Shown here: piece by piece, positions 1-64,000 of the stretch
Layout: every line of letters begins with the position of its first letter
Numbering within the stretch: the first letter of the stretch is position 1
NCBI RefSeq assembly: GCF_030700245.1
Contig: NZ_JAUYZI010000009.1
Coordinates: 1-64,000 of the forward strand
Direction: 5' to 3'
Length of the DNA: 64,000 bases
Source: Methylobacterium amylolyticum
GTDB taxonomy: Bacteria; Pseudomonadota; Alphaproteobacteria; Rhizobiales; Beijerinckiaceae
Translations under genes and position numbers: made by a program
Notes under the pieces: model-generated
Seen by the model: the letters and a program-made list of their open reading frames with translations, nothing else
Told to the model about the DNA's origin: nothing
Database searches by the model: none

Positions 1-50
1 CCCGCGCCGTCATCGCGAGCCGCAGGCGAAGCGATCTACCGTGTCTCGGG

Positions 51-1094
51 TCAAGCGGGTTTGAAGGGCTTTCCGGCTCGGATCATCGCGTTGAGGACGG
101 TGACGAGCTTCCGCAGGACGGCGATGAGGGCGAGCTTGTGGGGTTTGCCGTCGGCGCGCAGGCGGTCGTAGACGGCCGTGAAGGTGGGGTTGTGGCGGCT
201 TGCGGTCAGCGCTGCCATGAACAGCACGTCGCGCAGGGGCTTGCGGCCGCCGGCGATGGCGGCGGCGCGCAGGGCCGAGCCGCTGTGGCGGGTGATGGGG
301 GCGACGCCCACGAGGGCGGCGACGGTGCGGCGGTTGAGGGTGCCGATCTCGGGCAGCCAGGCGAGGACGGCCTGACAGGCGCGCGGGCCGACGCCCTTGC
401 ACGAGCGCAGCAGGGCGGCCTTGCGGGCGAGGTCGGCGTCGGCGGCGATGGCGGCGTCGAGGGCTTGGGTCATCGCGGCGATCTGCGCCTCGATCACGGC
501 GAGGCAGGCCGCGATCGAGGCGCGCACGGCCGGGCTCTCGGCGCGCTCGGCCCGGCAGCGCTCGGCGTGGCGCTGGTCCTTGAGCTGGGTGAGGCGGGCC
601 ATCAGCTCGGCCAGGGCGCGCTGGGCCGGGCTGGGCGGGGGCACGGCGGCCTCGTCTGCGGTGAAGGCGGCCAGCCCCGCCAGGACGGCGGCGTCGATCC
701 GGTCGGTCTTGGCCAGCCGGCCCGTGGCGCGGGCGAACGCGCGGGCGCGGTTGGGGTGGAGGCGGCGGATCGGCAGACCGAGGCTCTGGGCGGCGGCCAG
801 CAGCGGGCGCTCGTAGCCGCCGGTGGGCTCGTAGGCGAGGGCGGCGCAGGCGGCGGGCGCCCAGGGGCCGGCGAACGCCGCCGCCAGGGCCTCGGGGGTG
901 TTGGCGGTGCGCAGGCTGCGGCCGGTGGTGTCGGCGAGATCGACCCAGGCCTTGGACACGTCGGCGCCGACGAAGCGGGCCGCAGGCGAGGGAGCGGGGG
1001 ACGGAGCAGGCGGCGTGGGGAAGGGCGTGGGGAAGGGCGTGGCGGGGGACGTTCCGGCGCGGGACGTTGCGCTGGGCTGGACGGAGGCTACCAT
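51..1094 (-). CDS. IS110-family transposase (DEDD recombinase)
   Basis: This is a 347-residue transposase. It has an N-terminal DEDD (RuvC-like) domain, with FVGADVSK holding Asp45, a YEPTGGYE glutamate strand and KTDRIDAA, then a coiled-coil linker and a C-terminal Transposase_20 domain carrying the conserved serine in TRHSGS. IS110 enzymes cut and join DNA guided by a structured RNA from the element's noncoding end. I chose the ATG at 1094 because AAAGG lies about 8 bases upstream; the longer reading frame runs out of the element. The N-terminus carries an unusual Pro/Ser/Thr repeat (PTPFPTPFPTPPAPSPAPSP) encoded by near-identical short repeats. The gene looks intact. Confidence 0.9.
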   Translation of the reverse strand: MVASVQPSATSRAGTSPATPFPTPFPTPPAPSPAPSPAARFVGADVSKAWVDLADTTGRSLRTANTPEALAAAFAGPWAPAACAALAYEPTGGYERPLLAAAQSLGLPIRRLHPNRARAFARATGRLAKTDRIDAAVLAGLAAFTADEAAVPPPSPAQRALAELMARLTQLKDQRHAERCRAERAESPAVRASIAACLAVIEAQIAAMTQALDAAIAADADLARKAALLRSCKGVGPRACQAVLAWLPEIGTLNRRTVAALVGVAPITRHSGSALRAAAIAGGRKPLRDVLFMAALTASRHNPTFTAVYDRLRADGKPHKLALIAVLRKLVTVLNAMIRAGKPFKPA

Positions 1095-1305
1095 GGCGAG
1101 ACCTTTCGCGAGAGAGGCGAGGTCCTCTGGCACCGGATCGTAGGCTCGGGCTGCTCCCGCTCTACCGTTCGTGCTCAAGACCGCGGAGGGACGGCCGGCG
1201 GATCCAGATTGCTTGCGACCTCGCGGTCCACCCAGGAGCGATCTCGCCGGCCGCCCTCCATCATCGGTCCGACCGGTCAACCGGCAAACCGATGGAGATG
1301 ACGTA
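1095..1305 (-). ncRNA. Possible IS110 bridge RNA region (noncoding end)
   Basis: About 210 bases lie between the transposase start and the element end with no open frame belonging to the element. In the IS110 group the noncoding end upstream of the transposase gene encodes the bridge RNA that pairs with donor and target DNA. Here ACCCAGG (1230-1236) followed by AGCGA (1237-1241) repeats the two halves of the insertion target AGCGA/CCCAGGG in swapped order. The RNA boundaries and fold are not resolved by eye. The assignment rests on family knowledge plus this short match. Confidence 0.35.
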
Positions 1306-1496
1306 CGACCCAGGGCTGCGCGCGTTCTCCGGACGTTGGCGCCGCTGGATTGCTTCGCTGCGCTCGCAAAGACGGCGTGGTGACGACGAGCGCTCCGATC
1401 GGAAACCGGATCGGGCATCGTGGGGCGATCGCCGAGCCCGCTCGGGCCGGTGCGGCGACCTCCGTGCCAACACGACGGCCCGCGCTGGACGACCTC

Positions 1497-1775
1497 TCAA
1501 CCCCTCCGCCCGAGCCGCTTGGCGTTCGCCTGCACCTTGCGCCGGTAGTGGCGGATCACCCTCCCGTTCGAGGCGCCGGAGGCGACCATCAGCGCCGCCT
1601 CGCCGGCCGCCATGACCTTCTCGGTGACCATGCGCTGCGCTTCGAGCTGCGCCGCGGGACCGCCCATCGCCAGCATCGCCATGCGCTGCGCGATGACGCC
1701 CTGCGCCTCGAACCCGAGCATGGCCATGTCCAGGCCCGCTTTCCACCACCCGAACAGCATCGTCGCCCCCGTCAT
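1497..1775 (-). CDS. Small phasin-like hypothetical protein
   Basis: This is a 92-residue protein rich in Ala, Met and Gln. It begins MTGATMLFGWWKAG, continues as a predicted amphipathic helix (repeated AQRMAMLAM, AQRMVTEKV) and ends in a basic tail (HYRRKVQANAKRLGRRG). The ATG at 1775 is preceded by CCCGAGG about 5 bases upstream, better than the far upstream in-frame starts. The helical, Met/Ala/Gln-rich make-up is phasin-like, but there is no motif that proves it. It stands alone between the IS-disrupted repeat and the divergent ABC-F gene. Confidence 0.55.
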   Translation of the reverse strand: MTGATMLFGWWKAGLDMAMLGFEAQGVIAQRMAMLAMGGPAAQLEAQRMVTEKVMAAGEAALMVASGASNGRVIRHYRRKVQANAKRLGRRG

Positions 1776-1930
1776 CGCCTCGGGCAACCGCCGAGCCGGA
1801 CGTTGGGTCCCGGGCAGGGATGCTGAGGCCGGGAGACCCGGACATGCGTGCGATGCGGGGGCATGGCTTTGCGCAGGCACGGTCCGTGCCGTAAGCGCGG
1901 GCGGGACATCCCGTTGAGCCCGCGCGACGC

Positions 1931-3553
1931 ATGATACGCCTGGACAGACTCGTCAAACAGAACGGGCGGCAGCTCGTCTTCATCGAGGCCTCCGCCGCCC
2001 TCCAGCGCGGGGAGAAAGTCGGGCTGGTGGGCCCGAACGGCGCCGGCAAGACCACCCTGTTCCGGATGCTGACCGGCGAGGAGCAGCCCGACGAGGGGCA
2101 GGTGGTGGCCGAGCGCGGCATCACGATCGGCTATTTCAGCCAGGATGTCGGCGAGATGGCCGGCCGCAGCGTCGTGGCCGAGGTGATGGACGGCGCCGGC
2201 CCCGTGAGCGCGGTCGCGGCGGAACTGGCCGAGCTCGGCGCGGCGATGGCCGATCCCGACCGGGCCGACGAGATGGACGCGCTGATCGAGCGCTACGGCG
2301 AGGTCCAGGCCCGGTTCGAGGAACTCGACGGCTACGCCCTGGAGGGCCGCGCCCGCGAGACGCTGGCGGGGCTCTCCTTCAGCCAGGAGACCATGGACGG
2401 CGATGTCGGCGCCCTGTCCGGGGGCTGGAAGATGCGCGTGGCGCTCGCCCGCATCCTGCTGATGCGCCCGGACGTGATGCTGCTCGACGAGCCGAGCAAC
2501 CACCTCGACATCGAGAGCCTGATCTGGCTCGAGGATTTCCTGAAGGGCTACGACGGCGCCCTCTTGATGACCTCGCACGACCGCGAGTTCATGAACCGGG
2601 TGGTCGGCAAGATCATCGAGATCGACGGCGGCGCGCTCACGACCTACTCGGGCGACTACGCCTTCTACGAGGGCCAGCGGGCGCTCGCCGAGGCGCAGCG
2701 CCAGGCGCAGTTCGAGCGCCAGCAGGCGATGCTCGCCAAGGAGATCGCCTTCATCGAGCGCTTCAAGGCCCGGGCGAGCCACGCCGCGCAGGTGCAGAGC
2801 CGGGTGAAGAAGCTCGACAAGATCGAGCGGATCGAGCCGCCCCGGCGCCGCCAGACGGTCGCCTTCGAGTTCCAGCCGCCGCCGCGCTCGGGCGACGACG
2901 TGGCGATGCTGAAGGGCGTGAACAAGCGCTACGGCGGGCGGGTGATCTACGAGGGGCTCGACTTCTCCGTGCGCCGCCGGGAGCGCTGGTGCGTGATGGG
3001 CATCAACGGTGCCGGCAAGTCGACGCTCCTGAAGCTCGTGACCGGCACCATGACGCCGGATTCCGGCACGGTGACGGTGGGCGGCAGCGTCAAGCTCGGC
3101 TACTTCGCCCAGCACGCCATGGACCTGCTCGACGGCGAGCGCACCGTGTTCCAGTCGCTCGAAGACGCCTTCCCGCAGGCGGGCCAGGGCTCGCTGCGCA
3201 CGCTCGCCGGCTGCTTCGGCTTCTCGGGCGACGACGTCGAGAAGCGCTGCCGGGTGCTCTCTGGCGGCGAGAAGGCGCGGCTGGTGATGGCGCGCATGCT
3301 CTACGACCCGCCGAACTTCCTCGTGCTCGACGAGCCGACCAACCACCTCGACATGGACACCAAGGCGATGCTGGTCGCCGCGCTCGCCGAGTTCGAGGGC
3401 ACGATGCTGTTCGTGAGCCACGACCGCCATTTCCTGGCCGCGCTCTCGAACCGCGTGCTCGAACTGACCCCCGACGGCGCCCACCAGTACGGCGGCGGCT
3501 ACACCGAGTACGTCGCCCGCACCGGCCGGGAGGCGCCGGGCCTGCGGAGCTGA
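1931..3553 (+). CDS. ABC-F family ATPase (ribosome-associated, YbiT-like)
   Basis: This 540-residue protein has two ABC ATPase domains and no membrane segment, which defines the ABC-F class acting on the ribosome in translation. Domain 1 has Walker A GPNGAGKTT (residues 34-42), signature LSGGWKMRVA and Walker B VMLLDEPSNHLD. Domain 2 has GINGAGKST near residue 357, LSGGEKARLVMA and FLVLDEPTNHLD. Between them lies the charged P-site tRNA-interaction linker (about residues 240-310), rich in Gln, Arg and Lys. The length and linker resemble housekeeping ABC-F proteins (YbiT/Uup type) rather than antibiotic-resistance members. The subfamily is inferred. The DUF2891 gene follows after 10 bases. Confidence 0.9.
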   Translation: MIRLDRLVKQNGRQLVFIEASAALQRGEKVGLVGPNGAGKTTLFRMLTGEEQPDEGQVVAERGITIGYFSQDVGEMAGRSVVAEVMDGAGPVSAVAAELAELGAAMADPDRADEMDALIERYGEVQARFEELDGYALEGRARETLAGLSFSQETMDGDVGALSGGWKMRVALARILLMRPDVMLLDEPSNHLDIESLIWLEDFLKGYDGALLMTSHDREFMNRVVGKIIEIDGGALTTYSGDYAFYEGQRALAEAQRQAQFERQQAMLAKEIAFIERFKARASHAAQVQSRVKKLDKIERIEPPRRRQTVAFEFQPPPRSGDDVAMLKGVNKRYGGRVIYEGLDFSVRRRERWCVMGINGAGKSTLLKLVTGTMTPDSGTVTVGGSVKLGYFAQHAMDLLDGERTVFQSLEDAFPQAGQGSLRTLAGCFGFSGDDVEKRCRVLSGGEKARLVMARMLYDPPNFLVLDEPTNHLDMDTKAMLVAALAEFEGTMLFVSHDRHFLAALSNRVLELTPDGAHQYGGGYTEYVARTGREAPGLRS

Positions 3554-3563
3554 GCGGGATCCG

Positions 3564-4568
3564 ATGCCGCACGTCCTCACCCCCGGGATCGCCGACCGTT
3601 TCGCGGCGATCACCCTCGGCCACGTCACCCGGGAATACCCGTACAAGACCGGGCTCGTGCTCGCCGGGCCTGAGGACGCGCGCGTGCCGTCCGCGCTGCA
3701 CCCGATCTTCCACGGCAGCTTCGACTGGCATTCCTGCGTCCACGGCTACTGGCTGCTCGCCAACCTGCTCGGGCGCTTTCCGGACGGTCCCCACGCGGGG
3801 GCGACCCGCGCCCTGTTCGACCGGCAGCTCGTGCCGGACAAGGTCGCGGGCGAGTGCGCGACCTTCCGGGCGCCGGCCGCCCGCGGCTTCGAGCGGCCCT
3901 ACGGCTGGGCGTGGCTGCTGAAGCTCGCCGACGCCCTGGCGCGCCTGCCGGAACCGCGCTGGGCCGGGGCCCTGGCGCCGCTCGCCGACCTGATCGCCGA
4001 CCGGTTCCGCGCGTTTCTGCCGCTGGCGGCCTACCCGGTCCGGGTCGGGACCCACTTCAACACCGCCTTCGCCCTGAATCTGGCGGCCGATTACGCGGAG
4101 GGCCGGGCGGATGCGGGCCTGTCGGCGCTGCTGCAGGACACCGCGCTGTCCTGGTACGGCGGCGACCGCGACTGCCCCGCCTGGGGCGAGCCCGGCGGCG
4201 ACGATTTCCTGTCCTCCGCGCTGATCGAGGCCGCGTGCATGCGGCGCCTGCTGCCGCCGGAGGACTTCGCGCCCTGGTTCGACCACTTCCTGCCGGATCT
4301 CGCGGCGGGCCGGCCGGCCACCCTGTTCGCGCCGGCGCGGGTGACCGATCGCAGCGACGGCAAGATCGCCCATCTCGACGGGTTGAACCTCAGCCGGGCG
4401 TGGTGCTTCCGGTCGCTCGCCGAGGCCGTGCCGCCGAACGACCCGCGCGCCGCCGCCATGCGCGCGGCGGCCGAGGCGCATCTCGCCGTCAGCCTCCCGC
4501 ACCTGTTTGCCGACTACATGGGCGAGCACTGGCTCGCCAGCTTCGCGCTTCTGGCGCTGGAGGCCTGA
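3564..4568 (+). CDS. DUF2891 family protein
   Basis: This 334-residue soluble protein matches the DUF2891 family in its opening (LGHVTREYPYKTG, then HPIFHGSFDWHSCVHGYW), the central FERPYGWAWLL and the C-terminal LPHLFADYMGEHWLASFA. The family is predicted to fold as alpha/alpha toroid helices like glycosidases, but no reaction is established. Conserved His, Asp and Trp clusters suggest an enzyme. It starts 10 bases after the ABC-F stop and is probably co-transcribed with it. There is no signal peptide. Confidence 0.85.
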   Translation: MPHVLTPGIADRFAAITLGHVTREYPYKTGLVLAGPEDARVPSALHPIFHGSFDWHSCVHGYWLLANLLGRFPDGPHAGATRALFDRQLVPDKVAGECATFRAPAARGFERPYGWAWLLKLADALARLPEPRWAGALAPLADLIADRFRAFLPLAAYPVRVGTHFNTAFALNLAADYAEGRADAGLSALLQDTALSWYGGDRDCPAWGEPGGDDFLSSALIEAACMRRLLPPEDFAPWFDHFLPDLAAGRPATLFAPARVTDRSDGKIAHLDGLNLSRAWCFRSLAEAVPPNDPRAAAMRAAAEAHLAVSLPHLFADYMGEHWLASFALLALEA

Positions 4569-4708
4569 GGGTCCGTTCGGGACGACGCGCGCAGCCCAGG
4601 ATCGCGTCGCGGCCGTTCGCGATGGCGGGCGCGGGCTCGATGCGGTGTCCCCGCGCCGTGGAATGTGGCTGGTCTCGGTTCGACGGACACGTCGTGGCCG
4701 GACGAGAA

Positions 4709-4742
4709 GGGCCGCGACCCGCTCAGGAGGCGGGTGCGGCCC
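4709..4742. terminator. Hairpin between convergent genes
   Basis: GGGCCGC then ACCCGC (4709-4722) pair with GCGGGT and GCGGCCC (4730-4742) around a short loop, with one bulged G. It sits between the DUF2891 gene and the convergent small exported-protein gene. There is no clear T tract on either side, so its terminator role is inferred from position and stability. Confidence 0.5.
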
Positions 4743-4793
4743 TCGGTCCGTGTCGTCGAATCGCGCGGGCGGGGAAGCCCGTCCGTTGCCGGC

Positions 4794-5087
4794 TCAGTAA
4801 GGCTGGCCGTAATAGGGCCGCAGGCGCAGGCGCGGCTGGGCGGCCGGGGGTGCGGCGTAGGCGGCCGCGGCCTCCGGATCGTAGGTTCGGAGGTAGGGGT
4901 CGAGGGCGGGGTCGCGGTAATTGCCGTTGTTGACCCCCGCCGAGCGGTCGTTGCCGTTCAGCGCGGCGTAGGGCGAGAGCCCGCTGCCGCTGTTGCCGCC
5001 GGCCCCGCCACCGAAGGCCAGGGCCGCGCCCGAGAGGCCGACGAGCATCGCCGCCGCCAGGGGAAGCCGTGCAGTCCGGATCGTCAT
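4794..5087 (-). CDS. Small exported hypothetical protein
   Basis: This is a 97-residue protein with a clear signal peptide (basic n-region TIRTAR, hydrophobic LPLAAAMLVGLSGAALA, cleavage near ALA-FGGG). The mature part is rich in Gly, Asn, Tyr and Pro: a GGGAGGNSGSG stretch, then DPALDPYLRTYDPEAA and a basic C-terminus. It has no cysteine and no recognised domain. It is probably a periplasmic or surface protein and is transcribed convergently to the DUF2891 gene. I do not recognise a family. Confidence 0.6.
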   Translation of the reverse strand: MTIRTARLPLAAAMLVGLSGAALAFGGGAGGNSGSGLSPYAALNGNDRSAGVNNGNYRDPALDPYLRTYDPEAAAAYAAPPAAQPRLRLRPYYGQPY

Positions 5088-5212
5088 GGTCGCCTCTCAG
5101 GTCGCTTCTGGTGTCTAACGCAGTCCATCGTCATCGAACGGCCTGTCGATCGAACGGCCAAGCGTGGCCGTAAGTTCCGTGGCCGGCAAGGTCTTGCGGG
5201 CGCCGAGCCCCG

Positions 5213-6073
5213 TCACAGCCGGCGGATCCCCGTGACCGGGCCGTAGCTGGTCGCGAGGATCCGCGCCGCCGCCTCGGCCAGCGGCTCCACCGCGACGCTC
5301 ATGTGGTGGCCGTTGGCGTGGATGAGGCGTGCGGCATCGAGCATCATCCCGACATGGCCCTTCCAGAACACGAAGTCGCCGCGTTGCAGGCCGTCGCTTT
5401 GCAGAGCGTCGTGGACCGGCGGCAGGGGCCGGCCCAGCGCCCGCTCCTGCATGTCCGCGTCGCGCGGGCAGGGCAGGCCGGCGGCGTCGAGGCAGAGCTG
5501 CACCAGCCCCGAGCAGTCGAGGCCGAGGGTGGTGCGGCCGCCCCACAGGTAGGGCGTGCCGACCATGCGCTCGGCGGTGCCGGCGTAGTCCGGCGCGGCC
5601 TCTCCGACCGGGACACAGTGGCGGGCGAACACGTAGCCGCCCGGCGTCTCCAGGTACGCCCCCGCCGCGCCGGTCACGACGAGGCGCGCGCCGAGGCTCA
5701 GATGCGCGCAGGGCGGGCGCTTCAGGTCGGGGGCCGGGTAGAGGAAGGTGCGCAGGGCCGCGACGCGGTGCGTCGGCTCGGGGCCGGCCGGCCCGAGGCT
5801 GTCGGCGGGCAGGTAGCCGACGTAGCCGTCGCGCGCGAGCTGCACGAGGACGTGGTCGCCGACCGCGTCGTAGGCGGTCACGGCGTCGCCGAGCAGCGCC
5901 TCCGTGTCGGTTCCGGACTCCGGCGACGGCGCGCGGCGCAGCGGGGCCGAGGGCACGACCACCCGGGCCGGCTCGCCCGCGACGTAGCGCTCGGCGGCGA
6001 CCACGCCGCGCAGCGCGACGTCGGCGGCGTGGGGCCGGGCGGGGGTCAGGCGCGGGTCGAGGGTCTGCGTCAT
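5213..6073 (-). CDS. SH3 / NlpC-P60 cell-wall peptidase
   Basis: This 286-residue protein has two bacterial SH3-like segments (about residues 35-155) and a C-terminal NlpC/P60 cysteine peptidase domain. The catalytic Cys is in LDCSGLVQ, a conserved His is in WKGHVGMM, and a polar third residue lies near IHANGHHM. Such enzymes cleave gamma-D-glutamyl-diaminopimelate bonds in peptidoglycan stem peptides or recycled muropeptides. No signal peptide is visible at the chosen ATG, so it may act in the cytoplasm in cell-wall recycling, as the similar dipeptidyl peptidases of alphaproteobacteria do. The gene looks intact and is probably monocistronic. Confidence 0.87.
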   Translation of the reverse strand: MTQTLDPRLTPARPHAADVALRGVVAAERYVAGEPARVVVPSAPLRRAPSPESGTDTEALLGDAVTAYDAVGDHVLVQLARDGYVGYLPADSLGPAGPEPTHRVAALRTFLYPAPDLKRPPCAHLSLGARLVVTGAAGAYLETPGGYVFARHCVPVGEAAPDYAGTAERMVGTPYLWGGRTTLGLDCSGLVQLCLDAAGLPCPRDADMQERALGRPLPPVHDALQSDGLQRGDFVFWKGHVGMMLDAARLIHANGHHMSVAVEPLAEAAARILATSYGPVTGIRRL

Positions 6074-6322
6074 CGGCGGCCTTGAGGGAGGTGCGATCCT
6101 GGCGCCGGGACGTCAACCGACCGCTTCCGCAGGACCGCCAGCGCTCTGCGGCAAGACGACGCAGGACGCTCGGATCGCGGGGCGATGCGGGGTGCTGAAG
6201 CGGGACCGCGCGCCGGGCTCCATCCTTCTGATGCCGGCCTTCAAATGCAGGTGAACGTCACGGGAAACGGGGGCGGTCAGTCTGTCCGCCACGCAGCCCT
6301 GACGCCCGACTCAGGATTTTGA

Positions 6323-6335
6323 TGCACTGCACAAC
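6323..6335. promoter_or_regulatory. TGC-type (PhaR-like) motif upstream of small gene
   Basis: TGCACTGCACAAC lies 28 bases before the start of the 117-residue small gene. TGC/GCA direct and inverted motifs of this kind are bound by PhaR-type regulators of polyhydroxybutyrate granule genes in alphaproteobacteria. A second, better CTGC-N3-GCAG motif occurs at 36663-36673. The assignment is by motif resemblance only. Confidence 0.35.
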
Positions 6336-6363
6336 ACCGCAGATCCAGGCTATGATGCGCCCC

Positions 6364-6717
6364 ATGAAGACCGCGAGTCGCCCCGTGAAGAAGTCGCCGA
6401 AGAGCTTCGCCGACCTGCCCCCGATCCGGGTGCGGCGTGAGCCCCCGACCGTCAACGAGGCGGTCGCCGCCGCGCAGGATCTGTCCGACGACGTCGAGCA
6501 GCAGGTCGAGATCGCCGCCGGGCTGATCGGCCTGCCCTCGGACGAGGTGCGCCCGCACGTGCTGGCGGCCAAGCGCCTCAAGCCGGAGCGCGCGCCGGAG
6601 CGGATCCTGACCCAGGCGAGCCCGAGCCGGGCGCCGCGTACCGTGGTCGTGGAGCGCCGCACGCGCCCGACCGTGGTGGTCGAGCGGCGCATCCGCCCCC
6701 TCGACCCGCGCCGCTGA
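6364..6717 (+). CDS. Small basic hypothetical protein
   Basis: This protein has about 117 residues and no signal peptide. It has a basic N-terminus (MKTASRPVKKSPKSF), an acidic helical middle (VNEAVAAAQDLSDDVEQQVE) with LPSDEVRPHVLAA, and a strongly basic tail with two copies of a TVVVERR motif. In-frame ATGs at 6352 and 6355 would add three or four residues; none has a strong ribosome-binding site, so the start is uncertain. It is preceded by a TGC-type motif (6323-6335) and followed by a strong terminator. The basic tails suggest binding to nucleic acid or granules, but I do not recognise the family. Confidence 0.6.
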   Translation: MKTASRPVKKSPKSFADLPPIRVRREPPTVNEAVAAAQDLSDDVEQQVEIAAGLIGLPSDEVRPHVLAAKRLKPERAPERILTQASPSRAPRTVVVERRTRPTVVVERRIRPLDPRR

Positions 6718-6736
6718 CTTTCTTCGCGGTTTCGGG

Positions 6737-6765
6737 CCCGCCCGGCCGCTGCCGGGCGGGTTTCT
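6737..6765 (+). terminator. Rho-independent terminator
   Basis: A perfect 10-bp stem, CCCGCCCGGC (6737-6746) with GCCGGGCGGG (6751-6760), closes a CGCT loop and is followed by TTTCT. It lies 20 bases after the small basic protein gene and just before the convergent SDR stop, so it probably serves both directions, more strongly on the plus strand. Confidence 0.85.
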
Positions 6766-6769
6766 CGTG

Positions 6770-7459
6770 TCACCACGCCAGCGTGTCGCCTCGGTAATCG
6801 AGGTACTGGACACCCGGCCGGCCGAGCTGCGCCGCGATCACGTCGGCGAGGCCGGCGACGCTGGTCTCCACGTCGATGTCGGCCTCCGCGCCGCCCATCT
6901 CGGTGCGGACCCAGCCCGGATGCAGGATCAGCACGGACGGGCTCTCCGCCCGGTGGCGGACCGCGAAGCTGCGGGCGAGGGTGTTCAGCGCCGCCTTGCT
7001 CGCCCGGTAGGTCTCCCAGCCGCCCGTCTCGTTGAGCGCGACGCTGCCGAGGATCGAACTCATCACCGCGAGGCTGCCGCCGGGCGCGAGCCGGTCGCGG
7101 AAGGCTTCCAGGAAGCGGATCGGGCTCACCGCGTTGGTGAGGTAGACCTGGGCCGCGACCTCCCGCGACACCGCGTGCACCGGGTCGTGCGCCTGCGTCG
7201 CGACACCCGCCACCACGAAGATCAGGTCGTAGCGCTCAGGTCCGAGGCGGTCGTGCAGGGACGCCACGCCCGCGTCATCGTCGATGTCGGCGGTCTCGAC
7301 CCGCAGGGCCGCGGAATTCAGGGCGGCGAGGCCCTGTGAAGGCCGGCGCTCGGTCGCGGTGACCTGCCAGCCGCGCGCCAGGAAGGTCTCGACGAGGCCG
7401 AGGCCGAGGCCGCGCGAGGCGCCGACGATCAGGGCGCGCTTTTGGGAATCGTTCGCCAT
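6770..7459 (-). CDS. SDR family NAD(P)-dependent oxidoreductase
   Basis: This is a 229-residue short-chain dehydrogenase. The Rossmann glycine motif GASRGLGLG lies near the N-terminus, followed by FVVAGV (in place of NNAG), a catalytic Ser in MSSILGS, and YRASK. The overall pattern (short length, EMGGAEADIDVETS tail) matches the C-factor-like group of SDRs, whose substrates are mostly unknown. The ATG at 7459 has GGAGAG six bases upstream, so the upstream extension of the frame was rejected. No operon partner. Confidence 0.85.
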   Translation of the reverse strand: MANDSQKRALIVGASRGLGLGLVETFLARGWQVTATERRPSQGLAALNSAALRVETADIDDDAGVASLHDRLGPERYDLIFVVAGVATQAHDPVHAVSREVAAQVYLTNAVSPIRFLEAFRDRLAPGGSLAVMSSILGSVALNETGGWETYRASKAALNTLARSFAVRHRAESPSVLILHPGWVRTEMGGAEADIDVETSVAGLADVIAAQLGRPGVQYLDYRGDTLAW

Positions 7460-7646
7460 GGTGCTCTCCGGGAGGCCGGGTTCAAGGTCCGGTCCTCCGG
7501 GGCGATGATCTCGGCCCGGCCGCCGCTCCGGGCCAGTCCGCCGCCGGCGGAGGCGTGCGCTGCCGCACGAACGGCGGTCGGGTGTCCCGCGCGGCGAGCG
7601 GGTGTGGACGAAACTTGTCACACCCACACGGCCAAGTCCGAAAAAA

Positions 7647-8357
7647 TCAATCGGTGGTCTGGATGGACCAGGTGGCGTGGCGGATGCCCGGGGCACGGGC
7701 GAGGTCGGCGGTGACGGCGTCGAGTTCGGCGGCCTCGACGGCGCTGGCGGTGAGGGTGGCGATGACCTCGACCGCCTCCTCGCCGCGCTCCTCCACCTCG
7801 ATGGCGCCGACGGGATAGTTCGCCGCCTCCAGCCGCTCGACGAGGAGGTCCTGGGCCGGGCCGGCGGCGCCGGGGGCGGTGGTGACCTGCACCTCGTAGG
7901 TCGCCTCGGTCTCGGATTCGCGGATCGGCAGGCGGTCGATCAGCTTCACGAGCGGGCGCAGGGCGGTGTTGCAGGCGAGCACCGTGACCGCCACGAATAC
8001 CGCCTCCAGCGGCAGGTCGGCCCCCGCGAAGGCGCCGACCGCGGCCGAGCACCAGAGGGTGGCGGCCGTGTTGAGGCCGCGGACGTTCATGCCCTCCTTC
8101 ATGATCACGCCGGCGCCGAGGAAGCCGATGCCGGAGATCACGTAGGCGACGGTGCGGGTGCCCCCCTCCGGCCCGGTGAGGCGCATGCCGAGATCGACGA
8201 AGGCCGAGGCGCCCACCGCCACCAGCACGGCGGTGCGCAGGCCGGCGGTGCGCTGCCGGTACTGCCGCTCGACCCCGATCAGGGTGCCGAGGCCGAAGGC
8301 GACGGCGAGGCCGAGGGCGGACCGGGCGGGTTCGGGGAGGCTGGCGAGCAGATCCAT
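7647..8357 (-). CDS. MgtC/SapB family membrane protein
   Basis: This 236-residue protein has an N-terminal MgtC domain of about 5 membrane helices (LGLAVAFGLGTLIGVERQ, then AVLVAVGASAFVDLG, YVISGIGFLGAGVIMKEG and LNTAATLWCSAAVG), with the conserved ERQ and GAGVI motifs. The C-terminal soluble domain (about residues 150-236) resembles an ACT-like fold. MgtC proteins are linked to survival in low magnesium and to modulation of F-type ATP synthase or phosphate uptake. Whether this one is MgtC-like or the more common housekeeping SapB type cannot be told. It is read divergently from the moxR operon. Confidence 0.87.
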   Translation of the reverse strand: MDLLASLPEPARSALGLAVAFGLGTLIGVERQYRQRTAGLRTAVLVAVGASAFVDLGMRLTGPEGGTRTVAYVISGIGFLGAGVIMKEGMNVRGLNTAATLWCSAAVGAFAGADLPLEAVFVAVTVLACNTALRPLVKLIDRLPIRESETEATYEVQVTTAPGAAGPAQDLLVERLEAANYPVGAIEVEERGEEAVEVIATLTASAVEAAELDAVTADLARAPGIRHATWSIQTTD

Positions 8358-8554
8358 GGTGGCAGCGCTCTAGGATCGGCCGTGTGACGGGACCGTGACG
8401 CCGTGTGCCGGGGAGATGGGCCAAGGTAGGATTGACGGCCGCCCCGGCCAGCGGGCACACCGGCGCCCCTGAGGATCCCTTAAGAAAACGGGACCCGGGC
8501 CGAGGAGACGCGTCGGATGCAGAACGGGATTCCCGCCCCAGGAGCCGTCCCGGC

Positions 8555-9550
8555 ATGAGCGATGCCGTCCCGGCCGAGCGCCCGCCGGAAGCCGCCGCCC
8601 TGCACGGCCGGGTCCTGGCGCTGCGCGACGGGCTGGAGCGGGGCCTGATCGGCGCCTCCGGCCTCGTCGAGCGGCTGCTGATCGGCCTCCTCACCGGCGG
8701 CCACCTGCTGATCGAGGGCGCGCCGGGGCTCGCCAAGACCCGGGCGGTCAAGCGCCTCGCCGACGGGCTCGACGGCTCCTTCGCCCGCATCCAGTGCACG
8801 CCGGACCTGATGCCGGCCGACCTCACCGGCACCACCGTGTGGCGCCAGGACAGCGGCACGTTCGAGTTCCTGCAAGGCCCCCTGTTCCACGCCCTCGTCC
8901 TCGTCGACGAGGTGAACCGCGCGCCGCCGAAGGTGCAGTCGGCCCTGCTGGAATCGATGGCCGAGGGGCAGGTGACGGTCTCGGGGGTCACGCACCGGCT
9001 GTCCGACCCGTTCATGGTGGTGGCCACCCAGAACCCGATCGAGCACGCGGGCACCTTCCCGCTGCCGGAGGCGCAGCTCGACCGCTTCCTGCTGCACGTC
9101 GTGGTCGACATGCCCGACGAGGGCACCGAGCGGGCGATCCTCGACCTCGTCGAGGGCGAGCTGACCCACCACGCCGAGCCGATGCCGACCCGGCTGACGC
9201 TCGCCGAGGTTCGCGCGGCCCGGGAGGCGGCGCTCGCGACCTACGTGTCGCCCGCTTTGAAGGACTACCTCGTGCGGCTGGTGGCGGCGACCCGCACGGA
9301 CGCGGCGGCGCCGGACCTGCGCGCCCAGATCGAGCACCCGGCCTCGCCGCGCGGCACGCTGGCGCTGATGATGGCCGGCAAGGCGCGGGCGTGGCTGCAC
9401 GGCCGCGACCACGTGACCCCCGAGGACGTCACGGCTCTCGCCCGCGACGCCCTCTCGCACCGCATCGGCCTGACGTGGCGCGCGGCCGCCGAGGGCCGGA
9501 CCGCCCGCTTGCTGATCGACGAGCTGGTGCGACGGGTGCGGGCGCTGTGA
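8555..9550 (+). CDS. MoxR-family AAA+ ATPase
   Basis: This 331-residue AAA+ ATPase of the MoxR class has Walker A in EGAPGLAKT, Walker B in LVLVDEVNRAPPK, sensor 1 in VVATQNPIE and an arginine-finger region around PEAQLDRF. MoxR proteins act as chaperones with VWA-domain partners to mature metal enzymes or membrane complexes. The ATG at 8555 follows AGGAG at spacing 10; the earlier in-frame ATG at 8405 gives a non-conserved 50-residue extension. It is the first gene of a seven-gene operon, and its stop overlaps the next start (GTGA). Confidence 0.9.
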   Translation: MSDAVPAERPPEAAALHGRVLALRDGLERGLIGASGLVERLLIGLLTGGHLLIEGAPGLAKTRAVKRLADGLDGSFARIQCTPDLMPADLTGTTVWRQDSGTFEFLQGPLFHALVLVDEVNRAPPKVQSALLESMAEGQVTVSGVTHRLSDPFMVVATQNPIEHAGTFPLPEAQLDRFLLHVVVDMPDEGTERAILDLVEGELTHHAEPMPTRLTLAEVRAAREAALATYVSPALKDYLVRLVAATRTDAAAPDLRAQIEHPASPRGTLALMMAGKARAWLHGRDHVTPEDVTALARDALSHRIGLTWRAAAEGRTARLLIDELVRRVRAL

Positions 9551-10464
9551 GGACGGGCGCCGCCCCGGCCTCCAGTCCCGATGCCGGCATCCACCTCTCC
9601 GGCGAGGCGCTGATGGGCCTGCGCCATCTCGCGCGCCGCGGCGGGATGCCCGCGACCCGGACGCTGGCCGGCCTGCCCGGCGGGATCGTCACCCGGCGGC
9701 GCGGGCGCGGCTCCGAGCCGGAGGACGTGCGGCCCTGGACCGAGGGCGACGACCGCCGCCACATCGACCGCAACGCCACCGCCCGCACCGGCCAGTTGCA
9801 CGTGCGCACCCACCACGACGAGCGTGACCGCGCGGTGGTGCTGCTCGCCGATTTCCGCCCGGCCATGCTGTTCGGCACCCGCCGGGCGCTGCGCTCGGTG
9901 GCGGCGGCCGAGGCGCTGGCGCTGCTCGGCTGGCGGATCGCCGCGGATGGCGGCCGCATCGGCCTCGCGGTCGCGGGCGTCGGCGAGCCGACGGTCCTGC
10001 GGCCGTCGGGCGGCGAGCGGGCGATGACCGCCGTCACCGGCGCCCTGGCCGCCGCCCACGCCCGCGCCCTGGAGAGTGCCGAGGCGGCCGACCCGCCGCT
10101 GGAGCCGGTGCTCGCCGCCGCCGCGAGCCTGCTGCCGTCGGGCGGCCACCTCGTGATCGCCAGCGCGCTGGACACGCCCGGCCCGGGCTTCGACGGGTTG
10201 CTGACGCTGGTGGCGGAGCGCGTCTCGGTCCGGCTGATCCTGGTGAGCGACGCGTTCGAGCGCGTGCGCCGTCCGGGCTTCTTCCCCTACGCGCTGGCGA
10301 ACGGGCGCCGCGGCGTCCTGCGCGCCGACGGGGCGGGCGGGGCGAGCGCCGACGCGCGGCTGGCCGACTACGCCCGCCGCGGCATCGGCGGCCTGCGCCT
10401 CGACGTGGAGGCCGGGCCCGAGGCCTACGCGCCGCTGATGGAGCGGCTCGATGCGGTGCTGTAA
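9547..10464 (+). CDS. DUF58 domain protein
   Basis: This 305-residue protein carries the DUF58 core, with RRGRGSEPEDVRPWTEGDD followed by RHIDRNATART and the Ala-rich VVLLADFRPAMLFGT. DUF58 proteins have a degenerate VWA-like fold and accompany MoxR ATPases. The GTG at 9547 overlaps the moxR stop as GTGA, indicating translational coupling. The methanol-oxidation gene mxaS is a relative, but the gene set here is that of the generic bat operon. A 246-bp gap with a repeat element separates it from the next gene. Confidence 0.87.
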   Translation: MRTGAAPASSPDAGIHLSGEALMGLRHLARRGGMPATRTLAGLPGGIVTRRRGRGSEPEDVRPWTEGDDRRHIDRNATARTGQLHVRTHHDERDRAVVLLADFRPAMLFGTRRALRSVAAAEALALLGWRIAADGGRIGLAVAGVGEPTVLRPSGGERAMTAVTGALAAAHARALESAEAADPPLEPVLAAAASLLPSGGHLVIASALDTPGPGFDGLLTLVAERVSVRLILVSDAFERVRRPGFFPYALANGRRGVLRADGAGGASADARLADYARRGIGGLRLDVEAGPEAYAPLMERLDAVL

Positions 10465-10488
10465 TTCTTTCGAGACATCCGCGCCCCT

Positions 10489-10663
10489 CCCTCCCCCCTC
10501 TGCGGGGGAGGGTACCCTGCGCAGCAGGGGAGGAGAGGGGAGCGCCGTCTACGGAAGACGCGCGACGGGTGCCGCCTCCCGCATCGTCGCGCTGCCCCTC
10601 TCCCGACCCCCGCTCACGCGAGAGGCGCCCATCGGGCCACCCTCCCCCGCAGAGGGGGGAGGG
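10489..10663. repeat. 175-bp inverted-repeat element, copy A
   Basis: The ends are perfect 25-bp inverted repeats: left arm 10489-10513 (CCCTCCCCCCTCTGCGGGGG then AGGGT) and right arm 10639-10663. Each arm is itself nearly palindromic. Inner arms of the form AGGAGAGGGGAGC and CTGCCCCTCTCCCGACC pair as well. The element lies inside the moxR-bat operon between the DUF58 and DUF4381 genes. Copies B (14076-14244) and C (20847-21016) share the same design. No protein is encoded, so it is MITE- or REP-like. Confidence 0.85.
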
Positions 10664-10710
10664 ATGGGCGCGGACGCCGGGCGCCGTACCTGCGCGCTCG
10701 TGTACGCCCC

Positions 10711-11175
10711 ATGACCCCCGCCGACGCCCCCCTGACCCTCGACGCCCTGCGCGGACTGCACCTGCCGGGCGGGGCCGCGGGCGCCGTGCAGGGCGAGATT
10801 CTCGCCGCCGCCGCGCTGGGCTTCCTGGCCGCGCTGCTCGTCGGCGCACTGCGGGTCCTCCGGGTCCGGGCGCGGGCCACGGTGCGGCGGGCGGCGCTGG
10901 CGGAGCTGGCGGGCAGCCGCGGGCTCGATCCGGACGCGCGCCTCGTCGCCCAGGCCCGGCTCCTGCGGCGGCTCGTGCGGACCGTATCGGGCGACGCCGA
11001 CGCCGCGGTGCAGGGCGGCGACTGGGCGAGGCGGCTCGATGCCCTGTTCCGCACCGACTTCTTCACCGCCGGCGCCGGCCGGGTGCTCGCGGACGGCCTG
11101 TACCGGCGGCAGACGCCCGACCTCGATCGCCTCGACGCCGAGCTCGGCCGGCTGATCGGGCGGCTGCGGGCATGA
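10711..11175 (+). CDS. DUF4381 domain protein of the Bat operon
   Basis: This is a 154-residue protein with one membrane helix (about residues 30-50, ILAAAALGFLAALLVGALRV) followed by a cytoplasmic basic and helical domain (LDPDARLVAQARLLRRLVRT). Position and architecture match DUF4381 proteins found between DUF58 and VWA genes. Its own role is not known; it is presumed to be a membrane component of the MoxR/VWA complex. It overlaps the next gene by ATGA. Its ribosome-binding region lies just downstream of repeat element A. Confidence 0.75.
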   Translation: MTPADAPLTLDALRGLHLPGGAAGAVQGEILAAAALGFLAALLVGALRVLRVRARATVRRAALAELAGSRGLDPDARLVAQARLLRRLVRTVSGDADAAVQGGDWARRLDALFRTDFFTAGAGRVLADGLYRRQTPDLDRLDAELGRLIGRLRA

Positions 11176-12188
11176 GCGCGCTCCTGCCCGCGTGGCTCGG
11201 CGCCCTCGCCACCTTCGATCTCGCGGCGCCCTGGGCGCTGCTCGCCCTGCCGCTGCCCTGGCTCGCGGCGCGGCTGCTGCCGCCGGAGCGCGCGGGCGGC
11301 GGCGCGTTGCGCGTGCCCGGAACCCTGGCCGCGGAAGCCGGGCAGGGGGTCGACATCGCGGCCCGCGGCCGGCGCCGGGCCGCGGTCACCTGGACCCTGT
11401 GGGTTGCGCTGGTCGCCGCCCTGGCCGGGCCGCGGATCGTGCTGCCGGCCAAAGCTTTGCCGGCGTCCGGGCGCGAGATCGTGGTGGCGATGGATCTGTC
11501 GGGCTCGATGGAGCGGCGCGATTTCGCCCTGGACGGCGAGACGGTGAGCCGGCTCAACGCCGTCAAGCGGGTGGGCGCCGACTTCATCCGCAGACGGGCC
11601 GGGGACCGGATCGGCCTCGTGATCTTCGCCGACCAGGCCTACGTCGCCGCCGGGCTGACCTTCGACGCCGCCTCCGTCGCCCGCGCCCTGGAGGAGGCGA
11701 CGATCGGCATCACCGGGCGCTCGACCGGCATCGGCGACGGGCTGGGCCTCGCCCTGCGCCGCCTCGACCCCCGGGAGCCGGCCGGACCGGGCGGCCCGCC
11801 GGCCGCGGCCAAGGCGGTGGTCCTGCTCTCCGACGGCGTCAACAACGCCGGGCAGACCGCGCCGCGGGACGTGGCCGACCTCGCCAAGACCCTTGGGATC
11901 AAGGTCTACACCATCGCGCTGGGCCCCCGCGACCTCGCCGACGCGAACGGCGAGCAGGACGTGGTCGACAGCGAGACCCTGCGGACGATGGCCGAGGTGA
12001 GCGGCGGCCGGGCCTTCCGGGTACGCACCACCGACGACCTCGTCCGCGTGACCGACGCCATCGACGCCCTGGAGGGCGGCCGGGCGACGGCGCCGCCGGT
12101 GCCCCTGCGCCGCGACCTCTGGCCCTGGCCCGCCGCGCTGGCGCTGCTCTGCGCCGCCGGGCTGCTGGCGACCCGGGGGCGCGCGTGA
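11172..12188 (+). CDS. VWA domain membrane protein (BatA-like)
   Basis: This 338-residue protein has two N-terminal membrane helices (about residues 15-35 and 70-90), a von Willebrand factor A domain and a C-terminal helix (WPAALALLCAAGLLA). The metal-ion-dependent adhesion site is intact: DLSGSM near residue 107, TGRSTGIGDG, and LLSDGVNN. BatA-type proteins work with MoxR in aerotolerance, envelope stress or metalloenzyme maturation. It is coupled to its neighbours by ATGA upstream and GTGA downstream. Confidence 0.88.
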   Translation: MSALLPAWLGALATFDLAAPWALLALPLPWLAARLLPPERAGGGALRVPGTLAAEAGQGVDIAARGRRRAAVTWTLWVALVAALAGPRIVLPAKALPASGREIVVAMDLSGSMERRDFALDGETVSRLNAVKRVGADFIRRRAGDRIGLVIFADQAYVAAGLTFDAASVARALEEATIGITGRSTGIGDGLGLALRRLDPREPAGPGGPPAAAKAVVLLSDGVNNAGQTAPRDVADLAKTLGIKVYTIALGPRDLADANGEQDVVDSETLRTMAEVSGGRAFRVRTTDDLVRVTDAIDALEGGRATAPPVPLRRDLWPWPAALALLCAAGLLATRGRA

Positions 12189-13108
12189 TCGACGCGCTGG
12201 CCCTGCTGCGCCCCTGGTGGCTCGCCGCCCTGCCCGTGGTGGCGGTGCTCGCCGTCGTCGCGGTCCGCCGCGCCGCGCCGCTCGGCGACTGGGGCCGCGC
12301 CGTCGATCCGGCGCTGATGACCCATCTCGCCCGCTCCGGCGCGGTGCTCGGCGGCCGCAGGCGGGCGAGCCTCGCGGCCGCGCTCGCCGCCGGGCTGATC
12401 GCCCTGGCGCTCACCGGTCCGGCCGTGGAGCGCCGGGACGCGGCGACCTTCCGCAACCTCGACGAGACCGTCATCGTCCTCGACCTGTCCCGCTCCGTCG
12501 CCGAGGGCGGCAATCTCGGCGCCGTGCGGCAGGCCGCGGCCGCCGTCGCCGAGGCCGCCGGCACCCGGGCGGTGGCCTTGGTCGTCTACGCGGGCGACGC
12601 CTACCTCGCCGTCTCGCCCACCACCGACCGCGACAGCCTCGGCACCACCCTGTTCGCCCTCGACGCCGACACCGTGCCCGACCGCGGCAGCCACCCGGAG
12701 CGCGGCCTTGCGCTCGCCCGCCGCACCCTCGCCGAGGCCGACGTGGTCGCCGCCGACGTGGTGCTGATCAGCGACGGCGACGGGATCGGCGACGCGGCGG
12801 CCCGGGAGGCCCGGGCCCTGCGCGACCGCGGCTGGCGCCTCCAGACCCTGTTCGTGCCGGCGGGTCAGACCGTGCCCCCGGGCGCGCCGAGGCCCGACGC
12901 CCTCGCCCTCGCCCGGCTCGCGGCGGCGGGCGGCGGGGTCGCGGCCGACGTGACCGCCCCGGCCCCGGTGCTCGACGCGGTGGCCGAGCCCACCGCCCGC
13001 CACCTCGCCGCGGGCGGCTACGGCGTGTTCGCCTACGCCGATCTCGGGCGCTGGCTGCTGCTGCTCGCCGCCCTGCCGGCCCTGCTTCTGTTCCGCCGGA
13101 GCGCGTGA
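12185..13108 (+). CDS. VWA domain membrane protein (BatB-like)
   Basis: This 307-residue second VWA protein has an N-terminal helix (PWWLAALPVVAVLAVVAV), a further helix before the VWA domain and a C-terminal helix (LLLLAALPALLLF). The MIDAS motif is DLSRSV (DxSxS kept), with the TTDRDS and LISDGDG elements. The GTG at 12185 overlaps the previous stop as GTGA. It is probably a partner of the upstream VWA protein in the periplasmic-side complex. The TPR gene follows after 30 bases. Confidence 0.87.
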   Translation: MIDALALLRPWWLAALPVVAVLAVVAVRRAAPLGDWGRAVDPALMTHLARSGAVLGGRRRASLAAALAAGLIALALTGPAVERRDAATFRNLDETVIVLDLSRSVAEGGNLGAVRQAAAAVAEAAGTRAVALVVYAGDAYLAVSPTTDRDSLGTTLFALDADTVPDRGSHPERGLALARRTLAEADVVAADVVLISDGDGIGDAAAREARALRDRGWRLQTLFVPAGQTVPPGAPRPDALALARLAAAGGGVAADVTAPAPVLDAVAEPTARHLAAGGYGVFAYADLGRWLLLLAALPALLLFRRSA

Positions 13109-13138
13109 CATGCTGCGCGCGAGAAGGGAGCGCCCGAT

Positions 13139-14040
13139 ATGACGGCCGGCCTCGCCCCCCCGCCCCGCGCCGCCCTGTCCCCGGGCTGGGGGCGCCGCGC
13201 CCGGATCGCCGGGCTCGGTCTCGCCGGCCTCGGCCTGCTCGGCGGCCTCGCCCTGTCGGAGCCGCGCACCGGCCTCGGCCGCGTGCTGATGGGCCTCGGC
13301 CTGCCGGGACTGGCCGCCGACGTGATCGCCGACCCGGCCTGGCGCGGCCCCGCCCTGTACGAGGCCGGGCGCTACGGCGAGGCGGTCGCGATCTTCCGGG
13401 CCGGCGGGCGGCGGGCGAGCTACAATCTCGGCAACGCCCTGGCGCGCTCCGGCGACCTCCCGGGGGCGGTCGAGGCCTACGACGAGGCCCTGCGCTACAA
13501 CCCCCGCGACGCGGACGCCCAGGCCAACCGCGCCCTCGTCGCCCGCCTGCTCGCCGAGGCGATCGACCGCGGCCCCGGCGGCGGGATCGCCAACGGCACC
13601 GCCCAGTACGGCGCCCGCTACAACAAGACCGCCAACCAGGACCAGAACAACGACATCAACGCCTCCTCCAGCGGCGAGGGGCTGGCCGGCAACCGCGAGG
13701 CGGACAGCAGCGCCTCCCTGCCGGGCAACAGCGCGGTGGCCCGCCGCGGCCGCTCGGAGCAATCCGCCCTCGATCCGGGGGTGGGCCGCGCCCGCGGCTC
13801 GGCCGGCGACGCGGGCGGCCGCGGGCGCAGCGGGGTCGGCGCGGCGATGGTCGCCGAGTCGCCCGAGCGCGAGGCCCGCCGGGTGACGAAGAGCTTTGAG
13901 GCCCACGAGATCCGCCCCGACCGCCTGTGGCTCCAGACCCTGCCGGACGACCCCGGCCGCTACCTGAAGCTCCGCCTCAAGGCCGAGCAGGCCCGCCGCG
14001 TCGAGGCCGGCACCGCCATGCCCGCCGGGAGCAACCCGTG

Positions 14041-14044
<4 letters not shown>
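13139..14044 (+). CDS. TPR protein of the Bat operon (BatC/BatE-like)
   Basis: This is a 301-residue protein with one N-terminal membrane segment (IAGLGLAGLGLLGGLAL) and two or three tetratricopeptide repeats (about residues 70-140: ALYEAGRYGEAVAIF, then SYNLGNALARSGDLPGAVEAY). A long low-complexity region rich in Asn, Ser, Gly and Arg follows (QDQNNDINASSSGEG). The C-terminal EIRPDRLWLQTLPDDPGRYLK is typical of alphaproteobacterial Bat TPR proteins. It probably scaffolds the VWA/BatD complex. Its stop lies where repeat element B begins. Confidence 0.8.
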
Positions 14045-15555
<1,511 letters not shown>

Positions 15556-15724
15556 TCCGGGAGCGGCTGCCCATTTTCCAGGCATGTAAGAAAATCGTGC
15601 AATAGCTCAAGTCCTGAGCAAGCATCAATGTTTTGCACCATCTTGCGGCATCTGTTTTCGGTCCGTAGATCTTGTTCGTCCGGGTGAGCGATCCCGCAGA
15701 CCAAGGTTTCAGGAGGAACGAGGG

Positions 15725-16237
15725 ATGGCGCGCAGCAACGAGGTCAAGGACCGTTTCCGGGAGCGGCTCGCGGCCGCGGACGCCCGCAGCAACGGCTTCC
15801 GCCAGAAGCTCCTCGAGGACGGCACCCGCGCGCTCCGCCCGGTGATCGAGGTCCTGACCCTGATGGCCGAGGTGCTCAACGAGGAGGACAACGTCCACGG
15901 CAGCATCCACGGCATCGAGCCCCAGATCGACCAGGACAACTTCATCGTCCTCTGCGCCAAGATGCGCGGGAACGAGACCGAGCAGAAGATCAAGATCAAG
16001 TACGGCCCCGAACTCGGCGGCAGCAACACCATCTCGGTCTCCGGCCTGAACCAGCGCTACAACGAGCAGCTGGTGCCGGGGGCGGGCTCCGTGGCGCATA
16101 TCGGCCGGGTGATCGGCAGCGACATCCACCTGGACGAGAACCGGGGCGCGGAGCTCGCCGAGGTGGTGCGGGACGTGGTCGAGGATTTCTACGCCGCCCA
16201 GATCGAGCAGCGCAGCCACTTCGCAGCCGCGGCCTGA
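15725..16237 (+). CDS. Hypothetical cytoplasmic protein
   Basis: This 170-residue soluble protein starts with a basic, charged helix (RSNEVKDRFRERLAAADARS). The middle contains acidic NEEDNVHGSIHGIEPQIDQD and a beta-rich FIVLCAKMRGNETEQKIKIK, and the end is helical. A very good ribosome-binding site (CAGGAGGAACGAGGG) precedes the ATG. There are no membrane segments and one cysteine. The 170-bp region upstream is comparatively A/T-rich and likely holds its promoter. I do not recognise a family, and neighbours give no clue. Confidence 0.65.
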   Translation: MARSNEVKDRFRERLAAADARSNGFRQKLLEDGTRALRPVIEVLTLMAEVLNEEDNVHGSIHGIEPQIDQDNFIVLCAKMRGNETEQKIKIKYGPELGGSNTISVSGLNQRYNEQLVPGAGSVAHIGRVIGSDIHLDENRGAELAEVVRDVVEDFYAAQIEQRSHFAAAA

Positions 16238-16251
16238 CCGGCGATCCCGGA

Positions 16252-16273
16252 CGGGAGACGGCACCGTCTCCCG
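16252..16273. terminator. Hairpin after unknown gene
   Basis: CGGGAGACG (16252-16260) and CGTCTCCCG (16265-16273) form a perfect 9-bp stem around GCAC. It lies 14 bases after the 170-residue protein gene and upstream of the convergent MBL gene stop. There is no T tract, so it is a terminator candidate only. Confidence 0.45.
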
Positions 16274-16345
16274 CCCCCACGGTTGGTCCTCCCGGAACCG
16301 TCCCCGATCCCCGGATCGCGGGCGGTTTCTTCCTGTCCGGAGCGA

Positions 16346-17158
16346 TCAGGGCTGCTCGGCGTCGAGGAGCGCCCGGTAGCGCGCCGCGGAGGCCCGAACG
16401 ACGGCGTCGGCGCCCTCGCGGATGTGCAGGCCGAAGGCGCCGTAGATCCGCGCGAACCGCAGGCCGTCGAGCCGCGCCGCGATCCGCGCGACGCTGGCCC
16501 CCGAGAGCGGCAGCGCGTTGGGGTAGCTCCACTGGAACGACACGCTCTTCCGGTCGGCCCCCACCTGCAGGGTGTCGCCGACCATCAGCGCGCCCGCCCC
16601 CGCAGCGCCGGCCGCCCAGTGCAGCACCGTGCTGCCGGGGAAGTGGCCGCCGAGCCGGTGCAGCATCAGGCCCGGCCCGAGGGGCCGCACGTCCTCCTCC
16701 CAGAACGCCAGCCGGTCGTCCGGCCGCATCACCCAGGCCCGGTCGCGGGCGTGCAGGTAGACCGGGGCGTCGAGGGCGGCCGCCCAGTCCTGCATCGTCG
16801 TGTAGTAGTGCGGGTGCGAGATCGCGATACCGGTGATGCCGCCGAGCGCCTCGACGAGGGCGCGGGTGGCCGCGTCGCACAGGGCCACGCAGTCCCAGAG
16901 CAGGTTGCCCGTCGGCGTCCGGATCAGGAAGGCGCGCTGCCCGATGCCGAAGGCGGGCTGGGTCTGGATCTCGAACAGGTCCGGCTCGCGCTGCCGCCAC
17001 GCGTTGGTGTGGCCGAGCGCCAGCGCCGCGGGCGTCGTCCAGCGCTGGCGCTCCACCGGCACGTACTGGCGCTCGTCCGCGCAGATCGGGCAGCGCCCGG
17101 GGGGCTCCGCCGCCTCCGGGTAGCTCGTCCCGCAGGCGGTGCACAGGAAGGTCGGCAC
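16346..17158 (-). CDS. Rubredoxin-like / metallo-beta-lactamase fold hydrolase
   Basis: This protein of about 270 residues opens with a rubredoxin-like zinc ribbon (FLCTACGTSY, CPICADER) and then has a metallo-beta-lactamase domain. The usual HxHxDH motif is degenerate (ISHPHYYTT), while a later His (GGHFPGSTVLHW), the Asp in MVGDTL and a final His in FGLHIREG remain. Metal binding and activity may therefore differ from classical hydrolases. The GTG at 17158 has GGAG about 8 bases upstream. It is read divergently from the crcB riboswitch transcript. The substrate is unknown. Confidence 0.75.
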   Translation of the reverse strand: MPTFLCTACGTSYPEAAEPPGRCPICADERQYVPVERQRWTTPAALALGHTNAWRQREPDLFEIQTQPAFGIGQRAFLIRTPTGNLLWDCVALCDAATRALVEALGGITGIAISHPHYYTTMQDWAAALDAPVYLHARDRAWVMRPDDRLAFWEEDVRPLGPGLMLHRLGGHFPGSTVLHWAAGAAGAGALMVGDTLQVGADRKSVSFQWSYPNALPLSGASVARIAARLDGLRFARIYGAFGLHIREGADAVVRASAARYRALLDAEQP

Positions 17159-17261
17159 GGGGATGCTCCGGCTCGGTGGGTCCCGGATCAACGCGCGAGC
17201 GTCGCCGAACGCGCCGCGACCGGCTTCCCCTCGCCCGCCCCATGCTCTAAGGCCGGCCGCG

Positions 17262-17320
17262 ATGGGGATGGAGCTCCCCGACAACCGCCCGCGTCCCGCG
17301 GGCTGATGGCTCCTACCGCA
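17262..17320 (+). ncRNA. Fluoride riboswitch (crcB RNA motif)
   Basis: The aptamer core matches the crcB motif. P1 is GGGG (17264-17267) with CCCC (17276-17279), framing ATGGAGCT. It is followed by ACAAC, a 7-bp hairpin GCCCGCG/CGCGGGC (17287-17303), then the hallmark CTGATGGCTCCTACC. The pseudoknot pairs GGAGC (17270-17274) with GCTCC (17309-17313). Downstream hairpin-forming sequence up to 17370 is the likely expression platform. It lies about 80 bases upstream of crcB, so fluoride is expected to raise crcB expression. Confidence 0.9.
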
Positions 17321-17399
17321 CGGGCGCGCTCCGCCCGCGGTAGGGCCGTGCGCCCGAGCCGCGCGGGGCCGCCCGACCCGAAGGAGAGGACGGGCAGGC

Positions 17400-17789
17400 A
17401 TGTTCAACACCCTCATCGTGATCCTCGGCGCCGGGCTGGGCGGCGGGGTCCGGCACGGCATCAACGTCGCGGTCGCCCGCGCCCTGCCGGGGCTCGGCTT
17501 CCCGCTGGCGACGCTGCTCATCAACGTGCTCGGCTCGTTCCTGATGGGCGTGCTCGCCGAGGGCTTCGCGCTGCGCGGGGCGGCCGGCCACCCGGCGCGG
17601 CTGTTCCTCACCACCGGGATGCTCGGCGGCTTCACCACCTTCTCGACCTTCTCGCTCGACGCGATCAGCCTCTACCAGCGCGGTGAGACCGGCGCGGCGG
17701 CGGCCTACGTGCTCGCCTCGGTGATCGCGGGCCTCGCCGGGCTGGTGGCCGGCCTCGTGCTGACCCGGGCGGTGCTCGGGGGGCCTTGA
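17400..17789 (+). CDS. crcB: Fluoride ion channel CrcB/Fluc
   Basis: This 129-residue protein has four membrane helices. Family motifs are GAGLGGGVRHG at the start, LLINVLGSFLMG (pore Asn) and GMLGGFTTFSTFSLD (the Phe-box and Thr/Ser track). Fluc channels form antiparallel dimers that export fluoride from the cytoplasm. A GGAGAGGACGGGCAGGC leader precedes the ATG. Regulation by fluoride is indicated by the riboswitch at 17262-17320. Confidence 0.95.
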   Translation: MFNTLIVILGAGLGGGVRHGINVAVARALPGLGFPLATLLINVLGSFLMGVLAEGFALRGAAGHPARLFLTTGMLGGFTTFSTFSLDAISLYQRGETGAAAAYVLASVIAGLAGLVAGLVLTRAVLGGP

Positions 17790-17810
17790 GCCTCATGAAA
17801 TGGGGTTCCC

Positions 17811-17899
17811 AAAGGGCTGCGCCCTTTGGTGGGTCATCAGGACAAAGTCCTGATATTGCAGGGTTCCACCCTGCACCCGCGAAAGGGTGCGCCCTTTCG
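17811..17899. repeat. Four-hairpin mosaic repeat
   Basis: Four short hairpins follow one another: AAAGGGC/GCCCTTT (17811-17827), ATCAGGAC/GTCCTGAT (17836-17854), TGCAGGGT/ACCCTGCA (17857-17875) and CGAAAGGG/CCCTTTCG (17880-17899). Loops are 3-4 bases. The block lies between the convergent crcB and ppsR genes and may stop transcription from both sides. It looks like a mobile palindromic intergenic repeat, but no second copy is present in the window. Confidence 0.7.
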
Positions 17900-17924
17900 A
17901 AACCTTGATCTCCCGCGCCCAGCC

Positions 17925-18755
17925 TCACACCGCGATGAACTTCATCCGGTGGTCGCGGTGCAGGTCGAGGATTGCCGCCGCGGTCTCCTCGATGGAGCGG
18001 CGGGTCACGTCGATCGTCGGCCAGCGGTTGCGGACGAACAGCCGGCGCGAGGCGGTGATCTCGTCGGCCACCGCCGAGCGGTCGACGTAGAGCGAGGATT
18101 CGTCGGCGTTGAGGCTGGAGAGCCGGTTCTGGCGGATCTGGACGATGCGCTCCGGCGACGCGAACAGGCCGACGACCAGGGGCTTCTTCGCCGCCTCGAT
18201 CGCCGGCGGCAGCGGCACGCCCGGCACCAGCGGCAGGTTGGTGGTCTTGAGGCCGCGGTTGGCGAGGTAGATCGAGGTCGGCGTCTTCGAGGTGCGGCTG
18301 ACGCCCAAGAGGATCACGTCGGCCTCCTCCAGGTCGTCCGGCAGGTTGCCGTCGTCGTGGGCGAGCGTGAAGTTCATTGCGTCGATGCGCTTGAAGTACT
18401 CGGCGTTCAGCATGTGCTGGGCGCCGGGCCGGGCCGCCTTCTGCGCGCCGAGGTAGGATTGCAGCAGGTCGTGGACCGGTTGCAGCACCGACAGGCACGG
18501 CGAGCCGCTCTCGCGCGCCGCCGCCTCCAGGGTCTGGCCGAGGTCGCCGCCGACGAGCGTGTAGAGCACGAGGCCCGGCGCCGCCCGGATCTCCGAGATC
18601 ACCCGGTCGAGCTGCGCCGCCGAGCGCACCAGCGGGTAGACGTGCTCGATCGCCGAGATGCCCTCGTACTGCGCCGCCGCCGCGCGGCCGACGTTGATCA
18701 GCGTCTCGCCGGTGGAGTCGGAGACGAGGTGGAGGTGGAAGTAGCTGCGGCCCAT
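17925..18755 (-). CDS. ppsR: PPDK/PEP synthase regulatory protein (kinase/pyrophosphorylase)
   Basis: This 276-residue DUF299 protein starts with [13 protein letters not shown] and carries the P-loop GVSRTSKTP and the [10 protein letters not shown] signature. Family members use ADP to phosphorylate and phosphate to dephosphorylate a threonine on pyruvate phosphate dikinase or PEP synthase. In alphaproteobacteria this gene (RP001 in Caulobacter) lies next to the chromosomal origin and hemE, as here. It is transcribed away from hemE across a 490-bp region. Confidence 0.92.
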
Positions 18756-19245
18756 ACCCGTCGCCCGCTCGGTCGCCGTCCGGAAAGCGCTCCGCGCCGG
18801 ACCGGCGGCCGCCGCGACGCCACATGCTCTCGGTCATCCACCGGCGACCGCCGGGGCGTGGACAGGTGTGGATAGGTCGCTCCGTTCGGCCGGTCCAGCG
18901 GGGCGGGTGCGCGAACCATCGACTCCGCCTTACACAGGCGGACGATCGGGACACGCGGAATCGGCGCCGTGGGAGAATCCGGGACGTCGCGGGGCCCGCG
19001 GGGGCCGGGGGCAGGCGCAAGACACTGAGCCTGCGACCGCTTCCCGAAGAATGGCGGGAATCCTTTAAAGCTCCGTTAACGGCGCGGTGGCGGGGACGGG
19101 CTGTGGACACGGTTGCGCTCCCGCCGTTCAGCCCCCAAGAGAAAAAAGAGAGTCTAGATTCTCTCTTCTCTTTGAGAGGGCCCGTGTGGGGATCGTCGCG
19201 CCCCGTCCGGACAGGCCAGGGGCGACAGGGGTCGAGCGAGCAGGC
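18756..19245. other. Putative chromosomal replication origin (oriC)
   Basis: This 490-bp noncoding region lies between divergent ppsR and hemE, the position of Cori in Caulobacter. It holds DnaA-box-like 9-mers (TCATCCACC 18834-18842, TGTGGATAG 18867-18875 with 8/9 match, TGTGGACAC 19102-19110). It also has one perfect CtrA site (TTAA-N7-TTAA, 19065-19079), six GANTC methylation sites (18921, 18958, 18975, 19058, 19150, 19157) and an A/T-rich tract at 19136-19175 next to hemE. The hemE promoter must also lie here. DnaA boxes are few and mostly imperfect, so the call rests on synteny plus the combined motifs. Confidence 0.6.
19065..19079. promoter_or_regulatory. CtrA-binding site in putative origin
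   Basis: TTAA-AGCTCCG-TTAA matches the full alphaproteobacterial CtrA box exactly. In Caulobacter, CtrA represses initiation by binding such sites in the origin and also affects the hemE promoter. It lies 167 bases before hemE. Confidence 0.65.
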
Positions 19246-20367
19246 ATGGCGACCGGACCGGACAGGAAGCTGCTGCGCGCGCTCTCCGGGGAGGCACTGT
19301 CGCCGCCCCCGGCCTGGGTCATGCGGCAGGCGGGACGCTACCTGCCGGAGTACCGGGCGACGCGGGCGGAGGCCGGCTCGTTCCTCGACCTCTGCTACAG
19401 CCCGGATTTCGCGGTCGAGGTGACCCTCCAGCCGATCCGCCGCTTCGGCTTCGACGGGGCGATCCTGTTCTCCGACATCCTCGTGGTGCCGCACGCGCTC
19501 GGCCAGGACGTGCGCTTCGTGGAAGGCGAGGGGCCCCGCCTCGACGCGCTGACCGGGCGCGCGGCCTTCGACCGGCTGCGGGAGGCCGGCGACCCGGCGA
19601 TCTTCACCCATCTCGCCCCCGTGTTCGAGACGGTCGGGCGGCTGCGCGCCGAGCTGCCGCCCGAGACCACCCTGCTCGGGTTCTGCGGCGCGCCCTGGAC
19701 GGTGGCGAGCTACATGATCGGCGGCCGGGGCACGCCCGACCTCGCCCCGGCCCGGGCGCTCGCCGAAGCCGACACGGCGCTGGTCGACGCGCTGATCGAC
19801 CGCCTCGTGACGGTGCAGACCGAGTACCTCGTGCGCCAGTTCGAGGCCGGGGCCGACGCGGTGCAGATCTTCGAGTCCCACGCCGGGGTGCTGCCGGCCG
19901 CGCGTCCCCCCACGGCCGGGACCGTGGAGCCGGTCGGCGACGTGGCCGAGAGCGCCCTCCCGGGAGGATCCGAGGATGCCCTGACCCGCTGGTCCCTGAA
20001 GCCGATCGCCCGGATGGTCGCCGGGGTCCGCGCCCGGGTGCCGGGGGCGAAGATCATCGTGTTCGCCCGGGGCTCGGGGCTCGACGGCCATGCCCGGGTG
20101 ATCCCCGAGACCGGCGCCGACGCGGTCGGCGTCGACTGGGCGGTGGACCTGAAGGCCCTGCGCGCCCGCCTGCCGGCCAGAACCGTCACCCAGGGCAACC
20201 TGCACCCGGAGACGCTGATCGCCGGCGGGGACGCGCTGGACGCGGCCGTCGACGCCGTGCGCGCGGCGACTGCCGGCCTGCCGCACGTGTTCAACCTCGG
20301 CCACGGCATCACCCCGCAGACGCCGGTCGCCCATGTCGAGCGCATGCTGGCGCGGCTGCGGGGCTGA
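19246..20367 (+). CDS. hemE: Uroporphyrinogen decarboxylase
   Basis: This 373-residue enzyme of tetrapyrrole synthesis decarboxylates uroporphyrinogen III to coproporphyrinogen III. Family motifs are PPAWVMRQAGRYLPEYR near the N-terminus, ILFSDILVVPHALG, GFCGAPWTVASYM and the C-terminal FNLGHGITPQTP. It is longer than the usual roughly 345 residues because of a segment of about 28 residues around residues 217-245 (after FESHAGVLPA, with TVEPVGDVAES). hemJ starts 4 bases after the stop. The ATG at 19246 is chosen by alignment to the family N-terminus. Confidence 0.95.
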   Translation: MATGPDRKLLRALSGEALSPPPAWVMRQAGRYLPEYRATRAEAGSFLDLCYSPDFAVEVTLQPIRRFGFDGAILFSDILVVPHALGQDVRFVEGEGPRLDALTGRAAFDRLREAGDPAIFTHLAPVFETVGRLRAELPPETTLLGFCGAPWTVASYMIGGRGTPDLAPARALAEADTALVDALIDRLVTVQTEYLVRQFEAGADAVQIFESHAGVLPAARPPTAGTVEPVGDVAESALPGGSEDALTRWSLKPIARMVAGVRARVPGAKIIVFARGSGLDGHARVIPETGADAVGVDWAVDLKALRARLPARTVTQGNLHPETLIAGGDALDAAVDAVRAATAGLPHVFNLGHGITPQTPVAHVERMLARLRG

Positions 20368-20371
20368 GAGC

Positions 20372-20803
20372 GTGCTCTACGACTGGCTCAAGGCGGGGCA
20401 CATCGTCAGCCTGATCGCCTGGATGGCGGGAATGCTCTACCTGCCCCGGCTGTTCGTCTACCACGCGAGCCTGCCGCCGGGCTCGGAGGCGCAGTCGGCG
20501 ACCTTCAAGGTCATGGAGCGGCGCCTGCTCAAGGCGATCATGACGCCCGCGATGATCGCGACCTGGGCGTTCGGGCTGGCGCTCGCGGGGATGAGCGGCT
20601 TCTACGCGAGCCCCTGGCTCCAGGTGAAGTTCGCGCTGGTGCTGGTGCTGTCGGGCATCCACGGCTGGCTCGCCCGCATGGTCAAGGACTTCGCCGCCGA
20701 CCGGAACACCCGCGGCCACCGCTTCTACCGGGTGATCAACGAGGTGCCGACGCTGCTGATGATCGTCATCGTGATCCTCGCCACGGTGAAGCCGGGGTTC
20801 TGA
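20372..20803 (+). CDS. hemJ: Protoporphyrinogen IX oxidase HemJ
   Basis: This 143-residue membrane protein with four helices starts from a GTG four bases after hemE. The conserved His10 (WLKAGHIVSLIAWMAG), LPRLFVYH, KVMERRLLKAIMTPAM and the C-terminal RFYRVINEVPTLLM are HemJ hallmarks. HemJ oxidises protoporphyrinogen IX in the inner membrane in bacteria lacking HemG or HemY. The pairing with hemE supports the role. Confidence 0.92.
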   Translation: MLYDWLKAGHIVSLIAWMAGMLYLPRLFVYHASLPPGSEAQSATFKVMERRLLKAIMTPAMIATWAFGLALAGMSGFYASPWLQVKFALVLVLSGIHGWLARMVKDFAADRNTRGHRFYRVINEVPTLLMIVIVILATVKPGF

Positions 20804-20846
20804 TCTTTTGGGACCTGCCTCGGAGCAATCCTGAAGTCCGCGCGCT

Positions 20847-21016
20847 CCCTCCCCCCTGTGCGGGGGAGGGTGGCCCGCGAAGCGGGTCGGGAGAGGGGAG
20901 CGACGGTGCCGAAGAAGGCGTTCGGCATGAGCTACGGAGACCTTGCCTGAAGCCGGGCTCCCCTCTCCCGACCCCCGCTCACGCGGGGGCCACCCTCCCC
21001 CGCACAGGGGGGAGGG
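20847..21016. repeat. 170-bp inverted-repeat element, copy C
   Basis: Left arm 20847-20871 and right arm 20992-21016 are perfect 25-bp inverted repeats. Compared with copies A and B both arms carry matched changes (CTGTGCG against CGCACAG instead of CTCTGCG against CGCAGAG), so pairing is preserved. Inner arms of the GGGTCGGGAGAGGGGAGC type are present. It lies between hemJ and the LprI-like gene in a 338-bp gap with nothing else evident beyond the downstream gene's leader. Confidence 0.87.
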
Positions 21017-21141
21017 AGACGCGGCGCGTGTGGAAGCTGCCGGTTTCGCCGGCTACGGCCGCAGGGTTCCGCGGAGCCCGCCGCCGTTAACCGTACCGCC
21101 GCGCCCGCGGAGCCACCCGTCGCCACCGCCCGTTGTCCCGC

Positions 21142-21495
21142 ATGCCCAAGACGATCCCCACCGTGGCGCTCCCCGCCGCCCTCGCCCTCCTGGCCCTGAC
21201 GGGGACTGCCCGCGCCGCGAGCTTCCCCTGCGACCGGGCCGAGGCGCCCGACGAGCGGGCGATCTGCGCCAACCTGTCCCTCAACGACCGGGACGTGGAG
21301 ATGGCGACCCGCTACGAGATCCTGAAGGCCGTGCTGCCGATGGGCGGCCGCGCCAAGTTGCAGGACGACCAGGAGGCGTGGCTGACCGAGCGCCGCGCCT
21401 GCGGGGCAGACGTCGCCTGCCTGAAGAGCGCCTACGACGCGCGGCTGACGGTGCTGCGCGGCGTGCTCTCCGAGTTCGCCAAGCAGGGGCCGTAG
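21142..21495 (+). CDS. Exported LprI-like / DUF1311 protein
   Basis: This 117-residue protein has a signal peptide (basic PKT, hydrophobic VALPAALALLALTG, cleavage near ARA-AS). The mature part has the DUF1311 pattern of four cysteines with FPCDRAEAPDERAICANLSL, YEILKAVLP, then RRACGADVACLKSAYDARL. The family includes the lysozyme inhibitor LprI and is periplasmic. The ATG at 21142 is preferred over the in-frame TTG at 21133. Confidence 0.75.
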   Translation: MPKTIPTVALPAALALLALTGTARAASFPCDRAEAPDERAICANLSLNDRDVEMATRYEILKAVLPMGGRAKLQDDQEAWLTERRACGADVACLKSAYDARLTVLRGVLSEFAKQGP

Positions 21496-21663
21496 TCGCC
21501 CGCGCCGTCACCGCCGCAACAGACAATCGCGAGCCCGAGGCGAGGCGGCGCAGCCAGTGCGCGTTCCCCGAAGGTGGCGCGGCCCCCGGTCGCTTCGCTC
21601 CCCGGGGACGGACGAGGACGACCACGGCCCCTTCGACCAGCTCCGGTACGGGCGCCGGGATCC

Positions 21664-22149
21664 CTACTGCGTCGGCTTGGCGGGGGCGGCCGCGCTGCGC
21701 ACGCGCCGCAGCGTCCACTCGCCCCCCGACGGCTTGCAGCCGGTGCCGCGCACGAACCGGCTGCGGCCGGGCGCGACCACCGAGGCGAGGAAGTTGCGGC
21801 AGATCAGGTCGTCGGCGACGTAAGGAAGCCCCGTCGGGTTGACCGAGCCGTACAGGCCGGTCTCCGGGTTGTCCCACTTCACCGGGCGGCCGTTGCCCTG
21901 GGGATCGAGGGCGACGGACAGGGCCGCCTTGGCGCGCCGCCAATCCTCCTCCGCGAGGTCGTCGCCGAAGCTCGCCGGGCGCCGGGCGATGCTGCCGGTG
22001 ACCGCCGGCTCCTCGGCCGCGGCGACGGGCTTCGGCTGTGCCCGGAACACCAGCAGCGGGCCGCTGCATCCGCACAGGCCGCCGCCCAGGGCGAGCAGCA
22101 CGGGGATCCCCAGCTTGAGGCGGACGTCTTTACAGGCGCGCCAACGCAT
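21664..22149 (-). CDS. RT0821/Lpp0805-type surface lipoprotein
   Basis: This 161-residue protein has an N-terminal hydrophobic segment ([16 protein letters not shown]) with a lipobox-like LCGC, suggesting a lipoprotein. The C-terminal region ([20 protein letters not shown], then [12 protein letters not shown]) matches the disulfide-bearing domain of RT0821/Lpp0805-type 17-kDa surface proteins. The middle has [19 protein letters not shown], also typical. The function is unknown; it is probably anchored in the outer membrane. It is divergent from pdxH. Confidence 0.7.
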
Positions 22150-22235
22150 TACACCTGACTCACACGGGTTTCCCGTTCGAGGACCCGCGCCGCTGCCCCC
22201 TCAGGCCCCGGTCGCGACAGGCCAGGAGTTTTCGC

Positions 22236-22868
22236 GTGGACCAGTTAAGGAACGATGATCCGATTGCGCACGAGGCGACGGACTTCACCCGCGCGGAGGA
22301 TCCGTTCGCGCTGTTCGCCGCCTGGATGACGGAGGCGGAGGCGTCCGAGCCGAACGACCCGAATGCCATGGCGCTGGCCACCGCCGACGCCGACGGGCTG
22401 CCGGACGTGCGGGTGGTGCTGCTCAAGGGCTTCGACGCGCGCGGCTTCGTGTTCTACACCAACGTCGAGTCGACCAAGGGCGCGGAGCTGGCGCAGAACC
22501 CGCAGGCGGCGCTGGTGCTGCACTGGAAGAGCCTCGGCCGGCAGGTGCGCGCCCGCGGCTCCGTCGCGCGCGTCTCGGCGGCGGAGGCCGACGCCTACTT
22601 CGCCAGCCGCCACCGCAACAGCCGGATCGGCGCCATCGCCAGCCGCCAGTCGCGCCCGCTCGCCGACCGCGCCACGCTGATCGCGGAGGTCGAGGCGCTG
22701 ACCGCGCGCTACGGCGACGGCCCGGTGCCGCGGCCGGAGAACTGGACGGGCTTCCGGATCGCGCCGGTCACCCTGGAATTCTGGCAGAACGGTGCGTTCC
22801 GCCTGCACGACCGCGTCCGGTTCACGCGCGACGGCGACCGCTGGAGCCGCGCGCGGCTCTACCCCTGA
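22236..22868 (+). CDS. pdxH: Pyridoxamine 5'-phosphate oxidase
   Basis: This 210-residue FMN enzyme oxidises pyridoxine or pyridoxamine 5'-phosphate to pyridoxal 5'-phosphate. FMN- and substrate-binding motifs are [49 protein letters not shown] and the C-terminal [16 protein letters not shown] followed by RLYP. The length is normal. The GTG at 22236 has CAGGAG about 8 bases upstream. A strong hairpin follows. Confidence 0.95.
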
Positions 22869-22873
22869 TATGA

Positions 22874-22902
22874 GAGAAGCCCCGGCGGGGCCGGGGCTTC
22901 TC
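22874..22902. terminator. Bidirectional terminator between pdxH and rplY
   Basis: A perfect 13-bp stem, GAGAAGCCCCGGC (22874-22886) with GCCGGGGCTTCTC (22890-22902), has a three-base loop. It lies 5 bases after the pdxH stop and 25 bases before the convergent rplY stop. T content on the flanks is low. Confidence 0.75.
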
Positions 22903-22927
22903 GATGGTGTTGCCGGGGTGGAGAGGC

Positions 22928-23623
22928 TCAGGCCTCCTCGCCCTCGTCCTTCTTCTCGTCCTCGGCGGCCTCGCTCTCGGCCTCGGCCTTCTCCTCGGCG
23001 GCCTCGGCGGACTGCGCCTCGGCGATCGCGGCCTCCTCGGCCTCGACCTCGGCGCCGAGCACCGTCGGCGGCACGATGTTGGCCACCGGATCGGTCGGCT
23101 CGCCGGTGTGGGTGCCGGCCGGGATGGTGATGTCGGAGACGTGGATCACGTCGCCGATCTGGCGGCCGGTGAGGTCGACCTCGATCGCGTCCGGGATCTG
23201 GTCCGGGGCGACGTCGAGGGTGAGGGTGTGCGCGACGATGTTGAGGGTGCCGCCGAGCTTCTTGATGCCCGGGGCCGCGTCCTCGTTCAGGAAGTGCACC
23301 GGCACCTCGACGGTGACCGTCTGGCCGGAGACGACGCGGAGGAAGTCAACGTGCAGCGGCACGCCGGTGACCGGGTCGAGCTGGAAGTCGCGCGGGATCG
23401 CGCGCACGGTCTTGCCGCCGGCCTTGATCTCGAACAGCGTCGTCTTGAAGCCGCCCGCGTAGATCAGGGTGCGGGTGCGGATGAGGTCGACGGCGATGGC
23501 CTGCGGCGGCTGGCCGCCTCCGTACACGACGGCGGGAACCTGGCCCTGGCGACGAACGGCCCGGGCGGCCCCCTTGCCGACCCGGTCGCGTGCCACGGCC
23601 TCAAGCGTCTTCACTGCGCTCAT
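22928..23623 (-). CDS. rplY: 50S ribosomal protein L25/Ctc
   Basis: This 231-residue long-form L25 (CTC type) binds 5S rRNA in the large subunit. The N-terminal domain (residues 1-95) has RVGKGAARAVRRQGQVPAVV and the 5S-binding surface. The TL5-like C-terminal domain (about 100-190) has HVDFLRVVSGQTVTVEVPVH. The last 40 residues are a highly acidic Glu/Ala tail. The ATG at 23623 has AAGGATC about 7 bases upstream. The usual pth and ychF neighbours are absent here. Confidence 0.95.
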   Translation of the reverse strand: MSAVKTLEAVARDRVGKGAARAVRRQGQVPAVVYGGGQPPQAIAVDLIRTRTLIYAGGFKTTLFEIKAGGKTVRAIPRDFQLDPVTGVPLHVDFLRVVSGQTVTVEVPVHFLNEDAAPGIKKLGGTLNIVAHTLTLDVAPDQIPDAIEVDLTGRQIGDVIHVSDITIPAGTHTGEPTDPVANIVPPTVLGAEVEAEEAAIAEAQSAEAAEEKAEAESEAAEDEKKDEGEEA

Positions 23624-23905
23624 GGCGTGATCCTTCGATGGCTGGAGCCGGAAAACGAAAAAGCCGCCCGAAGCGGACGGCCCGACCGTTCCCAGCGCGC
23701 CCCTGCCTCCAAGGGTGTCTCGGGGGCGCGGGCTGCGGATACACAGTTCGACGCAGGAAAGCAATTTCCCCTCCGTCGCATGGATCGAAGCCCATTTGCA
23801 CCGGTTCGCCGGATGATGGATGAACGCTGGAGCGGCCGTGTCAAATTTGGCGCGCTTCCCCTGGTTGATATTGTTGGTATGATGCTACCCCAGCGATCAG
23901 TGAGG
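23624..23905. other. rplY upstream region and left edge of A/T-rich island
   Basis: The first 200 bases have native composition and should contain the rplY promoter, but I cannot assign -35/-10 boxes with confidence. From about 23835 the composition shifts to A/T-rich (GGTTGATATTGTTGGTATGA), which marks the likely left edge of the island and may carry a promoter reading into the next gene. Confidence 0.4.
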
Positions 23906-23921
23906 AATAACTAGGAATTAT
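23906..23921 (+). repeat. Left 16-bp inverted repeat of the cassette
   Basis: AATAACTAGGAATTAT is the exact reverse complement of 25629-25644. The repeat contains the AGGA ribosome-binding site for the GNAT-like gene starting at 23926, and its partner plays the same role for the opposing methyltransferase gene. Confidence 0.85.
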
Positions 23922-23925
23922 TCGC

Positions 23926-24930
23926 TTGAAGGTTCGTTTCGAACTCTTGGATTTAGATTCCCTCGTCGCGAAAGGAGGCGATTTCGAGCGCGCATTGACG
24001 TGCTATGTGCGATCAACCGCCGCATCTGAGCGAACAGACACGCGCGAGATAGCTTATTGGCGGGAAATCCCGGTTGCTGACAGAGAGGGTATTAGATATT
24101 TTGCTTTTAAGATAAATGGAGATATAGTTGGTTATGCTCAATATAGATATGTATTGTCTTCAAAGATAGCCATACTTGATTATTTATGTATTGATCCTCA
24201 GCAAGAAAGCAACGCGGCTTACTTTTCCTTCATAGAGTTGTTTTGCAACATAATCGAGGTCTCTCATGTTGTATCGTATATTACGACAGAGATAAATTTT
24301 AATATTGACAGTGAAACTAAAGATGAAGCAAATAGATACTGGCTGAGGGTTTTGGAACTTTCGGGCTTTAAAGTTGCGCAAACAAAATACTTGCTTCCGT
24401 CCCTATCCATAGAAGCACCCTTGGAAAATCGGCTGGGCGTTCTCATGATACGCTCGAACGAGAAAAGTCCACAAATGTCAAATCAAACCTATATTAATAT
24501 TGTTCATAGCATGTATTTTTGTCATTATATTCCATGGTACAAGCCATTCAAGAAGGACTTAAGCGCATATCAGTCCGTCTTAAAGAAGGAGTTAGATCGA
24601 GTTTCCTCATCTGTCAAAAAATCAAACTTTGTGAAATTAAATGGATCTCTCAAGCATTCCGGTCTTGTAGCAACGGAACAAATCGAGCCATCACTCACTG
24701 GGAAGGCTATATATGCTCTGGTTCTATTTGGATTGTTTTTCATACTGATTGTTTCTGCTAGCATTGCAATACTATCTGTTTACTTTGGACTTGGATCATA
24801 TGCATCCATATTGATATTTCTCGTGTCTCTTATTATATTTGCTGGATTAATCACATTATTTATGCCTAGCCGGGCAGAGACATTGAAGAGTCTCACGAGA
24901 CCGATTTGGAAGTTGTTCTCCGGGCTATGA
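23926..24930 (+). CDS. GNAT-like protein with C-terminal membrane anchor
   Basis: This 334-residue protein comes from markedly A/T-rich DNA unlike its neighbours. Residues 1-165 resemble a GNAT acyltransferase fold (YFAFKINGDIVGYAQYRY, AILDYLCIDPQQES, then LSGFKVAQTKYLLP), without a confident acetyl-CoA loop. Residues about 250-315 hold two or three membrane helices (YALVLFGLFFILIVSAS, ILIFLVSLIIFAGLIT). The start is TTG at 23926 with AGGA nine bases upstream inside the 16-bp repeat. Its last 38 bases overlap the convergent methyltransferase gene. The function is unknown; horizontal acquisition is likely. Confidence 0.65.
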   Translation: MKVRFELLDLDSLVAKGGDFERALTCYVRSTAASERTDTREIAYWREIPVADREGIRYFAFKINGDIVGYAQYRYVLSSKIAILDYLCIDPQQESNAAYFSFIELFCNIIEVSHVVSYITTEINFNIDSETKDEANRYWLRVLELSGFKVAQTKYLLPSLSIEAPLENRLGVLMIRSNEKSPQMSNQTYINIVHSMYFCHYIPWYKPFKKDLSAYQSVLKKELDRVSSSVKKSNFVKLNGSLKHSGLVATEQIEPSLTGKAIYALVLFGLFFILIVSASIAILSVYFGLGSYASILIFLVSLIIFAGLITLFMPSRAETLKSLTRPIWKLFSGL

Positions 24931-25630
24931 TGAAGACGTTTGATGATCTATTTCTGAGAACTGGTATATTGCAAAATATTTGATCAATACCACAGGAAAT
25001 AGATGTGGCAACATTGCTCTCCGTCAAGCGCCAAATCAGCGATGAAAGTGTATGTATGTTGATGACATCGACTATATCAAAACCAGCAGCGTTCAAAAGT
25101 GCTTTCACATGATTCAATGAAAATACCCAGATTGTTTCATCAAGGTCGTTGAAGTCAGTCAGAAATAAATAGGAAGATTTTCCATATATTTCGGTTCCAT
25201 AATGCTCATAAGCGGCCGACTGCTCAAAATCGAATAAAAAATATCCTTTTTCTTCTATGACTCGAGAAACTTCAATAAACAATTCGGTCGGCGCACAGTA
25301 GTTTAAGACGGAACCAATTGCAATTATAGATCGAAATGATCTACTACTAAAGGGCATACGGTGCCCGTCCCCGCATACGGCATGTTGATCACGTGGCAGG
25401 GACTTCTCGGCTACGTCAAGATACACCATATCCAAATTTGAAATATTGTAGTTCTCGCTCGCGCTTCCTAAATTTAATATACGTCCACCGCATAGCAGTT
25501 CTTCTCTTGCTTTCAGAATCCGCCTGTAGTTTTTGTGTAAGTGGAAATGCCAATAATCAGCAGCATTCCAAATTTGCAGTTTATGGTTGTACTTGTTTCT
25601 GACCTCTCTGAGGGGAATTCTCTCAAACAT
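24893..25630 (-). CDS. Class I SAM-dependent methyltransferase (foreign composition)
   Basis: This 245-residue protein has a methyltransferase-11-like core: ILNLGSASENYN (motif I, less glycine-rich than usual), VYLDVAEKSLPRD, CGDGHRMPFSSRSFRSIIAI, LNYCAPTELFIEVSRVIEEK and GYFLFDFEQSA. The ATG at 25630 is preceded by AGGAATT within the 16-bp repeat. It lies 34 bases downstream of the recombinase gene on the same strand, and its 3' end overlaps the convergent GNAT-like gene. The substrate is unknown. A/T-rich codon use points to transfer. Confidence 0.75.
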   Translation of the reverse strand: MFERIPLREVRNKYNHKLQIWNAADYWHFHLHKNYRRILKAREELLCGGRILNLGSASENYNISNLDMVYLDVAEKSLPRDQHAVCGDGHRMPFSSRSFRSIIAIGSVLNYCAPTELFIEVSRVIEEKGYFLFDFEQSAAYEHYGTEIYGKSSYLFLTDFNDLDETIWVFSLNHVKALLNAAGFDIVDVINIHTLSSLIWRLTESNVATSISCGIDQIFCNIPVLRNRSSNVFIIARRTTSKSVS

Positions 25631-25644
25631 AATTCCTAGTTATT
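25629..25644 (-). repeat. Right 16-bp inverted repeat of the cassette
   Basis: ATAATTCCTAGTTATT is the perfect reverse complement of 23906-23921. It overlaps the first two bases of the methyltransferase start codon (minus strand) and supplies its AGGA ribosome-binding site. The two copies enclose a 1.7-kb segment next to a tyrosine recombinase. Confidence 0.85.
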
Positions 25645-25664
25645 GTTGCGAGCGAAAATCCAAC

Positions 25665-26567
25665 CTAATTGTTGAAGTGATTGTGTAATCGCTCAAAAAC
25701 GCTCGCAGTCTGAATTGCTCCTCGCAGCGCCCGGTCACTCACATGCGTGTAAAGCTGAGTTGTGGAAATACTGCGGTGACCTAGCAAGCGCTGCACGAAT
25801 CGGATGTCGACACCAGCTTCGAGAAGTTCCGTCGCTGCCGTGTGACGCAGCATGTGAGGCGTTACTGGGCGCGAAAGACCAGCCGAGCGTGCCAAACGTT
25901 TGATCCGCAATCGGATGCCGGCTGAACTCACAGGACGATTGAAAGGGTCTCGAAGCAGGCGCACGCTACCGCCATTGCCGTCGACGTGATGGATCCGAAC
26001 ATAGTCGCGTACGAGGCTCGCCACCTTTTCGTCCGGCACGAAAACTTGCCGTTGGCGATCACCTTTGCCGACGATGCGGATGCTACCGCTTTCGAGATCG
26101 ATATCGGAGACGCGAATAGCTGCTAATTCGCTCACGCGAACACCAGTGGCGAACAAGAGGGTGGTGGCGAGGCGCGTCAGTGGCGGAGCGGCCTCGGCAG
26201 CGCGCGCCAGGGTGGCCATCTCGCCAGTCGCAAGACAGCGCGGCAGCCGGTCTGGCACCCGGACACGAATCTCTACCATGGCGAAGGGATTGACCCCGAT
26301 CACCCGACGACGGACGAGCCAGCCGAACATTGAGCGCGCGCAAGCGAGGCGCCGCTTGACCGTGGCAGGGGCGAGCTTGCGCGCTGTCGACAGGTGCGCG
26401 GCATAAGCAACCAGCCGGGTGCCCGTTACGTCCGCGACCGCGACCGATCCGAGATTCCCGACCAGCTCGGCGATGTCTTGTCTGTACGCAGTTAAGGTGT
26501 TGGGCGAGAGATGTCGTTCGACCCGACAATGCTCCAGGAAACTTGCACCTGCCTCGTCTAGAATCAT
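25665..26567 (-). CDS. XerC/D-like tyrosine recombinase
   Basis: This 300-residue tyrosine recombinase has an N-terminal SAM-like core-binding domain (HLSPNTLTAYRQDIAELV) and a C-terminal catalytic domain with the full set Arg144 (GVRVSEL), Lys168 (GKGDRQR), His238 and Arg241 (HMLRHTAAT), His264 (LLGHRSI) and Tyr273 (QLYTHV). The ATG at 26567 gives the normal XerC-like length. It has no phage neighbours. Its position beside inverted repeats enclosing two convergent genes suggests it inverts or mobilises that cassette. Confidence 0.9.
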   Translation of the reverse strand: MILDEAGASFLEHCRVERHLSPNTLTAYRQDIAELVGNLGSVAVADVTGTRLVAYAAHLSTARKLAPATVKRRLACARSMFGWLVRRRVIGVNPFAMVEIRVRVPDRLPRCLATGEMATLARAAEAAPPLTRLATTLLFATGVRVSELAAIRVSDIDLESGSIRIVGKGDRQRQVFVPDEKVASLVRDYVRIHHVDGNGGSVRLLRDPFNRPVSSAGIRLRIKRLARSAGLSRPVTPHMLRHTAATELLEAGVDIRFVQRLLGHRSISTTQLYTHVSDRALRGAIQTASVFERLHNHFNN

Positions 26568-26685
26568 GACCCGCACCCCGCTCCGCGATGGAAGGGGCGG
26601 ACCTAGCCGCGAGGTGATGGTAAACGGTTTAAGGTCGAGCTGCCGGCCAAATCGGGCTGGCAGAGGATCCGCGGGCGTCGCCGAC

Positions 26686-27396
26686 GTGAAGAACCCGAAG
26701 ACCATCTTCGTGCTGACCGGGGCGGGCGTCTCGGCCGAGAGCGGGCTCGGCACGTTTCGCGACCGCGGCGGCCTGTGGGCGCGGTTCGACCCGATGAAGC
26801 TCGCCACGCCCGAGGCCTACGCGGCCGACCCCGACACGGTGCTCGACTTCTACAACCATCGCCGCCGGGGCGTGGTGGCGGCCGTCCCCAACGCCGCGCA
26901 CGCGGCGCTGGCCCGGGCGGAGACGCGCCTGGCCGAGCGGGGCGGGCGCCTGTTCCTGTGCACGCAGAACGTCGACGACCTGCACGAGCGGGCGGGTGCG
27001 CGGGCGGTGACCCACATGCACGGCGAGCTGCTCAAGGCCCGCTGCACCGCCTGCGAGGCGGTCACGCCCTGGCACGGCGACCTGACCCGGGCCGACGCCT
27101 GCCCGGCCTGCGGGGCGGCGGGACGGATGCGCCCGGACGTGGTCTGGTTCGGCGAGATGCCCAAGCACCTCGACGCGATCGAGCGGGCGCTGACGGCGGC
27201 CGACCTGTTCGTGGCGGTCGGCACCTCGGGGGCGGTCTACCCGGCGGCGGGCTACGTCCGCCTCGCGAAAGCGCGCGGCATCCCGACCTGCGAGGTCAAC
27301 CTGGAGCCCTCCGACAACGCGGACGCCTTCGACACGGCGGAGTACGGACCGGCCAGCGTGGCGCTGCCGGCCTACCTCGCCAGGCTCGGCCTGTAG
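26686..27396 (+). CDS. cobB: NAD-dependent protein deacylase, class III sirtuin (CobB-like)
   Basis: This 236-residue sirtuin has NAD-binding TGAGVSAESGLGTFRD, TQNVDDLHERAG, catalytic His112 (THMHGE), zinc cysteines 120, 123, 139 and 142, and VGTSGAVYPAAG. Tyr56 and Arg59 in FYNHRRR match the class III (SIRT5-like) Y-x-x-R pair, implying desuccinylase as well as deacetylase activity. It probably reverses lysine acylation, for example on acetyl-CoA synthetase. I chose the GTG at 26686; an in-frame ATG at 26617 would add 23 poorly conserved residues. Confidence 0.9.
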   Translation: MKNPKTIFVLTGAGVSAESGLGTFRDRGGLWARFDPMKLATPEAYAADPDTVLDFYNHRRRGVVAAVPNAAHAALARAETRLAERGGRLFLCTQNVDDLHERAGARAVTHMHGELLKARCTACEAVTPWHGDLTRADACPACGAAGRMRPDVVWFGEMPKHLDAIERALTAADLFVAVGTSGAVYPAAGYVRLAKARGIPTCEVNLEPSDNADAFDTAEYGPASVALPAYLARLGL

Positions 27397-27605
27397 GGCG
27401 GCGCTCCGCGCAACGACTTGCAGAACATAGGTTAATCCGGAACGGCCTTTCCGGCCGGTGATCGCTTAACCATGCGAATCACATCCGCGCGATCTGTCAA
27501 GAACTGGCGGGAGCGTTGCAGGCGGGCTACAACGGTCAAGCTTGGACCGAGGCGTCGCGGTCCGGTCCGGGCATTCGTTGAAGCCACAAGGGGAAGCGAA
27601 GACCC

Positions 27606-27827
27606 ATGCAGAACTTCACCGTATCGGACCGCGAGCGCGACACCGTCCTGGCGGCGCTGCGCTACTACCAGTTCTACCGGATGCAGGGGCATCCGTTCGA
27701 CCCGCGCCAGGACCACCTGATCGACAGCATCGCCGGCCGGACCGGCGACGCGCTCGATCTCACCGAGGTGGACGATCTCTGCGCCGGCCTCAACGGCAAC
27801 CCGCACGCGCTGGCCGCCTGCGCCTGA
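27606..27827 (+). CDS. Small hypothetical protein
   Basis: This 73-residue protein (QNFTVSDRERDTVLAALRYY, QFYRMQGHPFDPRQDHLIDS, then DLTEVDDLCAGLNGN) is soluble, helical and acidic. AAGGGGAAGCG precedes the ATG at a good distance. I do not recognise a named family. The 209-bp region upstream (27397-27605) carries no other gene and probably the promoter. Confidence 0.6.
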   Translation: MQNFTVSDRERDTVLAALRYYQFYRMQGHPFDPRQDHLIDSIAGRTGDALDLTEVDDLCAGLNGNPHALAACA

Positions 27828-28031
27828 GCGCCTCCATCCGCACGGGCGGGACGTCCGGAACCGGCACGGTCGCTTTCCCGTGTCCCGCCGCCGATTGCGG
27901 ACCCGGCGGACGAGCAACGACAGAAAAGGGCCCCCGCCGGGGCTAGAAGCTCAGCCTTTCGAGCGATCGTCGAGGCCGGCACGATCGTGCGGATCGCACA
28001 GCCCGATCCGCCGGTCCGCGGGCGACGGTCG

Positions 28032-28403
28032 TCAGGGCGCCGCCTTGAGATGCCCCTCGGCCCGCGTCACGGCCGCCTCGCAGGCCGCGGCGTCGCCCTT
28101 CCCGTCGGCGGTGCGCGCCTCGTTCAGGGCGACGCGAGCCTGCTGCGCGGCGTCCGCACCCTTGCCGGCCTCCGCCGAGGCCGCAGCCGGAGCCTGGGGC
28201 GCCTCGCCGGCCCGCTGTCCCTCCGTGCCGGTGACGCCCTCGCCCTCGCGCTTGGCCGCCACCCCCTTGCCGCCGGTCGAGGCCGAGATCGCCTCCCGCG
28301 ACTGCGCGTCGACGCGTTTGTCCAGCGCGCCGAATTTTTCCGAACACGGCGAGGCGAGGGCGGGGGTGGCCGCCAGCAGGGTGGCGAGGCAGGCGAGACG
28401 CAT
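28032..28403 (-). CDS. Small exported hypothetical protein
   Basis: This 123-residue protein has a signal peptide (RLACLATLLAATPALA, cleavage before SPC). The mature part is helical and low-complexity, rich in Ala, Glu, Gly and Lys (EGEGVTGTEGQRAGEAPQAP), with two cysteines (SPCSEKF and AAACEAAV). It lies 88 bases downstream of the molybdenum hydroxylase operon on the same strand. The function is not recognisable. Confidence 0.6.
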   Translation of the reverse strand: MRLACLATLLAATPALASPCSEKFGALDKRVDAQSREAISASTGGKGVAAKREGEGVTGTEGQRAGEAPQAPAAASAEAGKGADAAQQARVALNEARTADGKGDAAACEAAVTRAEGHLKAAP

Positions 28404-28491
28404 CACTCTCTCGATCCTTATGTTCTGGACAGCCCGCGGGCCGCGGAAACCTCTCCCCGCGGCCCGCAAACGTTTCGGCGCGCCGCCCGGT

Positions 28492-30846
28492 TCAGGCGCT
28501 GAGCTGATCGCGGATCGGCAGTTGCCGCACCCGCCGGCCGGTGGCGGCGAACACCGCGTTGGCGATCGCCGGGGCCACCGGCGGCACGCCCGGCTCGCCG
28601 ACGCCGCCCAGGGGCCCGTCGTAGGCGCCGGTGGGCACGAGGTGGACGCGCACGATCTTCGGGGCCGCGTCGATCCGGATGATCTCGTAGCCGTCGAAGT
28701 TGTTCTGCTGCGCCCGGCCCCCCTTGAAGGTGATCTCGGAGGTGAGGGCGAGCCCCATCCCCATCACCACGGCGCCCTCCATCTGCGAGCGGATGCGCTC
28801 CGGGTTCACCTGCGGCCCGCAATCGACGGCGATGTCGATGGCCTGGACCTTCACCTGCCCCTTGTCGTCGACCTCCACCTCGGCCGCGACCGCCGTGTAG
28901 GTGACGAAGCTGTAGTGGCCGGCGACGCCGAGGCCCCGGCCCTTCGGCAGTTGACGTCCCCAGCCGGCGCCCTTGGCCGCCGTCTCGATCACCCCGCGCA
29001 GGCGCCCGGTGTCGATCGGATAGCGCTTCGGGTCCTCGCCGTAGTTCCACACGTCGCCGATCTCGGCCGGGTCGATCTTGCGGTCGGGCCCGATCAGGGC
29101 GAGCAGGTATTCCTTCGGGTCGCGGCCCGCCGCGTGGGCGAGTTCGGCCACGAAGGACTGGATCGCGAAGGCGTGCGGGATGTTCGAGACCGAGCGGAAC
29201 CAGCCGATGCGCACGTGGGCCGCGGCCTCCGGGTTCTCCATCCGGACGTTCGGCAGGGCGAAGGGCGTGTTGACCAGCCCCATGCCGAGCTCGAACGGCA
29301 GCTCGTGCTTCGGGTCGGGCGCGAAGATCGAGCCGATCGTCGGCGCCGCCGAGCGGTGCAGCCACGCCACCGGCATCCCCCTGTCGTCGAGCCCGGCCTC
29401 CAGGTGCTCCACCGAGATCGTGTGGAAGTAGCCGTTGTGGATGTCGTCCTCGCGCGTCCAGGTGAGCTTCACCGGCGCGCCGCCCACCGCCCTGGAGCAC
29501 AAAGCCGCCTCGACCACGTAGTCGGGCTTCGACTTGCGGCCGAAGCCGCCGCCCAGGAGCGTCACGTTCACCCGCACCTTGTCGGCGGGGAGATTGAGCG
29601 CCTTCATCAGCCGGTCGTTGGCGGCCTGCGGCCCCTGCGTCGAGGCCCAGACCTCGCAGGCGCCGTCCTTCACCCGGGCGATGGCCGCCGGGGGCTCCAT
29701 CGGCGCCTGGACGAGGTGGGGCACGAAGTACTCGGCCGTGACCTTGGTCTTGGCCTTGGCCATCGCGCCGTCCACGTCGCCCTGGGCGCGCACCACCTTG
29801 CCGGGCTTGCGCGCGGCGGCCTCCAGCTCCTTGCGGAACGCGTCGGTGTCGTATCCGGCGTTCGGGCCGTCGTCCCAGGTGATCTTCAGGGCGTCGCGGG
29901 CCTTCAGCGCCGCCCAGGTGTTCTTCGCGACCACCGCGACGCCGCCGAGCGGCATGAACTCGGACGGGATCGCGCCGCCGTCGATCTTGAAGATCTTCAC
30001 GACGCCCGCGACCGTCTTCGCTTGCGAATCGTCGTAGGCCTTGACCGTGCCGCCGTAGACCGGCGGGCGGGCGACCACCGCGCACAGCATCCCGTCGAGC
30101 TTGGTGTCGGCCCCGTAGACCGCCCGGCCGGTGGTGATGTCGCGGTTGTCGATCAGCCCGATCTTGCCGGTGCCGATGTACCGGAAGTTTTTCGGGTCTT
30201 TCAGCGTAACATCGGTCGGGACAGGCAGCTCCGCCGCCGCGGCCGCCACGTCGCCGTAGCCGAGCCGGCGCCCGGACTTGGCGTGCGTGAGCGTGTGGTT
30301 CTCGGCCGTGACCTCGGAGGCCGGCACGCCCCACTGCTTGGCGGCCGCCTGCACCAGCATCTGGCGCGCCGCCGCGCCGGCGTGGCGGAAGTGCTGGAAG
30401 AAGTGCCGGAGCGAGCGCGAGCCGTCGGTGTCCTGGTTGCCGAAGCGGGTCTCGTCGCCCCAGGCCTGGGCGATCTTCACCCGCGGCCAGTCGGCCTCCA
30501 GCTCGTCGGCGACCGTGAGCGCCACCGAGGTGCGCACGCCCTGGCCCATCTCCGAGCGGTGGTTGGTCACCGTCACGGTCCCGTCGGGCGCGATGGCGAT
30601 GAAGATCCTCGGGTCGTCGCGCCAGCCGTGCGGCATGCCGTCGGCGCCGAACTTGTGGGCCTTCTGCTCCGCGGTCTGGGTCTCGTCCGCCCGGGCGGGG
30701 CCGCGCAGGGACAGGGCCAGCACCAGGGCGCCGGCGCCGCCGAGCAGGCCGCGGCGGCTGACGTTGTCGAGCCGCGCCGGGGCGGTAGGCTCGGTGGCGG
30801 CCAGCTCGGCCATCCGCTTCGCCGAAGTCTTGGCTTCCTGGATCAC
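28492..30846 (-). CDS. Exported molybdenum hydroxylase large subunit (IorB-like)
   Basis: This 784-residue molybdopterin-binding subunit of the xanthine dehydrogenase family is closest in design to isoquinoline 1-oxidoreductase beta subunits and membrane-linked aldehyde dehydrogenases. A Tat signal ([18 protein letters not shown], about residues 30-50) targets the periplasm. Molybdopterin motifs are [22 protein letters not shown] and the C-terminal [19 protein letters not shown] with the catalytic Glu. The GTG at 30846 overlaps the small-subunit stop as GTGA. The cytochrome c subunit that often accompanies such pairs is not encoded next to it. The substrate is unknown (aldehydes or N-heterocycles). 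Confidence 0.88.
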
Positions 30847-31319
30847 AGGCGCTCTCCCTTGCTGGCGGGGGTCTGGCCGGCGGCCTGGTGGATCGCGGCG
30901 CGGATGCGCGGGTAGGTGCCGCAGCGGCAGATGTTGCCGCTCATCGTGTCGTCGATGTCCTGGTCGGTGGGCTTGGGCGTGTCCTTCAGGAGGGCGGCGG
31001 CCTGCATGATCTGGCCGCACTGGCAGTAGCCGCACTGCGCCACGTTCAGGTCGCGCCACGCTGCCTGGACCGGATGGTTGCCGTCCGGCGACAGGCCCTC
31101 GATGGTCACCACCTCCTGGCCCTCGGCGGCCGAGACCGGGGTGATGCAGGCGCGCGCCGCCGCGCCGCCGAGGTGGATCGTGCAGGCCCCGCACAGGGAC
31201 ACGCCGCAGCCGAACTTGGTGCCGGTGAGGCCCAATTCGTCGCGCAGGTACCACAGCAGCGGCATGTCGGGGTCGCCGTCGAAGCTGCGCGCAGCCCCGT
31301 TCACGGTCAGCTTGATCAT
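30843..31319 (-). CDS. [2Fe-2S] small subunit of the molybdenum hydroxylase (IorA-like)
   Basis: This 158-residue protein has two [2Fe-2S] centres. The plant-type ferredoxin domain has cysteines in [15 protein letters not shown] and RACIT. The C-terminal helical domain has [10 protein letters not shown] and [14 protein letters not shown]. It passes electrons from the large subunit to an acceptor. The ATG at 31319 (MIKLTVNG) follows GAGAGGATG. It lacks a signal and is presumably carried through Tat with the large subunit. Confidence 0.92.
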
Positions 31320-31718
31320 CGGGTCATCCTCTCGTCGCCGCGCGCGGCGCGGCTCGCTCGGGATGGCGGCGCAGGGCGGCCGTCCCGGCACGCGACGGCC
31401 CCCCGGCCGCCGGCTTTAGAATTCGTTTAAGGCGCGGGTTGCACACCGGCAACGGCGCAAGCCGTCACGTGTATCCCGGCCGCCCGCGTCCGTGCGCTGG
31501 CGCACACCGCGGATGCCGCGCCGGGGCCCCGGGTCCGGAGGCCGCGACGACCCTCATCCGCCCGGTTCACGCGGGTGCGCGCGACGTTCCCCGGCGGTGA
31601 ACCGCGTCGGAGCGGTCACGCGTGCGCGCAAGCACAGCTTTGGGATCGCGGGCGGAGGAGAGTGATCCGGCGCCGGGGCACACCGCCCGGACGAGAGTCG
31701 CACCGAAAGCCCGCCGTC
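31320..31718. other. 399-bp intergenic region
   Basis: This region holds the divergent promoters of the hydroxylase operon and the small cysteine-rich protein. A CtrA-like site with one mismatch (TTAG-N7-TTAA) lies at 31416-31430. I see no open frame with coding character and no strong terminator. Confidence 0.4.
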
Positions 31719-31979
31719 ATGAAGCTCCTCCCCGTCATCGCGGCGCTCGCGCTCACCGCCGTCCCGGCCCGCGCCGACGTCACCGCCGCGCAGCGCGCCG
31801 CCTGCACCGGGGACGTGTGGCGCCTCTGCACGTCCGAGATCCCGAACGTCGAGGGCATCAAGGCCTGCCTGCGCCGGGAGAAGCCCCGCCTCAGCGCAGG
31901 CTGCCGGACCGTGATGGAGAGCGCCGACCGGGGCGTGCAGACCGTCTCGGCCAGGACCGGCGCGGTGGCGCGGAATTGA
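31719..31979 (+). CDS. Small cysteine-rich periplasmic protein
   Basis: This 86-residue protein has a signal peptide (KLLPVIAALALTAVPARA, then DVT). The mature part has four cysteines in the pattern RAACTGDVWRLCTSEIP, IKACLRREKPRLSAGC. This spacing recurs in many small exported alphaproteobacterial proteins resembling a Cys-rich GLG1-type repeat. The function is unknown; two disulfides are likely. The start at 31719 is set by the signal peptide. Confidence 0.65.
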   Translation: MKLLPVIAALALTAVPARADVTAAQRAACTGDVWRLCTSEIPNVEGIKACLRREKPRLSAGCRTVMESADRGVQTVSARTGAVARN

Positions 31980-32096
31980 TCGGTTCTCCTCATGATCTCT
32001 GATCGAAGGGAGGACTTTTAACCCATTCAAGACTGCGGTACATACGTGGTCCATGGATGTGCTGCGTCACAATCCAATCGGTTCGGGATGTCGCGG

Positions 32097-32342
32097 ATGA
32101 GCACAGTCAGCCTCACCGACGCGAAGGCCAACCTCAATGCCCTGATCGATCGCGTCGCCGGCGGCGATACCGTCACGATCACCCGCCGTGGCCTCCCTGT
32201 GGCCCGGTTGATGCCAATCCCGAATCCGCCCCGCAGACCCGTTGATCTCGATGCCCTGCAGGCGCTGACGGCCGGAATGCCCGATCCGGGTGACGGAGCC
32301 GCGGCTTTCGTCCGCACCATGCGCGACGGCGACCGCTACTGA
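32097..32342 (+). CDS. Type II antitoxin, Phd/YefM family
   Basis: This 81-residue antitoxin has the N-terminal DNA-binding Phd/YefM fold (STVSLTDAKANLNALIDRV, then GDTVTITRRGLPVARLMP) and a short C-terminal toxin-binding tail. It is followed immediately by a PIN-domain toxin. An ATG at 32088 is an alternative start. Antitoxin and complex usually autorepress the promoter, which would lie at 31985-32090. Confidence 0.88.
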   Translation: MSTVSLTDAKANLNALIDRVAGGDTVTITRRGLPVARLMPIPNPPRRPVDLDALQALTAGMPDPGDGAAAFVRTMRDGDRY

Positions 32343-32765
32343 ATGCCTTATCTCGACACCTCGGTCTTGGTCGCGGCCCTGACGGCCGAGGTCGAGACGG
32401 CGCGCGTGCAGTCCTGGCTCGCGCGACAAGAGGTCGGCACGCTCGTCATCAGCGCGTGGGTCGCTACGGAGTTTTCGGCGGCTTTGTCGATCAAAGCCCG
32501 CATGGGTCATCTCGGAACCGGTCATCGCACGGCGGCGCTCGCCGCATTCTCGCGGCTCTCTGCCGAGTCGTTCGTGCTACTTCCCGTTCCGGAAAGCGCG
32601 TTCCGAGAAGCCTCGCAGTTCGCGGACCGGTCGGAACTCGGCCTGCGCGCTGGCGACGCCTTGCACCTCGCGATCCTTGCCGAGGCGGGACTCGCACTCG
32701 CGACCCTCGACCGAAAGCTCGCTCAGACGGGTGCAGCCCTCGGCATACCGATAGCGCACCTCTGA
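32343..32765 (+). CDS. Type II toxin, VapC-like PIN-domain ribonuclease
   Basis: This 140-residue PIN-domain protein has the acidic residues of the Mg-dependent ribonuclease site: Asp5 (YLDTSV), Glu in VATEFSAAL, Asp in RAGDALHLAI and Asp in TLDRKLA. Its ATG follows the antitoxin stop with no gap, so translation is coupled. VapC toxins cut tRNA or rRNA. The pair looks intact and slightly less GC-rich than its neighbours. Confidence 0.9.
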   Translation: MPYLDTSVLVAALTAEVETARVQSWLARQEVGTLVISAWVATEFSAALSIKARMGHLGTGHRTAALAAFSRLSAESFVLLPVPESAFREASQFADRSELGLRAGDALHLAILAEAGLALATLDRKLAQTGAALGIPIAHL

Positions 32766-32778
32766 CCGGGCCCCCGCC

Positions 32779-34749
32779 TCAGACCGTCACCTGGGTCCCC
32801 ACCTCCACCACGCGTCCCGTGGGAATCTGGAAGAAGTCGGTGGCGTCGTTCGCGTTCTTGGCGAGCGTGATGAAGATGCGGTCCTGCCAGAGCGGCATGC
32901 CGGAATGCGCCGCCGGGCGGATCGAGCGGCGCGACAGGAAGAACGAGGTGGCCATGATGTCGAACTTGAAGCCCTGACGGCGCAGCAGGGTCAGGGTCTT
33001 GGGGATGTTGGGCGTCTCCATGTAGCCGAACTTCATCACCACCTTGAAGAAGTGCGGCCCGACCGGGTCGATCCGGACCTTGTCGGCCAGGTTCGAGCGC
33101 GGGGTGTCGACGGTCTCGACGGTGAGCACGACGTTCTTCTCGTGCAGTACCTTGTTGTGCTTGAGGTTGTGCAGCAGCGCGGCCGGGGCGATCTCGGGGT
33201 CGCTCGTCAGGAACACGGCGGTGCCGCGCACGTGGTGGGGCGGGCTCTTCTCCAGCATCGCCACCAGCTCGGCGAGCGGCACGTCGGTCTTGCGGGTCTT
33301 GTTGAACAGGATCGTGACGCCCCGCGTCCAGGTCCACATCAGCACGATCAGGCCGCCGGCCAGCAGCAGCGGCACGTAGCCCCCCTCCACCACCTTGATC
33401 AGGTTGGAGAGCAGGAACAGGAACTCGATGACGATGAACGGCAGCATCATCGCCGCCGCCGCCACCGGCGACCAGCCCCACAGCCGCCACAGCACGAGGA
33501 AGGTCAGCGAGGCGGTGAGCAGCATCGTGCCGGTGACCGCGATGCCGTAGGCCGAGGCCAGCGACGAGGAGGTCTTGAACAGCAGCGCCAGCAGCACGAC
33601 GCCGACCATCAGCAGGGTGTTGATCTGCGGCAGGTAGATCTGGCCGGCATGCGATTCGGAGGTGTGGCGGATCTCCAGCCGCGGCAGCAGGCCGAGCTGG
33701 ATCGCCTGCCGCGACAGGGAGAACGCACCGGTGATCACCGCCTGGCTCGCCACCACCGTGGCGATCGTGGCGAGCACCACCATCGGCAGCAACCCCCAGG
33801 CCGGCACGAGCTGGAAGAACGGATCGGAGGTGTCGGGCTTCTCCAGCACCAGGGCCGCCTGGCCGAGATAGTTCAGGGCCAGCGCCGGGAAGACGAGGCA
33901 CACCCACGCCACCTGGATCGGCCGGCGCCCGAAATGGCCGAGGTCGGCGAACAGCGCCTCGGCGCCGGTCACCGCCAGGAACACCGCGCCGAGGGCGATC
34001 AGCGCCCCCGAGCCGTGGCCGACGAGATAGTGGACCGCGTGCCACGGGTTGACCGCCCGGAACACCTCCGGGTGCAGGACGATGTGCGGCAGCGCCGCCA
34101 GCGCCATCGCCAGGAACCAGACGATCGTGACCGGCCCGAAGAACGCGGCCACCTTCCCCGTCCCGCGGTTCTGCACCAGGAACAGGGCGACGATGATGCC
34201 GATGGTGATCGGCAGCACGTATTCCTCGAAGGCGGGGGTGACGAGCTTCAGGCCCTCCACCGCCGAGAGCACCGAGATCGCCGGGGTGATCACCGCGTCG
34301 CCGTAGAACAGCGAGGCGCCGAGCAGGCCGAGCAGGAACACGATGCGCGAGCCGCCCATCGCCTTGCGGGCCAGCGCCATCAGCGAGAGGATGCCGCCCT
34401 CGCCGTTGTTGTCCATGCGCAGCAGGATCGTGACGTACTTGATCGTGACGATCAGGAACAGCGCCCACAGGATCAGCGAGACGGTGCCGATCACCTCCTC
34501 GGCGAGCAGGATCCCGTCGGTCCGGGCCGGGACCAGGGCCTCGCGGAACGCGTAGAGCGGGCTGGTGCCGATGTCGCCGTAGACGACGCCGACCGAGCCG
34601 ACGAGCAGCGTCCAGAAGCCGGCATGGCCGGCTTGCGTCTGCGCCTTCTCCGGCGCGTCGAGGGCGCCGGCCGGGGCGGCCCCGCCCTCGCCGGTGGCGG
34701 GCGCGGCGGCGGGCTGGGCGGAGGCGCCCGGATTCGCGGTCTGGCTCAT
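32779..34749 (-). CDS. kup: Low-affinity potassium transporter Kup
   Basis: This 656-residue KUP/HAK/KT transporter has about 12 membrane helices followed by a cytoplasmic C-terminal domain. Family signatures are [57 protein letters not shown] and [15 protein letters not shown]. It imports K+ together with H+. The N-terminal 50 residues are Ala/Pro-rich and variable; the ATG at 34749 is the best supported start. It is a single gene, convergent to the toxin. Confidence 0.95.
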
Positions 34750-34987
34750 GCGGGATGTCGGAGACTCGGGCGCGGCCGGCGCGACGCGTGAGGGCTCGTG
34801 GGGCCGCGCCGCCGCGGGGTGTCCGCCAGCCGCTCGCGGCATCGTGCGGCCTTGCTATCACGGCCCCGGGCGGCCGGAAACCGTGTGCGGGTGCGAAGGT
34901 GGGGCGGCGGTCCGCATGAAAACGCGGCCGCGTCGGGTGGACGGGCCGCGCTCGCGAAGGGCGGGGGAGACCTCGCAGGCCAAGCCG

Positions 34988-36307
34988 TCACTCCGCCGCG
35001 GTGCGGGTCCCGCCCTGGCCGAAGCGGCGCTCGATGTAGTCGACCACGATCGCCTCGAAATCCTTGGCGAGGCTCGCGCCGCGCAGCGTCATCGCCTTCT
35101 TGCCGTCGATGAACACCGGGGCGGAGGGCGCCTCGCCGGTGCCGGGCAGCGAGATGCCGATGTCGGCGTGCTTCGACTCGCCCGGGCCGTTGACGATGCA
35201 GCCCATCACCGCGACGTTCAGGCCCTCGACCCCCGGATAGGTCTTCTTCCACTCCGGCATCGAGGTGGTGATCCAGTTCTGAATGTCGCGGGCGAGTTCC
35301 TGGAAGGTGGTCGAGGTGGTGCGGCCGCAGCCGGGGCAGGCGGCCACCAGCGGCACGAAGGTGCGGAAGCCCATGGTCTGCAGCAGTTCCTGCGCGACCT
35401 TCACCTCCACGGTCCGGTCGCCGCCGGGCTCGGGGGTGAGCGAGTAGCGGATCGTGTCGCCGATGCCCTCTTGCAGCAGCACGCCGATGGCCGCCGAGGC
35501 CGCGACGATGCCCTTCGAGCCCATGCCCGCCTCGGTCAGCCCGAGATGGATGGCGTAGTCGCCGCGGCGCGCGACCTCGCGGTAGACGGCGATCAGGTCC
35601 TGCACCGCCGAGACCTTGGCCGAGAGGATGATCCGGTCCTTCGGCAGGCCGAGTTCCTCGGCGCGCCGCGCCGAGCCGAGCGCCGAGCGGACCATCGCCT
35701 CGCGCATGACCGCGCGGGCGTCGATCGGCTTCGGGGAGCGGGCGTTCTCGTCCATCAGGTGGGTCAGCAGCTCGCCGTCGAGCGAGCCCCAGTTCGCGCC
35801 GATCCGCACGGTCTTCCCGTGCCGGATCGCCTGCTCGATGATGGTCGAGAACTGGGTGTCCTTCTTCTCCTTGAAGCCGACGTTGCCGGGGTTGATCCGG
35901 TACTTGGCCAGCGCCTCGGCGCAGGCCGGGTGGTCGGACAGGAGCTTGTGGCCGATGTAGTGGAAGTCGCCGATCAGCGGCACGTGCACGCCGATCCGGT
36001 CGAGGCGCTCGCGGATCTTCGGCACGGCGGCGGCGGCCTCGTCGCGGTCGACGGTGATGCGCACCAGCTCCGAGCCGGCCCGGGCGAGCTGGGCGACCTG
36101 CGCCACCGTGCCGTCGATGTCGGCCGTGTCGGTGTTGGTCATCGACTGGACGACAATCGGCGCCCCGCCACCGACGGTCACCGCGCCCTCGCCCGCGCCG
36201 ATGGTGACGCCCACCGTGCGGTGGCGCGGGGCCGGTCCGGCGATCTCCGGGCCGGTGCTGGCCAGCGGGTTCGCGGTCTCGGGGCGGAGGGCTTCCATGG
36301 CTTCCAT
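34988..36307 (-). CDS. ispG: 4-hydroxy-3-methylbut-2-enyl diphosphate synthase (flavodoxin)
   Basis: This 439-residue MEP-pathway enzyme converts the cyclic diphosphate MEcPP to HMBPP. Motifs are [15 protein letters not shown], the ISPG barrel with [27 protein letters not shown], and cysteines for one [4Fe-4S] cluster in ACPGCGR and [10 protein letters not shown]. The length is typical of the proteobacterial long form. The ATG at 36307 has GAAGG about 8 bases upstream. Confidence 0.96.
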
Positions 36308-36712
36308 CGTGGACCTTCGTACGGTGGACCTGCGTGCGGACGCCGGGGCGTCGGTGCGGCCCGGTTCGAACGAGCCCGCCACGCGGCGCGAACGCGTGGG
36401 TGCAGAGCGTTAGCTGCGGTCGACGCGGCGCGGCGTCAAGCCGACCGGGCGCATGCCGGCTCCCACCGCCTCATGTCGCAGAAGTGTGGCGATGTCGAGG
36501 TTGAACACTGTTCGCGGGGGCGGGTTTGCCCGCCGCTGTTGCGCGATTGCGGCGAAACGGACCGCGGAACCTTCGGCCAAGGACCTTCGGGGAGACCGGC
36601 GACGCGCGGCCGGCGCGCATGCCCCGGTTGCATGCTGCGCTGCACAATAGCGGTGGTTGATGCTGCGTTGCAGCAACCCATCTCTCCGGGTTCGACGACG
36701 CAGGAGGTCGAC
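36308..36712. other. Divergent promoter region with TGC/GCA palindromes
   Basis: This 405-bp region separates ispG and the patatin gene. It has no convincing open frame. CTGC-N3-GCAG occurs at 36663-36673 inside TGCTGCGTTGCAGCA, and a related TGCTGCGCTGCACAA lies near 36633. These resemble PhaR operators of polyhydroxybutyrate genes. Confidence 0.45.
36661..36675. promoter_or_regulatory. PhaR-like operator upstream of patatin gene
   Basis: TGCTGC-GTT-GCAGCA has 6-bp inverted arms and matches the CTGC-N3-GCAG motif reported for PhaR in Paracoccus. It lies 38 bases before the patatin start, a repressor-like position. Confidence 0.45.
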
Positions 36713-37828
36713 ATGCCGACGCAGTCCGGCGGCCCCGAGCCGCACAACCCGGCGACCGCGATTCCGGAGGGCGATCGGGCCGCGCCCGCCGCCGCGGCCC
36801 CCGGCCACGTCCTGGCCGGTCCCCGGGCCGAGAAGCCCGTCGCCCTGGCGCTCCAGGGCGGGGGTGCCCACGGCGCCTTCACCTGGGGCGTGCTCGACGC
36901 GCTGATCGAGGACGGGCGCCTCGCCTTCGAGGCGGTGACCGGGGCGAGCGCGGGGGCGATGAACGCCGTCGTGCTGGTCGACGGCTGGCTGGAGGGCGGC
37001 CCGGACGGGGCCCGCGCCGGGCTGGAGCGGTTCTGGCGCGAGGTCAGCCTCGACGGCGATCTCGGGCCGGCGCAGCGCAGCGTCGTCAGCGGCGTGCTCG
37101 GCCTGTTCAAGGGCAACCCGGTGGCCGAGTTCTGGGGCAAGGCGCTCCAGCCCAGCCCCTACGTGTCGAACCCGCTCAACATCAACCCGCTGCGCAAGGC
37201 GCTGGACCGGCAGGTCGATTTCGAGCGGCTGCGCGCGGCCGACACCGCCGGCCTGTTCGTCTCGGCGACCAACGTCTGGACCGGCAAGCTCGCGGTGTTC
37301 GAGCGCGAGCGCCTCACCGCCGACCACCTGATGGCCTCGGCCTGCCTGCCGACCGTGTTCCAGGCGGTGGAGATCGACGGCGTGCCCTACTGGGACGGCG
37401 GCTATCTCGGCAACCCGCCGCTCTATCCCCTGCACCGGGCGGCGCGGACCCGGGATATCCTGCTCGTGCAGATCAACCCCGTGGAGCGCCGCGAGACCCC
37501 CCGCACCGAGGCCGAGATCCGCGACCGGCTCAACGAGATCACCTTCAACGCCAACCTGATGCGCGAATTGCGGGCGATCGACTTCGTCGACGGGCTGATC
37601 GAGGAGGGCACGCTCGGCCGCGGCGATTACCGGCGGGTGCTCGTCCACCGCATCGACGGAACCGACGCGCTGGAGGATTCCAACGCCGCCTCGAAGCTCG
37701 ACGCCCGCTGGGCGGGGCTCCAGCGCCTGCGCGACCGGGGCCGCGCCGCCGCGCAGGACTGGCTCGCGCGCCACTTCGCGCAGGTCGGCCGGCAGAGCAC
37801 GATCGACCTCCGGCAGGCCTACCAGTAG
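36713..37828 (+). CDS. Patatin-like phospholipase
   Basis: This 371-residue patatin-like hydrolase has the oxyanion glycine motif LALQGGGAHGAFTWGV, nucleophile Ser in GASAG, catalytic Asp in YWDGGYLGNPP, and a C-terminal helical extension (RTEAEIRDRLNEITFNANLM). The class acts on acyl lipids, and some members act on polyhydroxyalkanoate. No signal peptide. AGGAGG precedes the ATG by 5 bases. The PhaR-like operator upstream suggests a link to polyhydroxybutyrate granules, but this is inference. Confidence 0.88.
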   Translation: MPTQSGGPEPHNPATAIPEGDRAAPAAAAPGHVLAGPRAEKPVALALQGGGAHGAFTWGVLDALIEDGRLAFEAVTGASAGAMNAVVLVDGWLEGGPDGARAGLERFWREVSLDGDLGPAQRSVVSGVLGLFKGNPVAEFWGKALQPSPYVSNPLNINPLRKALDRQVDFERLRAADTAGLFVSATNVWTGKLAVFERERLTADHLMASACLPTVFQAVEIDGVPYWDGGYLGNPPLYPLHRAARTRDILLVQINPVERRETPRTEAEIRDRLNEITFNANLMRELRAIDFVDGLIEEGTLGRGDYRRVLVHRIDGTDALEDSNAASKLDARWAGLQRLRDRGRAAAQDWLARHFAQVGRQSTIDLRQAYQ

Positions 37829-37961
37829 GCCCCGGTAAGCCCGGGAACCGGATCGGACCGGCGGCTGGACGGCCGCCGCGTCCGGGTGCCTCATGCAACC
37901 GAAGGTACAATTTTCGATCTACTACGGGAAATACAACTACAACTGGACGTGGCGTGATGGA

Positions 37962-37976
37962 TTAACGGCCACTTAA
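37962..37976. promoter_or_regulatory. CtrA-binding site upstream of chemoreceptor gene
   Basis: TTAA-CGGCCAC-TTAA is a perfect CtrA box 80 bases before the chemoreceptor start. CtrA controls motility and chemotaxis genes in many alphaproteobacteria. Confidence 0.6.
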
Positions 37977-38056
37977 GCGTCCGCACGTATCGGCTCCACA
38001 GTGCAGCGAGGCGTTGCATTTCTCGCCTGCTCGGCGCGAACGCCAAGGAGAGCTTC

Positions 38057-39748
38057 ATGTTGACCCGGATGGCCGACCTCAAGATCGGCGTGAAGATCGG
38101 TCTGGTCACGGCCGGCATGGTCGCCGTCACCCTCGGCGTCTCCGCGGTGTCCCTGCGCAGCAACGACACGATCGAGCGGACGAATACCTGGACCGACCAC
38201 ACGTACCAGGTCCTCAATCAGGTGACCCGGATGACCGGCGCGATGGTCGACCGGGAGACCGGCCTGCGCGGCTACCTCATCTCGGCCGACCCCGCCTTCC
38301 TCGAGCCCGAGCGCCGCGGCCGCGAGGCGTTCGCGACGGCTTGGGCGGAGGCCAAGCGCCTCACGGCGGACAATCCCGTCCAGCAGGCGCGCCTCGCCGA
38401 ACTCCAGACCCTGGCCAAGCGGTGGAGCGACACGGTGGCGGACCGCGAGATCGCCCTGATGGGCGATCCGATGACCCAGGCCGAGGCCCGCCGCGTCGAG
38501 AGCTCGGGCGCCGGCAAGGCCGCGATGGACGGGCTGCGCGCCAAGGCCGCCGAGATCGCGGACGCGGAGAGCGCCCTGCTGAAGGAGCGGTCCGCCGCCT
38601 CGGCGGACGCCATCGCCGCCTCGCGGCTGGCCAACTGGGCGAGCCTCGGGCTGATGCTGGTCATCGCGCTGGCGGGCCTCGTGCTCCTCCATCTCGGGAT
38701 CAGCCGGCCGATCCGCCGCATGACCGACGCGATGGGCCGGATCGCCGGATCCGACCTCGACGTCGCCGTGCCCGGCGTGGGCCGCCGGGACGAGATCGGC
38801 GCCATGGCCGACGCGGTGCAGATCTTCCGCGACAACCTCGCCCGGACGAAGGGGCTGGAGGAGGAGGCGGCGCTGGCGCGGGCCGGCATGGAGGCGCAGC
38901 GCCGGGCCGCCATGCGCGAGCTCGCCGACGGCTTCGAGCGGGCGGTCGGCGGCATCGTGCGCTCGGTCTCCGCCTCATCGACCGAGCTGCGGGCGACCGC
39001 GGAGGCGATGAGCGCGGCGGCCACCGAGACGGCCAGCCAGTCCACCACCGTCGCCGCCGCCGCGACGCAGGCCGGCACCAACGTGGCGACCGTCGCCGCC
39101 GCGGCGGAGGAACTCGGATCGAGCGTCACGGAGATCGGGCGGCAGGTGCAGTCCTCGGCGAGCCTCGCCCAGTCGGCGGTCGCCGATGCCGGGCGGTCGG
39201 CCGAGATCGTCGGGACCCTGCGGCAGGGGGCGGCCCGGATCGGCGACATCGTCGGCCTGATCTCCGGCATCGCCGCGCAGACCAACCTGCTCGCGCTCAA
39301 CGCCACCATCGAGGCGGCCCGCGCCGGCGCGGCGGGCCGGGGCTTCGCGGTGGTCGCCGCCGAGGTGAAGGAACTCGCCGCCCAGACGAGCCGGGCCACC
39401 GACGAGATCGGGCGCCAGATCGGCGGGATCCAGTCCGCGACGGGGGATGCGGCGGGCGCGATCGACGCCATCGTCGGCCGGATCGACGAGATGAGCGCGC
39501 TGGCCACCGCCATCGCCGCCGCGGTCGAGGAGCAGGGGGCGGCCACGCAGGAGATCGTGCGCAACGTCACGCAGGCCTCGACCGGGACCGGGGAGGTCGC
39601 CGCCAACATCGCCGGGGTTGCCGAGGCGGCCGACAGCGCGGGCGCCGCCGCCGCCCAGGTGCTGGGCTCGGCCTCCGAACTCTCGGTCCAGGCCGAGCAT
39701 CTCGACGCCGAGGTCCGGAGCTTCCTCGACACCGTCCGCGCGGCCTGA
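38057..39748 (+). CDS. Methyl-accepting chemotaxis protein (CHASE3-HAMP)
   Basis: This is a 563-residue chemoreceptor. The N-terminal helix ([20 protein letters not shown]) leads to a periplasmic CHASE3-like domain (about residues 35-185, with [21 protein letters not shown]). A second helix ([20 protein letters not shown]) is followed by HAMP ([16 protein letters not shown]) and a signalling domain with the hairpin tip [20 protein letters not shown] and [25 protein letters not shown] lies 7 bases before the ATG. No CheB/CheR tail pentapeptide is evident. The ligand is unknown. Confidence 0.93.
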
Positions 39749-39818
39749 TCCGGACCCCGATCCCTGTCGGCGGTCGCAGGCAGGGATTAAATGCGGGCGG
39801 CGCGACGTTCACCCCATT

Positions 39819-40436
39819 ATGCTCGACAAGCACAAGCGCCCGGACATCGTCGAACTGCTGGGGCCGCTGCGCCGCTACGCCCGCTCGCTCACCCGCGACG
39901 CGCTGCGCGCCGACGACCTCGTGCATGATACCCTGGTGCGGGCGCTGGAATCGCAGGGTTCCCTGCGCCCGAACACCAACCTGCGCACCTGGATGATGAC
40001 GGTGCTGCACAACGCCTTCATCGACGAGCAGCGCCGCCGCCAGGTGGAGGCCCGCCACGCCGACGCCCTGGTGCAGATGAGCGACGACCGGGCGCCTCCC
40101 GCGCAGGAGGGGCAGGTCCGCCTCGCCCAGATCCGCGAGGCCTTCCTGACCCTGCCGGAGGAGCAGCGCGCCGCGCTCCACCTCGTGACGCTGGAGGGCA
40201 TGGCCTACGCCGACGCCGCCGCGGTGCTCGGCATCCCGATCGGCACGCTGATGTCCCGCCTCGGCCGGGGCCGGGCGGCGCTCCGGGCGTTCGAGGAGGG
40301 GGGGCGCTCGGCCCGGGCGGCGGACCCGGATCCTCCCCCGGCCCGGGCCCGGCCGGCCCTGCGGCTCGTCTCCGCGGATCCCCCGGCCGACCCTCCGGAT
40401 GAGGCGTCCCCGCGCCGCGCCGCCGGGGGCGCGTGA
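39819..40436 (+). CDS. ECF-family RNA polymerase sigma factor
   Basis: This 205-residue sigma-70 family protein has region 2 (YARSLTRDALRADDLVHDTL, then NLRTWMMTVLHNAFIDEQRR) and region 4 (LTLPEEQRAALHLVTLEGMA, IPIGTLMSRLGRGRAAL). A Pro/Asp-rich C-terminal extension of about 40 residues follows. The next gene, 75 bases on, encodes a membrane anti-sigma factor, so activity is probably controlled by sequestration. It is not clearly the general-stress EcfG. Confidence 0.9.
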   Translation: MLDKHKRPDIVELLGPLRRYARSLTRDALRADDLVHDTLVRALESQGSLRPNTNLRTWMMTVLHNAFIDEQRRRQVEARHADALVQMSDDRAPPAQEGQVRLAQIREAFLTLPEEQRAALHLVTLEGMAYADAAAVLGIPIGTLMSRLGRGRAALRAFEEGGRSARAADPDPPPARARPALRLVSADPPADPPDEASPRRAAGGA

Positions 40437-40511
40437 GGCGCAAAGCCCCCGCATGCACGATCGGCCGGCTCGCGGGACCATCCGCGGGCGCCGGAACCGA
40501 GGACTTCACCG

Positions 40512-41279
40512 ATGATCGATCCGATCACTGACAGCGATCTCATCGCCTTCGTCGACGGGCAGCTCGACCCCATGCGCCGGCTCGACGTCGAGGCCCATCT
40601 CGCCGCCCATCCCGAGTCCGCGGCCCGGGTGATGGCCGACCTGCACGACCGCGACGCCCTGCGCGCCTGCTTCGCGCAGGTCCCCGGGCCGGGGCCCGAG
40701 CGCAACCGCGCCCTGGCGCGCCGGCTCGACCGCTCGTTCCGCTGGCGCCGGGTCGCCTCCCGCCTGAAGCGCGCCGCCGCCATCGCCGTGCTGGTCGGCG
40801 CGGGCTGGCTCGCCCACGACGAGATCGGCCGGTTCGGCGTGCCCGACACCCTGGCCGCCGCCGCCGACCCGGCCCTGATCGAGGATGCCCGCCAGGCCCG
40901 CGCCGCGGCCAAGCTGCGCATGACGCTCGCCGCGAGCGGCGAGACCGCGCCCTACGACCGGGCCCGCATCCGGGCCGCGACCGGCATCGTCCTCCCGCCG
41001 CTGCCCGAGGGCTGGCAGGTGCGCGACCTGCAGATCTTCCCGTCCCGCCACGGCCCCGGCATCGAGATCGCCTTCGAGTCCGGCGATCTCGGCGAGACCT
41101 CCCTGTTCGCCACCCGCAACGGCCGCAGCGGCCCGGCGGCGATGACCGACTCGGTCGACGGCGCCGTCCTGTCCTGGACCGCGGGCGACACCGCCTACGC
41201 CCTGAGCGGGTCCCGGGACGACGCCGCGCTGACCCGGGCGGCCAACCTCCTCGGCGCCGGCCCGACCACCCCGCGCTGA
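40512..41279 (+). CDS. Membrane-bound anti-sigma factor
   Basis: This 255-residue protein has an N-terminal anti-sigma domain (ITDSDLIAFVDGQLDPMRRL, then HLAAHPESAARVMADL) of the RskA/ChrR-like helical type. It lacks the HxxxCxxC zinc motif. A membrane helix (AAAIAVLVGAGWLAHD) at about residues 95-110 leads to a beta-rich periplasmic domain. It is encoded just after the ECF sigma gene and should release it on an envelope signal. Confidence 0.85.
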   Translation: MIDPITDSDLIAFVDGQLDPMRRLDVEAHLAAHPESAARVMADLHDRDALRACFAQVPGPGPERNRALARRLDRSFRWRRVASRLKRAAAIAVLVGAGWLAHDEIGRFGVPDTLAAAADPALIEDARQARAAAKLRMTLAASGETAPYDRARIRAATGIVLPPLPEGWQVRDLQIFPSRHGPGIEIAFESGDLGETSLFATRNGRSGPAAMTDSVDGAVLSWTAGDTAYALSGSRDDAALTRAANLLGAGPTTPR

Positions 41280-41343
41280 GCCGGGCCCGCCCGGAGGCCG
41301 CCGCCTCTCGACTTTCCGTCGCGCCCGGTGCCAAACATCACCG

Positions 41344-41772
41344 ATGCAGGGCGAGGCAACCGGAGCGGAGGACCACGGGCTCGCGGCCCTGTTCGAGGCC
41401 GCGCGCGATGTCCGGTCGCGCGCGCACGCGCCGTACTCGCGCTTCCCCGTCGGCGCCGCCCTGCGCGACGAGGCCGGCCGCATCCATGCCGGCTGCAACG
41501 TCGAGAACGCGGCCTACCCGGTGGGCACCTGCGCCGAGGCGGGGGCGGTCGCCGCGATGGTCGCCGCGGGCGGCCGGCGCATCGCCGCGATCCTGGTCTG
41601 CGCCGCGGGAGCCGGCCCGGTCACCCCGTGCGGCGCCTGCCGCCAGCGCATCCGCGAGTTCGCCGCCCCCGACACCCCGGTCCACGCGGCGGGCCCGGAG
41701 GGCGTGATCCGGAGCTTCACGCTGGAGGCGCTGCTGCCCGCCTCCTTCGGGCCGGAGACGCTCGATGTCTGA
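41344..41772 (+). CDS. cdd: Cytidine deaminase
   Basis: This 142-residue enzyme deaminates cytidine and deoxycytidine to uridine forms. Zinc-site motifs are HAGCNVENAAYPVGTCAEA (Cys and catalytic Glu) and TPCGACRQRI. The N-terminal AHAPYSRFPVGAAL is the substrate-binding loop. It is first in a four-gene nucleoside-salvage operon, and its end overlaps the next start by 8 bases. Confidence 0.94.
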   Translation: MQGEATGAEDHGLAALFEAARDVRSRAHAPYSRFPVGAALRDEAGRIHAGCNVENAAYPVGTCAEAGAVAAMVAAGGRRIAAILVCAAGAGPVTPCGACRQRIREFAAPDTPVHAAGPEGVIRSFTLEALLPASFGPETLDV

Positions 41773-42586
41773 GGCCGAAGCGGTCACTACCCTGCGGGCG
41801 GCGGGTTTTTCCGGGCCCTACGCCTGCGCGATCGTCACCGGCACCGGTCTCGGGACGGTCGCGGCCAGCCTCGATGACGCGCAAGCCCTGGACTACGAAA
41901 GAATCCCGGGCTTTCCGGGGGCGGGGGTCAGCGGGCATCGCGGCCGGCTGCACCGGGGGCGGATCGCCGGCCGGCCGGTGCTGGTGTTCGAGGGGCGGGC
42001 GCACGCCTACGAGCGCGGCGACGCCGGCGCGATGCGGGTGCCGCTCGCATGCGCGCGGGCGCTCGGGGCCCGGCGCCTGCTGCTGACCAACGCCTCCGGC
42101 TCCCTGTGCCCGGAGGTCGGGCCCGGCCGCCTCGCGGTGCTGGCCGACCACATCAACCTCTCGGGGCTCAACCCGCTGATCGGCGAGGCCAGCGACGCGC
42201 GCTTCGTGCCGATGACCGGGGCCTACGATCCGGGGCTGCGCGCGGGCCTGCGGGCGGCCGCCTCGGCCTGCGGCCTGGATCTGCCGGACGCCGTCTACGC
42301 GTGGTTCTCCGGCCCGAGCTTCGAGACGCCGGCCGAGGTGCGGATGGCCGGGATCCTCGGCGCCGACCTCGTCGGCATGTCGACGGTGCCCGAGGTGATC
42401 CTCGCGCGTTTCCTCGGCCTGCCGGTGGCGGCGGTCTCGGCGGTGACGAACCTCGCGGCGGGCATCGCGGGCGGGGCGCCGCACCACGCCGAGACGAAAG
42501 CGGTGGCCGCCCGCGCGGCGGGCGACCTCGCCCGCCTGATCGCGGCCTTCGTCGCGGGCCTGCCGCCGGAGGAGGGAGACGCATGA
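41765..42586 (+). CDS. Purine-nucleoside phosphorylase (class II, trimeric type)
   Basis: This 273-residue PNP of the MTAP/PNP family has [12 protein letters not shown] (phosphate loop), [40 protein letters not shown] and [15 protein letters not shown]. It splits purine nucleosides with phosphate into base and ribose 1-phosphate. It overlaps cdd upstream and deoC downstream (ATGA), so the four genes form one coupled operon. Confidence 0.93.
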
Positions 42587-43314
42587 CCGAGTTCGACCCG
42601 CGCGCGGTCGCCGCCCGCGCCCTGCCGCTCCTCGACCTCACCGACCTCGGCGACGCCTGCACCGAGGCGAAGGCCGCCGCCCTGTGCCGGGACGCGCGGC
42701 TCGGCGGCGTGGCGGCCGTCTGCGTCTGGCCGCGCTTCGTCGACCAGTGCGCGCGGGCGCTGCGGGGCGTCGGCATCCCGGTGGCGACGGTGATCAACTT
42801 CCCCGCCGGCGGCACCGATTCCGCCGCGGCCGCCGACGACGCGGCGGAAGCCTGCCGCGACGGGGCGCACGAGATCGACCTCGTCCTGCCCTACCGCGCA
42901 TTCCTGGCCGGCGACGCGGGGACCGCCCGCGACGTGGTCGAGGCGACCCGCGACGCCTGCCCGGACGCGGTGCTGAAGGTCATCCTGGAGACGGGCGAGC
43001 TGCGCGCGCCCGAAACGATCCGGGCGGCGAGCCGCCTCGCCCTCGAAGCCGGCGCCGACTTCCTGAAGACCTCGACCGGCAAGAGCCCGGTCTCGGCGAC
43101 CCCGGAGGCGGCCGAAGCGATGCTCGCCGAGATCCGCGCCAGCGGCCGGCCCGCCGGGCTGAAGGTCTCCGGCGGCCTGCGCACAGTGGCGGATGCCGCC
43201 CTCTACCTCGCCCTCGCCGACCGCATCATGGGCCCGGGCTGGGCATCCCAAAAAACCTTCCGGCTCGGGGCGAGCAGCCTGTTCGGCGCCCTGATGGCGG
43301 CGCGGGATTCGTGA
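42583..43314 (+). CDS. deoC: Deoxyribose-phosphate aldolase
   Basis: This 243-residue class I aldolase cleaves 2-deoxyribose 5-phosphate to glyceraldehyde 3-phosphate and acetaldehyde. Schiff-base Lys is in [11 protein letters not shown], a second Lys is in [10 protein letters not shown], and KVILETGEL is also conserved. ATGA overlap with the PNP gene and GTGA overlap with deoA. It takes the sugar phosphate released by the phosphorylases after mutase action; deoB is not in this cluster. Confidence 0.95.
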
Positions 43315-44618
43315 GCGTGCGGCTGCCGCAGGAGATCATCCGCGCCAAGCGCGACGGCCACACCCTCGACGAGGCGGCGATCACCGCCTTCGTCCAGGGC
43401 CTGACCGACGGCACGGTCACCGAGGGGCAGGCGGCGGCCTTCGCCATGGCGGTGTTCTTCCGCGGCCTCACGCTGCCCGAGCGGGTGGCGCTGACCCGGG
43501 CCAAGACCCGCTCCGGCACCGTGCTGCGCTGGGACCTGCCCGGCCCGGTCCTCGACAAGCACTCCACCGGCGGCGTCGGCGACGCGGTGAGCTTGGCCCT
43601 CGCGCCGATGGTGGCGGCCTGCGGCGGCTACGTGCCGATGATCTCCGGCCGCGGGCTCGGCCACACCGGCGGCACCCTCGACAAGCTCGCGAGCATCCCC
43701 GGCTACGACGTCGCCCCCGATCCCGCGACCTTCCAGCGGATCGTGCGGGATGTGGGCTGCGCGATCATCGGCCAAACCGAGCAGATCGCGCCCGCCGACC
43801 GGCGCCTCTACGCCGTGCGCGACGTGACCGGGACGGTGGAATCCCTCGACCTGATCACCGCCTCGATCCTGTCGAAGAAGCTCGCGGCCGGGCTCGACGG
43901 GCTGGTGATGGACGTGAAGCTGGGCTCGGGCGCGTTCATGGTGGATCCGAGCGGCGCGCGAGCGCTCGCCGAAAGCATCGTCACCGTGGCCGAGGGCGCC
44001 GGCCTCTCCACCGCCGCGCTGATCACCGACATGGACGCGCCGCTCGCCTCCAGCGCCGGCAACGCCCTGGAGGTCGCCTACGCGGTCGACTACCTCACCG
44101 GCGCGCGCCGCGAGCCGCGCTTCCACGCCGTCACGCTCGAACTCGGGGCGCTGATGCTGCGCGTCGGCGGCCTCGCCGCGACCCCGGCCGAGGCGGTGGC
44201 GGCGCTGGAGGCGAGCCTCGCCTCGGGCCGGGCCGCCGAGATGTTCTCGCGCATGGTCGCGGCGCTGGGCGGTCCCGCCGACCTCGTCGAGAAGCCGGCA
44301 AAGCACTTGCCGGTGGCGCCGGTCCGCCGAGAGGTGCGGCGCGAGGGTTCGATCGCGGCCGTGGACGCGCGGGCGGTCGGCCTCGCGGTGATCGGGCTCG
44401 GCGGCGGCCGCACCCGGCCGCAGGACGGCATCGATCCCCGGGTCGGCTTCACCGATCTCGCGCGGCCCGGGGAGGCGTCCGGCGACCGCCTCGGGACCGT
44501 GCACGCGGCGGACGAGGCGTCCGCCGACCGGGCCGAGGCGGCGCTGCGTGCGGCCTACCGGGCGGGCGAGGCGCCCCCCGGCGGGCCGGCGATCGTCGAG
44601 CGGATCGGGGCCGGCTGA
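43311..44618 (+). CDS. deoA: Thymidine phosphorylase
   Basis: This 435-residue pyrimidine-nucleoside phosphorylase opens with [17 protein letters not shown]. The phosphate-binding region has [20 protein letters not shown], then [20 protein letters not shown] and [12 protein letters not shown]. It cleaves thymidine to thymine and deoxyribose 1-phosphate. The GTG at 43311 overlaps the deoC stop. It is the last gene of the operon. Confidence 0.95.
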
Positions 44619-44637
44619 GATCCGGGCCCCGGCCGTC

Positions 44638-44940
44638 CTACCAGTGATGATGGCGGCGGTGGCCCCAGTGGCCGCGATGGTGGTGATGGTGCCCCCAGCG
44701 CGGGCCGTGATGGTGGCCCCAGTGCCGCCGGTGGCCCCAGCCGTGGTGATGGTGGTGGTGATGGCGGCGCCAGCCACCGTGGTGGCCGTAGCCGTAACCG
44801 TACTGCACGGCGACGACGCCGTCGCGGCCGTCGCCGAGGCCGGCGTCGCGCGCGAGCGGGGCGGCCATCGCCGGGGCGGCCAGCAGGCCGAGCGCCGCGG
44901 CGACGGCGAGGAGGCGGGTGCGGGCGGAGGTCGAGACCAT
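44638..44940 (-). CDS. Exported histidine-rich protein
   Basis: This 100-residue protein has a signal peptide (RTRLLAVAAALGLLAAPAMA). After a short acidic segment with an RDAGLGDGRDG stretch, the last 50 residues contain about 24 histidines with Gly, Trp and Arg, including a run of seven His. This composition can bind Ni, Cu or Zn, so periplasmic metal storage or buffering is possible. AAGGATC lies 6 bases before the ATG at 44940. The stop is 20 bases past the convergent deoA stop. Confidence 0.65.
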   Translation of the reverse strand: MVSTSARTRLLAVAAALGLLAAPAMAAPLARDAGLGDGRDGVVAVQYGYGYGHHGGWRRHHHHHHHGWGHRRHWGHHHGPRWGHHHHHRGHWGHRRHHHW

Positions 44941-45062
44941 CGAGGATCCTTCCTGTCTGCTGCCGGATGCGGGACCGCGCCCGGGCATGGGACAGGTGTG
45001 GCGCACCGCGGATGACGCGGACGTGATCCGGGTCTTCAGACCGAGTTCAGGGAGGCGGGCGG

Positions 45063-45701
45063 TCAGGGCCGGCGGTAGACCCACACCCGGGCCGGGGGCA
45101 GGTTCAGCCACACCCGGTTCGAGCGGTCGGCGGTGTAGCTGCCGGCCTCGCAGCGGGCCGGGATCGGCGGCACCACCGCGTAGGTGAACTGCACGAACGG
45201 CGCGCCCGGCTGCATCAGGTCGTGGGCGGCGTTCAGCAGGTCGAGGCGCTGCTCCAGGGGCTTGGTGAACAGCGGCAGGCTGGAGATCGTCGCGGCGGCG
45301 GGCTCGGCCAGCGCGGATTCGAGGGTCGCGCGGATGTCGTAGGCGTCGCCGCGGATCACGGTGACGCCGGGGAAGCGGTGCCGCAGCAGCCGGCAGAAAT
45401 CGGGGTTGAACTCGACGAGCAGCAGGCGCTCGGGCGCCACGCCGCGCCGGATCAGCGCCTCGGTCACCGGGCCGGTGCCGGGACCGAGCTCGACCACTGG
45501 ACCCGTGCGGGACGGATCGACGTAGGCGGCCATGGTGCGAGCGAGCATCTTGCCCGACGGCGTCACCGCCCCGGTGACCAGCGGCCGCTCCAGCCAGGAG
45601 CGCAGGAACCGCGCCTCGTCCTCCAGCGAGTCGCGCCGCGGCCCCGACACCTGGGCCCTCGCGCCGGGAATCTTCGCACTGGTGCGGCGGAGCGGCGGCA
45701 A
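45063..45701 (-). CDS. pmtA: Phospholipid N-methyltransferase (PmtA-like)
   Basis: This protein of about 212 residues has the PmtA pattern: FLRSWLERPLVTGAVTPSGK at the N-terminus, SAM motif I VVELGPGTGPVTEAL, LLLVEFNPDFCRLL, ISSLPLFTKPLEQR and a C-terminal NLPPARVWVYRR. Sinorhizobium/Rhodobacter PmtA methylates phosphatidylethanolamine three times to phosphatidylcholine at the inner membrane. The frame opens with a TTG at 45701 and lacks a strong ribosome-binding site, so the start is uncertain. Confidence 0.83.
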   Translation of the reverse strand: MPPLRRTSAKIPGARAQVSGPRRDSLEDEARFLRSWLERPLVTGAVTPSGKMLARTMAAYVDPSRTGPVVELGPGTGPVTEALIRRGVAPERLLLVEFNPDFCRLLRHRFPGVTVIRGDAYDIRATLESALAEPAAATISSLPLFTKPLEQRLDLLNAAHDLMQPGAPFVQFTYAVVPPIPARCEAGSYTADRSNRVWLNLPPARVWVYRRP

Positions 45702-45781
45702 GTCCTGATTCCCTGATGCCGGGTGGGAGGAAGAGAGGCTGACGACGGAGCGCTCTTACAGTCAAGCTCGTCCGGCGCCTA

Positions 45782-45836
45782 GGTACGCGCGCCGGAGGTA
45801 CGCACACCCTGGGTCCGCGCGCCATAGGGACGCGCA
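45782..45836. repeat. Short degenerate tandem repeat
   Basis: About 3.5 imperfect units of 16 bases (GTACGCGCGCC, GTACGCACACC, GTCCGCGCGCC, GACGCGCA) lie between pmtA and the dnaJ stop. Meaning unknown. Confidence 0.5.
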
Positions 45837-45918
45837 TCATCCTGGCCGGATGCATAACCGGCCTGCCACGGTTTGGATCCGGCCCGCCGCGCCGCGTCCG
45901 GCCGGCGGGAGCGGACCG

Positions 45919-47067
45919 TCACGCCCGAGCGGCGCCGAAGAAGTCGCGGACCTTCGAGAAGAAGCCCTCCGACTCCGGGTGGTTCTCCGGCGAGGCCGAC
46001 TGATCGAACTCCTGGAGCAGCTCGCGCTGGCGCTTGGTCAGGTTCTGCGGCGTCTCGACGAACACCTGGATGTAGAGGTCGCCGACATCGCGCGCGCGCA
46101 GCACCGGCATGCCCTTGCCCTTGATGCGGAACTGCTTGGCGGTCTGGGTGCCGGCGGGGATGCGCACCTGCGTCTGCGAGCCGTCGATCACCGGCACGGT
46201 GATCTCCCCCGACAGGGCGGCGGTGACCATCGAGATCGGCACCCGGCAGAACAGGTCGGCGCCGTCGCGCTGGAAGAACTCGTGCTGCTTGATCGACAGG
46301 AACACGTAGAGGTCGCCGGGCCCGCCGCCGCGCAGCCCGCTCTCGCCCTCGCCCGCGAGCCGGATGCGCAGGCCGTCGTCGACGCCCGCCGGCACGTTGA
46401 TCGACAGGGTGCGCTCGCGGTTGACCCGGCCCGCGCCCTGGCAGGACGGGCAGGGGTCGTCGACCACCTCGCCGCGGCCGTGGCAGTTCGGGCAGGTGCG
46501 CTCGATGGCGAAGAACCCCTGCGCGGCCCGCACCCGGCCGTAGCCGGCGCAGGTCTGGCAGGTGCGCGGCTTCGAGCCGGGCTTGGCGCCGGAGCCCGAG
46601 CAGGCCTCGCAGGTCACCGAGGTCGGGATCTTGATGGTCTCGGCCTTGCCGGTGAAGGCCTCCTCCAGGGTTATCTCGAGGTTGTAGCGCAGGTCCGCGC
46701 CGCGCTCCCGCCCGGGCGCCCCGCCGCGGCCGCGGCCGCCGCCGGCGGCGCCGCCCCGGCCGTCGCCGAAGAAGTTGTCGAAGATGTCGGACATGAAGTC
46801 GCCGAACTCGTTGCCGAATCCGGGGCCCCCGCCCGCGCCCTGACTGAAGGCGGCGTGGCCGAAGCGGTCGTAGGCGGCGCGCTTCTGCCCGTCCGAGAGG
46901 CACTGATAGGCCTCGTTGATCTCCTTGAACTTGATCTCGGCTTCCTTGTCGCCGGGATTGCGATCGGGATGATAGCTCATCGCGAGCTTGCGGAAGGCGA
47001 CCTTCATCTCCCCGTCGCTGGCGGTCTTGGCGACCCCCAGAACCTCGTAATAGTCCCGCTTCGACAT
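45919..47067 (-). CDS. dnaJ: Chaperone protein DnaJ
   Basis: This 382-residue type I Hsp40 has an N-terminal J domain with the HPD motif ([15 protein letters not shown]), a Gly/Phe-rich region (about 75-140), four zinc motifs ([32 protein letters not shown]) and C-terminal substrate-binding domains. It stimulates DnaK ATPase and delivers substrates. It lies 167 bases downstream of dnaK on the same strand. Confidence 0.97.
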
Positions 47068-47190
47068 CCCGCCCTCAGGTGCCCGTCCGCATCCGCTCGG
47101 AGAATCGCGCCGTCTCTACCACGGAACCGCCGGTCCGCGACCGTGCGGCCGGGCCGGGACGGCGCTCCGTCGGGCCGCGCGAACAAGGAC

Positions 47191-47212
47191 GGGGCCGGAT
47201 CGCTCCGGCCCC
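47191..47212. terminator. Hairpin between dnaK and dnaJ
   Basis: GGGGCCGGA (47191-47199) and TCCGGCCCC (47204-47212) form a perfect 9-bp stem around TCGC. On the minus strand it is followed by GTCCTTGTT. It may partly terminate after dnaK and lower dnaJ expression. Confidence 0.6.
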
Positions 47213-47234
47213 GCGCGTCGGTCGAGGAAGCGCC

Positions 47235-49151
<1,917 letters not shown>

Positions 49152-49633
49152 GGTGGGATCCCTTTTCTGTCGCGTTCAAGCAGACCGCCGAGCCCCGAAG
49201 CAGCTCGGCCCATGGCGTGTGAGAACTGGTGGGTGGAAGCTGTGGTGGCTGATGTGAGTATGGGACCCGGGCCGGATCAAGGGCCGCGAACGGCTGAAAT
49301 CCAGCGCATAATCCCGCGTCGAGAGCGATATAAGAAGCTCGGCACGGGCTCGCAAGGCGAGGGCCGAACGCGCGGCCGCCGATCCCAGCCTCGCGCTATC
49401 CCCTTGCGCGGCGGGAAAAATCGAGCGCCGCCGGGCCGGATTTCGCGAGCCGGCGATGGATTTTGTTGCTCCGCTGCCACGTCCGCGCCATCGAAGCCGT
49501 GTTAACCCTCCGGACAGGGCTTCGCCCGGCCCCGCTTCTCCGCTCCTGTCAGGGCCCTCGTCCGAGCCGCCTTTCCGAGTCCCCTTCCAAGTCCCCTTCC
49601 AAGTCCTCTTGCCCGAGCCCCCTGCCGAGCCCG
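49152..49633. other. 482-bp region upstream of dnaK and a divergent gene
   Basis: This region contains the dnaK heat-shock promoter and the leader of the divergent exported-protein gene. Near 49575-49610 there are tandem copies of TTCCAAGTCCCC just before the latter's start. I see no further gene. Confidence 0.4.
49326..49356 (-). promoter_or_regulatory. RpoH (sigma-32) promoter of dnaK
   Basis: On the minus strand CTTG (49353-49356) is followed after 18 bases by CTTATATCG (49326-49334), a near-exact match to the alphaproteobacterial sigma-32 consensus CTTG-N17/18-CYTATNTNNG. The distance to the dnaK start leaves a leader of about 165 bases. No CIRCE element is seen. Confidence 0.7.
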
Positions 49634-50626
49634 ATGTGCCCGACCCGCAGACTCCCGCTCCACGTCCTGGCGGCCGGCCTCGCGCTCGCGGCGCCGCTCG
49701 CGGCACCCTTCGCCGCGGCTCCGGCGCAGGCCCAGAACTTCTTCGAGCGCCTGTTCGGCATCAAGCCCGAGCGGCCTCCGGTCCCCCCGCGCGGGGTGCC
49801 GGAGGGCGCCCCCGCCGCACCGGCGGCCCCGGCCGAGCCCGGCACCGCCGCCCCCGAGGCGCCGCGGGCCCCGCCCGCGCCCCGGGGGCCGGTGGTGCTC
49901 AAGGCGCCGGCCGAGGAGAGCGTGCTCGGCCAGGATCTCCAGCTCAACGGGCTGGCCGGCACGCTGAAGCTGGAGCGCAGCGGCGGCGCCGTGACCGCGC
50001 GGGTGAAGCTGCCGGGCACCAAGATCTCGCAGCCGACCGAGTCCTGCACGGTGCCGCTCGCCGGGGGCAACCCGATCCCCCTGACCGCGGAGGGCAAGCC
50101 CGAGGGCGTGCCCCGCTACGAGGCGGCCGCCGCCGAGTGCCCGCTGCGCTTCGACCTGACCGAGGGCGCGGTGCTGGTCTCGACCCTCGGCTCCGGCCCG
50201 GTCTGCACCTTCTCCGCGGCCGACTGCGCCACCACCCCGGCGGGCATGTGGGGCCCGGCCGCCGCCACCCTGATCCCGCGGGCGGGGGAGTTCGACGCGG
50301 CGCGCGGCGTCGCCGACAAGGCGGTGCGCGACAATTACAAGGTGATGACCCAGCGCGCCCGCCGCGAGGACATGCGCCCGATCGTGACCGAGCAGGCGGC
50401 CTTCTCCGCGGACCGGGAGCAGCTCTGCCGCACCTACGCCCGCGAGGGCGCGCACGGCTTCTGCCACCTGCGCGTCACCGAGAACCGGTCGCTGTCGCTC
50501 GCCACGCGGCTCGGCGCCAACACCGCCGCGCCGACCGCGGCGGCCGCCCCGCGCAAGCCCCGGCCGAAGCCCGCGGTGGAGGGCATGAACCCCGACGCCG
50601 CGGGCGGCGGGCCGGCGGCCGAGTAG
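49634..50626 (+). CDS. Exported hypothetical protein
   Basis: This protein of about 330 residues has a signal peptide (TRRLPLHVLAAGLALAAPLA, cleavage near AQAQ-NFFERLF) and an Ala/Pro-rich linker (about residues 45-90). The globular part has five or six cysteines (ESCTVPLAGG, AECPLRFDL, GPVCTFSAADCATTPAGMWG, REQLCRTYAREGAHGFCHLR) and a basic Pro-rich tail. It is probably periplasmic and disulfide-bonded. The start is uncertain because tandem repeats lie directly upstream and no clear ribosome-binding site is seen. I do not recognise the family. Confidence 0.65.
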   Translation: MCPTRRLPLHVLAAGLALAAPLAAPFAAAPAQAQNFFERLFGIKPERPPVPPRGVPEGAPAAPAAPAEPGTAAPEAPRAPPAPRGPVVLKAPAEESVLGQDLQLNGLAGTLKLERSGGAVTARVKLPGTKISQPTESCTVPLAGGNPIPLTAEGKPEGVPRYEAAAAECPLRFDLTEGAVLVSTLGSGPVCTFSAADCATTPAGMWGPAAATLIPRAGEFDAARGVADKAVRDNYKVMTQRARREDMRPIVTEQAAFSADREQLCRTYAREGAHGFCHLRVTENRSLSLATRLGANTAAPTAAAAPRKPRPKPAVEGMNPDAAGGGPAAE

Positions 50627-50778
50627 CGGCGGCGGCTTAGAGTGCTCTCCGTCGAGGTGGACACCGGCTCGGCGCGAGAGAGCGCGTCAAAACAAGGGCT
50701 TAGAGCCGTGCACGATTGCAACGCGATCGGGAACGGCTCTAGCGGCGGCCGGGGCGCTACGGAGGCGCGGGGCGCGCG

Positions 50779-51399
50779 TCAGGCCCGCCCGGCCGTCATC
50801 GACAGCATGGCCGGGTCGATGCCGTTGCCGCGCAGCGCCCGCTCGTACTTGGCGTCGAGGTCGGGGTTGAAGATCAGCTCCGGGTCGGCCGGGCAGTTGA
50901 GCCAGCCGTTGGCCATGATCTCGCTCTCGAGTTGCCCCGCCTGCCAGCCGGCGTAGCCGAGCGCCAGCACCGCGCTCGCCGGCCCCTCGCCGGAGGCGAT
51001 GGCCCGCAGGATCTCGACGGTCGCCGTGAGGCAGATGCCGTCGTCGATGATCAGCGTCGATTGCTGGATGTGGAAGTCGTCGGTGTGCAGCACGAAGCCG
51101 CGCCGGCCCTCCACCGGCCCGCCCATCAGCACCGGCATGTGCCCGACCCGCTCGCGCAGGCGGATCGCGTCGGCCTCCGGCGCCACGTCGAGCTGGACCA
51201 GCAGGTCCGGCATGCTGATGTCGGCCGCCGCCTTGTTGACGATGATGCCCATCGCCCCGTCCGCGGAATGGGCGCAGATGTAGATCACCGAGCGGGCGAA
51301 GCGCTCGTCGGCCATCCCCGGCATCGCCACGAGGAACTGGCCGTCGAGGAAGTTCGAGCCGGAGAGCGCGGTCTGCTGCGGCGACGGGGGGATCGGCAT
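50779..51399 (-). CDS. YqgE/AlgH family protein
   Basis: This 206-residue DUF179 protein has [20 protein letters not shown] near the N-terminus, [30 protein letters not shown] and [17 protein letters not shown]. The family is widespread and soluble with unclear function; in some Gammaproteobacteria it was linked to alginate regulation. It is read divergently from the peroxiredoxin gene, a common arrangement in alphaproteobacteria. Confidence 0.92.
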
Positions 51400-51574
51400 G
51401 CGCCCATGCTAGCCCGCCCCCACCCGTTGTCCAGCGGGCAAACGGGACGCGGCCCGGGTTCCGGCGGATCGGCCGCGGGACAACCCGCGATCCTCGACAG
51501 GCCCGATCCGCCACGCTAGGTCAGGCCCGCATTCTCCCGCGCGGCCCGGCCGCGCGCCAGCCCGAGGACCCGCG

Positions 51575-52054
51575 ATGATCCAGGTCGGCGACCACCTGCC
51601 CCAGGCGACCTTCCGCGTGATCGGCCCCGACGGCCCGATGGCCCGCACCACCGACGACGTGTTCAAGGGCCGGCGCGTGGTCCTCGTCGGCGTGCCCGGC
51701 GCCTTCACCCCGAGCTGCCACCGCAACCACCTGCCGGGCTTCGTGGAGAAGCGCGGCGAGATCCAGGCGCGCGGGATCGACGCCGTCGCGGTGACGAGCG
51801 TCAACGACGTGTTCGTGCTCGACGCGTGGTCGAAGGCCAGTGGCGCCGAGGGGATCGAGTTCCTGGCCGACGGCAACGCCGACTTCGCCCGCGCGGTCGG
51901 CCTCGACATGGACGGCACCGGCTTCGGCCTCGGCACCCGCTCGAAGCGCTACTCCATGCTCGTCGAGGACGGCGTGGTGCGCCTCCTCAACGTCGAGGAG
52001 ACCCCCTCGAAGGCCGAGGCCTCGGGAGCCGAGGCGCTGCTGAAGGTGCTGTGA
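51575..52054 (+). CDS. Peroxiredoxin, Prx5 type
   Basis: This 159-residue redoxin has peroxidatic Cys in VPGAFTPSCHRNHLPGF, the Prx5 substrate-binding AVTSVNDVFVLDAW, and GTGFGLGTRSKRYSMLVEDG. It reduces hydroperoxides, using glutathione/glutaredoxin or thioredoxin. No second conserved resolving cysteine is visible, so it is probably 1-Cys. The ATG at 51575 follows CCGAGGACCC. Confidence 0.93.
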   Translation: MIQVGDHLPQATFRVIGPDGPMARTTDDVFKGRRVVLVGVPGAFTPSCHRNHLPGFVEKRGEIQARGIDAVAVTSVNDVFVLDAWSKASGAEGIEFLADGNADFARAVGLDMDGTGFGLGTRSKRYSMLVEDGVVRLLNVEETPSKAEASGAEALLKVL

Positions 52055-52160
52055 GGCGGTTCGAGCGCGATCACGGCTCGTAGCCCCCGCGACCTCCGCG
52101 CGCTCGTGCGGAGCGCGCCGCAGGATTGCGGCGGCGGCGACCGCGCACCAGAATGGGGTC

Positions 52161-52412
52161 ATGACCGTCGACTTCTCGTACCAACTGCGGACGGACGAGC
52201 CGGGGGCGTTGCTCCGCGACCTCGACGACGTGGTGCTCCTCGCGCCCGTCGTCACGGATGACGGCGACACGATGCCGGCCGGCACGGAGGGCACGATCGT
52301 CGGCGTGTGGAACGGCGGCGACGCCTTCTGCATCGAGTTCGCTGTACCGGAAGGGGCGCTCGCCGTCGTTCGTCCCGCCGATCTGAGGCGTATCGGCCGG
52401 CACGCTCCGTGA
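52161..52412 (+). CDS. DUF4926 domain protein
   Basis: This 83-residue soluble protein is a small beta-barrel of the DUF4926 type: LRDLDDVVLLAPVV, PAGTEGTIVGVWNGGDAFCI and EFAVPEGALAVVRPADLRRI. The fold is SH3/KOW-like. Its stop overlaps the next start (GTGA), so the two products are made together. In other genomes DUF4926 proteins are often next to DUF6883 proteins, sometimes in toxin or mobile settings. The function is not established. Confidence 0.75.
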   Translation: MTVDFSYQLRTDEPGALLRDLDDVVLLAPVVTDDGDTMPAGTEGTIVGVWNGGDAFCIEFAVPEGALAVVRPADLRRIGRHAP

Positions 52413-52768
52413 CGCGTGACCATCCCGGCGTTCTCGGGCTGCGCATCCGGCGCGAGAAGGTGGTCGACTATCTTCTCGATCCGACGCATCCCAGGGGCGG
52501 GTCGAAAGCCGCCTTCCTGATGCGGTTCGGCTTCGCGGCGTCGCAGCCGGAACGCCTGGCGGACGCACTGAGCCGGCATTTCGCGGAAGCCCCGCACACG
52601 CGCACGACGATCGACGCGGTCGGCGCCACGCGGATCATCTGCGAAGGGCCGTTGCACGGTCTCGACGGCCGCGCGCCGACGATCCGATCCGTGTGGCTGA
52701 TCGAGCCGGATCGGTACGCGCGCCTGCTCACGATCGTCCCGAGACCGCGCGGGGTCGGCCGGACCTGA
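52409..52768 (+). CDS. DUF6883 domain protein
   Basis: This 119-residue protein starts at a GTG overlapping the previous stop. It matches DUF6883 in REKVVDYLLDPTHPRGGSKA and AFLMRFGFAASQPERLADAL, then the conserved beta strands TRIICEGPLHGLDGRAPTIR and SVWLIEPDRYARLLTIVP. DUF6883 domains also occur in phage head and polymorphic-toxin proteins. Here the stand-alone form is paired with a DUF4926 partner, resembling a toxin-immunity or toxin-antitoxin gene pair. That role is a hypothesis. Confidence 0.7.
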   Translation: MTRDHPGVLGLRIRREKVVDYLLDPTHPRGGSKAAFLMRFGFAASQPERLADALSRHFAEAPHTRTTIDAVGATRIICEGPLHGLDGRAPTIRSVWLIEPDRYARLLTIVPRPRGVGRT

Positions 52769-52799
52769 GCGTCCATCGCGTTTAGCGTCCATCGCGTTT
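52768..52799. repeat. Perfect 16-bp tandem duplication
   Basis: AGCGTCCATCGCGTTT occurs twice in a row. The first copy starts on the last base of the DUF6883 stop and the second ends on the first base of the convergent endonuclease-domain gene stop. Confidence 0.8.
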
Positions 52800-53683
52800 C
52801 AAGGGCGTCGGTGGTGCGGGCTCCTGGCCGGGCCGCGCCGCGCCGGACCCGGCGCGACCTCGCCCGTGGCCCGATCGCCCGGAGCGTCCGTGTCGTCCAG
52901 ATCATCCAAGTCGTCGTGGTGCAGGAGCAGCACGTCGGTCGCCGCGGCGAGGCGGCGGGCGGCCGGGGTGAAGCCGGCATTGGTCACCACCGCCGCCCGG
53001 TCGCCCGCCCAGAAGTGCAGGGCGGCGGCGGCCTCCTGAACCGCGGCGTTGCCCACGGGCTTGCCCAGCCGCTTGCACTGCACGACGAGGCGGAACCGGG
53101 CGCGGGTCGCGACGAGGTCGGCGCCCTGGTCGCCGCTCGGCGGCGTCCGGTGGACCTGCCAGCCCGCCCGCTCCAGGCGCCCGGCGCAGTAGCGCTCGTA
53201 GTCCAGGCCGTCCTCGGGCGCCTCGTCCTCCTCCGGGCGCGCGACCGCGGCGGCCTCCGCCTCGACGATCTCCAGCATGCGCCCCCGCGCCGAGGCGGCG
53301 AGGTCGGCGAACCGGGCCCCGAGCCGCGGCACCACGGTGCGGTCGAGGAAGTACGCCCGCTCGCGCAGCCAGCCGTCCTCGATGGCGTTGCCGTAGGCGT
53401 CGTGGAAGCGCTCCTGCCGCCGCCGCAGCGCCAGCGTCCCGGCATGCGCCCGGGCGATCCGGCGGACCCGCGCCCGGAAGCGGCGCGGCCGGTCGAGGTG
53501 GCGGGCGAGCACCAGCACGAGCGCCAGCCCGGTGGCGGCGAAGGCCGGCGGCCCGTACCAGAGCGAGAGGGCGCTGCCCGCGGCCGCCGTCCAGAACAGG
53601 CGGGCGACGGGGCTCGGCGGGAGCGGGGCGTCCTCGGGCGGCGTCGCGCGGAGCGGGGCGCTTCGCGGCATCGGGCTCGGCAT
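52799..53683 (-). CDS. Membrane protein with Mrr-type restriction endonuclease domain
   Basis: This protein of 294 residues has one or two membrane helices near the N-terminus (LFWTAAAGSALSLWYGPPAF, ATGLALVLVLARHLD), a coiled helical middle, and a C-terminal PD-(D/E)xK domain of the Mrr/RE type: YERYCAGRLERAGWQVHRTP, then GDQGADLVA and LVVQCKRLGKPVGNAAVQEA. The catalytic Asp and QxK are present. A Pro/Asp-rich tail with DDLDDLDDTD follows. Such membrane-tethered endonuclease-fold proteins are common and mostly uncharacterised. No methyltransferase partner is adjacent. Confidence 0.8.
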   Translation of the reverse strand: MPSPMPRSAPLRATPPEDAPLPPSPVARLFWTAAAGSALSLWYGPPAFAATGLALVLVLARHLDRPRRFRARVRRIARAHAGTLALRRRQERFHDAYGNAIEDGWLRERAYFLDRTVVPRLGARFADLAASARGRMLEIVEAEAAAVARPEEDEAPEDGLDYERYCAGRLERAGWQVHRTPPSGDQGADLVATRARFRLVVQCKRLGKPVGNAAVQEAAAALHFWAGDRAAVVTNAGFTPAARRLAAATDVLLLHHDDLDDLDDTDAPGDRATGEVAPGPARRGPARSPHHRRP

Positions 53684-53829
53684 CGGGCGTCTCGGGACGG
53701 GCGGATCCGCCCTACGTCGCAGGGCGCCCTTGCCCGAGCCTGAATCCCGGCGGGAAAGCTGTGGACCGGACGATCGGACGGGCCGCGCGCACCGGAGCGC
53801 AGCCGCGATCCGCTCCGGCCCGGATCGCT

Positions 53830-54267
53830 CTACTCCGCCGCCTTCCGGCGCTGCTGGCCGAGCCCCATGGTCTTGGCGAGGGTGGAGCGGGCGGCGGCGT
53901 AGTTCGGCGCCACCATCGGGTAGTCGTGCCCCAGCCCCCACTTCTCGCGGTACGCCTCCGGCGTCAGGCCGTAGCGGGTGCGCAGGTGGCGCTTCAGCGA
54001 CTTGAACGTCTTGCCGTCCTCCAGGCACACGAGGAAGTCGGGCTGGATCGAGCGCCGGATCGGCACGGCGGGGCGCAGCGCCGCCTCCGGCTCGGCCCGC
54101 GGCGCCGACAGCCCCTGAAGCGTCGCGTGCACGGCTTCGAGCAGCGCCGGCAGCTCGGGGACGGGCACGCGGTTGTTGCTCACGAACGCCGCCACGATGT
54201 CGACGGTCATCGCGAGCGGGTCGATGTCCGGCCCGGTCACCATCTCCGCGTCCGTCTGCGCGTCCAT
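53830..54267 (-). CDS. MucR family transcriptional regulator
   Basis: This 145-residue Ros/MucR-type regulator has the N-terminal [18 protein letters not shown] and the zinc-finger DNA-binding region [20 protein letters not shown] followed by [15 protein letters not shown]. The first zinc Cys and the His pair are present in the family's atypical arrangement. MucR proteins bind A/T-rich promoter DNA, often their own, and control exopolysaccharide, motility and cell-cycle genes with CtrA. Methylobacteria often carry several paralogues. Confidence 0.92.
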
Positions 54268-54689
54268 CGCCCCGATATCCTCCTGAAGGCAGCCGCGACC
54301 GCTCGACGTCCGCGATGCGTGGAACGCCCGATGAAGCGGCCGATGAAACGGCCGATGCGTGGCTGTTGAGACGACGCTCCTATGGCTTTCTCAGTTGCAG
54401 GGCAAGATGCAAACGGACTGTCCTGTGTTGATGCGCGCGATCGATTGACAAATCCGGCACACTGCCCGGATCCGGACCCTCAATATACTCCAGCCCTGTA
54501 CGCGGCCGGTCCGCGGCCGGGGCGCAGGAACGGCGCCCGGCCTGGGGCGTTGCGCGCAGGAACCGCCTCGGGGCCGGCACGCGCCGTGCTTCCGGTGCGT
54601 CGCGCGGAGGGACCGGCACATGCGGGCGGACGGCATCGACGCCCCGGCTCTGGCCGGATGAGGCGTGCGGGCGCCCCGGCGGGGCGGGC
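54268..54689. other. 422-bp region between mucR and pat
   Basis: Near 54331-54358 are about two and a half 12-bp tandem units (GATGAAGCGGCC, GATGAAACGGCC). Around 54415-54490 the sequence is less GC-rich, with TTGACA at 54445-54450, a possible -35 box for the downstream gene; a convincing -10 is not seen. No gene is evident. Confidence 0.4.
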
Positions 54690-57380
54690 GTGAGCACCTA
54701 CCGGTTCGACAGGCTGCTCGCGCCCCGGGCGATCGCCCTGGTCGGGGCCGGCGCGGAGGCGGGCTCCCTCGGGCGCAGCGTGCTGGACAACCTGCGGCGG
54801 GCGGGCTTCCCCGGCCCGATCCTGCCGGTCCATCCCGACCTCGACCGGGTCGACGGGCTGCCCTGCGTCCCGCGCCTCGCCGACCTGTCCACGACCCCCG
54901 ACCTCGTCGTCGTCGCCGTGCCCCCGGCCGCGGTGCCGGAGGCCGTCGATCACGCCGGGGCGCGCGGTGCGGCCGCCGCCGTGATCCTCACCGCGCGGCT
55001 CGGGCGCGAGCCCGAGGATCCGGGGCCCCGTGCCCGCGCCATCGCCCGCGGCCACTCCCTGCGCCTGCTCGGGCCGGACAGCGCCGGGCTCACGGTGCCG
55101 GGGGCCCGGCTCGACGCCAGCCTGTTCGCCCACGCGCCGGGGGCGGGCGACATCGCCCTGATCTCGCAATCCGGGACCGTCTGCGCCGCGATCGTCGAGT
55201 GGGCGGCCCGCCACGGGGTCGGGTTCTCGGCGGTCATGGCGATCGGCGGCGCCCTCGACATCGACGTGGCCGACTGCCTCGACCACTTCGCCGGCTGCGT
55301 CCGCACCCGCGCGATCCTGCTCTGCCTCGACCGGGTGGAGGACGCCCGCCGCTTCATGTCGGCCGCCCGCGCGAGCGCCCGCGCCAAGCCGGTGGTGGTG
55401 CTGCGGGCGGGCCGCCACCTGCCCGACACGCGCAGCGCGGTGACGCATACCGGCGCCCTGGCCCGGCCCGACGCGGTCTACGCCGCAGCCTTCCGCCGGG
55501 CGGGGCTGCTCGCGGTCCAGGATCTCGACGAGATGTTCGCCGCCGTCGCGACCCTCGGGCGCCAGCGCCCCTTCCCCGGCGGCCGCCTCGCGATCCTCAC
55601 CAACGGCCGCGGCATCGGCCTGCTCGCCGCCGACCGCCTCGCCGACCGCGCCGGCACCCTGGCCGATCTCCCGGCGGACGCGGGGCGCCCGGCCGGCAAC
55701 CCGGTGGATCTCGGCATCGACGCGGGCGGCGCCGATTTCGCCGCCGCGCTGGCGCCGCTGCTCGCCGACCGGGCGAGCGACGCGGTGCTGGCGGTCCACG
55801 TCCCCACCGCCCGCTCGCAGGCGGGGGCGGTGGCCGCGGCGGTCGCCGACACGGTGCGCGGGGCGCGGACCGGCACGCGGAAGAAGCCGGTCTTCGCGGT
55901 CTCGCTCGGCGAGGACGAGGCGGCGCAGGCGGCCTTCGCGGCGGCCGGCATCCCGCACTTCGCCACCGATTCCGAGGCGATCGAGGGCTTCCTCCACCTC
56001 GTGCGCTACCGCGAGGCGCAGGACGACCTGATGCGCACGCCCGACTCGCTGCCGCGGGACTTCTCCTCCGACACGGCCCGGGCGCGCCAGATCATCGCCG
56101 CCGCCCTGCGGCAGGGCGCGGCGTGGCTCGATCCGATCGCCGTGAACGGCCTGCTCGAAGCCTACGCCGTCCCGACCGTGCCGCTCGCGCTGGCCCCCGA
56201 CATCGATGCCGCCGCCGCCGCGGCGTGGCCGATCATCGCCCGCGGCGAGGCGGTGGCGCTCAAGGTCGTCTCGCCGGACATCGTCCACAAGTCGGATATC
56301 GGCGGCGTCCATCTCGACCTGACCAGCGAGGCCGCCGTCTGCGAGGCGGCCCGGGACATCCTGGCCCGGGCCCGGCGCGAGCGGCCGGACGCGCGGGTGA
56401 CCGGCTTCGCGGTGCAGCCGATGGTGCGGCGGGGGCGCCGCCGCGAGCTGATCGCCGGGCTCGCCGAGGACGCGGTGTTCGGGCCCGTGGTGGTGTTCGG
56501 CCGCGGCGGCGTCGCGGTCGAGGTGATCGACGACCGGGCGCTCGGCCTGCCGCCCCTCGACCTGACGCTCGCCCGCGACCTCATCGCCCGCACCCGGGTC
56601 TCCCGGCGGCTCGCCGCCTACCGGGACGTGCCGGCGGCCGACCTCGGCGCGGTCGCCCTGACGCTGGTGAAGCTCGCCCAGCTCGCCGCCGACCTGCCCC
56701 AGGTGCGCGAGCTCGACATCAACCCCTTGCTCGCCGACGAGACCGGCGTCCTCGCCCTCGACGCCCGGGTGCGGATCGGCCGCCCGGAGCCCGGCCGCTA
56801 CGCGCATCACGGCCGCCGCGGGCGCGGCCATCCGGGCTTCGCCATCCGGCCCTACCCGGCGGAGTGGGTGCGGCTCCTCAACGTCAAGGACCGCACCGTG
56901 CGGGTGCGCCCGGTGCGCCCGGAGGACGAGGGGCTGTTCCTCGCCTTCTTCGAGGGACTCGATCCCGAGGACGTCCGCATGCGCTTCTTCGGGCCGGTGC
57001 GGGCCTTCAGCCACGCCTTCCTCGCCCGGCTGACCCAGCTCGACTACGCCCGCGCCATCGCCTTCGTCGCCGTCGAGGTCGGCGCCGACGGGGCGGAGCG
57101 GATGCTCGGCGCGGTCCGGCTGCACGCCGACGCCAACCGCGACAGCGGCGAGTACGCGATCGGCGTCGGGCGCGACGCCCGGGGCACCGGCCTCGCCTAC
57201 GCGCTGATGCGCCTGATGATCGACTGGGCGCGCTTCGAGGGCATCGGCCGCGTCGAGGGCAGCGTGCTCGCCGAGAATCGCCCGATGCTCGCCGTCTGCC
57301 GCCGCCTCGGCTTCGCGCAGAGCCGCGATCCCGATGATCCGGGGCTGGTGATGGTGCGGCTCGACCTCGCGGCGGGGTGA
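54690..57380 (+). CDS. Acyl-CoA synthetase (ADP-forming)-like protein fused to GNAT acetyltransferase (Pat/YfiQ type)
   Basis: This 896-residue protein has a CoA-binding domain (RFDRLLAPRAIALVGAGAEA), succinyl-CoA-ligase-like domains (LISQSGTVCAAIVEWAARHG), an ATP-grasp domain (about residues 480-705, with VALKVVSPDIVHKSDIGGVH) and a C-terminal GNAT domain (about 735-896, with YAIGVGRDARGTGLAYALMR). This is the design of protein lysine acetyltransferases Pat/YfiQ/Pka, which inactivate acetyl-CoA synthetase by acetylation. The start is GTG at 54690. The class III sirtuin at 26686 could be the reversing enzyme. Confidence 0.9.
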   Translation: MSTYRFDRLLAPRAIALVGAGAEAGSLGRSVLDNLRRAGFPGPILPVHPDLDRVDGLPCVPRLADLSTTPDLVVVAVPPAAVPEAVDHAGARGAAAAVILTARLGREPEDPGPRARAIARGHSLRLLGPDSAGLTVPGARLDASLFAHAPGAGDIALISQSGTVCAAIVEWAARHGVGFSAVMAIGGALDIDVADCLDHFAGCVRTRAILLCLDRVEDARRFMSAARASARAKPVVVLRAGRHLPDTRSAVTHTGALARPDAVYAAAFRRAGLLAVQDLDEMFAAVATLGRQRPFPGGRLAILTNGRGIGLLAADRLADRAGTLADLPADAGRPAGNPVDLGIDAGGADFAAALAPLLADRASDAVLAVHVPTARSQAGAVAAAVADTVRGARTGTRKKPVFAVSLGEDEAAQAAFAAAGIPHFATDSEAIEGFLHLVRYREAQDDLMRTPDSLPRDFSSDTARARQIIAAALRQGAAWLDPIAVNGLLEAYAVPTVPLALAPDIDAAAAAAWPIIARGEAVALKVVSPDIVHKSDIGGVHLDLTSEAAVCEAARDILARARRERPDARVTGFAVQPMVRRGRRRELIAGLAEDAVFGPVVVFGRGGVAVEVIDDRALGLPPLDLTLARDLIARTRVSRRLAAYRDVPAADLGAVALTLVKLAQLAADLPQVRELDINPLLADETGVLALDARVRIGRPEPGRYAHHGRRGRGHPGFAIRPYPAEWVRLLNVKDRTVRVRPVRPEDEGLFLAFFEGLDPEDVRMRFFGPVRAFSHAFLARLTQLDYARAIAFVAVEVGADGAERMLGAVRLHADANRDSGEYAIGVGRDARGTGLAYALMRLMIDWARFEGIGRVEGSVLAENRPMLAVCRRLGFAQSRDPDDPGLVMVRLDLAAG

Positions 57381-57422
57381 TGCCGTTCTCCGGCTGAAAT
57401 CGCTCGGTCGCCCCCCGCCCGC

Positions 57423-57516
57423 GCCGTCATCGCGAGCCGCAGGCGAAGCGACCCAGGGCTGCGCGCGACTTCAAACCGTGGCGCTGCTAGATTGCTTCGC
57501 TGCGCTCGCAAAGACG
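57423..57516 (+). repeat. REP-like dispersed repeat, copy 2 (intact)
   Basis: It begins CCGTCATCGCGAGCCGCAGG, continues CGAAGCGACCCAGGGCTGCG and ends with ATTGCTTCGCTGCGCTCGCA followed by AAGACG. This intact copy shows the uninterrupted target GAAGCGACCCAGGG split by the IS110 element at 35-1308. It sits in the 265-bp gap after the Pat-type gene. Confidence 0.8.
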
Positions 57517-57591
57517 AGCGGAGACGACCGCGGCCCCTCGACCGAAACAGCGTGACGTGCACGGTCGACGCCGCGCTCAAGTCCACGAAAA

Positions 57592-57617
57592 AGCCCCGCA
57601 TCCGGGGATGCGGGGCT
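57592..57617 (-). terminator. Rho-independent terminator of dps
   Basis: AGCCCCGCATCC (57592-57603) pairs with GGATGCGGGGCT (57606-57617). Read on the minus strand the stem is followed by TTTTCGTGG, a proper T tract, 29 bases after the dps stop. Confidence 0.88.
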
Positions 57618-57645
57618 GTTCGGATCGTCGATCCGGACGTGGGAT

Positions 57646-58179
57646 TTAGTGGCCGCCCTCGGAGGCGTTGCGGGTCGCCTCGTAGAGGAACCACGTGCGC
57701 TCCTCGGACTGGTCGATCCACTCCTCGAGCAGCGAGGTGGTGGAGACGTCGTTGGCCTCGTCAGTGATGCCGTGCAGCTCGCGCATGTTGGCGGTGAGCG
57801 CCTTGTTGTCGTCCCGCAGCTCCTTGAGCATGTCGAGCGGGCTCACGTACTCGGCGTCGTTGTCCGGCACGCGGGTCAGCGCATGGGCCTGGCCCAGCGA
57901 GCGCAGCACGGTGCCGCCGATCTTGCGGGCGCGCTCGCCGACCGCGTCGATGATCGCGAAGATCTGCTGCGACTGCTCGTCCATCAGCAGGTGGTAATCG
58001 CGAAAATTCGGGCCGCTGACGTGCCAGTGGAAGTTCTTGGTCTTGATGTAGAGCGCGAACAGGTCGGACAGCAGGACGGTCAGGCCCTCGGCGATCTTCT
58101 TGGTATCGTTCGGGTCGAGGTCGGTCGGGGTGTTGAGCCGGTCGCTCTCGATGCGGCTGATCGGCTTGGCCTTGGCCAT
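57646..58179 (-). CDS. dps: Dps family DNA-binding ferritin-like protein
   Basis: This 177-residue protein has the Dps four-helix bundle. Ferroxidase-site residues are in TKNFHWHVSGPNFRDYH and LLMDEQSQQIFAIIDAVGER; the C-terminal half has TSLLEEWIDQSEERTWFLYE. The N-terminal basic tail (AKAKPISRIESDR) could bind DNA. Dps stores iron and protects DNA from peroxide. GGAGATACCCC precedes the ATG. Confidence 0.93.
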   Translation of the reverse strand: MAKAKPISRIESDRLNTPTDLDPNDTKKIAEGLTVLLSDLFALYIKTKNFHWHVSGPNFRDYHLLMDEQSQQIFAIIDAVGERARKIGGTVLRSLGQAHALTRVPDNDAEYVSPLDMLKELRDDNKALTANMRELHGITDEANDVSTTSLLEEWIDQSEERTWFLYEATRNASEGGH

Positions 58180-58321
58180 GGGGTATCTCCGGTTCCTTGG
58201 CTGTGGGTGTCGCAGCAGCGTGCCGCTTCCCGGGCGGGGAAGGGCCGGCCGCGTTCACACCGGCAATGACCGGTCCCCTCGAATGTTCCGCCTCCTTTCG
58301 CCGTGCATGGCAGGGTTGGGA

Positions 58322-59863
58322 TCAGCGCGCAGGTTGGAGCGATTCCAGAGTGCGGCGCGGCGCCGCGGCAGGCTCGGCGGCCTTCTTGGCGGCGGCCTTC
58401 GGACCGGTCGCGCCGGTCACCGGCGGGTCGGCCGGCCGGGCGGCGGCGGCGGCCGGAGCCGGGGCGGTGGTCGCGGGGGCGGGGCTGTCGAGCCCGTAGA
58501 TGTCGTCGCGGAAATGCGCCCGCCCGTCCGGGCCGCCATAGCCCGTCAGGTAGACGAATCTGACGGGGACCGGCTTCGCCAGCTTGATGTCGCGGCGCTC
58601 GCCGTCGGCGATGCCGGTCTCGACCTCCATCGGCCCCCAGGCCGAGCCCGGACCGTTCGGCCCCTCGACCCCCTGGAGGAGCCAGCCGACGAACTCCTTC
58701 ACCTGCCCGACGCGGACGCAGCCGTGGCTGTGGAAGCGGACGCTGCGCGCGAACAGCGACTTGGCCGGCGTGTCGTGCATGTACACCGCGTAGCGGTTCG
58801 GCATATCGATCCGCACCTGGCCGAGCGAGTTGTCGAGGCCGGAATCCTGGCGCAGCGTGTAGTTCACCGCCTTCTCGGTCGCCCAGTCCACCTTGGTCGG
58901 GTCGACCTCGATCCCGCCGGGGCCGAGGATGCGGATGCGGTTCTTGGCCAAGTAGCCCGGGTTCTTGCGCATCTGCGGGATGATCTCGTTCTTCACCACC
59001 GAGACCGGCACCGTCCAGGTCGGGTTGAAGTTGATGTCGGTGATCCGGGTCTCGATCGCCGGCGTCGCCTTGTCGGGCGAACCCACCACCGCGACGTAGC
59101 GGCGGACGACCTGGCCGCCCTCCACCGCCTCGACGGTGGCCGAGGGGATGTTCACGGTCACGTAGCGCTCGCCGAACGGGAACTTCGAGCCCATCAGCCG
59201 CGCGGCGGAGGCGGCGAGCTGGCGCTGGCGCGTCTCGGCCGGAACGTTGAGCGCGTTGAGCGTCAGCCGGCCCAGAATGCCGCTGTCGGGCAGGCCGTGG
59301 CGGGCCTGGAACGCGGCGATCGCGGCCACAAGCGGCGGGTCGAGCCGGTCGCTCGGGGCCGCGTTGGCGGGCAGGTCGCCGACGAGGGTCAGGTGGTGGC
59401 GCAGGGCGGGGATCGCCGGGCTGCGCTCGCCGGGCTTGAGGCTCGCGAGCGCGTCCGGGGTCCGCTCCCAGCCGCCGGCCTCGGCGAAGGCCGCGTAGCG
59501 CTCGGCCGCCGCCAGCGTGTCGAGGAAGGTGCGGGGGGTGAGCGTCGGGAGCGGGTCGGCGGAGACCTTGGCGTAGACGAGCGGCGCCGGCTCCCGCTTC
59601 TTCGGGGGCGTGTCCGCGGGCTTGACGGACGGCGCGGCCGCCTCGGCCGCGGGCGGCGTCGCCGGCTGCGGGACGGGGGCCGCGGGCGTGGCGGGCGCCG
59701 CTGCGGCGGCGGGGACGGGCCCCGCCGCGGGAGCGGCCTGTTGCGTCGGCGCGGGGGCGCCCTGGGCGAGGGCCCCGCCGAGGCCCGCGAGCAGGGCGGG
59801 CAGGCAGAGGCCCGCGCGGAGGCGGGCGCGGGGGCGGGGCGGGACGGGGTGGGGCGGGACCAT
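58322..59863 (-). CDS. L,D-transpeptidase (YcbB-like)
   Basis: This 513-residue exported enzyme has a signal segment (RARLRAGLCLPALLAGLGGA), a long Ala/Pro-rich linker, a peptidoglycan-binding domain (DPPLVAAIAAFQARHGLPDS) and a YkuD catalytic domain with the HSHGCVRV motif (catalytic Cys) and VGSPDKATPAIET. It forms 3-3 peptidoglycan crosslinks or attaches proteins in the periplasm. The C-terminal 60 residues are again Ala/Pro-rich. The start at 59863 follows GGGAGAG. Confidence 0.92.
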   Translation of the reverse strand: MVPPHPVPPRPRARLRAGLCLPALLAGLGGALAQGAPAPTQQAAPAAGPVPAAAAAPATPAAPVPQPATPPAAEAAAPSVKPADTPPKKREPAPLVYAKVSADPLPTLTPRTFLDTLAAAERYAAFAEAGGWERTPDALASLKPGERSPAIPALRHHLTLVGDLPANAAPSDRLDPPLVAAIAAFQARHGLPDSGILGRLTLNALNVPAETRQRQLAASAARLMGSKFPFGERYVTVNIPSATVEAVEGGQVVRRYVAVVGSPDKATPAIETRITDINFNPTWTVPVSVVKNEIIPQMRKNPGYLAKNRIRILGPGGIEVDPTKVDWATEKAVNYTLRQDSGLDNSLGQVRIDMPNRYAVYMHDTPAKSLFARSVRFHSHGCVRVGQVKEFVGWLLQGVEGPNGPGSAWGPMEVETGIADGERRDIKLAKPVPVRFVYLTGYGGPDGRAHFRDDIYGLDSPAPATTAPAPAAAAARPADPPVTGATGPKAAAKKAAEPAAAPRRTLESLQPAR

Positions 59864-60024
59864 GACGCGACTCTCCCGACGGCGCCCACCGGCGCGATCG
59901 GCGGCGATCATGGGTCGGGATGGTTACCGTTTTCCTCCGCCGCCGATTCACCATGGCGCGGGTCCGGGCGCCCGCCGCCCCCGCGCCCGTGTAGTAGTGA
60001 GAAGGCTCGCCGGATCTGCCCACC

Positions 60025-61167
60025 ATGACGCCGCCCGCCGCGACAATGCCGCCCGCCCCGGAGCCCGCGCCGGCCGGCTACCCGCGCGCGATGCCCTACC
60101 TGCCCCAGCTCGACGGGGTGCGGGCGCTGGCGGTGCTCATCGTGTTCGCCGCCCATTGCGGCTACAGCCACGTGGTGCCGGGCGGCTTCGGCGTCACGGT
60201 GTTCTTCTTCCTCAGCGGCTACCTGATCACCACGCTGCTGCGGATCGAGCGCGCGGCCGCGGGCACCGTCTCGCTGCGGGCCTTCTACATCCGCCGCGCC
60301 TTGCGCATCCTGCCGCCGCTCTACCTGACGCTCGCGATCGTGGGCGCGCTCTACGCCGCCGGGCTGCTCGACTGGATGCCGGTCGAGCCGGCGGCGGTGC
60401 TGGGGCAGGTGACCTTCCTGACGAACTACCCCGGCCTGTTCGGCACCGAGGCGGTGCTGCCGGTGCCCCTCTGGAGCCTCGCCATCGAGGAGCACTTCTA
60501 CCTCGTCTTCCCCGTCGTCTTCGCCCTGTGGCTCGGCCGCGCGCGCCCGCGCCGGGCGGCGCTCGCCTGCCTCGCCGTCTGCGTGCTCGTCCTGGGCATC
60601 CGCGGCCTCAACGTCTGGCGGCTTGCCGACTACAGCCTGAACTACTCGTGGACCCACACCCGCATCGACGCGATCCTGTTCGGCTGCTGCCTCGGCCTGT
60701 GGAACAACCCCGTGATCCCCGCCGACCGGGCGTGGCGGCCGCGGGCGTGGCACGTCGGCTTGAGCCTCGCGGTGATCCTCGGCACGCTGGCCGTGCGCGA
60801 TCCCGCCTTCCGCGAGAGCCTGCGCTACACGCTCCAGAGCGCCGCCCTGTTCGTGCCCTTCGCCTACCTGCTGCACGGGGCGGGGCCGGTCGTGCGGCTG
60901 CTCGCGAGCCGGCCGCTGCGCCAACTCGGGCTGTGGTCCTACAGCTTCTACCTCGCGCACGCGGCGGCGGTCGCGCTGGTGCTGCACGTCGCCCCCGGCC
61001 TGTCCCGCCCCGCGCTGATGCTCGCCGCGTTCCTGCCCACGCTGGCGTGGTGCTGGGCGATGTCCGCCCTCGTCGAGCGCCCCTGCGCGCGCCTGCGCCG
61101 CCGCCTGCTCGCCGACCGCCCGCCCGAGCCGGCGCTCGGCGAGGCGGCCCGGATCACGCCCGCCTGA
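60025..61167 (+). CDS. Acyltransferase-3 family membrane protein (OafA/YrhL-like)
   Basis: This 380-residue protein has about 10 membrane helices. Family motifs are LPQLDGVRALAVLIVFAAHC (catalytic His in the FAAHCG position), GGFGVTVFFFLSGYLITTLL, FYIRRALRILPPLYLTL and PLWSLAIEEHFYLVFPVVFA. Members O-acylate sugars of lipopolysaccharide, exopolysaccharide or peptidoglycan. The 3' end overlaps the convergent xylanase gene by 14 bases. The substrate is unknown. Confidence 0.9.
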   Translation: MTPPAATMPPAPEPAPAGYPRAMPYLPQLDGVRALAVLIVFAAHCGYSHVVPGGFGVTVFFFLSGYLITTLLRIERAAAGTVSLRAFYIRRALRILPPLYLTLAIVGALYAAGLLDWMPVEPAAVLGQVTFLTNYPGLFGTEAVLPVPLWSLAIEEHFYLVFPVVFALWLGRARPRRAALACLAVCVLVLGIRGLNVWRLADYSLNYSWTHTRIDAILFGCCLGLWNNPVIPADRAWRPRAWHVGLSLAVILGTLAVRDPAFRESLRYTLQSAALFVPFAYLLHGAGPVVRLLASRPLRQLGLWSYSFYLAHAAAVALVLHVAPGLSRPALMLAAFLPTLAWCWAMSALVERPCARLRRRLLADRPPEPALGEAARITPA

Positions 61168-62344
61168 GCTTGTCCCGCGCGGCCGCGTGGTCGGGGGCCT
61201 CGCGGAAGGCGCGCTGCATCGCGTGCCACACGGGCTTGCGCTGGAAGCGCGCGTCGAGCGGCAGGGCCCGCTGCGGCAGGCCGTCCGGCCGCTTGCGGAA
61301 GGGATGGTCGTTCAGCCACGTGTCGGGGTCGTAGATGTCCCAGCTCACGATATCGAGGGTCGCGGGCTCGGCCAGCACCACGTCGAGGTAGCGCCGGGCG
61401 AAGTCGGCCACCATCCGGTCGCGGGTCGGCACGTCCGAGGGGAAGGCGCGGTCGTCGATGTCGAACTCGGTGATCTCGATGCCGAGCCCCATCGCCCCGA
61501 TCTCGGCGAGGAAGCGCCGGAGCTGGCCCTGGTCGATCGGCACCGTGCTCGTGAGGTGCGATTGCAGGCCGAAGCGCTTGATCGGCACGCCGCGGGCGCG
61601 CATCGCCGAAAGCCGCCGCAGCACCTTGGTCCGCTTGGCCTCCATCCAGGGGGCGCCCTGCTCGACCGCGTCCTCGTTCCACGTGCCGGCCGCCGCCGGG
61701 TCGGTCTCGCGCAGGATCCGGAAGGCGAGGTCGACGTAGCCGGGCCCGATCGCCGCGAGCCAGGGCGAGTCGCGCAGGCCGCCGCCGCGGTCGGGATCGC
61801 TCTCGTTGCCGAAGATCTCGTTGACCACGTCCCAGGCGACGATCTGCCCGCGGTAGTGCCCGGCCACCGTCTCGATCCAGCGCCGCATGAAGTCCTCGGC
61901 CTGGACGGCGTTGGCGCGGGCGAGCAGCGGTCCGACCCAGGGCGGCAGCGCCGCGTGCCAGACCAGGGTGTGGCCGCGCATGCGCTGGCCGTTGGCGCGG
62001 GCGAAGCGCAGGATCGCGTCGCCGCGGGCGAAGTCGGTGCGTCCGGGGGCGGGCAGCACCTCCTCCATCTTCATCTCGGTGCCGCAGACGAGGAGCCCGC
62101 ATTCCCGCGCCACCGCCTGCCGGTAGGGAGGGGACGTGTCGAAGCGGTGGAACGGCACCTCGCAGCCGTAGAGCAGGCCCTTGGCCGCCGCCGCCGCCTG
62201 GAGGCTGTCCGCGGACCACGACGGCCGGCCGAGCGGCCCGAACCCCGCGGCGGGGGCGGCCCCGGCGCTGGGTGCGGCGGACGCGGGACGGGCGAGGCCG
62301 CAGGCGGCCCCGGCCAGCACGGCGCGGCGGCTCAATCCAGGCAT
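61154..62344 (-). CDS. Exported GH10 endo-1,4-beta-xylanase
   Basis: This 396-residue glycoside hydrolase family 10 enzyme has a Tat signal (LSRRAVLAGAACGLARPASA). The (beta/alpha)8 barrel has GHTLVWHAALPPWV, acid/base Glu in AWDVVNEIFGN, nucleophile Glu in GIEITEFDID, and SWDIYDPDTWL. Targets are xylan-type plant polymers or another beta-glycan, which fits a plant-associated bacterium. An ATG at 62377 would add 11 residues before the twin-arginine region. Confidence 0.92.
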   Translation of the reverse strand: MPGLSRRAVLAGAACGLARPASAAPSAGAAPAAGFGPLGRPSWSADSLQAAAAAKGLLYGCEVPFHRFDTSPPYRQAVARECGLLVCGTEMKMEEVLPAPGRTDFARGDAILRFARANGQRMRGHTLVWHAALPPWVGPLLARANAVQAEDFMRRWIETVAGHYRGQIVAWDVVNEIFGNESDPDRGGGLRDSPWLAAIGPGYVDLAFRILRETDPAAAGTWNEDAVEQGAPWMEAKRTKVLRRLSAMRARGVPIKRFGLQSHLTSTVPIDQGQLRRFLAEIGAMGLGIEITEFDIDDRAFPSDVPTRDRMVADFARRYLDVVLAEPATLDIVSWDIYDPDTWLNDHPFRKRPDGLPQRALPLDARFQRKPVWHAMQRAFREAPDHAAARDKLRRA

Positions 62345-62524
62345 GTCCGTCCCCGATCCCCCATCCCGATCCTCCATCCCGATCCTCCGTGCGGCCGATT
62401 ACAGCACACGCAGCCGGCCCCGGGCGATCCGCGCCGGATGCGGGCCGGGGCTTGTCCCCACGGCGTCGCCTTCGGCCCGGCGCGCCCCATGTTGCGGGGC
62501 CGTCCGCCAGCCAGGAACCCGCCG

Positions 62525-63367
62525 ATGAGCCAGCACCCCGCGATCAGCCCCGGCCGCAGCGCGGTGGTGACCGGCGCCGCGAGCGGCATCGGGCTCGCCG
62601 CCGCCAAGGCGTTCGCGTCCGCCGGCATGAACGTCTGGCTCGCCGACCTGCCGGGCGAGCGCCTGGAGGCGGCCCGCGCCGCGGTGGCCGCCCTCGCCGC
62701 CGTCGAGGTGCGCGCCGTGCCGACCGACGTCTCGGACCGTGCCGCGATGGAGGCGCTCGCCGCCGCCAGCGCCAAGGCCGGGCCGCCGGCCGTGGTGATG
62801 CTCAACGCCGGGATCGAGGCCGGCGGCACGCTGTTCTCCGAGGCGGAGGTCTGGGAGCGGATCCTGGGGGTGAACCTCTGGGGCGTGGTCAACGGCATCC
62901 ACGCCTTCGCGCCCGGCATGATCGCGGGGGGCAAGCCCGGGGCGGTGGTCGTCACCGGCTCGAAGCAGGGCATCACCACGCCGCCGGGCAACACGCCCTA
63001 CAACGTGTCGAAGGCGGGGGTGAAGGCGGTCACCGAGGCGCTCGCCCACGACCTGCGCGGTCGCGAGAGCTGCCGGGTCAGCGCCCACCTGCTGATCCCC
63101 GGCTTCGTCTATACCGGCCTGACGAAGGCCCGCGGCGTCGCGGAGAAGCCTGCCGGCGCCTGGACGCCGGAGGAGACGGTCGCCTTCCTGCTGGAGCGGC
63201 TGGCCCTGGGCGACTTCTACATCCTCTGCCCGGACGGCGAGACCACCCGCGCGCAGGACGCCAAGCGGATCGCCTGGGCGGCGGGCGACCTCGTCGAGAA
63301 CCGCCCGGCCCTGTCGCGCTGGCACCCGGATTTTGCCGAGGCGTTCAAGCGGCACATGGAGGGATAA
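62525..63367 (+). CDS. SDR family oxidoreductase
   Basis: This 280-residue short-chain dehydrogenase has the Rossmann motif VVTGAASGIGLAAA, MLNAGIEAGG, the catalytic Ser in VTGSKQG and YNVSKAGVKAVTEAL. The C-terminal segment with GDFYILCPDGETTRAQDAKR matches a subgroup of SDRs of unknown substrate. It is divergent from the xylanase gene. Just after its stop a 16-base unit (AGCCTCTGGAAGGGTG) is duplicated with one change. Confidence 0.9.
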   Translation: MSQHPAISPGRSAVVTGAASGIGLAAAKAFASAGMNVWLADLPGERLEAARAAVAALAAVEVRAVPTDVSDRAAMEALAAASAKAGPPAVVMLNAGIEAGGTLFSEAEVWERILGVNLWGVVNGIHAFAPGMIAGGKPGAVVVTGSKQGITTPPGNTPYNVSKAGVKAVTEALAHDLRGRESCRVSAHLLIPGFVYTGLTKARGVAEKPAGAWTPEETVAFLLERLALGDFYILCPDGETTRAQDAKRIAWAAGDLVENRPALSRWHPDFAEAFKRHMEG

Positions 63368-63704
63368 GCCTCTGGAAGGGTGAGCCTCTGGAGGGGTGAT
63401 ACGGCTTCCGGCCGAAGGGTTCGGGATCGACGCTCTCCGTCCTTGCGAGCGGAGCGAAGCAATCCAGCAGCGCGACGTTCTGAGACCGCGCGGTGCCCTG
63501 GGTCGCTTCGCCTGGGGCTCGCGATGACGGCGCAGGCCAGGATCACCGAACGGTTCACCCGGAAACGCCATGGGCCTCCGGCGCCGTCGAGACCCGTCGG
63601 CGCTCTCGTGCTCCCCGGTCGGATTCAATCTCCGGTCGGCTGGACATCGCTCCCGACGGGGCCGCATCCTCGATCCGCTCCGGCGCGCGGCACTCGTCCG
63701 GGCG
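63368..63704. other. Region after the SDR gene with a REP-like repeat
   Basis: This 337-bp region holds the imperfect tandem 16-bp duplication after the SDR stop (63367-63400), the third REP-like copy (63441-63532, inverted), and low-information GC-rich sequence. No gene is evident. Confidence 0.45.
63441..63532 (-). repeat. REP-like dispersed repeat, copy 3 (inverted)
   Basis: On the plus strand it begins CCTTGCGAGCGGAGCGAAGC and ends CCCTGGGTCGCTTCGCCTGG then GGCTCGCGATGACGGC. The reverse complement aligns with copy 2 from end to end, with a variable middle. Confidence 0.78.
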
Positions 63705-64000
63705 ATGATCCGGGGAGGCACGCCTGGCCCGCCGCGAACGCCCCCGCCCCGCGCCGCGGCACGCCATCTTCGGTCCCCGGCCACGAGCCCGGAGGCGGCG
63801 TTCCTCCGCTTCGGCAACGCCTTCCATTGGGAAGCAGAGATCGGCCCCCTCATGGGCGCGGATCACGGCTCGGACAGGGCCTTCCTCGCGGCCGTGCTCG
63901 CGCGGATGACGCGGGCGGAGCACCGCCTCGTGGCCGCGTTCATCACCGACCTGACGGGCGGCGGCTACACCTTCGCCGAGGCGCGGGCGCTCTGGACGCG
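63705..64000 (+). CDS. Hypothetical protein, cut by window end
   Basis: An open frame runs off the end of the window without a stop. From the ATG at 63852 it encodes GADHGSDRAFLAAVLARMTR, then AEHRLVAAFITDLTGGGYTF and AEARALWTR, a helical and plausible protein. The upstream part to the ATG at 63705 is Pro/Arg-rich and less convincing, though an in-frame AAFLRFGNAFHWEAEIGPLM looks protein-like. The start is unresolved and no family is recognised. Confidence 0.4.
   Translation, partial: MIRGGTPGPPRTPPPRAAARHLRSPATSPEAAFLRFGNAFHWEAEIGPLMGADHGSDRAFLAAVLARMTRAEHRLVAAFITDLTGGGYTFAEARALWT

Follow-up and report, generated by a model that had tools for sequence, protein, structure and literature searches.

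In the G segment of phage Mu and similar invertible gene segments, as these are generally understood, an invertible segment holds two opposed gene sets, a recombinase gene lies just outside, and fixed outside sequence reads into one set at a time. The Mu recombinase, Gin, is a serine recombinase, and the Mu sets are alternative tail-fibre genes. The shufflon with Rci, the fim switch with FimB/FimE and the hsdS inversions with PsrA appear instead to use a tyrosine recombinase and short inverted sites to generate population heterogeneity, but to invert promoters or parts of genes. In the PinQ/e14 system, inversion of a 1797-bp P segment changes a phage-related phenotype (PMC12529663); this is the work of a serine recombinase in a cryptic prophage, and the inversion makes a new protein from two chimeric genes.

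Here we analyze a 64,000-nucleotide stretch of the Methylobacterium amylolyticum genome (assembly GCF_030700245.1, contig NZ_JAUYZI010000009.1, positions 1 to 64,000; hereafter the window), in which two opposed genes lie between perfect inverted repeats beside a tyrosine recombinase gene. As in the Mu G segment, two opposed units lie within inverted sites with the recombinase next to them; however, the enzyme is a tyrosine recombinase, the two genes are unrelated, and the cassette is swapped between hosts. In contrast to the shufflon, for which more than two sites are expected, only two sites are found in the window and in the genome at the mismatch limits used, and whole unrelated genes would trade places. 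We found no description of this system in literature searches that lacked most subscription papers and all bioRxiv preprints (papers consulted include PMC5903667, PMC7159879 and PMC8138268), and a search with the 15-base site itself returned 0 papers.

Organization of the cassette in Methylobacterium

The repeats (AATAACTAGGAATTAT) are located at 23906-23921 (+) and 25629-25644 (-), without mismatch. They are the only matches in the window at up to 3 mismatches (shuffle mean 0.01; 0 of 100 shuffles had 2) and the only matches in the 6.57-Mb genome at up to 2 mismatches. The core conserved in relatives is one base shorter than the 16-bp repeat given in the first-pass annotation: it is the 15-bp sequence ATAACTAGGAATTAT, at 23907-23921 (+) for the distal site and, as an inverted copy, at 25629-25643 (-) for the proximal site.

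The recombinase-distal gene (23926-24930, +; 334 aa) starts with TTG 19 bases after the site core starts, and encodes a GNAT-like protein with two C-terminal hydrophobic helices. Its Pfam match to GNAT is below cut-off, but the predicted structure (mean pLDDT 76.6) matches GNAT structures (best E 2.2e-6). The recombinase-proximal gene (24893-25630, -; 245 aa) encodes a SAM-dependent methyltransferase, for which Methyltransf_11 passes its cut-off. The two genes are convergent, with a 38-bp overlap at their 3' ends. The right repeat overlaps the methyltransferase ATG (25628-25630) by two bases, and the AGGA of each repeat lies just before each start. Paired homologues of both genes are found in two other loci, L037 and L072; by eye, homologues of the GNAT-fold gene are also paired in two Pseudoalteromonas loci, L290 and L293, discussed below.

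The recombinase gene (25665-26567, -; 300 aa from the ATG at 26567) reads toward the cassette, and its stop codon lies 20 bp from the right repeat, not 34 bp as first annotated. The protein carries a Phage_integrase domain (PF00589, 136.1 bits, cut-off 27.1), and residues that would fit the catalytic R, K, HxxR, H and Y are visible in its sequence. Although Xer-related, it scores below the XerC (TIGR02224, 217 of 335.15 bits) and XerD (TIGR02225, 199.1 of 329.6) cut-offs and lies outside the clade of 10 presumed housekeeping Xer rows in our tree (support 100/98). The site shares what appear to be the ATAA...TTAT inner arms of dif, but has a 7-bp spacer rather than the 6 bp usually ascribed to dif, and the proposed outcome is inversion rather than dimer resolution. 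The recombinase is also below the cut-offs of the integron integrase model (integrase_gron, 136.4 of 265 bits) and of both tyrosine-type DNA invertase models that it matched (NF007370, 63.5 of 221; NF007371, 49.7 of 222 bits). Integrons likewise combine a resident tyrosine recombinase with exchangeable cargo at its own site, but here no array was seen, and the cassette is bounded by two inverted sites and holds two opposed units.

Recurrence of the site in relatives of the recombinase

To determine whether this arrangement is unique, we examined relatives of the recombinase. In six phyla, they sit beside inverted copies of a near-identical site (ATAA-N7-TTAT, commonest ATAACTAGGAATTAT) that enclose two convergent transcription units starting at the sites. 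The core lies at the 3' end of the recombinase gene or just before its 5' end, with an inverted copy 1.6-6.9 kb away. Exact inverted pairs with a 7-bp spacer were found in 27 locus records among about 250 loci (some records repeat one place), while the same search found none with spacers of 6 or 8. Because this search required exact identity and the ATAA/TTAT ends, the invariance of these ends and the identity within a locus are partly by construction; two loci with mismatches, L044 and L070, were added by hand. Five loci with a site at the recombinase's 3' end (L038, L046, L050, L058 and L077) had no second site detected in the stretch examined.

The conserved site could in principle be a shared translation-start sequence with no recombination. 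The commonest core contains AGGA, and the start codon begins 13 bases into the site in 24 of 49 listed gene ends. However, we consider this very unlikely: the core is shared within a locus and varies between loci (subject to the search requirement above), the inverted ATAA...TTAT dyad is not needed for ribosome binding, and the reading is contradicted by the opposite orientations of one cassette in related genomes, described below.

In a viral sequence collection, 8 stretches carried the exact 16-base pattern; tblastn found no recombinase of this family in the available sequence of these 8 loci, two of which are only about 2 kb, so most are probably chance. A phage collection gave 36 records, among them ones 29-38% identical, three of which are annotated XerC or XerD.

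Comparative evidence for inversion

The first-pass annotation proposed a recombinase-driven invertible cassette that swaps which of the two genes sits behind the recombinase. Comparison of relatives supports inversion in three ways. First, two related, near-complete Pseudoalteromonas chromosomes (loci L290 and L293) carry one methyltransferase/GNAT cassette in opposite orientations (99.3% over 543 bp). Second, ATP-grasp/NTPase cassettes occur both ways round (L177 against L053; the YbaK-like genes of the two loci were matched by eye). Third, in 10 draft genomes the assembly breaks into both flanks and a free cassette, all ending at or within about 106 bases of the sites. In the 8 of these with both flanks compared, other than genome G389, the cassette contig reaches outward just as many bases as the two flanks share (1-9; one end of G388 is 3 short), while in G389 both cassette ends carry the 33 bases of the recombinase flank, that is, both junctions.

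Draft assemblies break at many repeats, and the breaks might therefore reflect assembly difficulty rather than a mixed population. Indeed, in G393 and G396 the two flank contigs run about 90-100 bases into opposite ends of the cassette, as one fixed orientation would also give. However, from the site start only 15-22 bases are common to the two cassette ends, plus 0-9 outside bases common to the two flanks apart from G389, a total length probably below that of common assembly k-mers, and the agreement between cassette ends and flanks is what a mixture predicts. We regard an assembly artefact as very unlikely. The 15 genomes first examined for breaks were chosen largely because their contigs ended near the site, so they show the pattern and not its frequency. 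A Pseudoalteromonas set was not chosen in this way, and 9 of its 14 recombinase contigs are broken at the sites; the five unbroken cases lie in contigs of 1.97-4.25 Mb, and one of them (genome G898, locus L295) shows no site of this form.

Together, these observations lead us to propose, with good confidence although from comparison of assemblies and without reads or experiments, that the module is a site-specific inversion switch, in which the Xer-related recombinase recombines the two inverted dif-like sites and flips the 1.7-kb segment between them; that this recombinase acts on these sites is inferred. Each site also serves as a translation start region, carrying a Shine-Dalgarno-like AGGA and reaching the start codon of the gene behind it, and in many relatives it contains the recombinase's own stop codon. 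Whichever gene lies next to the recombinase would therefore be read with it, while the other faces arbitrary chromosomal context; that only the proximal gene is expressed is an inference. At the distal side, 13 of 22 loci with a called neighbour (mechanical ORFs) have one that reads toward the cassette, so the distal gene need not be silent. A consistent promoter-bearing neighbour was looked for there and not found; in the window the ORF called at this position is spurious, and the real neighbour, rplY, reads away. No promoter stood out in the window (5 found, shuffle mean 3.6).

Inversion in this strain remains an inference: its contig is unbroken across the cassette, so one orientation may dominate or the element may be inactive here. 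A form locked with the methyltransferase behind the recombinase, which could hold together with a switch in the family as a whole, is possible but doubtful. Locked or decayed copies exist (L293 has lost part of its cassette, and L295 keeps a recombinase without a site of this form), but here the recombinase, both sites and both genes are intact. Resolved loci are strongly biased (22 of 26 enzyme-proximal, 3 partner-proximal, 1 unclassified), which a free 50:50 switch would not give.

Cargo exchange and possible roles

The first-pass annotation did not recognize that site, geometry and recombinase recur in at least six phyla with exchangeable cargo. Exchange is illustrated by L290 and L292: their recombinases are 315/317 identical (excluding the stop codon) and their flanks are 96% and 94% identical up to the sites, at the same locus, yet they carry different cassettes. 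Because L290 and L292 differ in spacer as well as cargo, this exchange may have been homologous recombination in the flanks. More generally, cargo type shows no clustering on the recombinase tree (21 changes, shuffled mean 19.6). Labels first assigned partly by eye gave 20 changes against a shuffled mean of 20.0; after Pfam checks, L302 and L065 were moved to the ATP-grasp group and L039 to 'other', because its gene (L157) had no Pfam family at E 0.01. In both tests 23 of 60 tree rows carried no cargo label, and L290 and L293 count as two methyltransferase/GNAT rows though their recombinases are near-identical.

These results raise the alternative that the repeats are mainly the ends of a mobile cassette that the recombinase moves between genomes, with inversion as a side product. 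Cassette replacement exactly at the sites, the uncoupling of cargo from recombinase, and the foreign composition of the cassettes are consistent with this view. However, the recombinase lies outside the repeats in the 25 loci examined for this, and the opposite orientations and broken assemblies are signs of inversion. We therefore consider this alternative unlikely, although free cassettes without a neighbouring recombinase were not sought systematically. The position of the recombinase outside the repeats also led us to reject a transposon with terminal repeats as the main reading.

Usually one side of the cassette is an enzyme and the other a STAND-type NTPase or membrane protein. The STAND-type identity of the partner was examined with Pfam in L035, L044, L036, L070, L054, L357, L297, L146, L154, L159, L345, L351 and L347; many of these matches are below cut-off and L347 gave only TPR-S, while in other loci the assignment rests on length and a P-loop seen by eye. 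Some of these NTPases carry SIR2 or restriction-nuclease domains, a class probably linked to bacterial immunity. Neither window gene matched PADLOC anti-phage defence models at E up to 0.01, and of 8 other cargo proteins compared, only the NTPases of L035 and L044 matched, weakly. We infer that the switch yields a mixed population of enzyme cells and sensor/effector or membrane-protein cells, probably in conflict with phages or competitors. If this is right, pairs of poorly annotated genes in many bacteria belong to one switch system that can be recognized by a 15-bp site and predicted to be mutually exclusive in expression, giving a genetic handle on an unrecognized form of population heterogeneity; the recombinase and its compact sites could also serve as a broad-host tool for cassette exchange. 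A more speculative possibility, which we offer tentatively, is a new class of mobile genetic platform that combines natural recombinase-mediated cassette exchange with inversion. One Xer-type recombinase family and one site design would then be a common dock across phyla for two-state cassettes, each pairing a small-molecule-modifying enzyme with a STAND/NLR-like or membrane partner that must not be made in the same cell, so that a clonal population splits into producer and responder (or sentinel) cells, probably in phage defence or in kin and competitor conflict.

In the window, GC is about 0.40 in the cassette, 0.58-0.70 in the recombinase and mostly 0.66-0.78 in the chromosome around. The acquired module extends approximately from 23745 to 26693, and four relatives have 7.5-8.2 kb of other genes here, between rplY and the Sir2-like gene (both named by eye).

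Features and context of the inserted module

We first examined the inverted repeats at 23906-23921 and 25629-25644, whose coordinates in the first-pass annotation proved to be right. The 16-bp repeats are perfect and inverted, and they are the only matches in the window at up to 3 mismatches and in the 6.57-Mb genome at up to 2. Between them lie two intact convergent genes with a 38-bp 3' overlap, encoding a 334-aa GNAT-fold protein with two C-terminal hydrophobic helices (TTG start) and a 245-aa SAM methyltransferase. The GNAT fold is supported by a predicted structure (mean pLDDT 76.6, three sequences in the alignment) whose best solved matches are GNAT acetyltransferases (E 2.2e-6), while Pfam alone is below cut-off. 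A 300-aa Xer-related tyrosine recombinase ends 20 bp outside the right repeat and reads toward it. GC falls from about 0.7 in the chromosome to 0.4 in the cassette, with the recombinase between.

To place the module in its genomic context, we compared the region with that of other genomes. In 15 other genus genomes the rplY region aligns with the window only up to 23745, and in the four relatives whose stretch reached the Sir2-like gene (loci L303-L306), 7.5-8.2 kb of other genes lie between the two, where the window has about 2.95 kb of module (23745-26693). The module is an insert. The GNAT-like gene was found in 1 of 298 genomes of the family, the window's own. Among 111 genus genomes the recombinase has one close relative, in genome G043 (64% identical); that relative is plasmid pMRAD01 of Methylobacterium radiotolerans. 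A remnant was observed in the Methylobacterium bullatum plasmid record NZ_LR743510 (locus L178), where positions 5001-5312 of the locus hold a fragment of the recombinase (residues 1-104, 61.5% identical) without a recognisable site. Elsewhere in the window, stretches of about 60-180 bp at 10480-10614, 14076-14254 and 20847-21025 all match one place in L304, indicating an interspersed repeat.

A shared site and geometry among relatives

A scan of one genome for each of 84,980 species kept 80 relatives of the recombinase. In many, the core ATAACTAGGAATTAT or a variant lies at the recombinase's stop codon, often containing it, with an inverted copy further on. To analyze the site more quantitatively, we searched the about 250 loci then collected for exact inverted pairs of ATAA-N(6-8)-TTAT; this search found 27 records (some repeating one place), all with a 7-bp spacer and none with 6 or 8. 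In 25 loci, 14 different spacers occur, the commonest being CTAGGAA, in 11. The cassettes are 1.7-6.9 kb and hold two convergent transcription units of one to three genes. The commonest start codon position is 13 bases into the site, so that the ATG overlaps its end (24 of 49 gene ends). In 7 of the 25 loci (L065, L069, L070, L072, L080, L101 and L357) the recombinase is divergent from the cassette.

Pairs occur in Pseudomonadota, Actinomycetota, Acidobacteriota, Planctomycetota (L070, with mismatches), Bacteroidota (a metagenome bin) and Campylobacterota. The system is sparse: the exact 16-base form GATAACTAGGAATTAT occurs in 2 of 398 genomes sampled across the phylum, and as a pair in one of them; the window's own site has A in the first place and is not counted there. 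In the viral collection, one contig (IMG/VR 3300002334_000366, locus L174) starts at a site, at position 2-16, and contig 000367 of the same sample (L179) encodes a related recombinase.

The topology of the module appears to equal that of phage Mu's G segment, but with a tyrosine recombinase that fails the NCBIfam cut-offs for XerC, XerD, integron integrase and the DNA invertases it matched, with unrelated alternative products, and with exchangeable cargo. Literature searches, one of them made with the site sequence, showed no account of it. We regard the module as departing from the Mu arrangement in these respects, with a real chance that it is a kind of its own.

Signs of inversion in relatives

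If both orientations are present, an assembler should give two flank contigs ending at the site and one free cassette contig. We found this pattern in genomes G386, G388, G389, G390, G393 and G396 (6 of 15 genomes, chosen largely because a contig ended there) and in G794, G803, G816 and G884 (4 of 13, five of the 13 being the unbroken ones). Cassette contigs begin and end within 33 bases of the sites. The pattern is incomplete in other genomes: G843 and G821 show a recombinase contig and cassette but no second flank by exact pattern, G385 shows two flanks and no cassette contig, and G839 shows no exact site. G391 is irregular, with more than two sites (ATAACTAGG and ATAATTAGG forms) on several contigs (L158-L160, L358), possibly a larger, multi-site arrangement. 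In G386, G388 and G390 the flank contigs end within two bases of the core, while in G393 and G396 they run about 90-100 bases into opposite ends of the cassette, which one orientation would also give.

A comparison of cassette ends with flanks provided a sharper test. In G386, G388, G390, G393, G396, G794, G803 and G884 the cassette contig reaches outward just as many bases as its two flanks have in common (1, 3, 4, 6 or 9; one end of G388 is 3 short), as expected if each end was read next to both flanks. In G389, both ends carry the same 33 bases of the recombinase flank and not the other flank, so both junctions with the recombinase were assembled. For frequency, Pseudoalteromonas is the fairer sample: 14 of 108 genomes carry the recombinase at E up to 1e-50, and in 9 of these 14 its contig ends within 130 bases, at the site, while the other five lie in contigs of 1.97-4.25 Mb, one of them without a recognisable site.

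A second sign is the occurrence of one cassette in opposite orientations. Genome G837 (locus L290) has the cargo type of the window, with the methyltransferase proximal to the recombinase and the GNAT-like gene distal; the methyltransferase is split into two overlapping ORFs (106 and 138 aa), so one half of the switch looks broken there. In contrast, G865 (L293), with a recombinase 306/317 identical, has the GNAT-like gene proximal, 99.3% identical over 543 bp in inverted orientation. After inversion the far part of this cassette and some neighbouring DNA are missing, leaving a single site, a locked state. Third, one cargo type is found in both orientations further apart: the ATP-grasp with a YbaK-like gene is proximal in the Colwellia locus L053 (the YbaK match being by eye), while the NTPase is proximal in the Aliarcobacter plasmid L177. 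Inversion is shown by comparison in relatives, and switching in the window's own strain is inferred.

Cargo exchange and possible function

In G868 (L292), the recombinase is 315/317 identical to that of G837, and the flanks are 96% and 94% identical right up to the sites, but the cassette is a different one (243 aa without a family; 550 aa with CHAT and EamA domains) with a different spacer. Comparison shows cassette replacement, but because the spacer changed too, this may have been homologous recombination in the flanks. The window's nearest recombinase relative carries an ATP-grasp/NTPase cassette, while the methyltransferase/GNAT pair recurs in loci L037 and L072 (22-29% identity to the window) and, by eye, in L290. 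The recombinase tree groups by host lineage in part (Actinomycetota, Burkholderiales, Acidobacteriota, Sphingomonas), with exceptions such as a Bacteroidota bin among Gammaproteobacteria; the 10 presumed housekeeping Xer rows form a separate clade (100/98), and the place of L177 is unsure. Cargo type shows no clustering on this tree, with 21 changes against a shuffled mean of 19.6 (23 of 60 rows unlabelled).

The best reading of the mechanism is a recombinase-proximal expression site, with the recombination site doubling as translation start, and inversion deciding which gene is joined to it. In this reading the action of this recombinase on these sites and mutually exclusive expression are inferred. 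Of 26 resolved loci (the 25 above plus L293), the enzyme is proximal in 22 and the partner in 3 (L177, L293, L357), and L292 is unclassified. This bias indicates that the two states are not equally common, or that the enzyme state is favoured in the material sequenced.

The cargo itself suggests a possible function. One side is usually a small-molecule or sugar/lipid enzyme: Ddl-like ATP-grasp (Pfam match in 15 cassettes), SHMT-like PLP enzymes, glycosyltransferases, methyltransferases, aminotransferases, a sulfotransferase, a carbamoyltransferase, a PLP decarboxylase, PAP2, CMAS and an FAD enzyme. The other is often a large AAA/NACHT-TPR (STAND-type) NTPase, some with SIR2 (L154, L357) or Mrr-type nuclease (L044) domains, or a membrane protein or a protein without a family. 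In the window, the methyltransferase holds the enzyme position and the GNAT/membrane protein the partner position. Because STAND proteins with such effector domains probably act in bacterial immunity, we favour a role in conflict as a hypothesis, although PADLOC does not recognise the window's genes. One cargo type appears in two phyla: the cassettes of L146 (Actinomycetota) and L352 (Pseudoalteromonas) both pair a 417-aa SHMT-like enzyme with a protein of about 800 aa, an NTPase by Pfam in L146 and by eye in L352.
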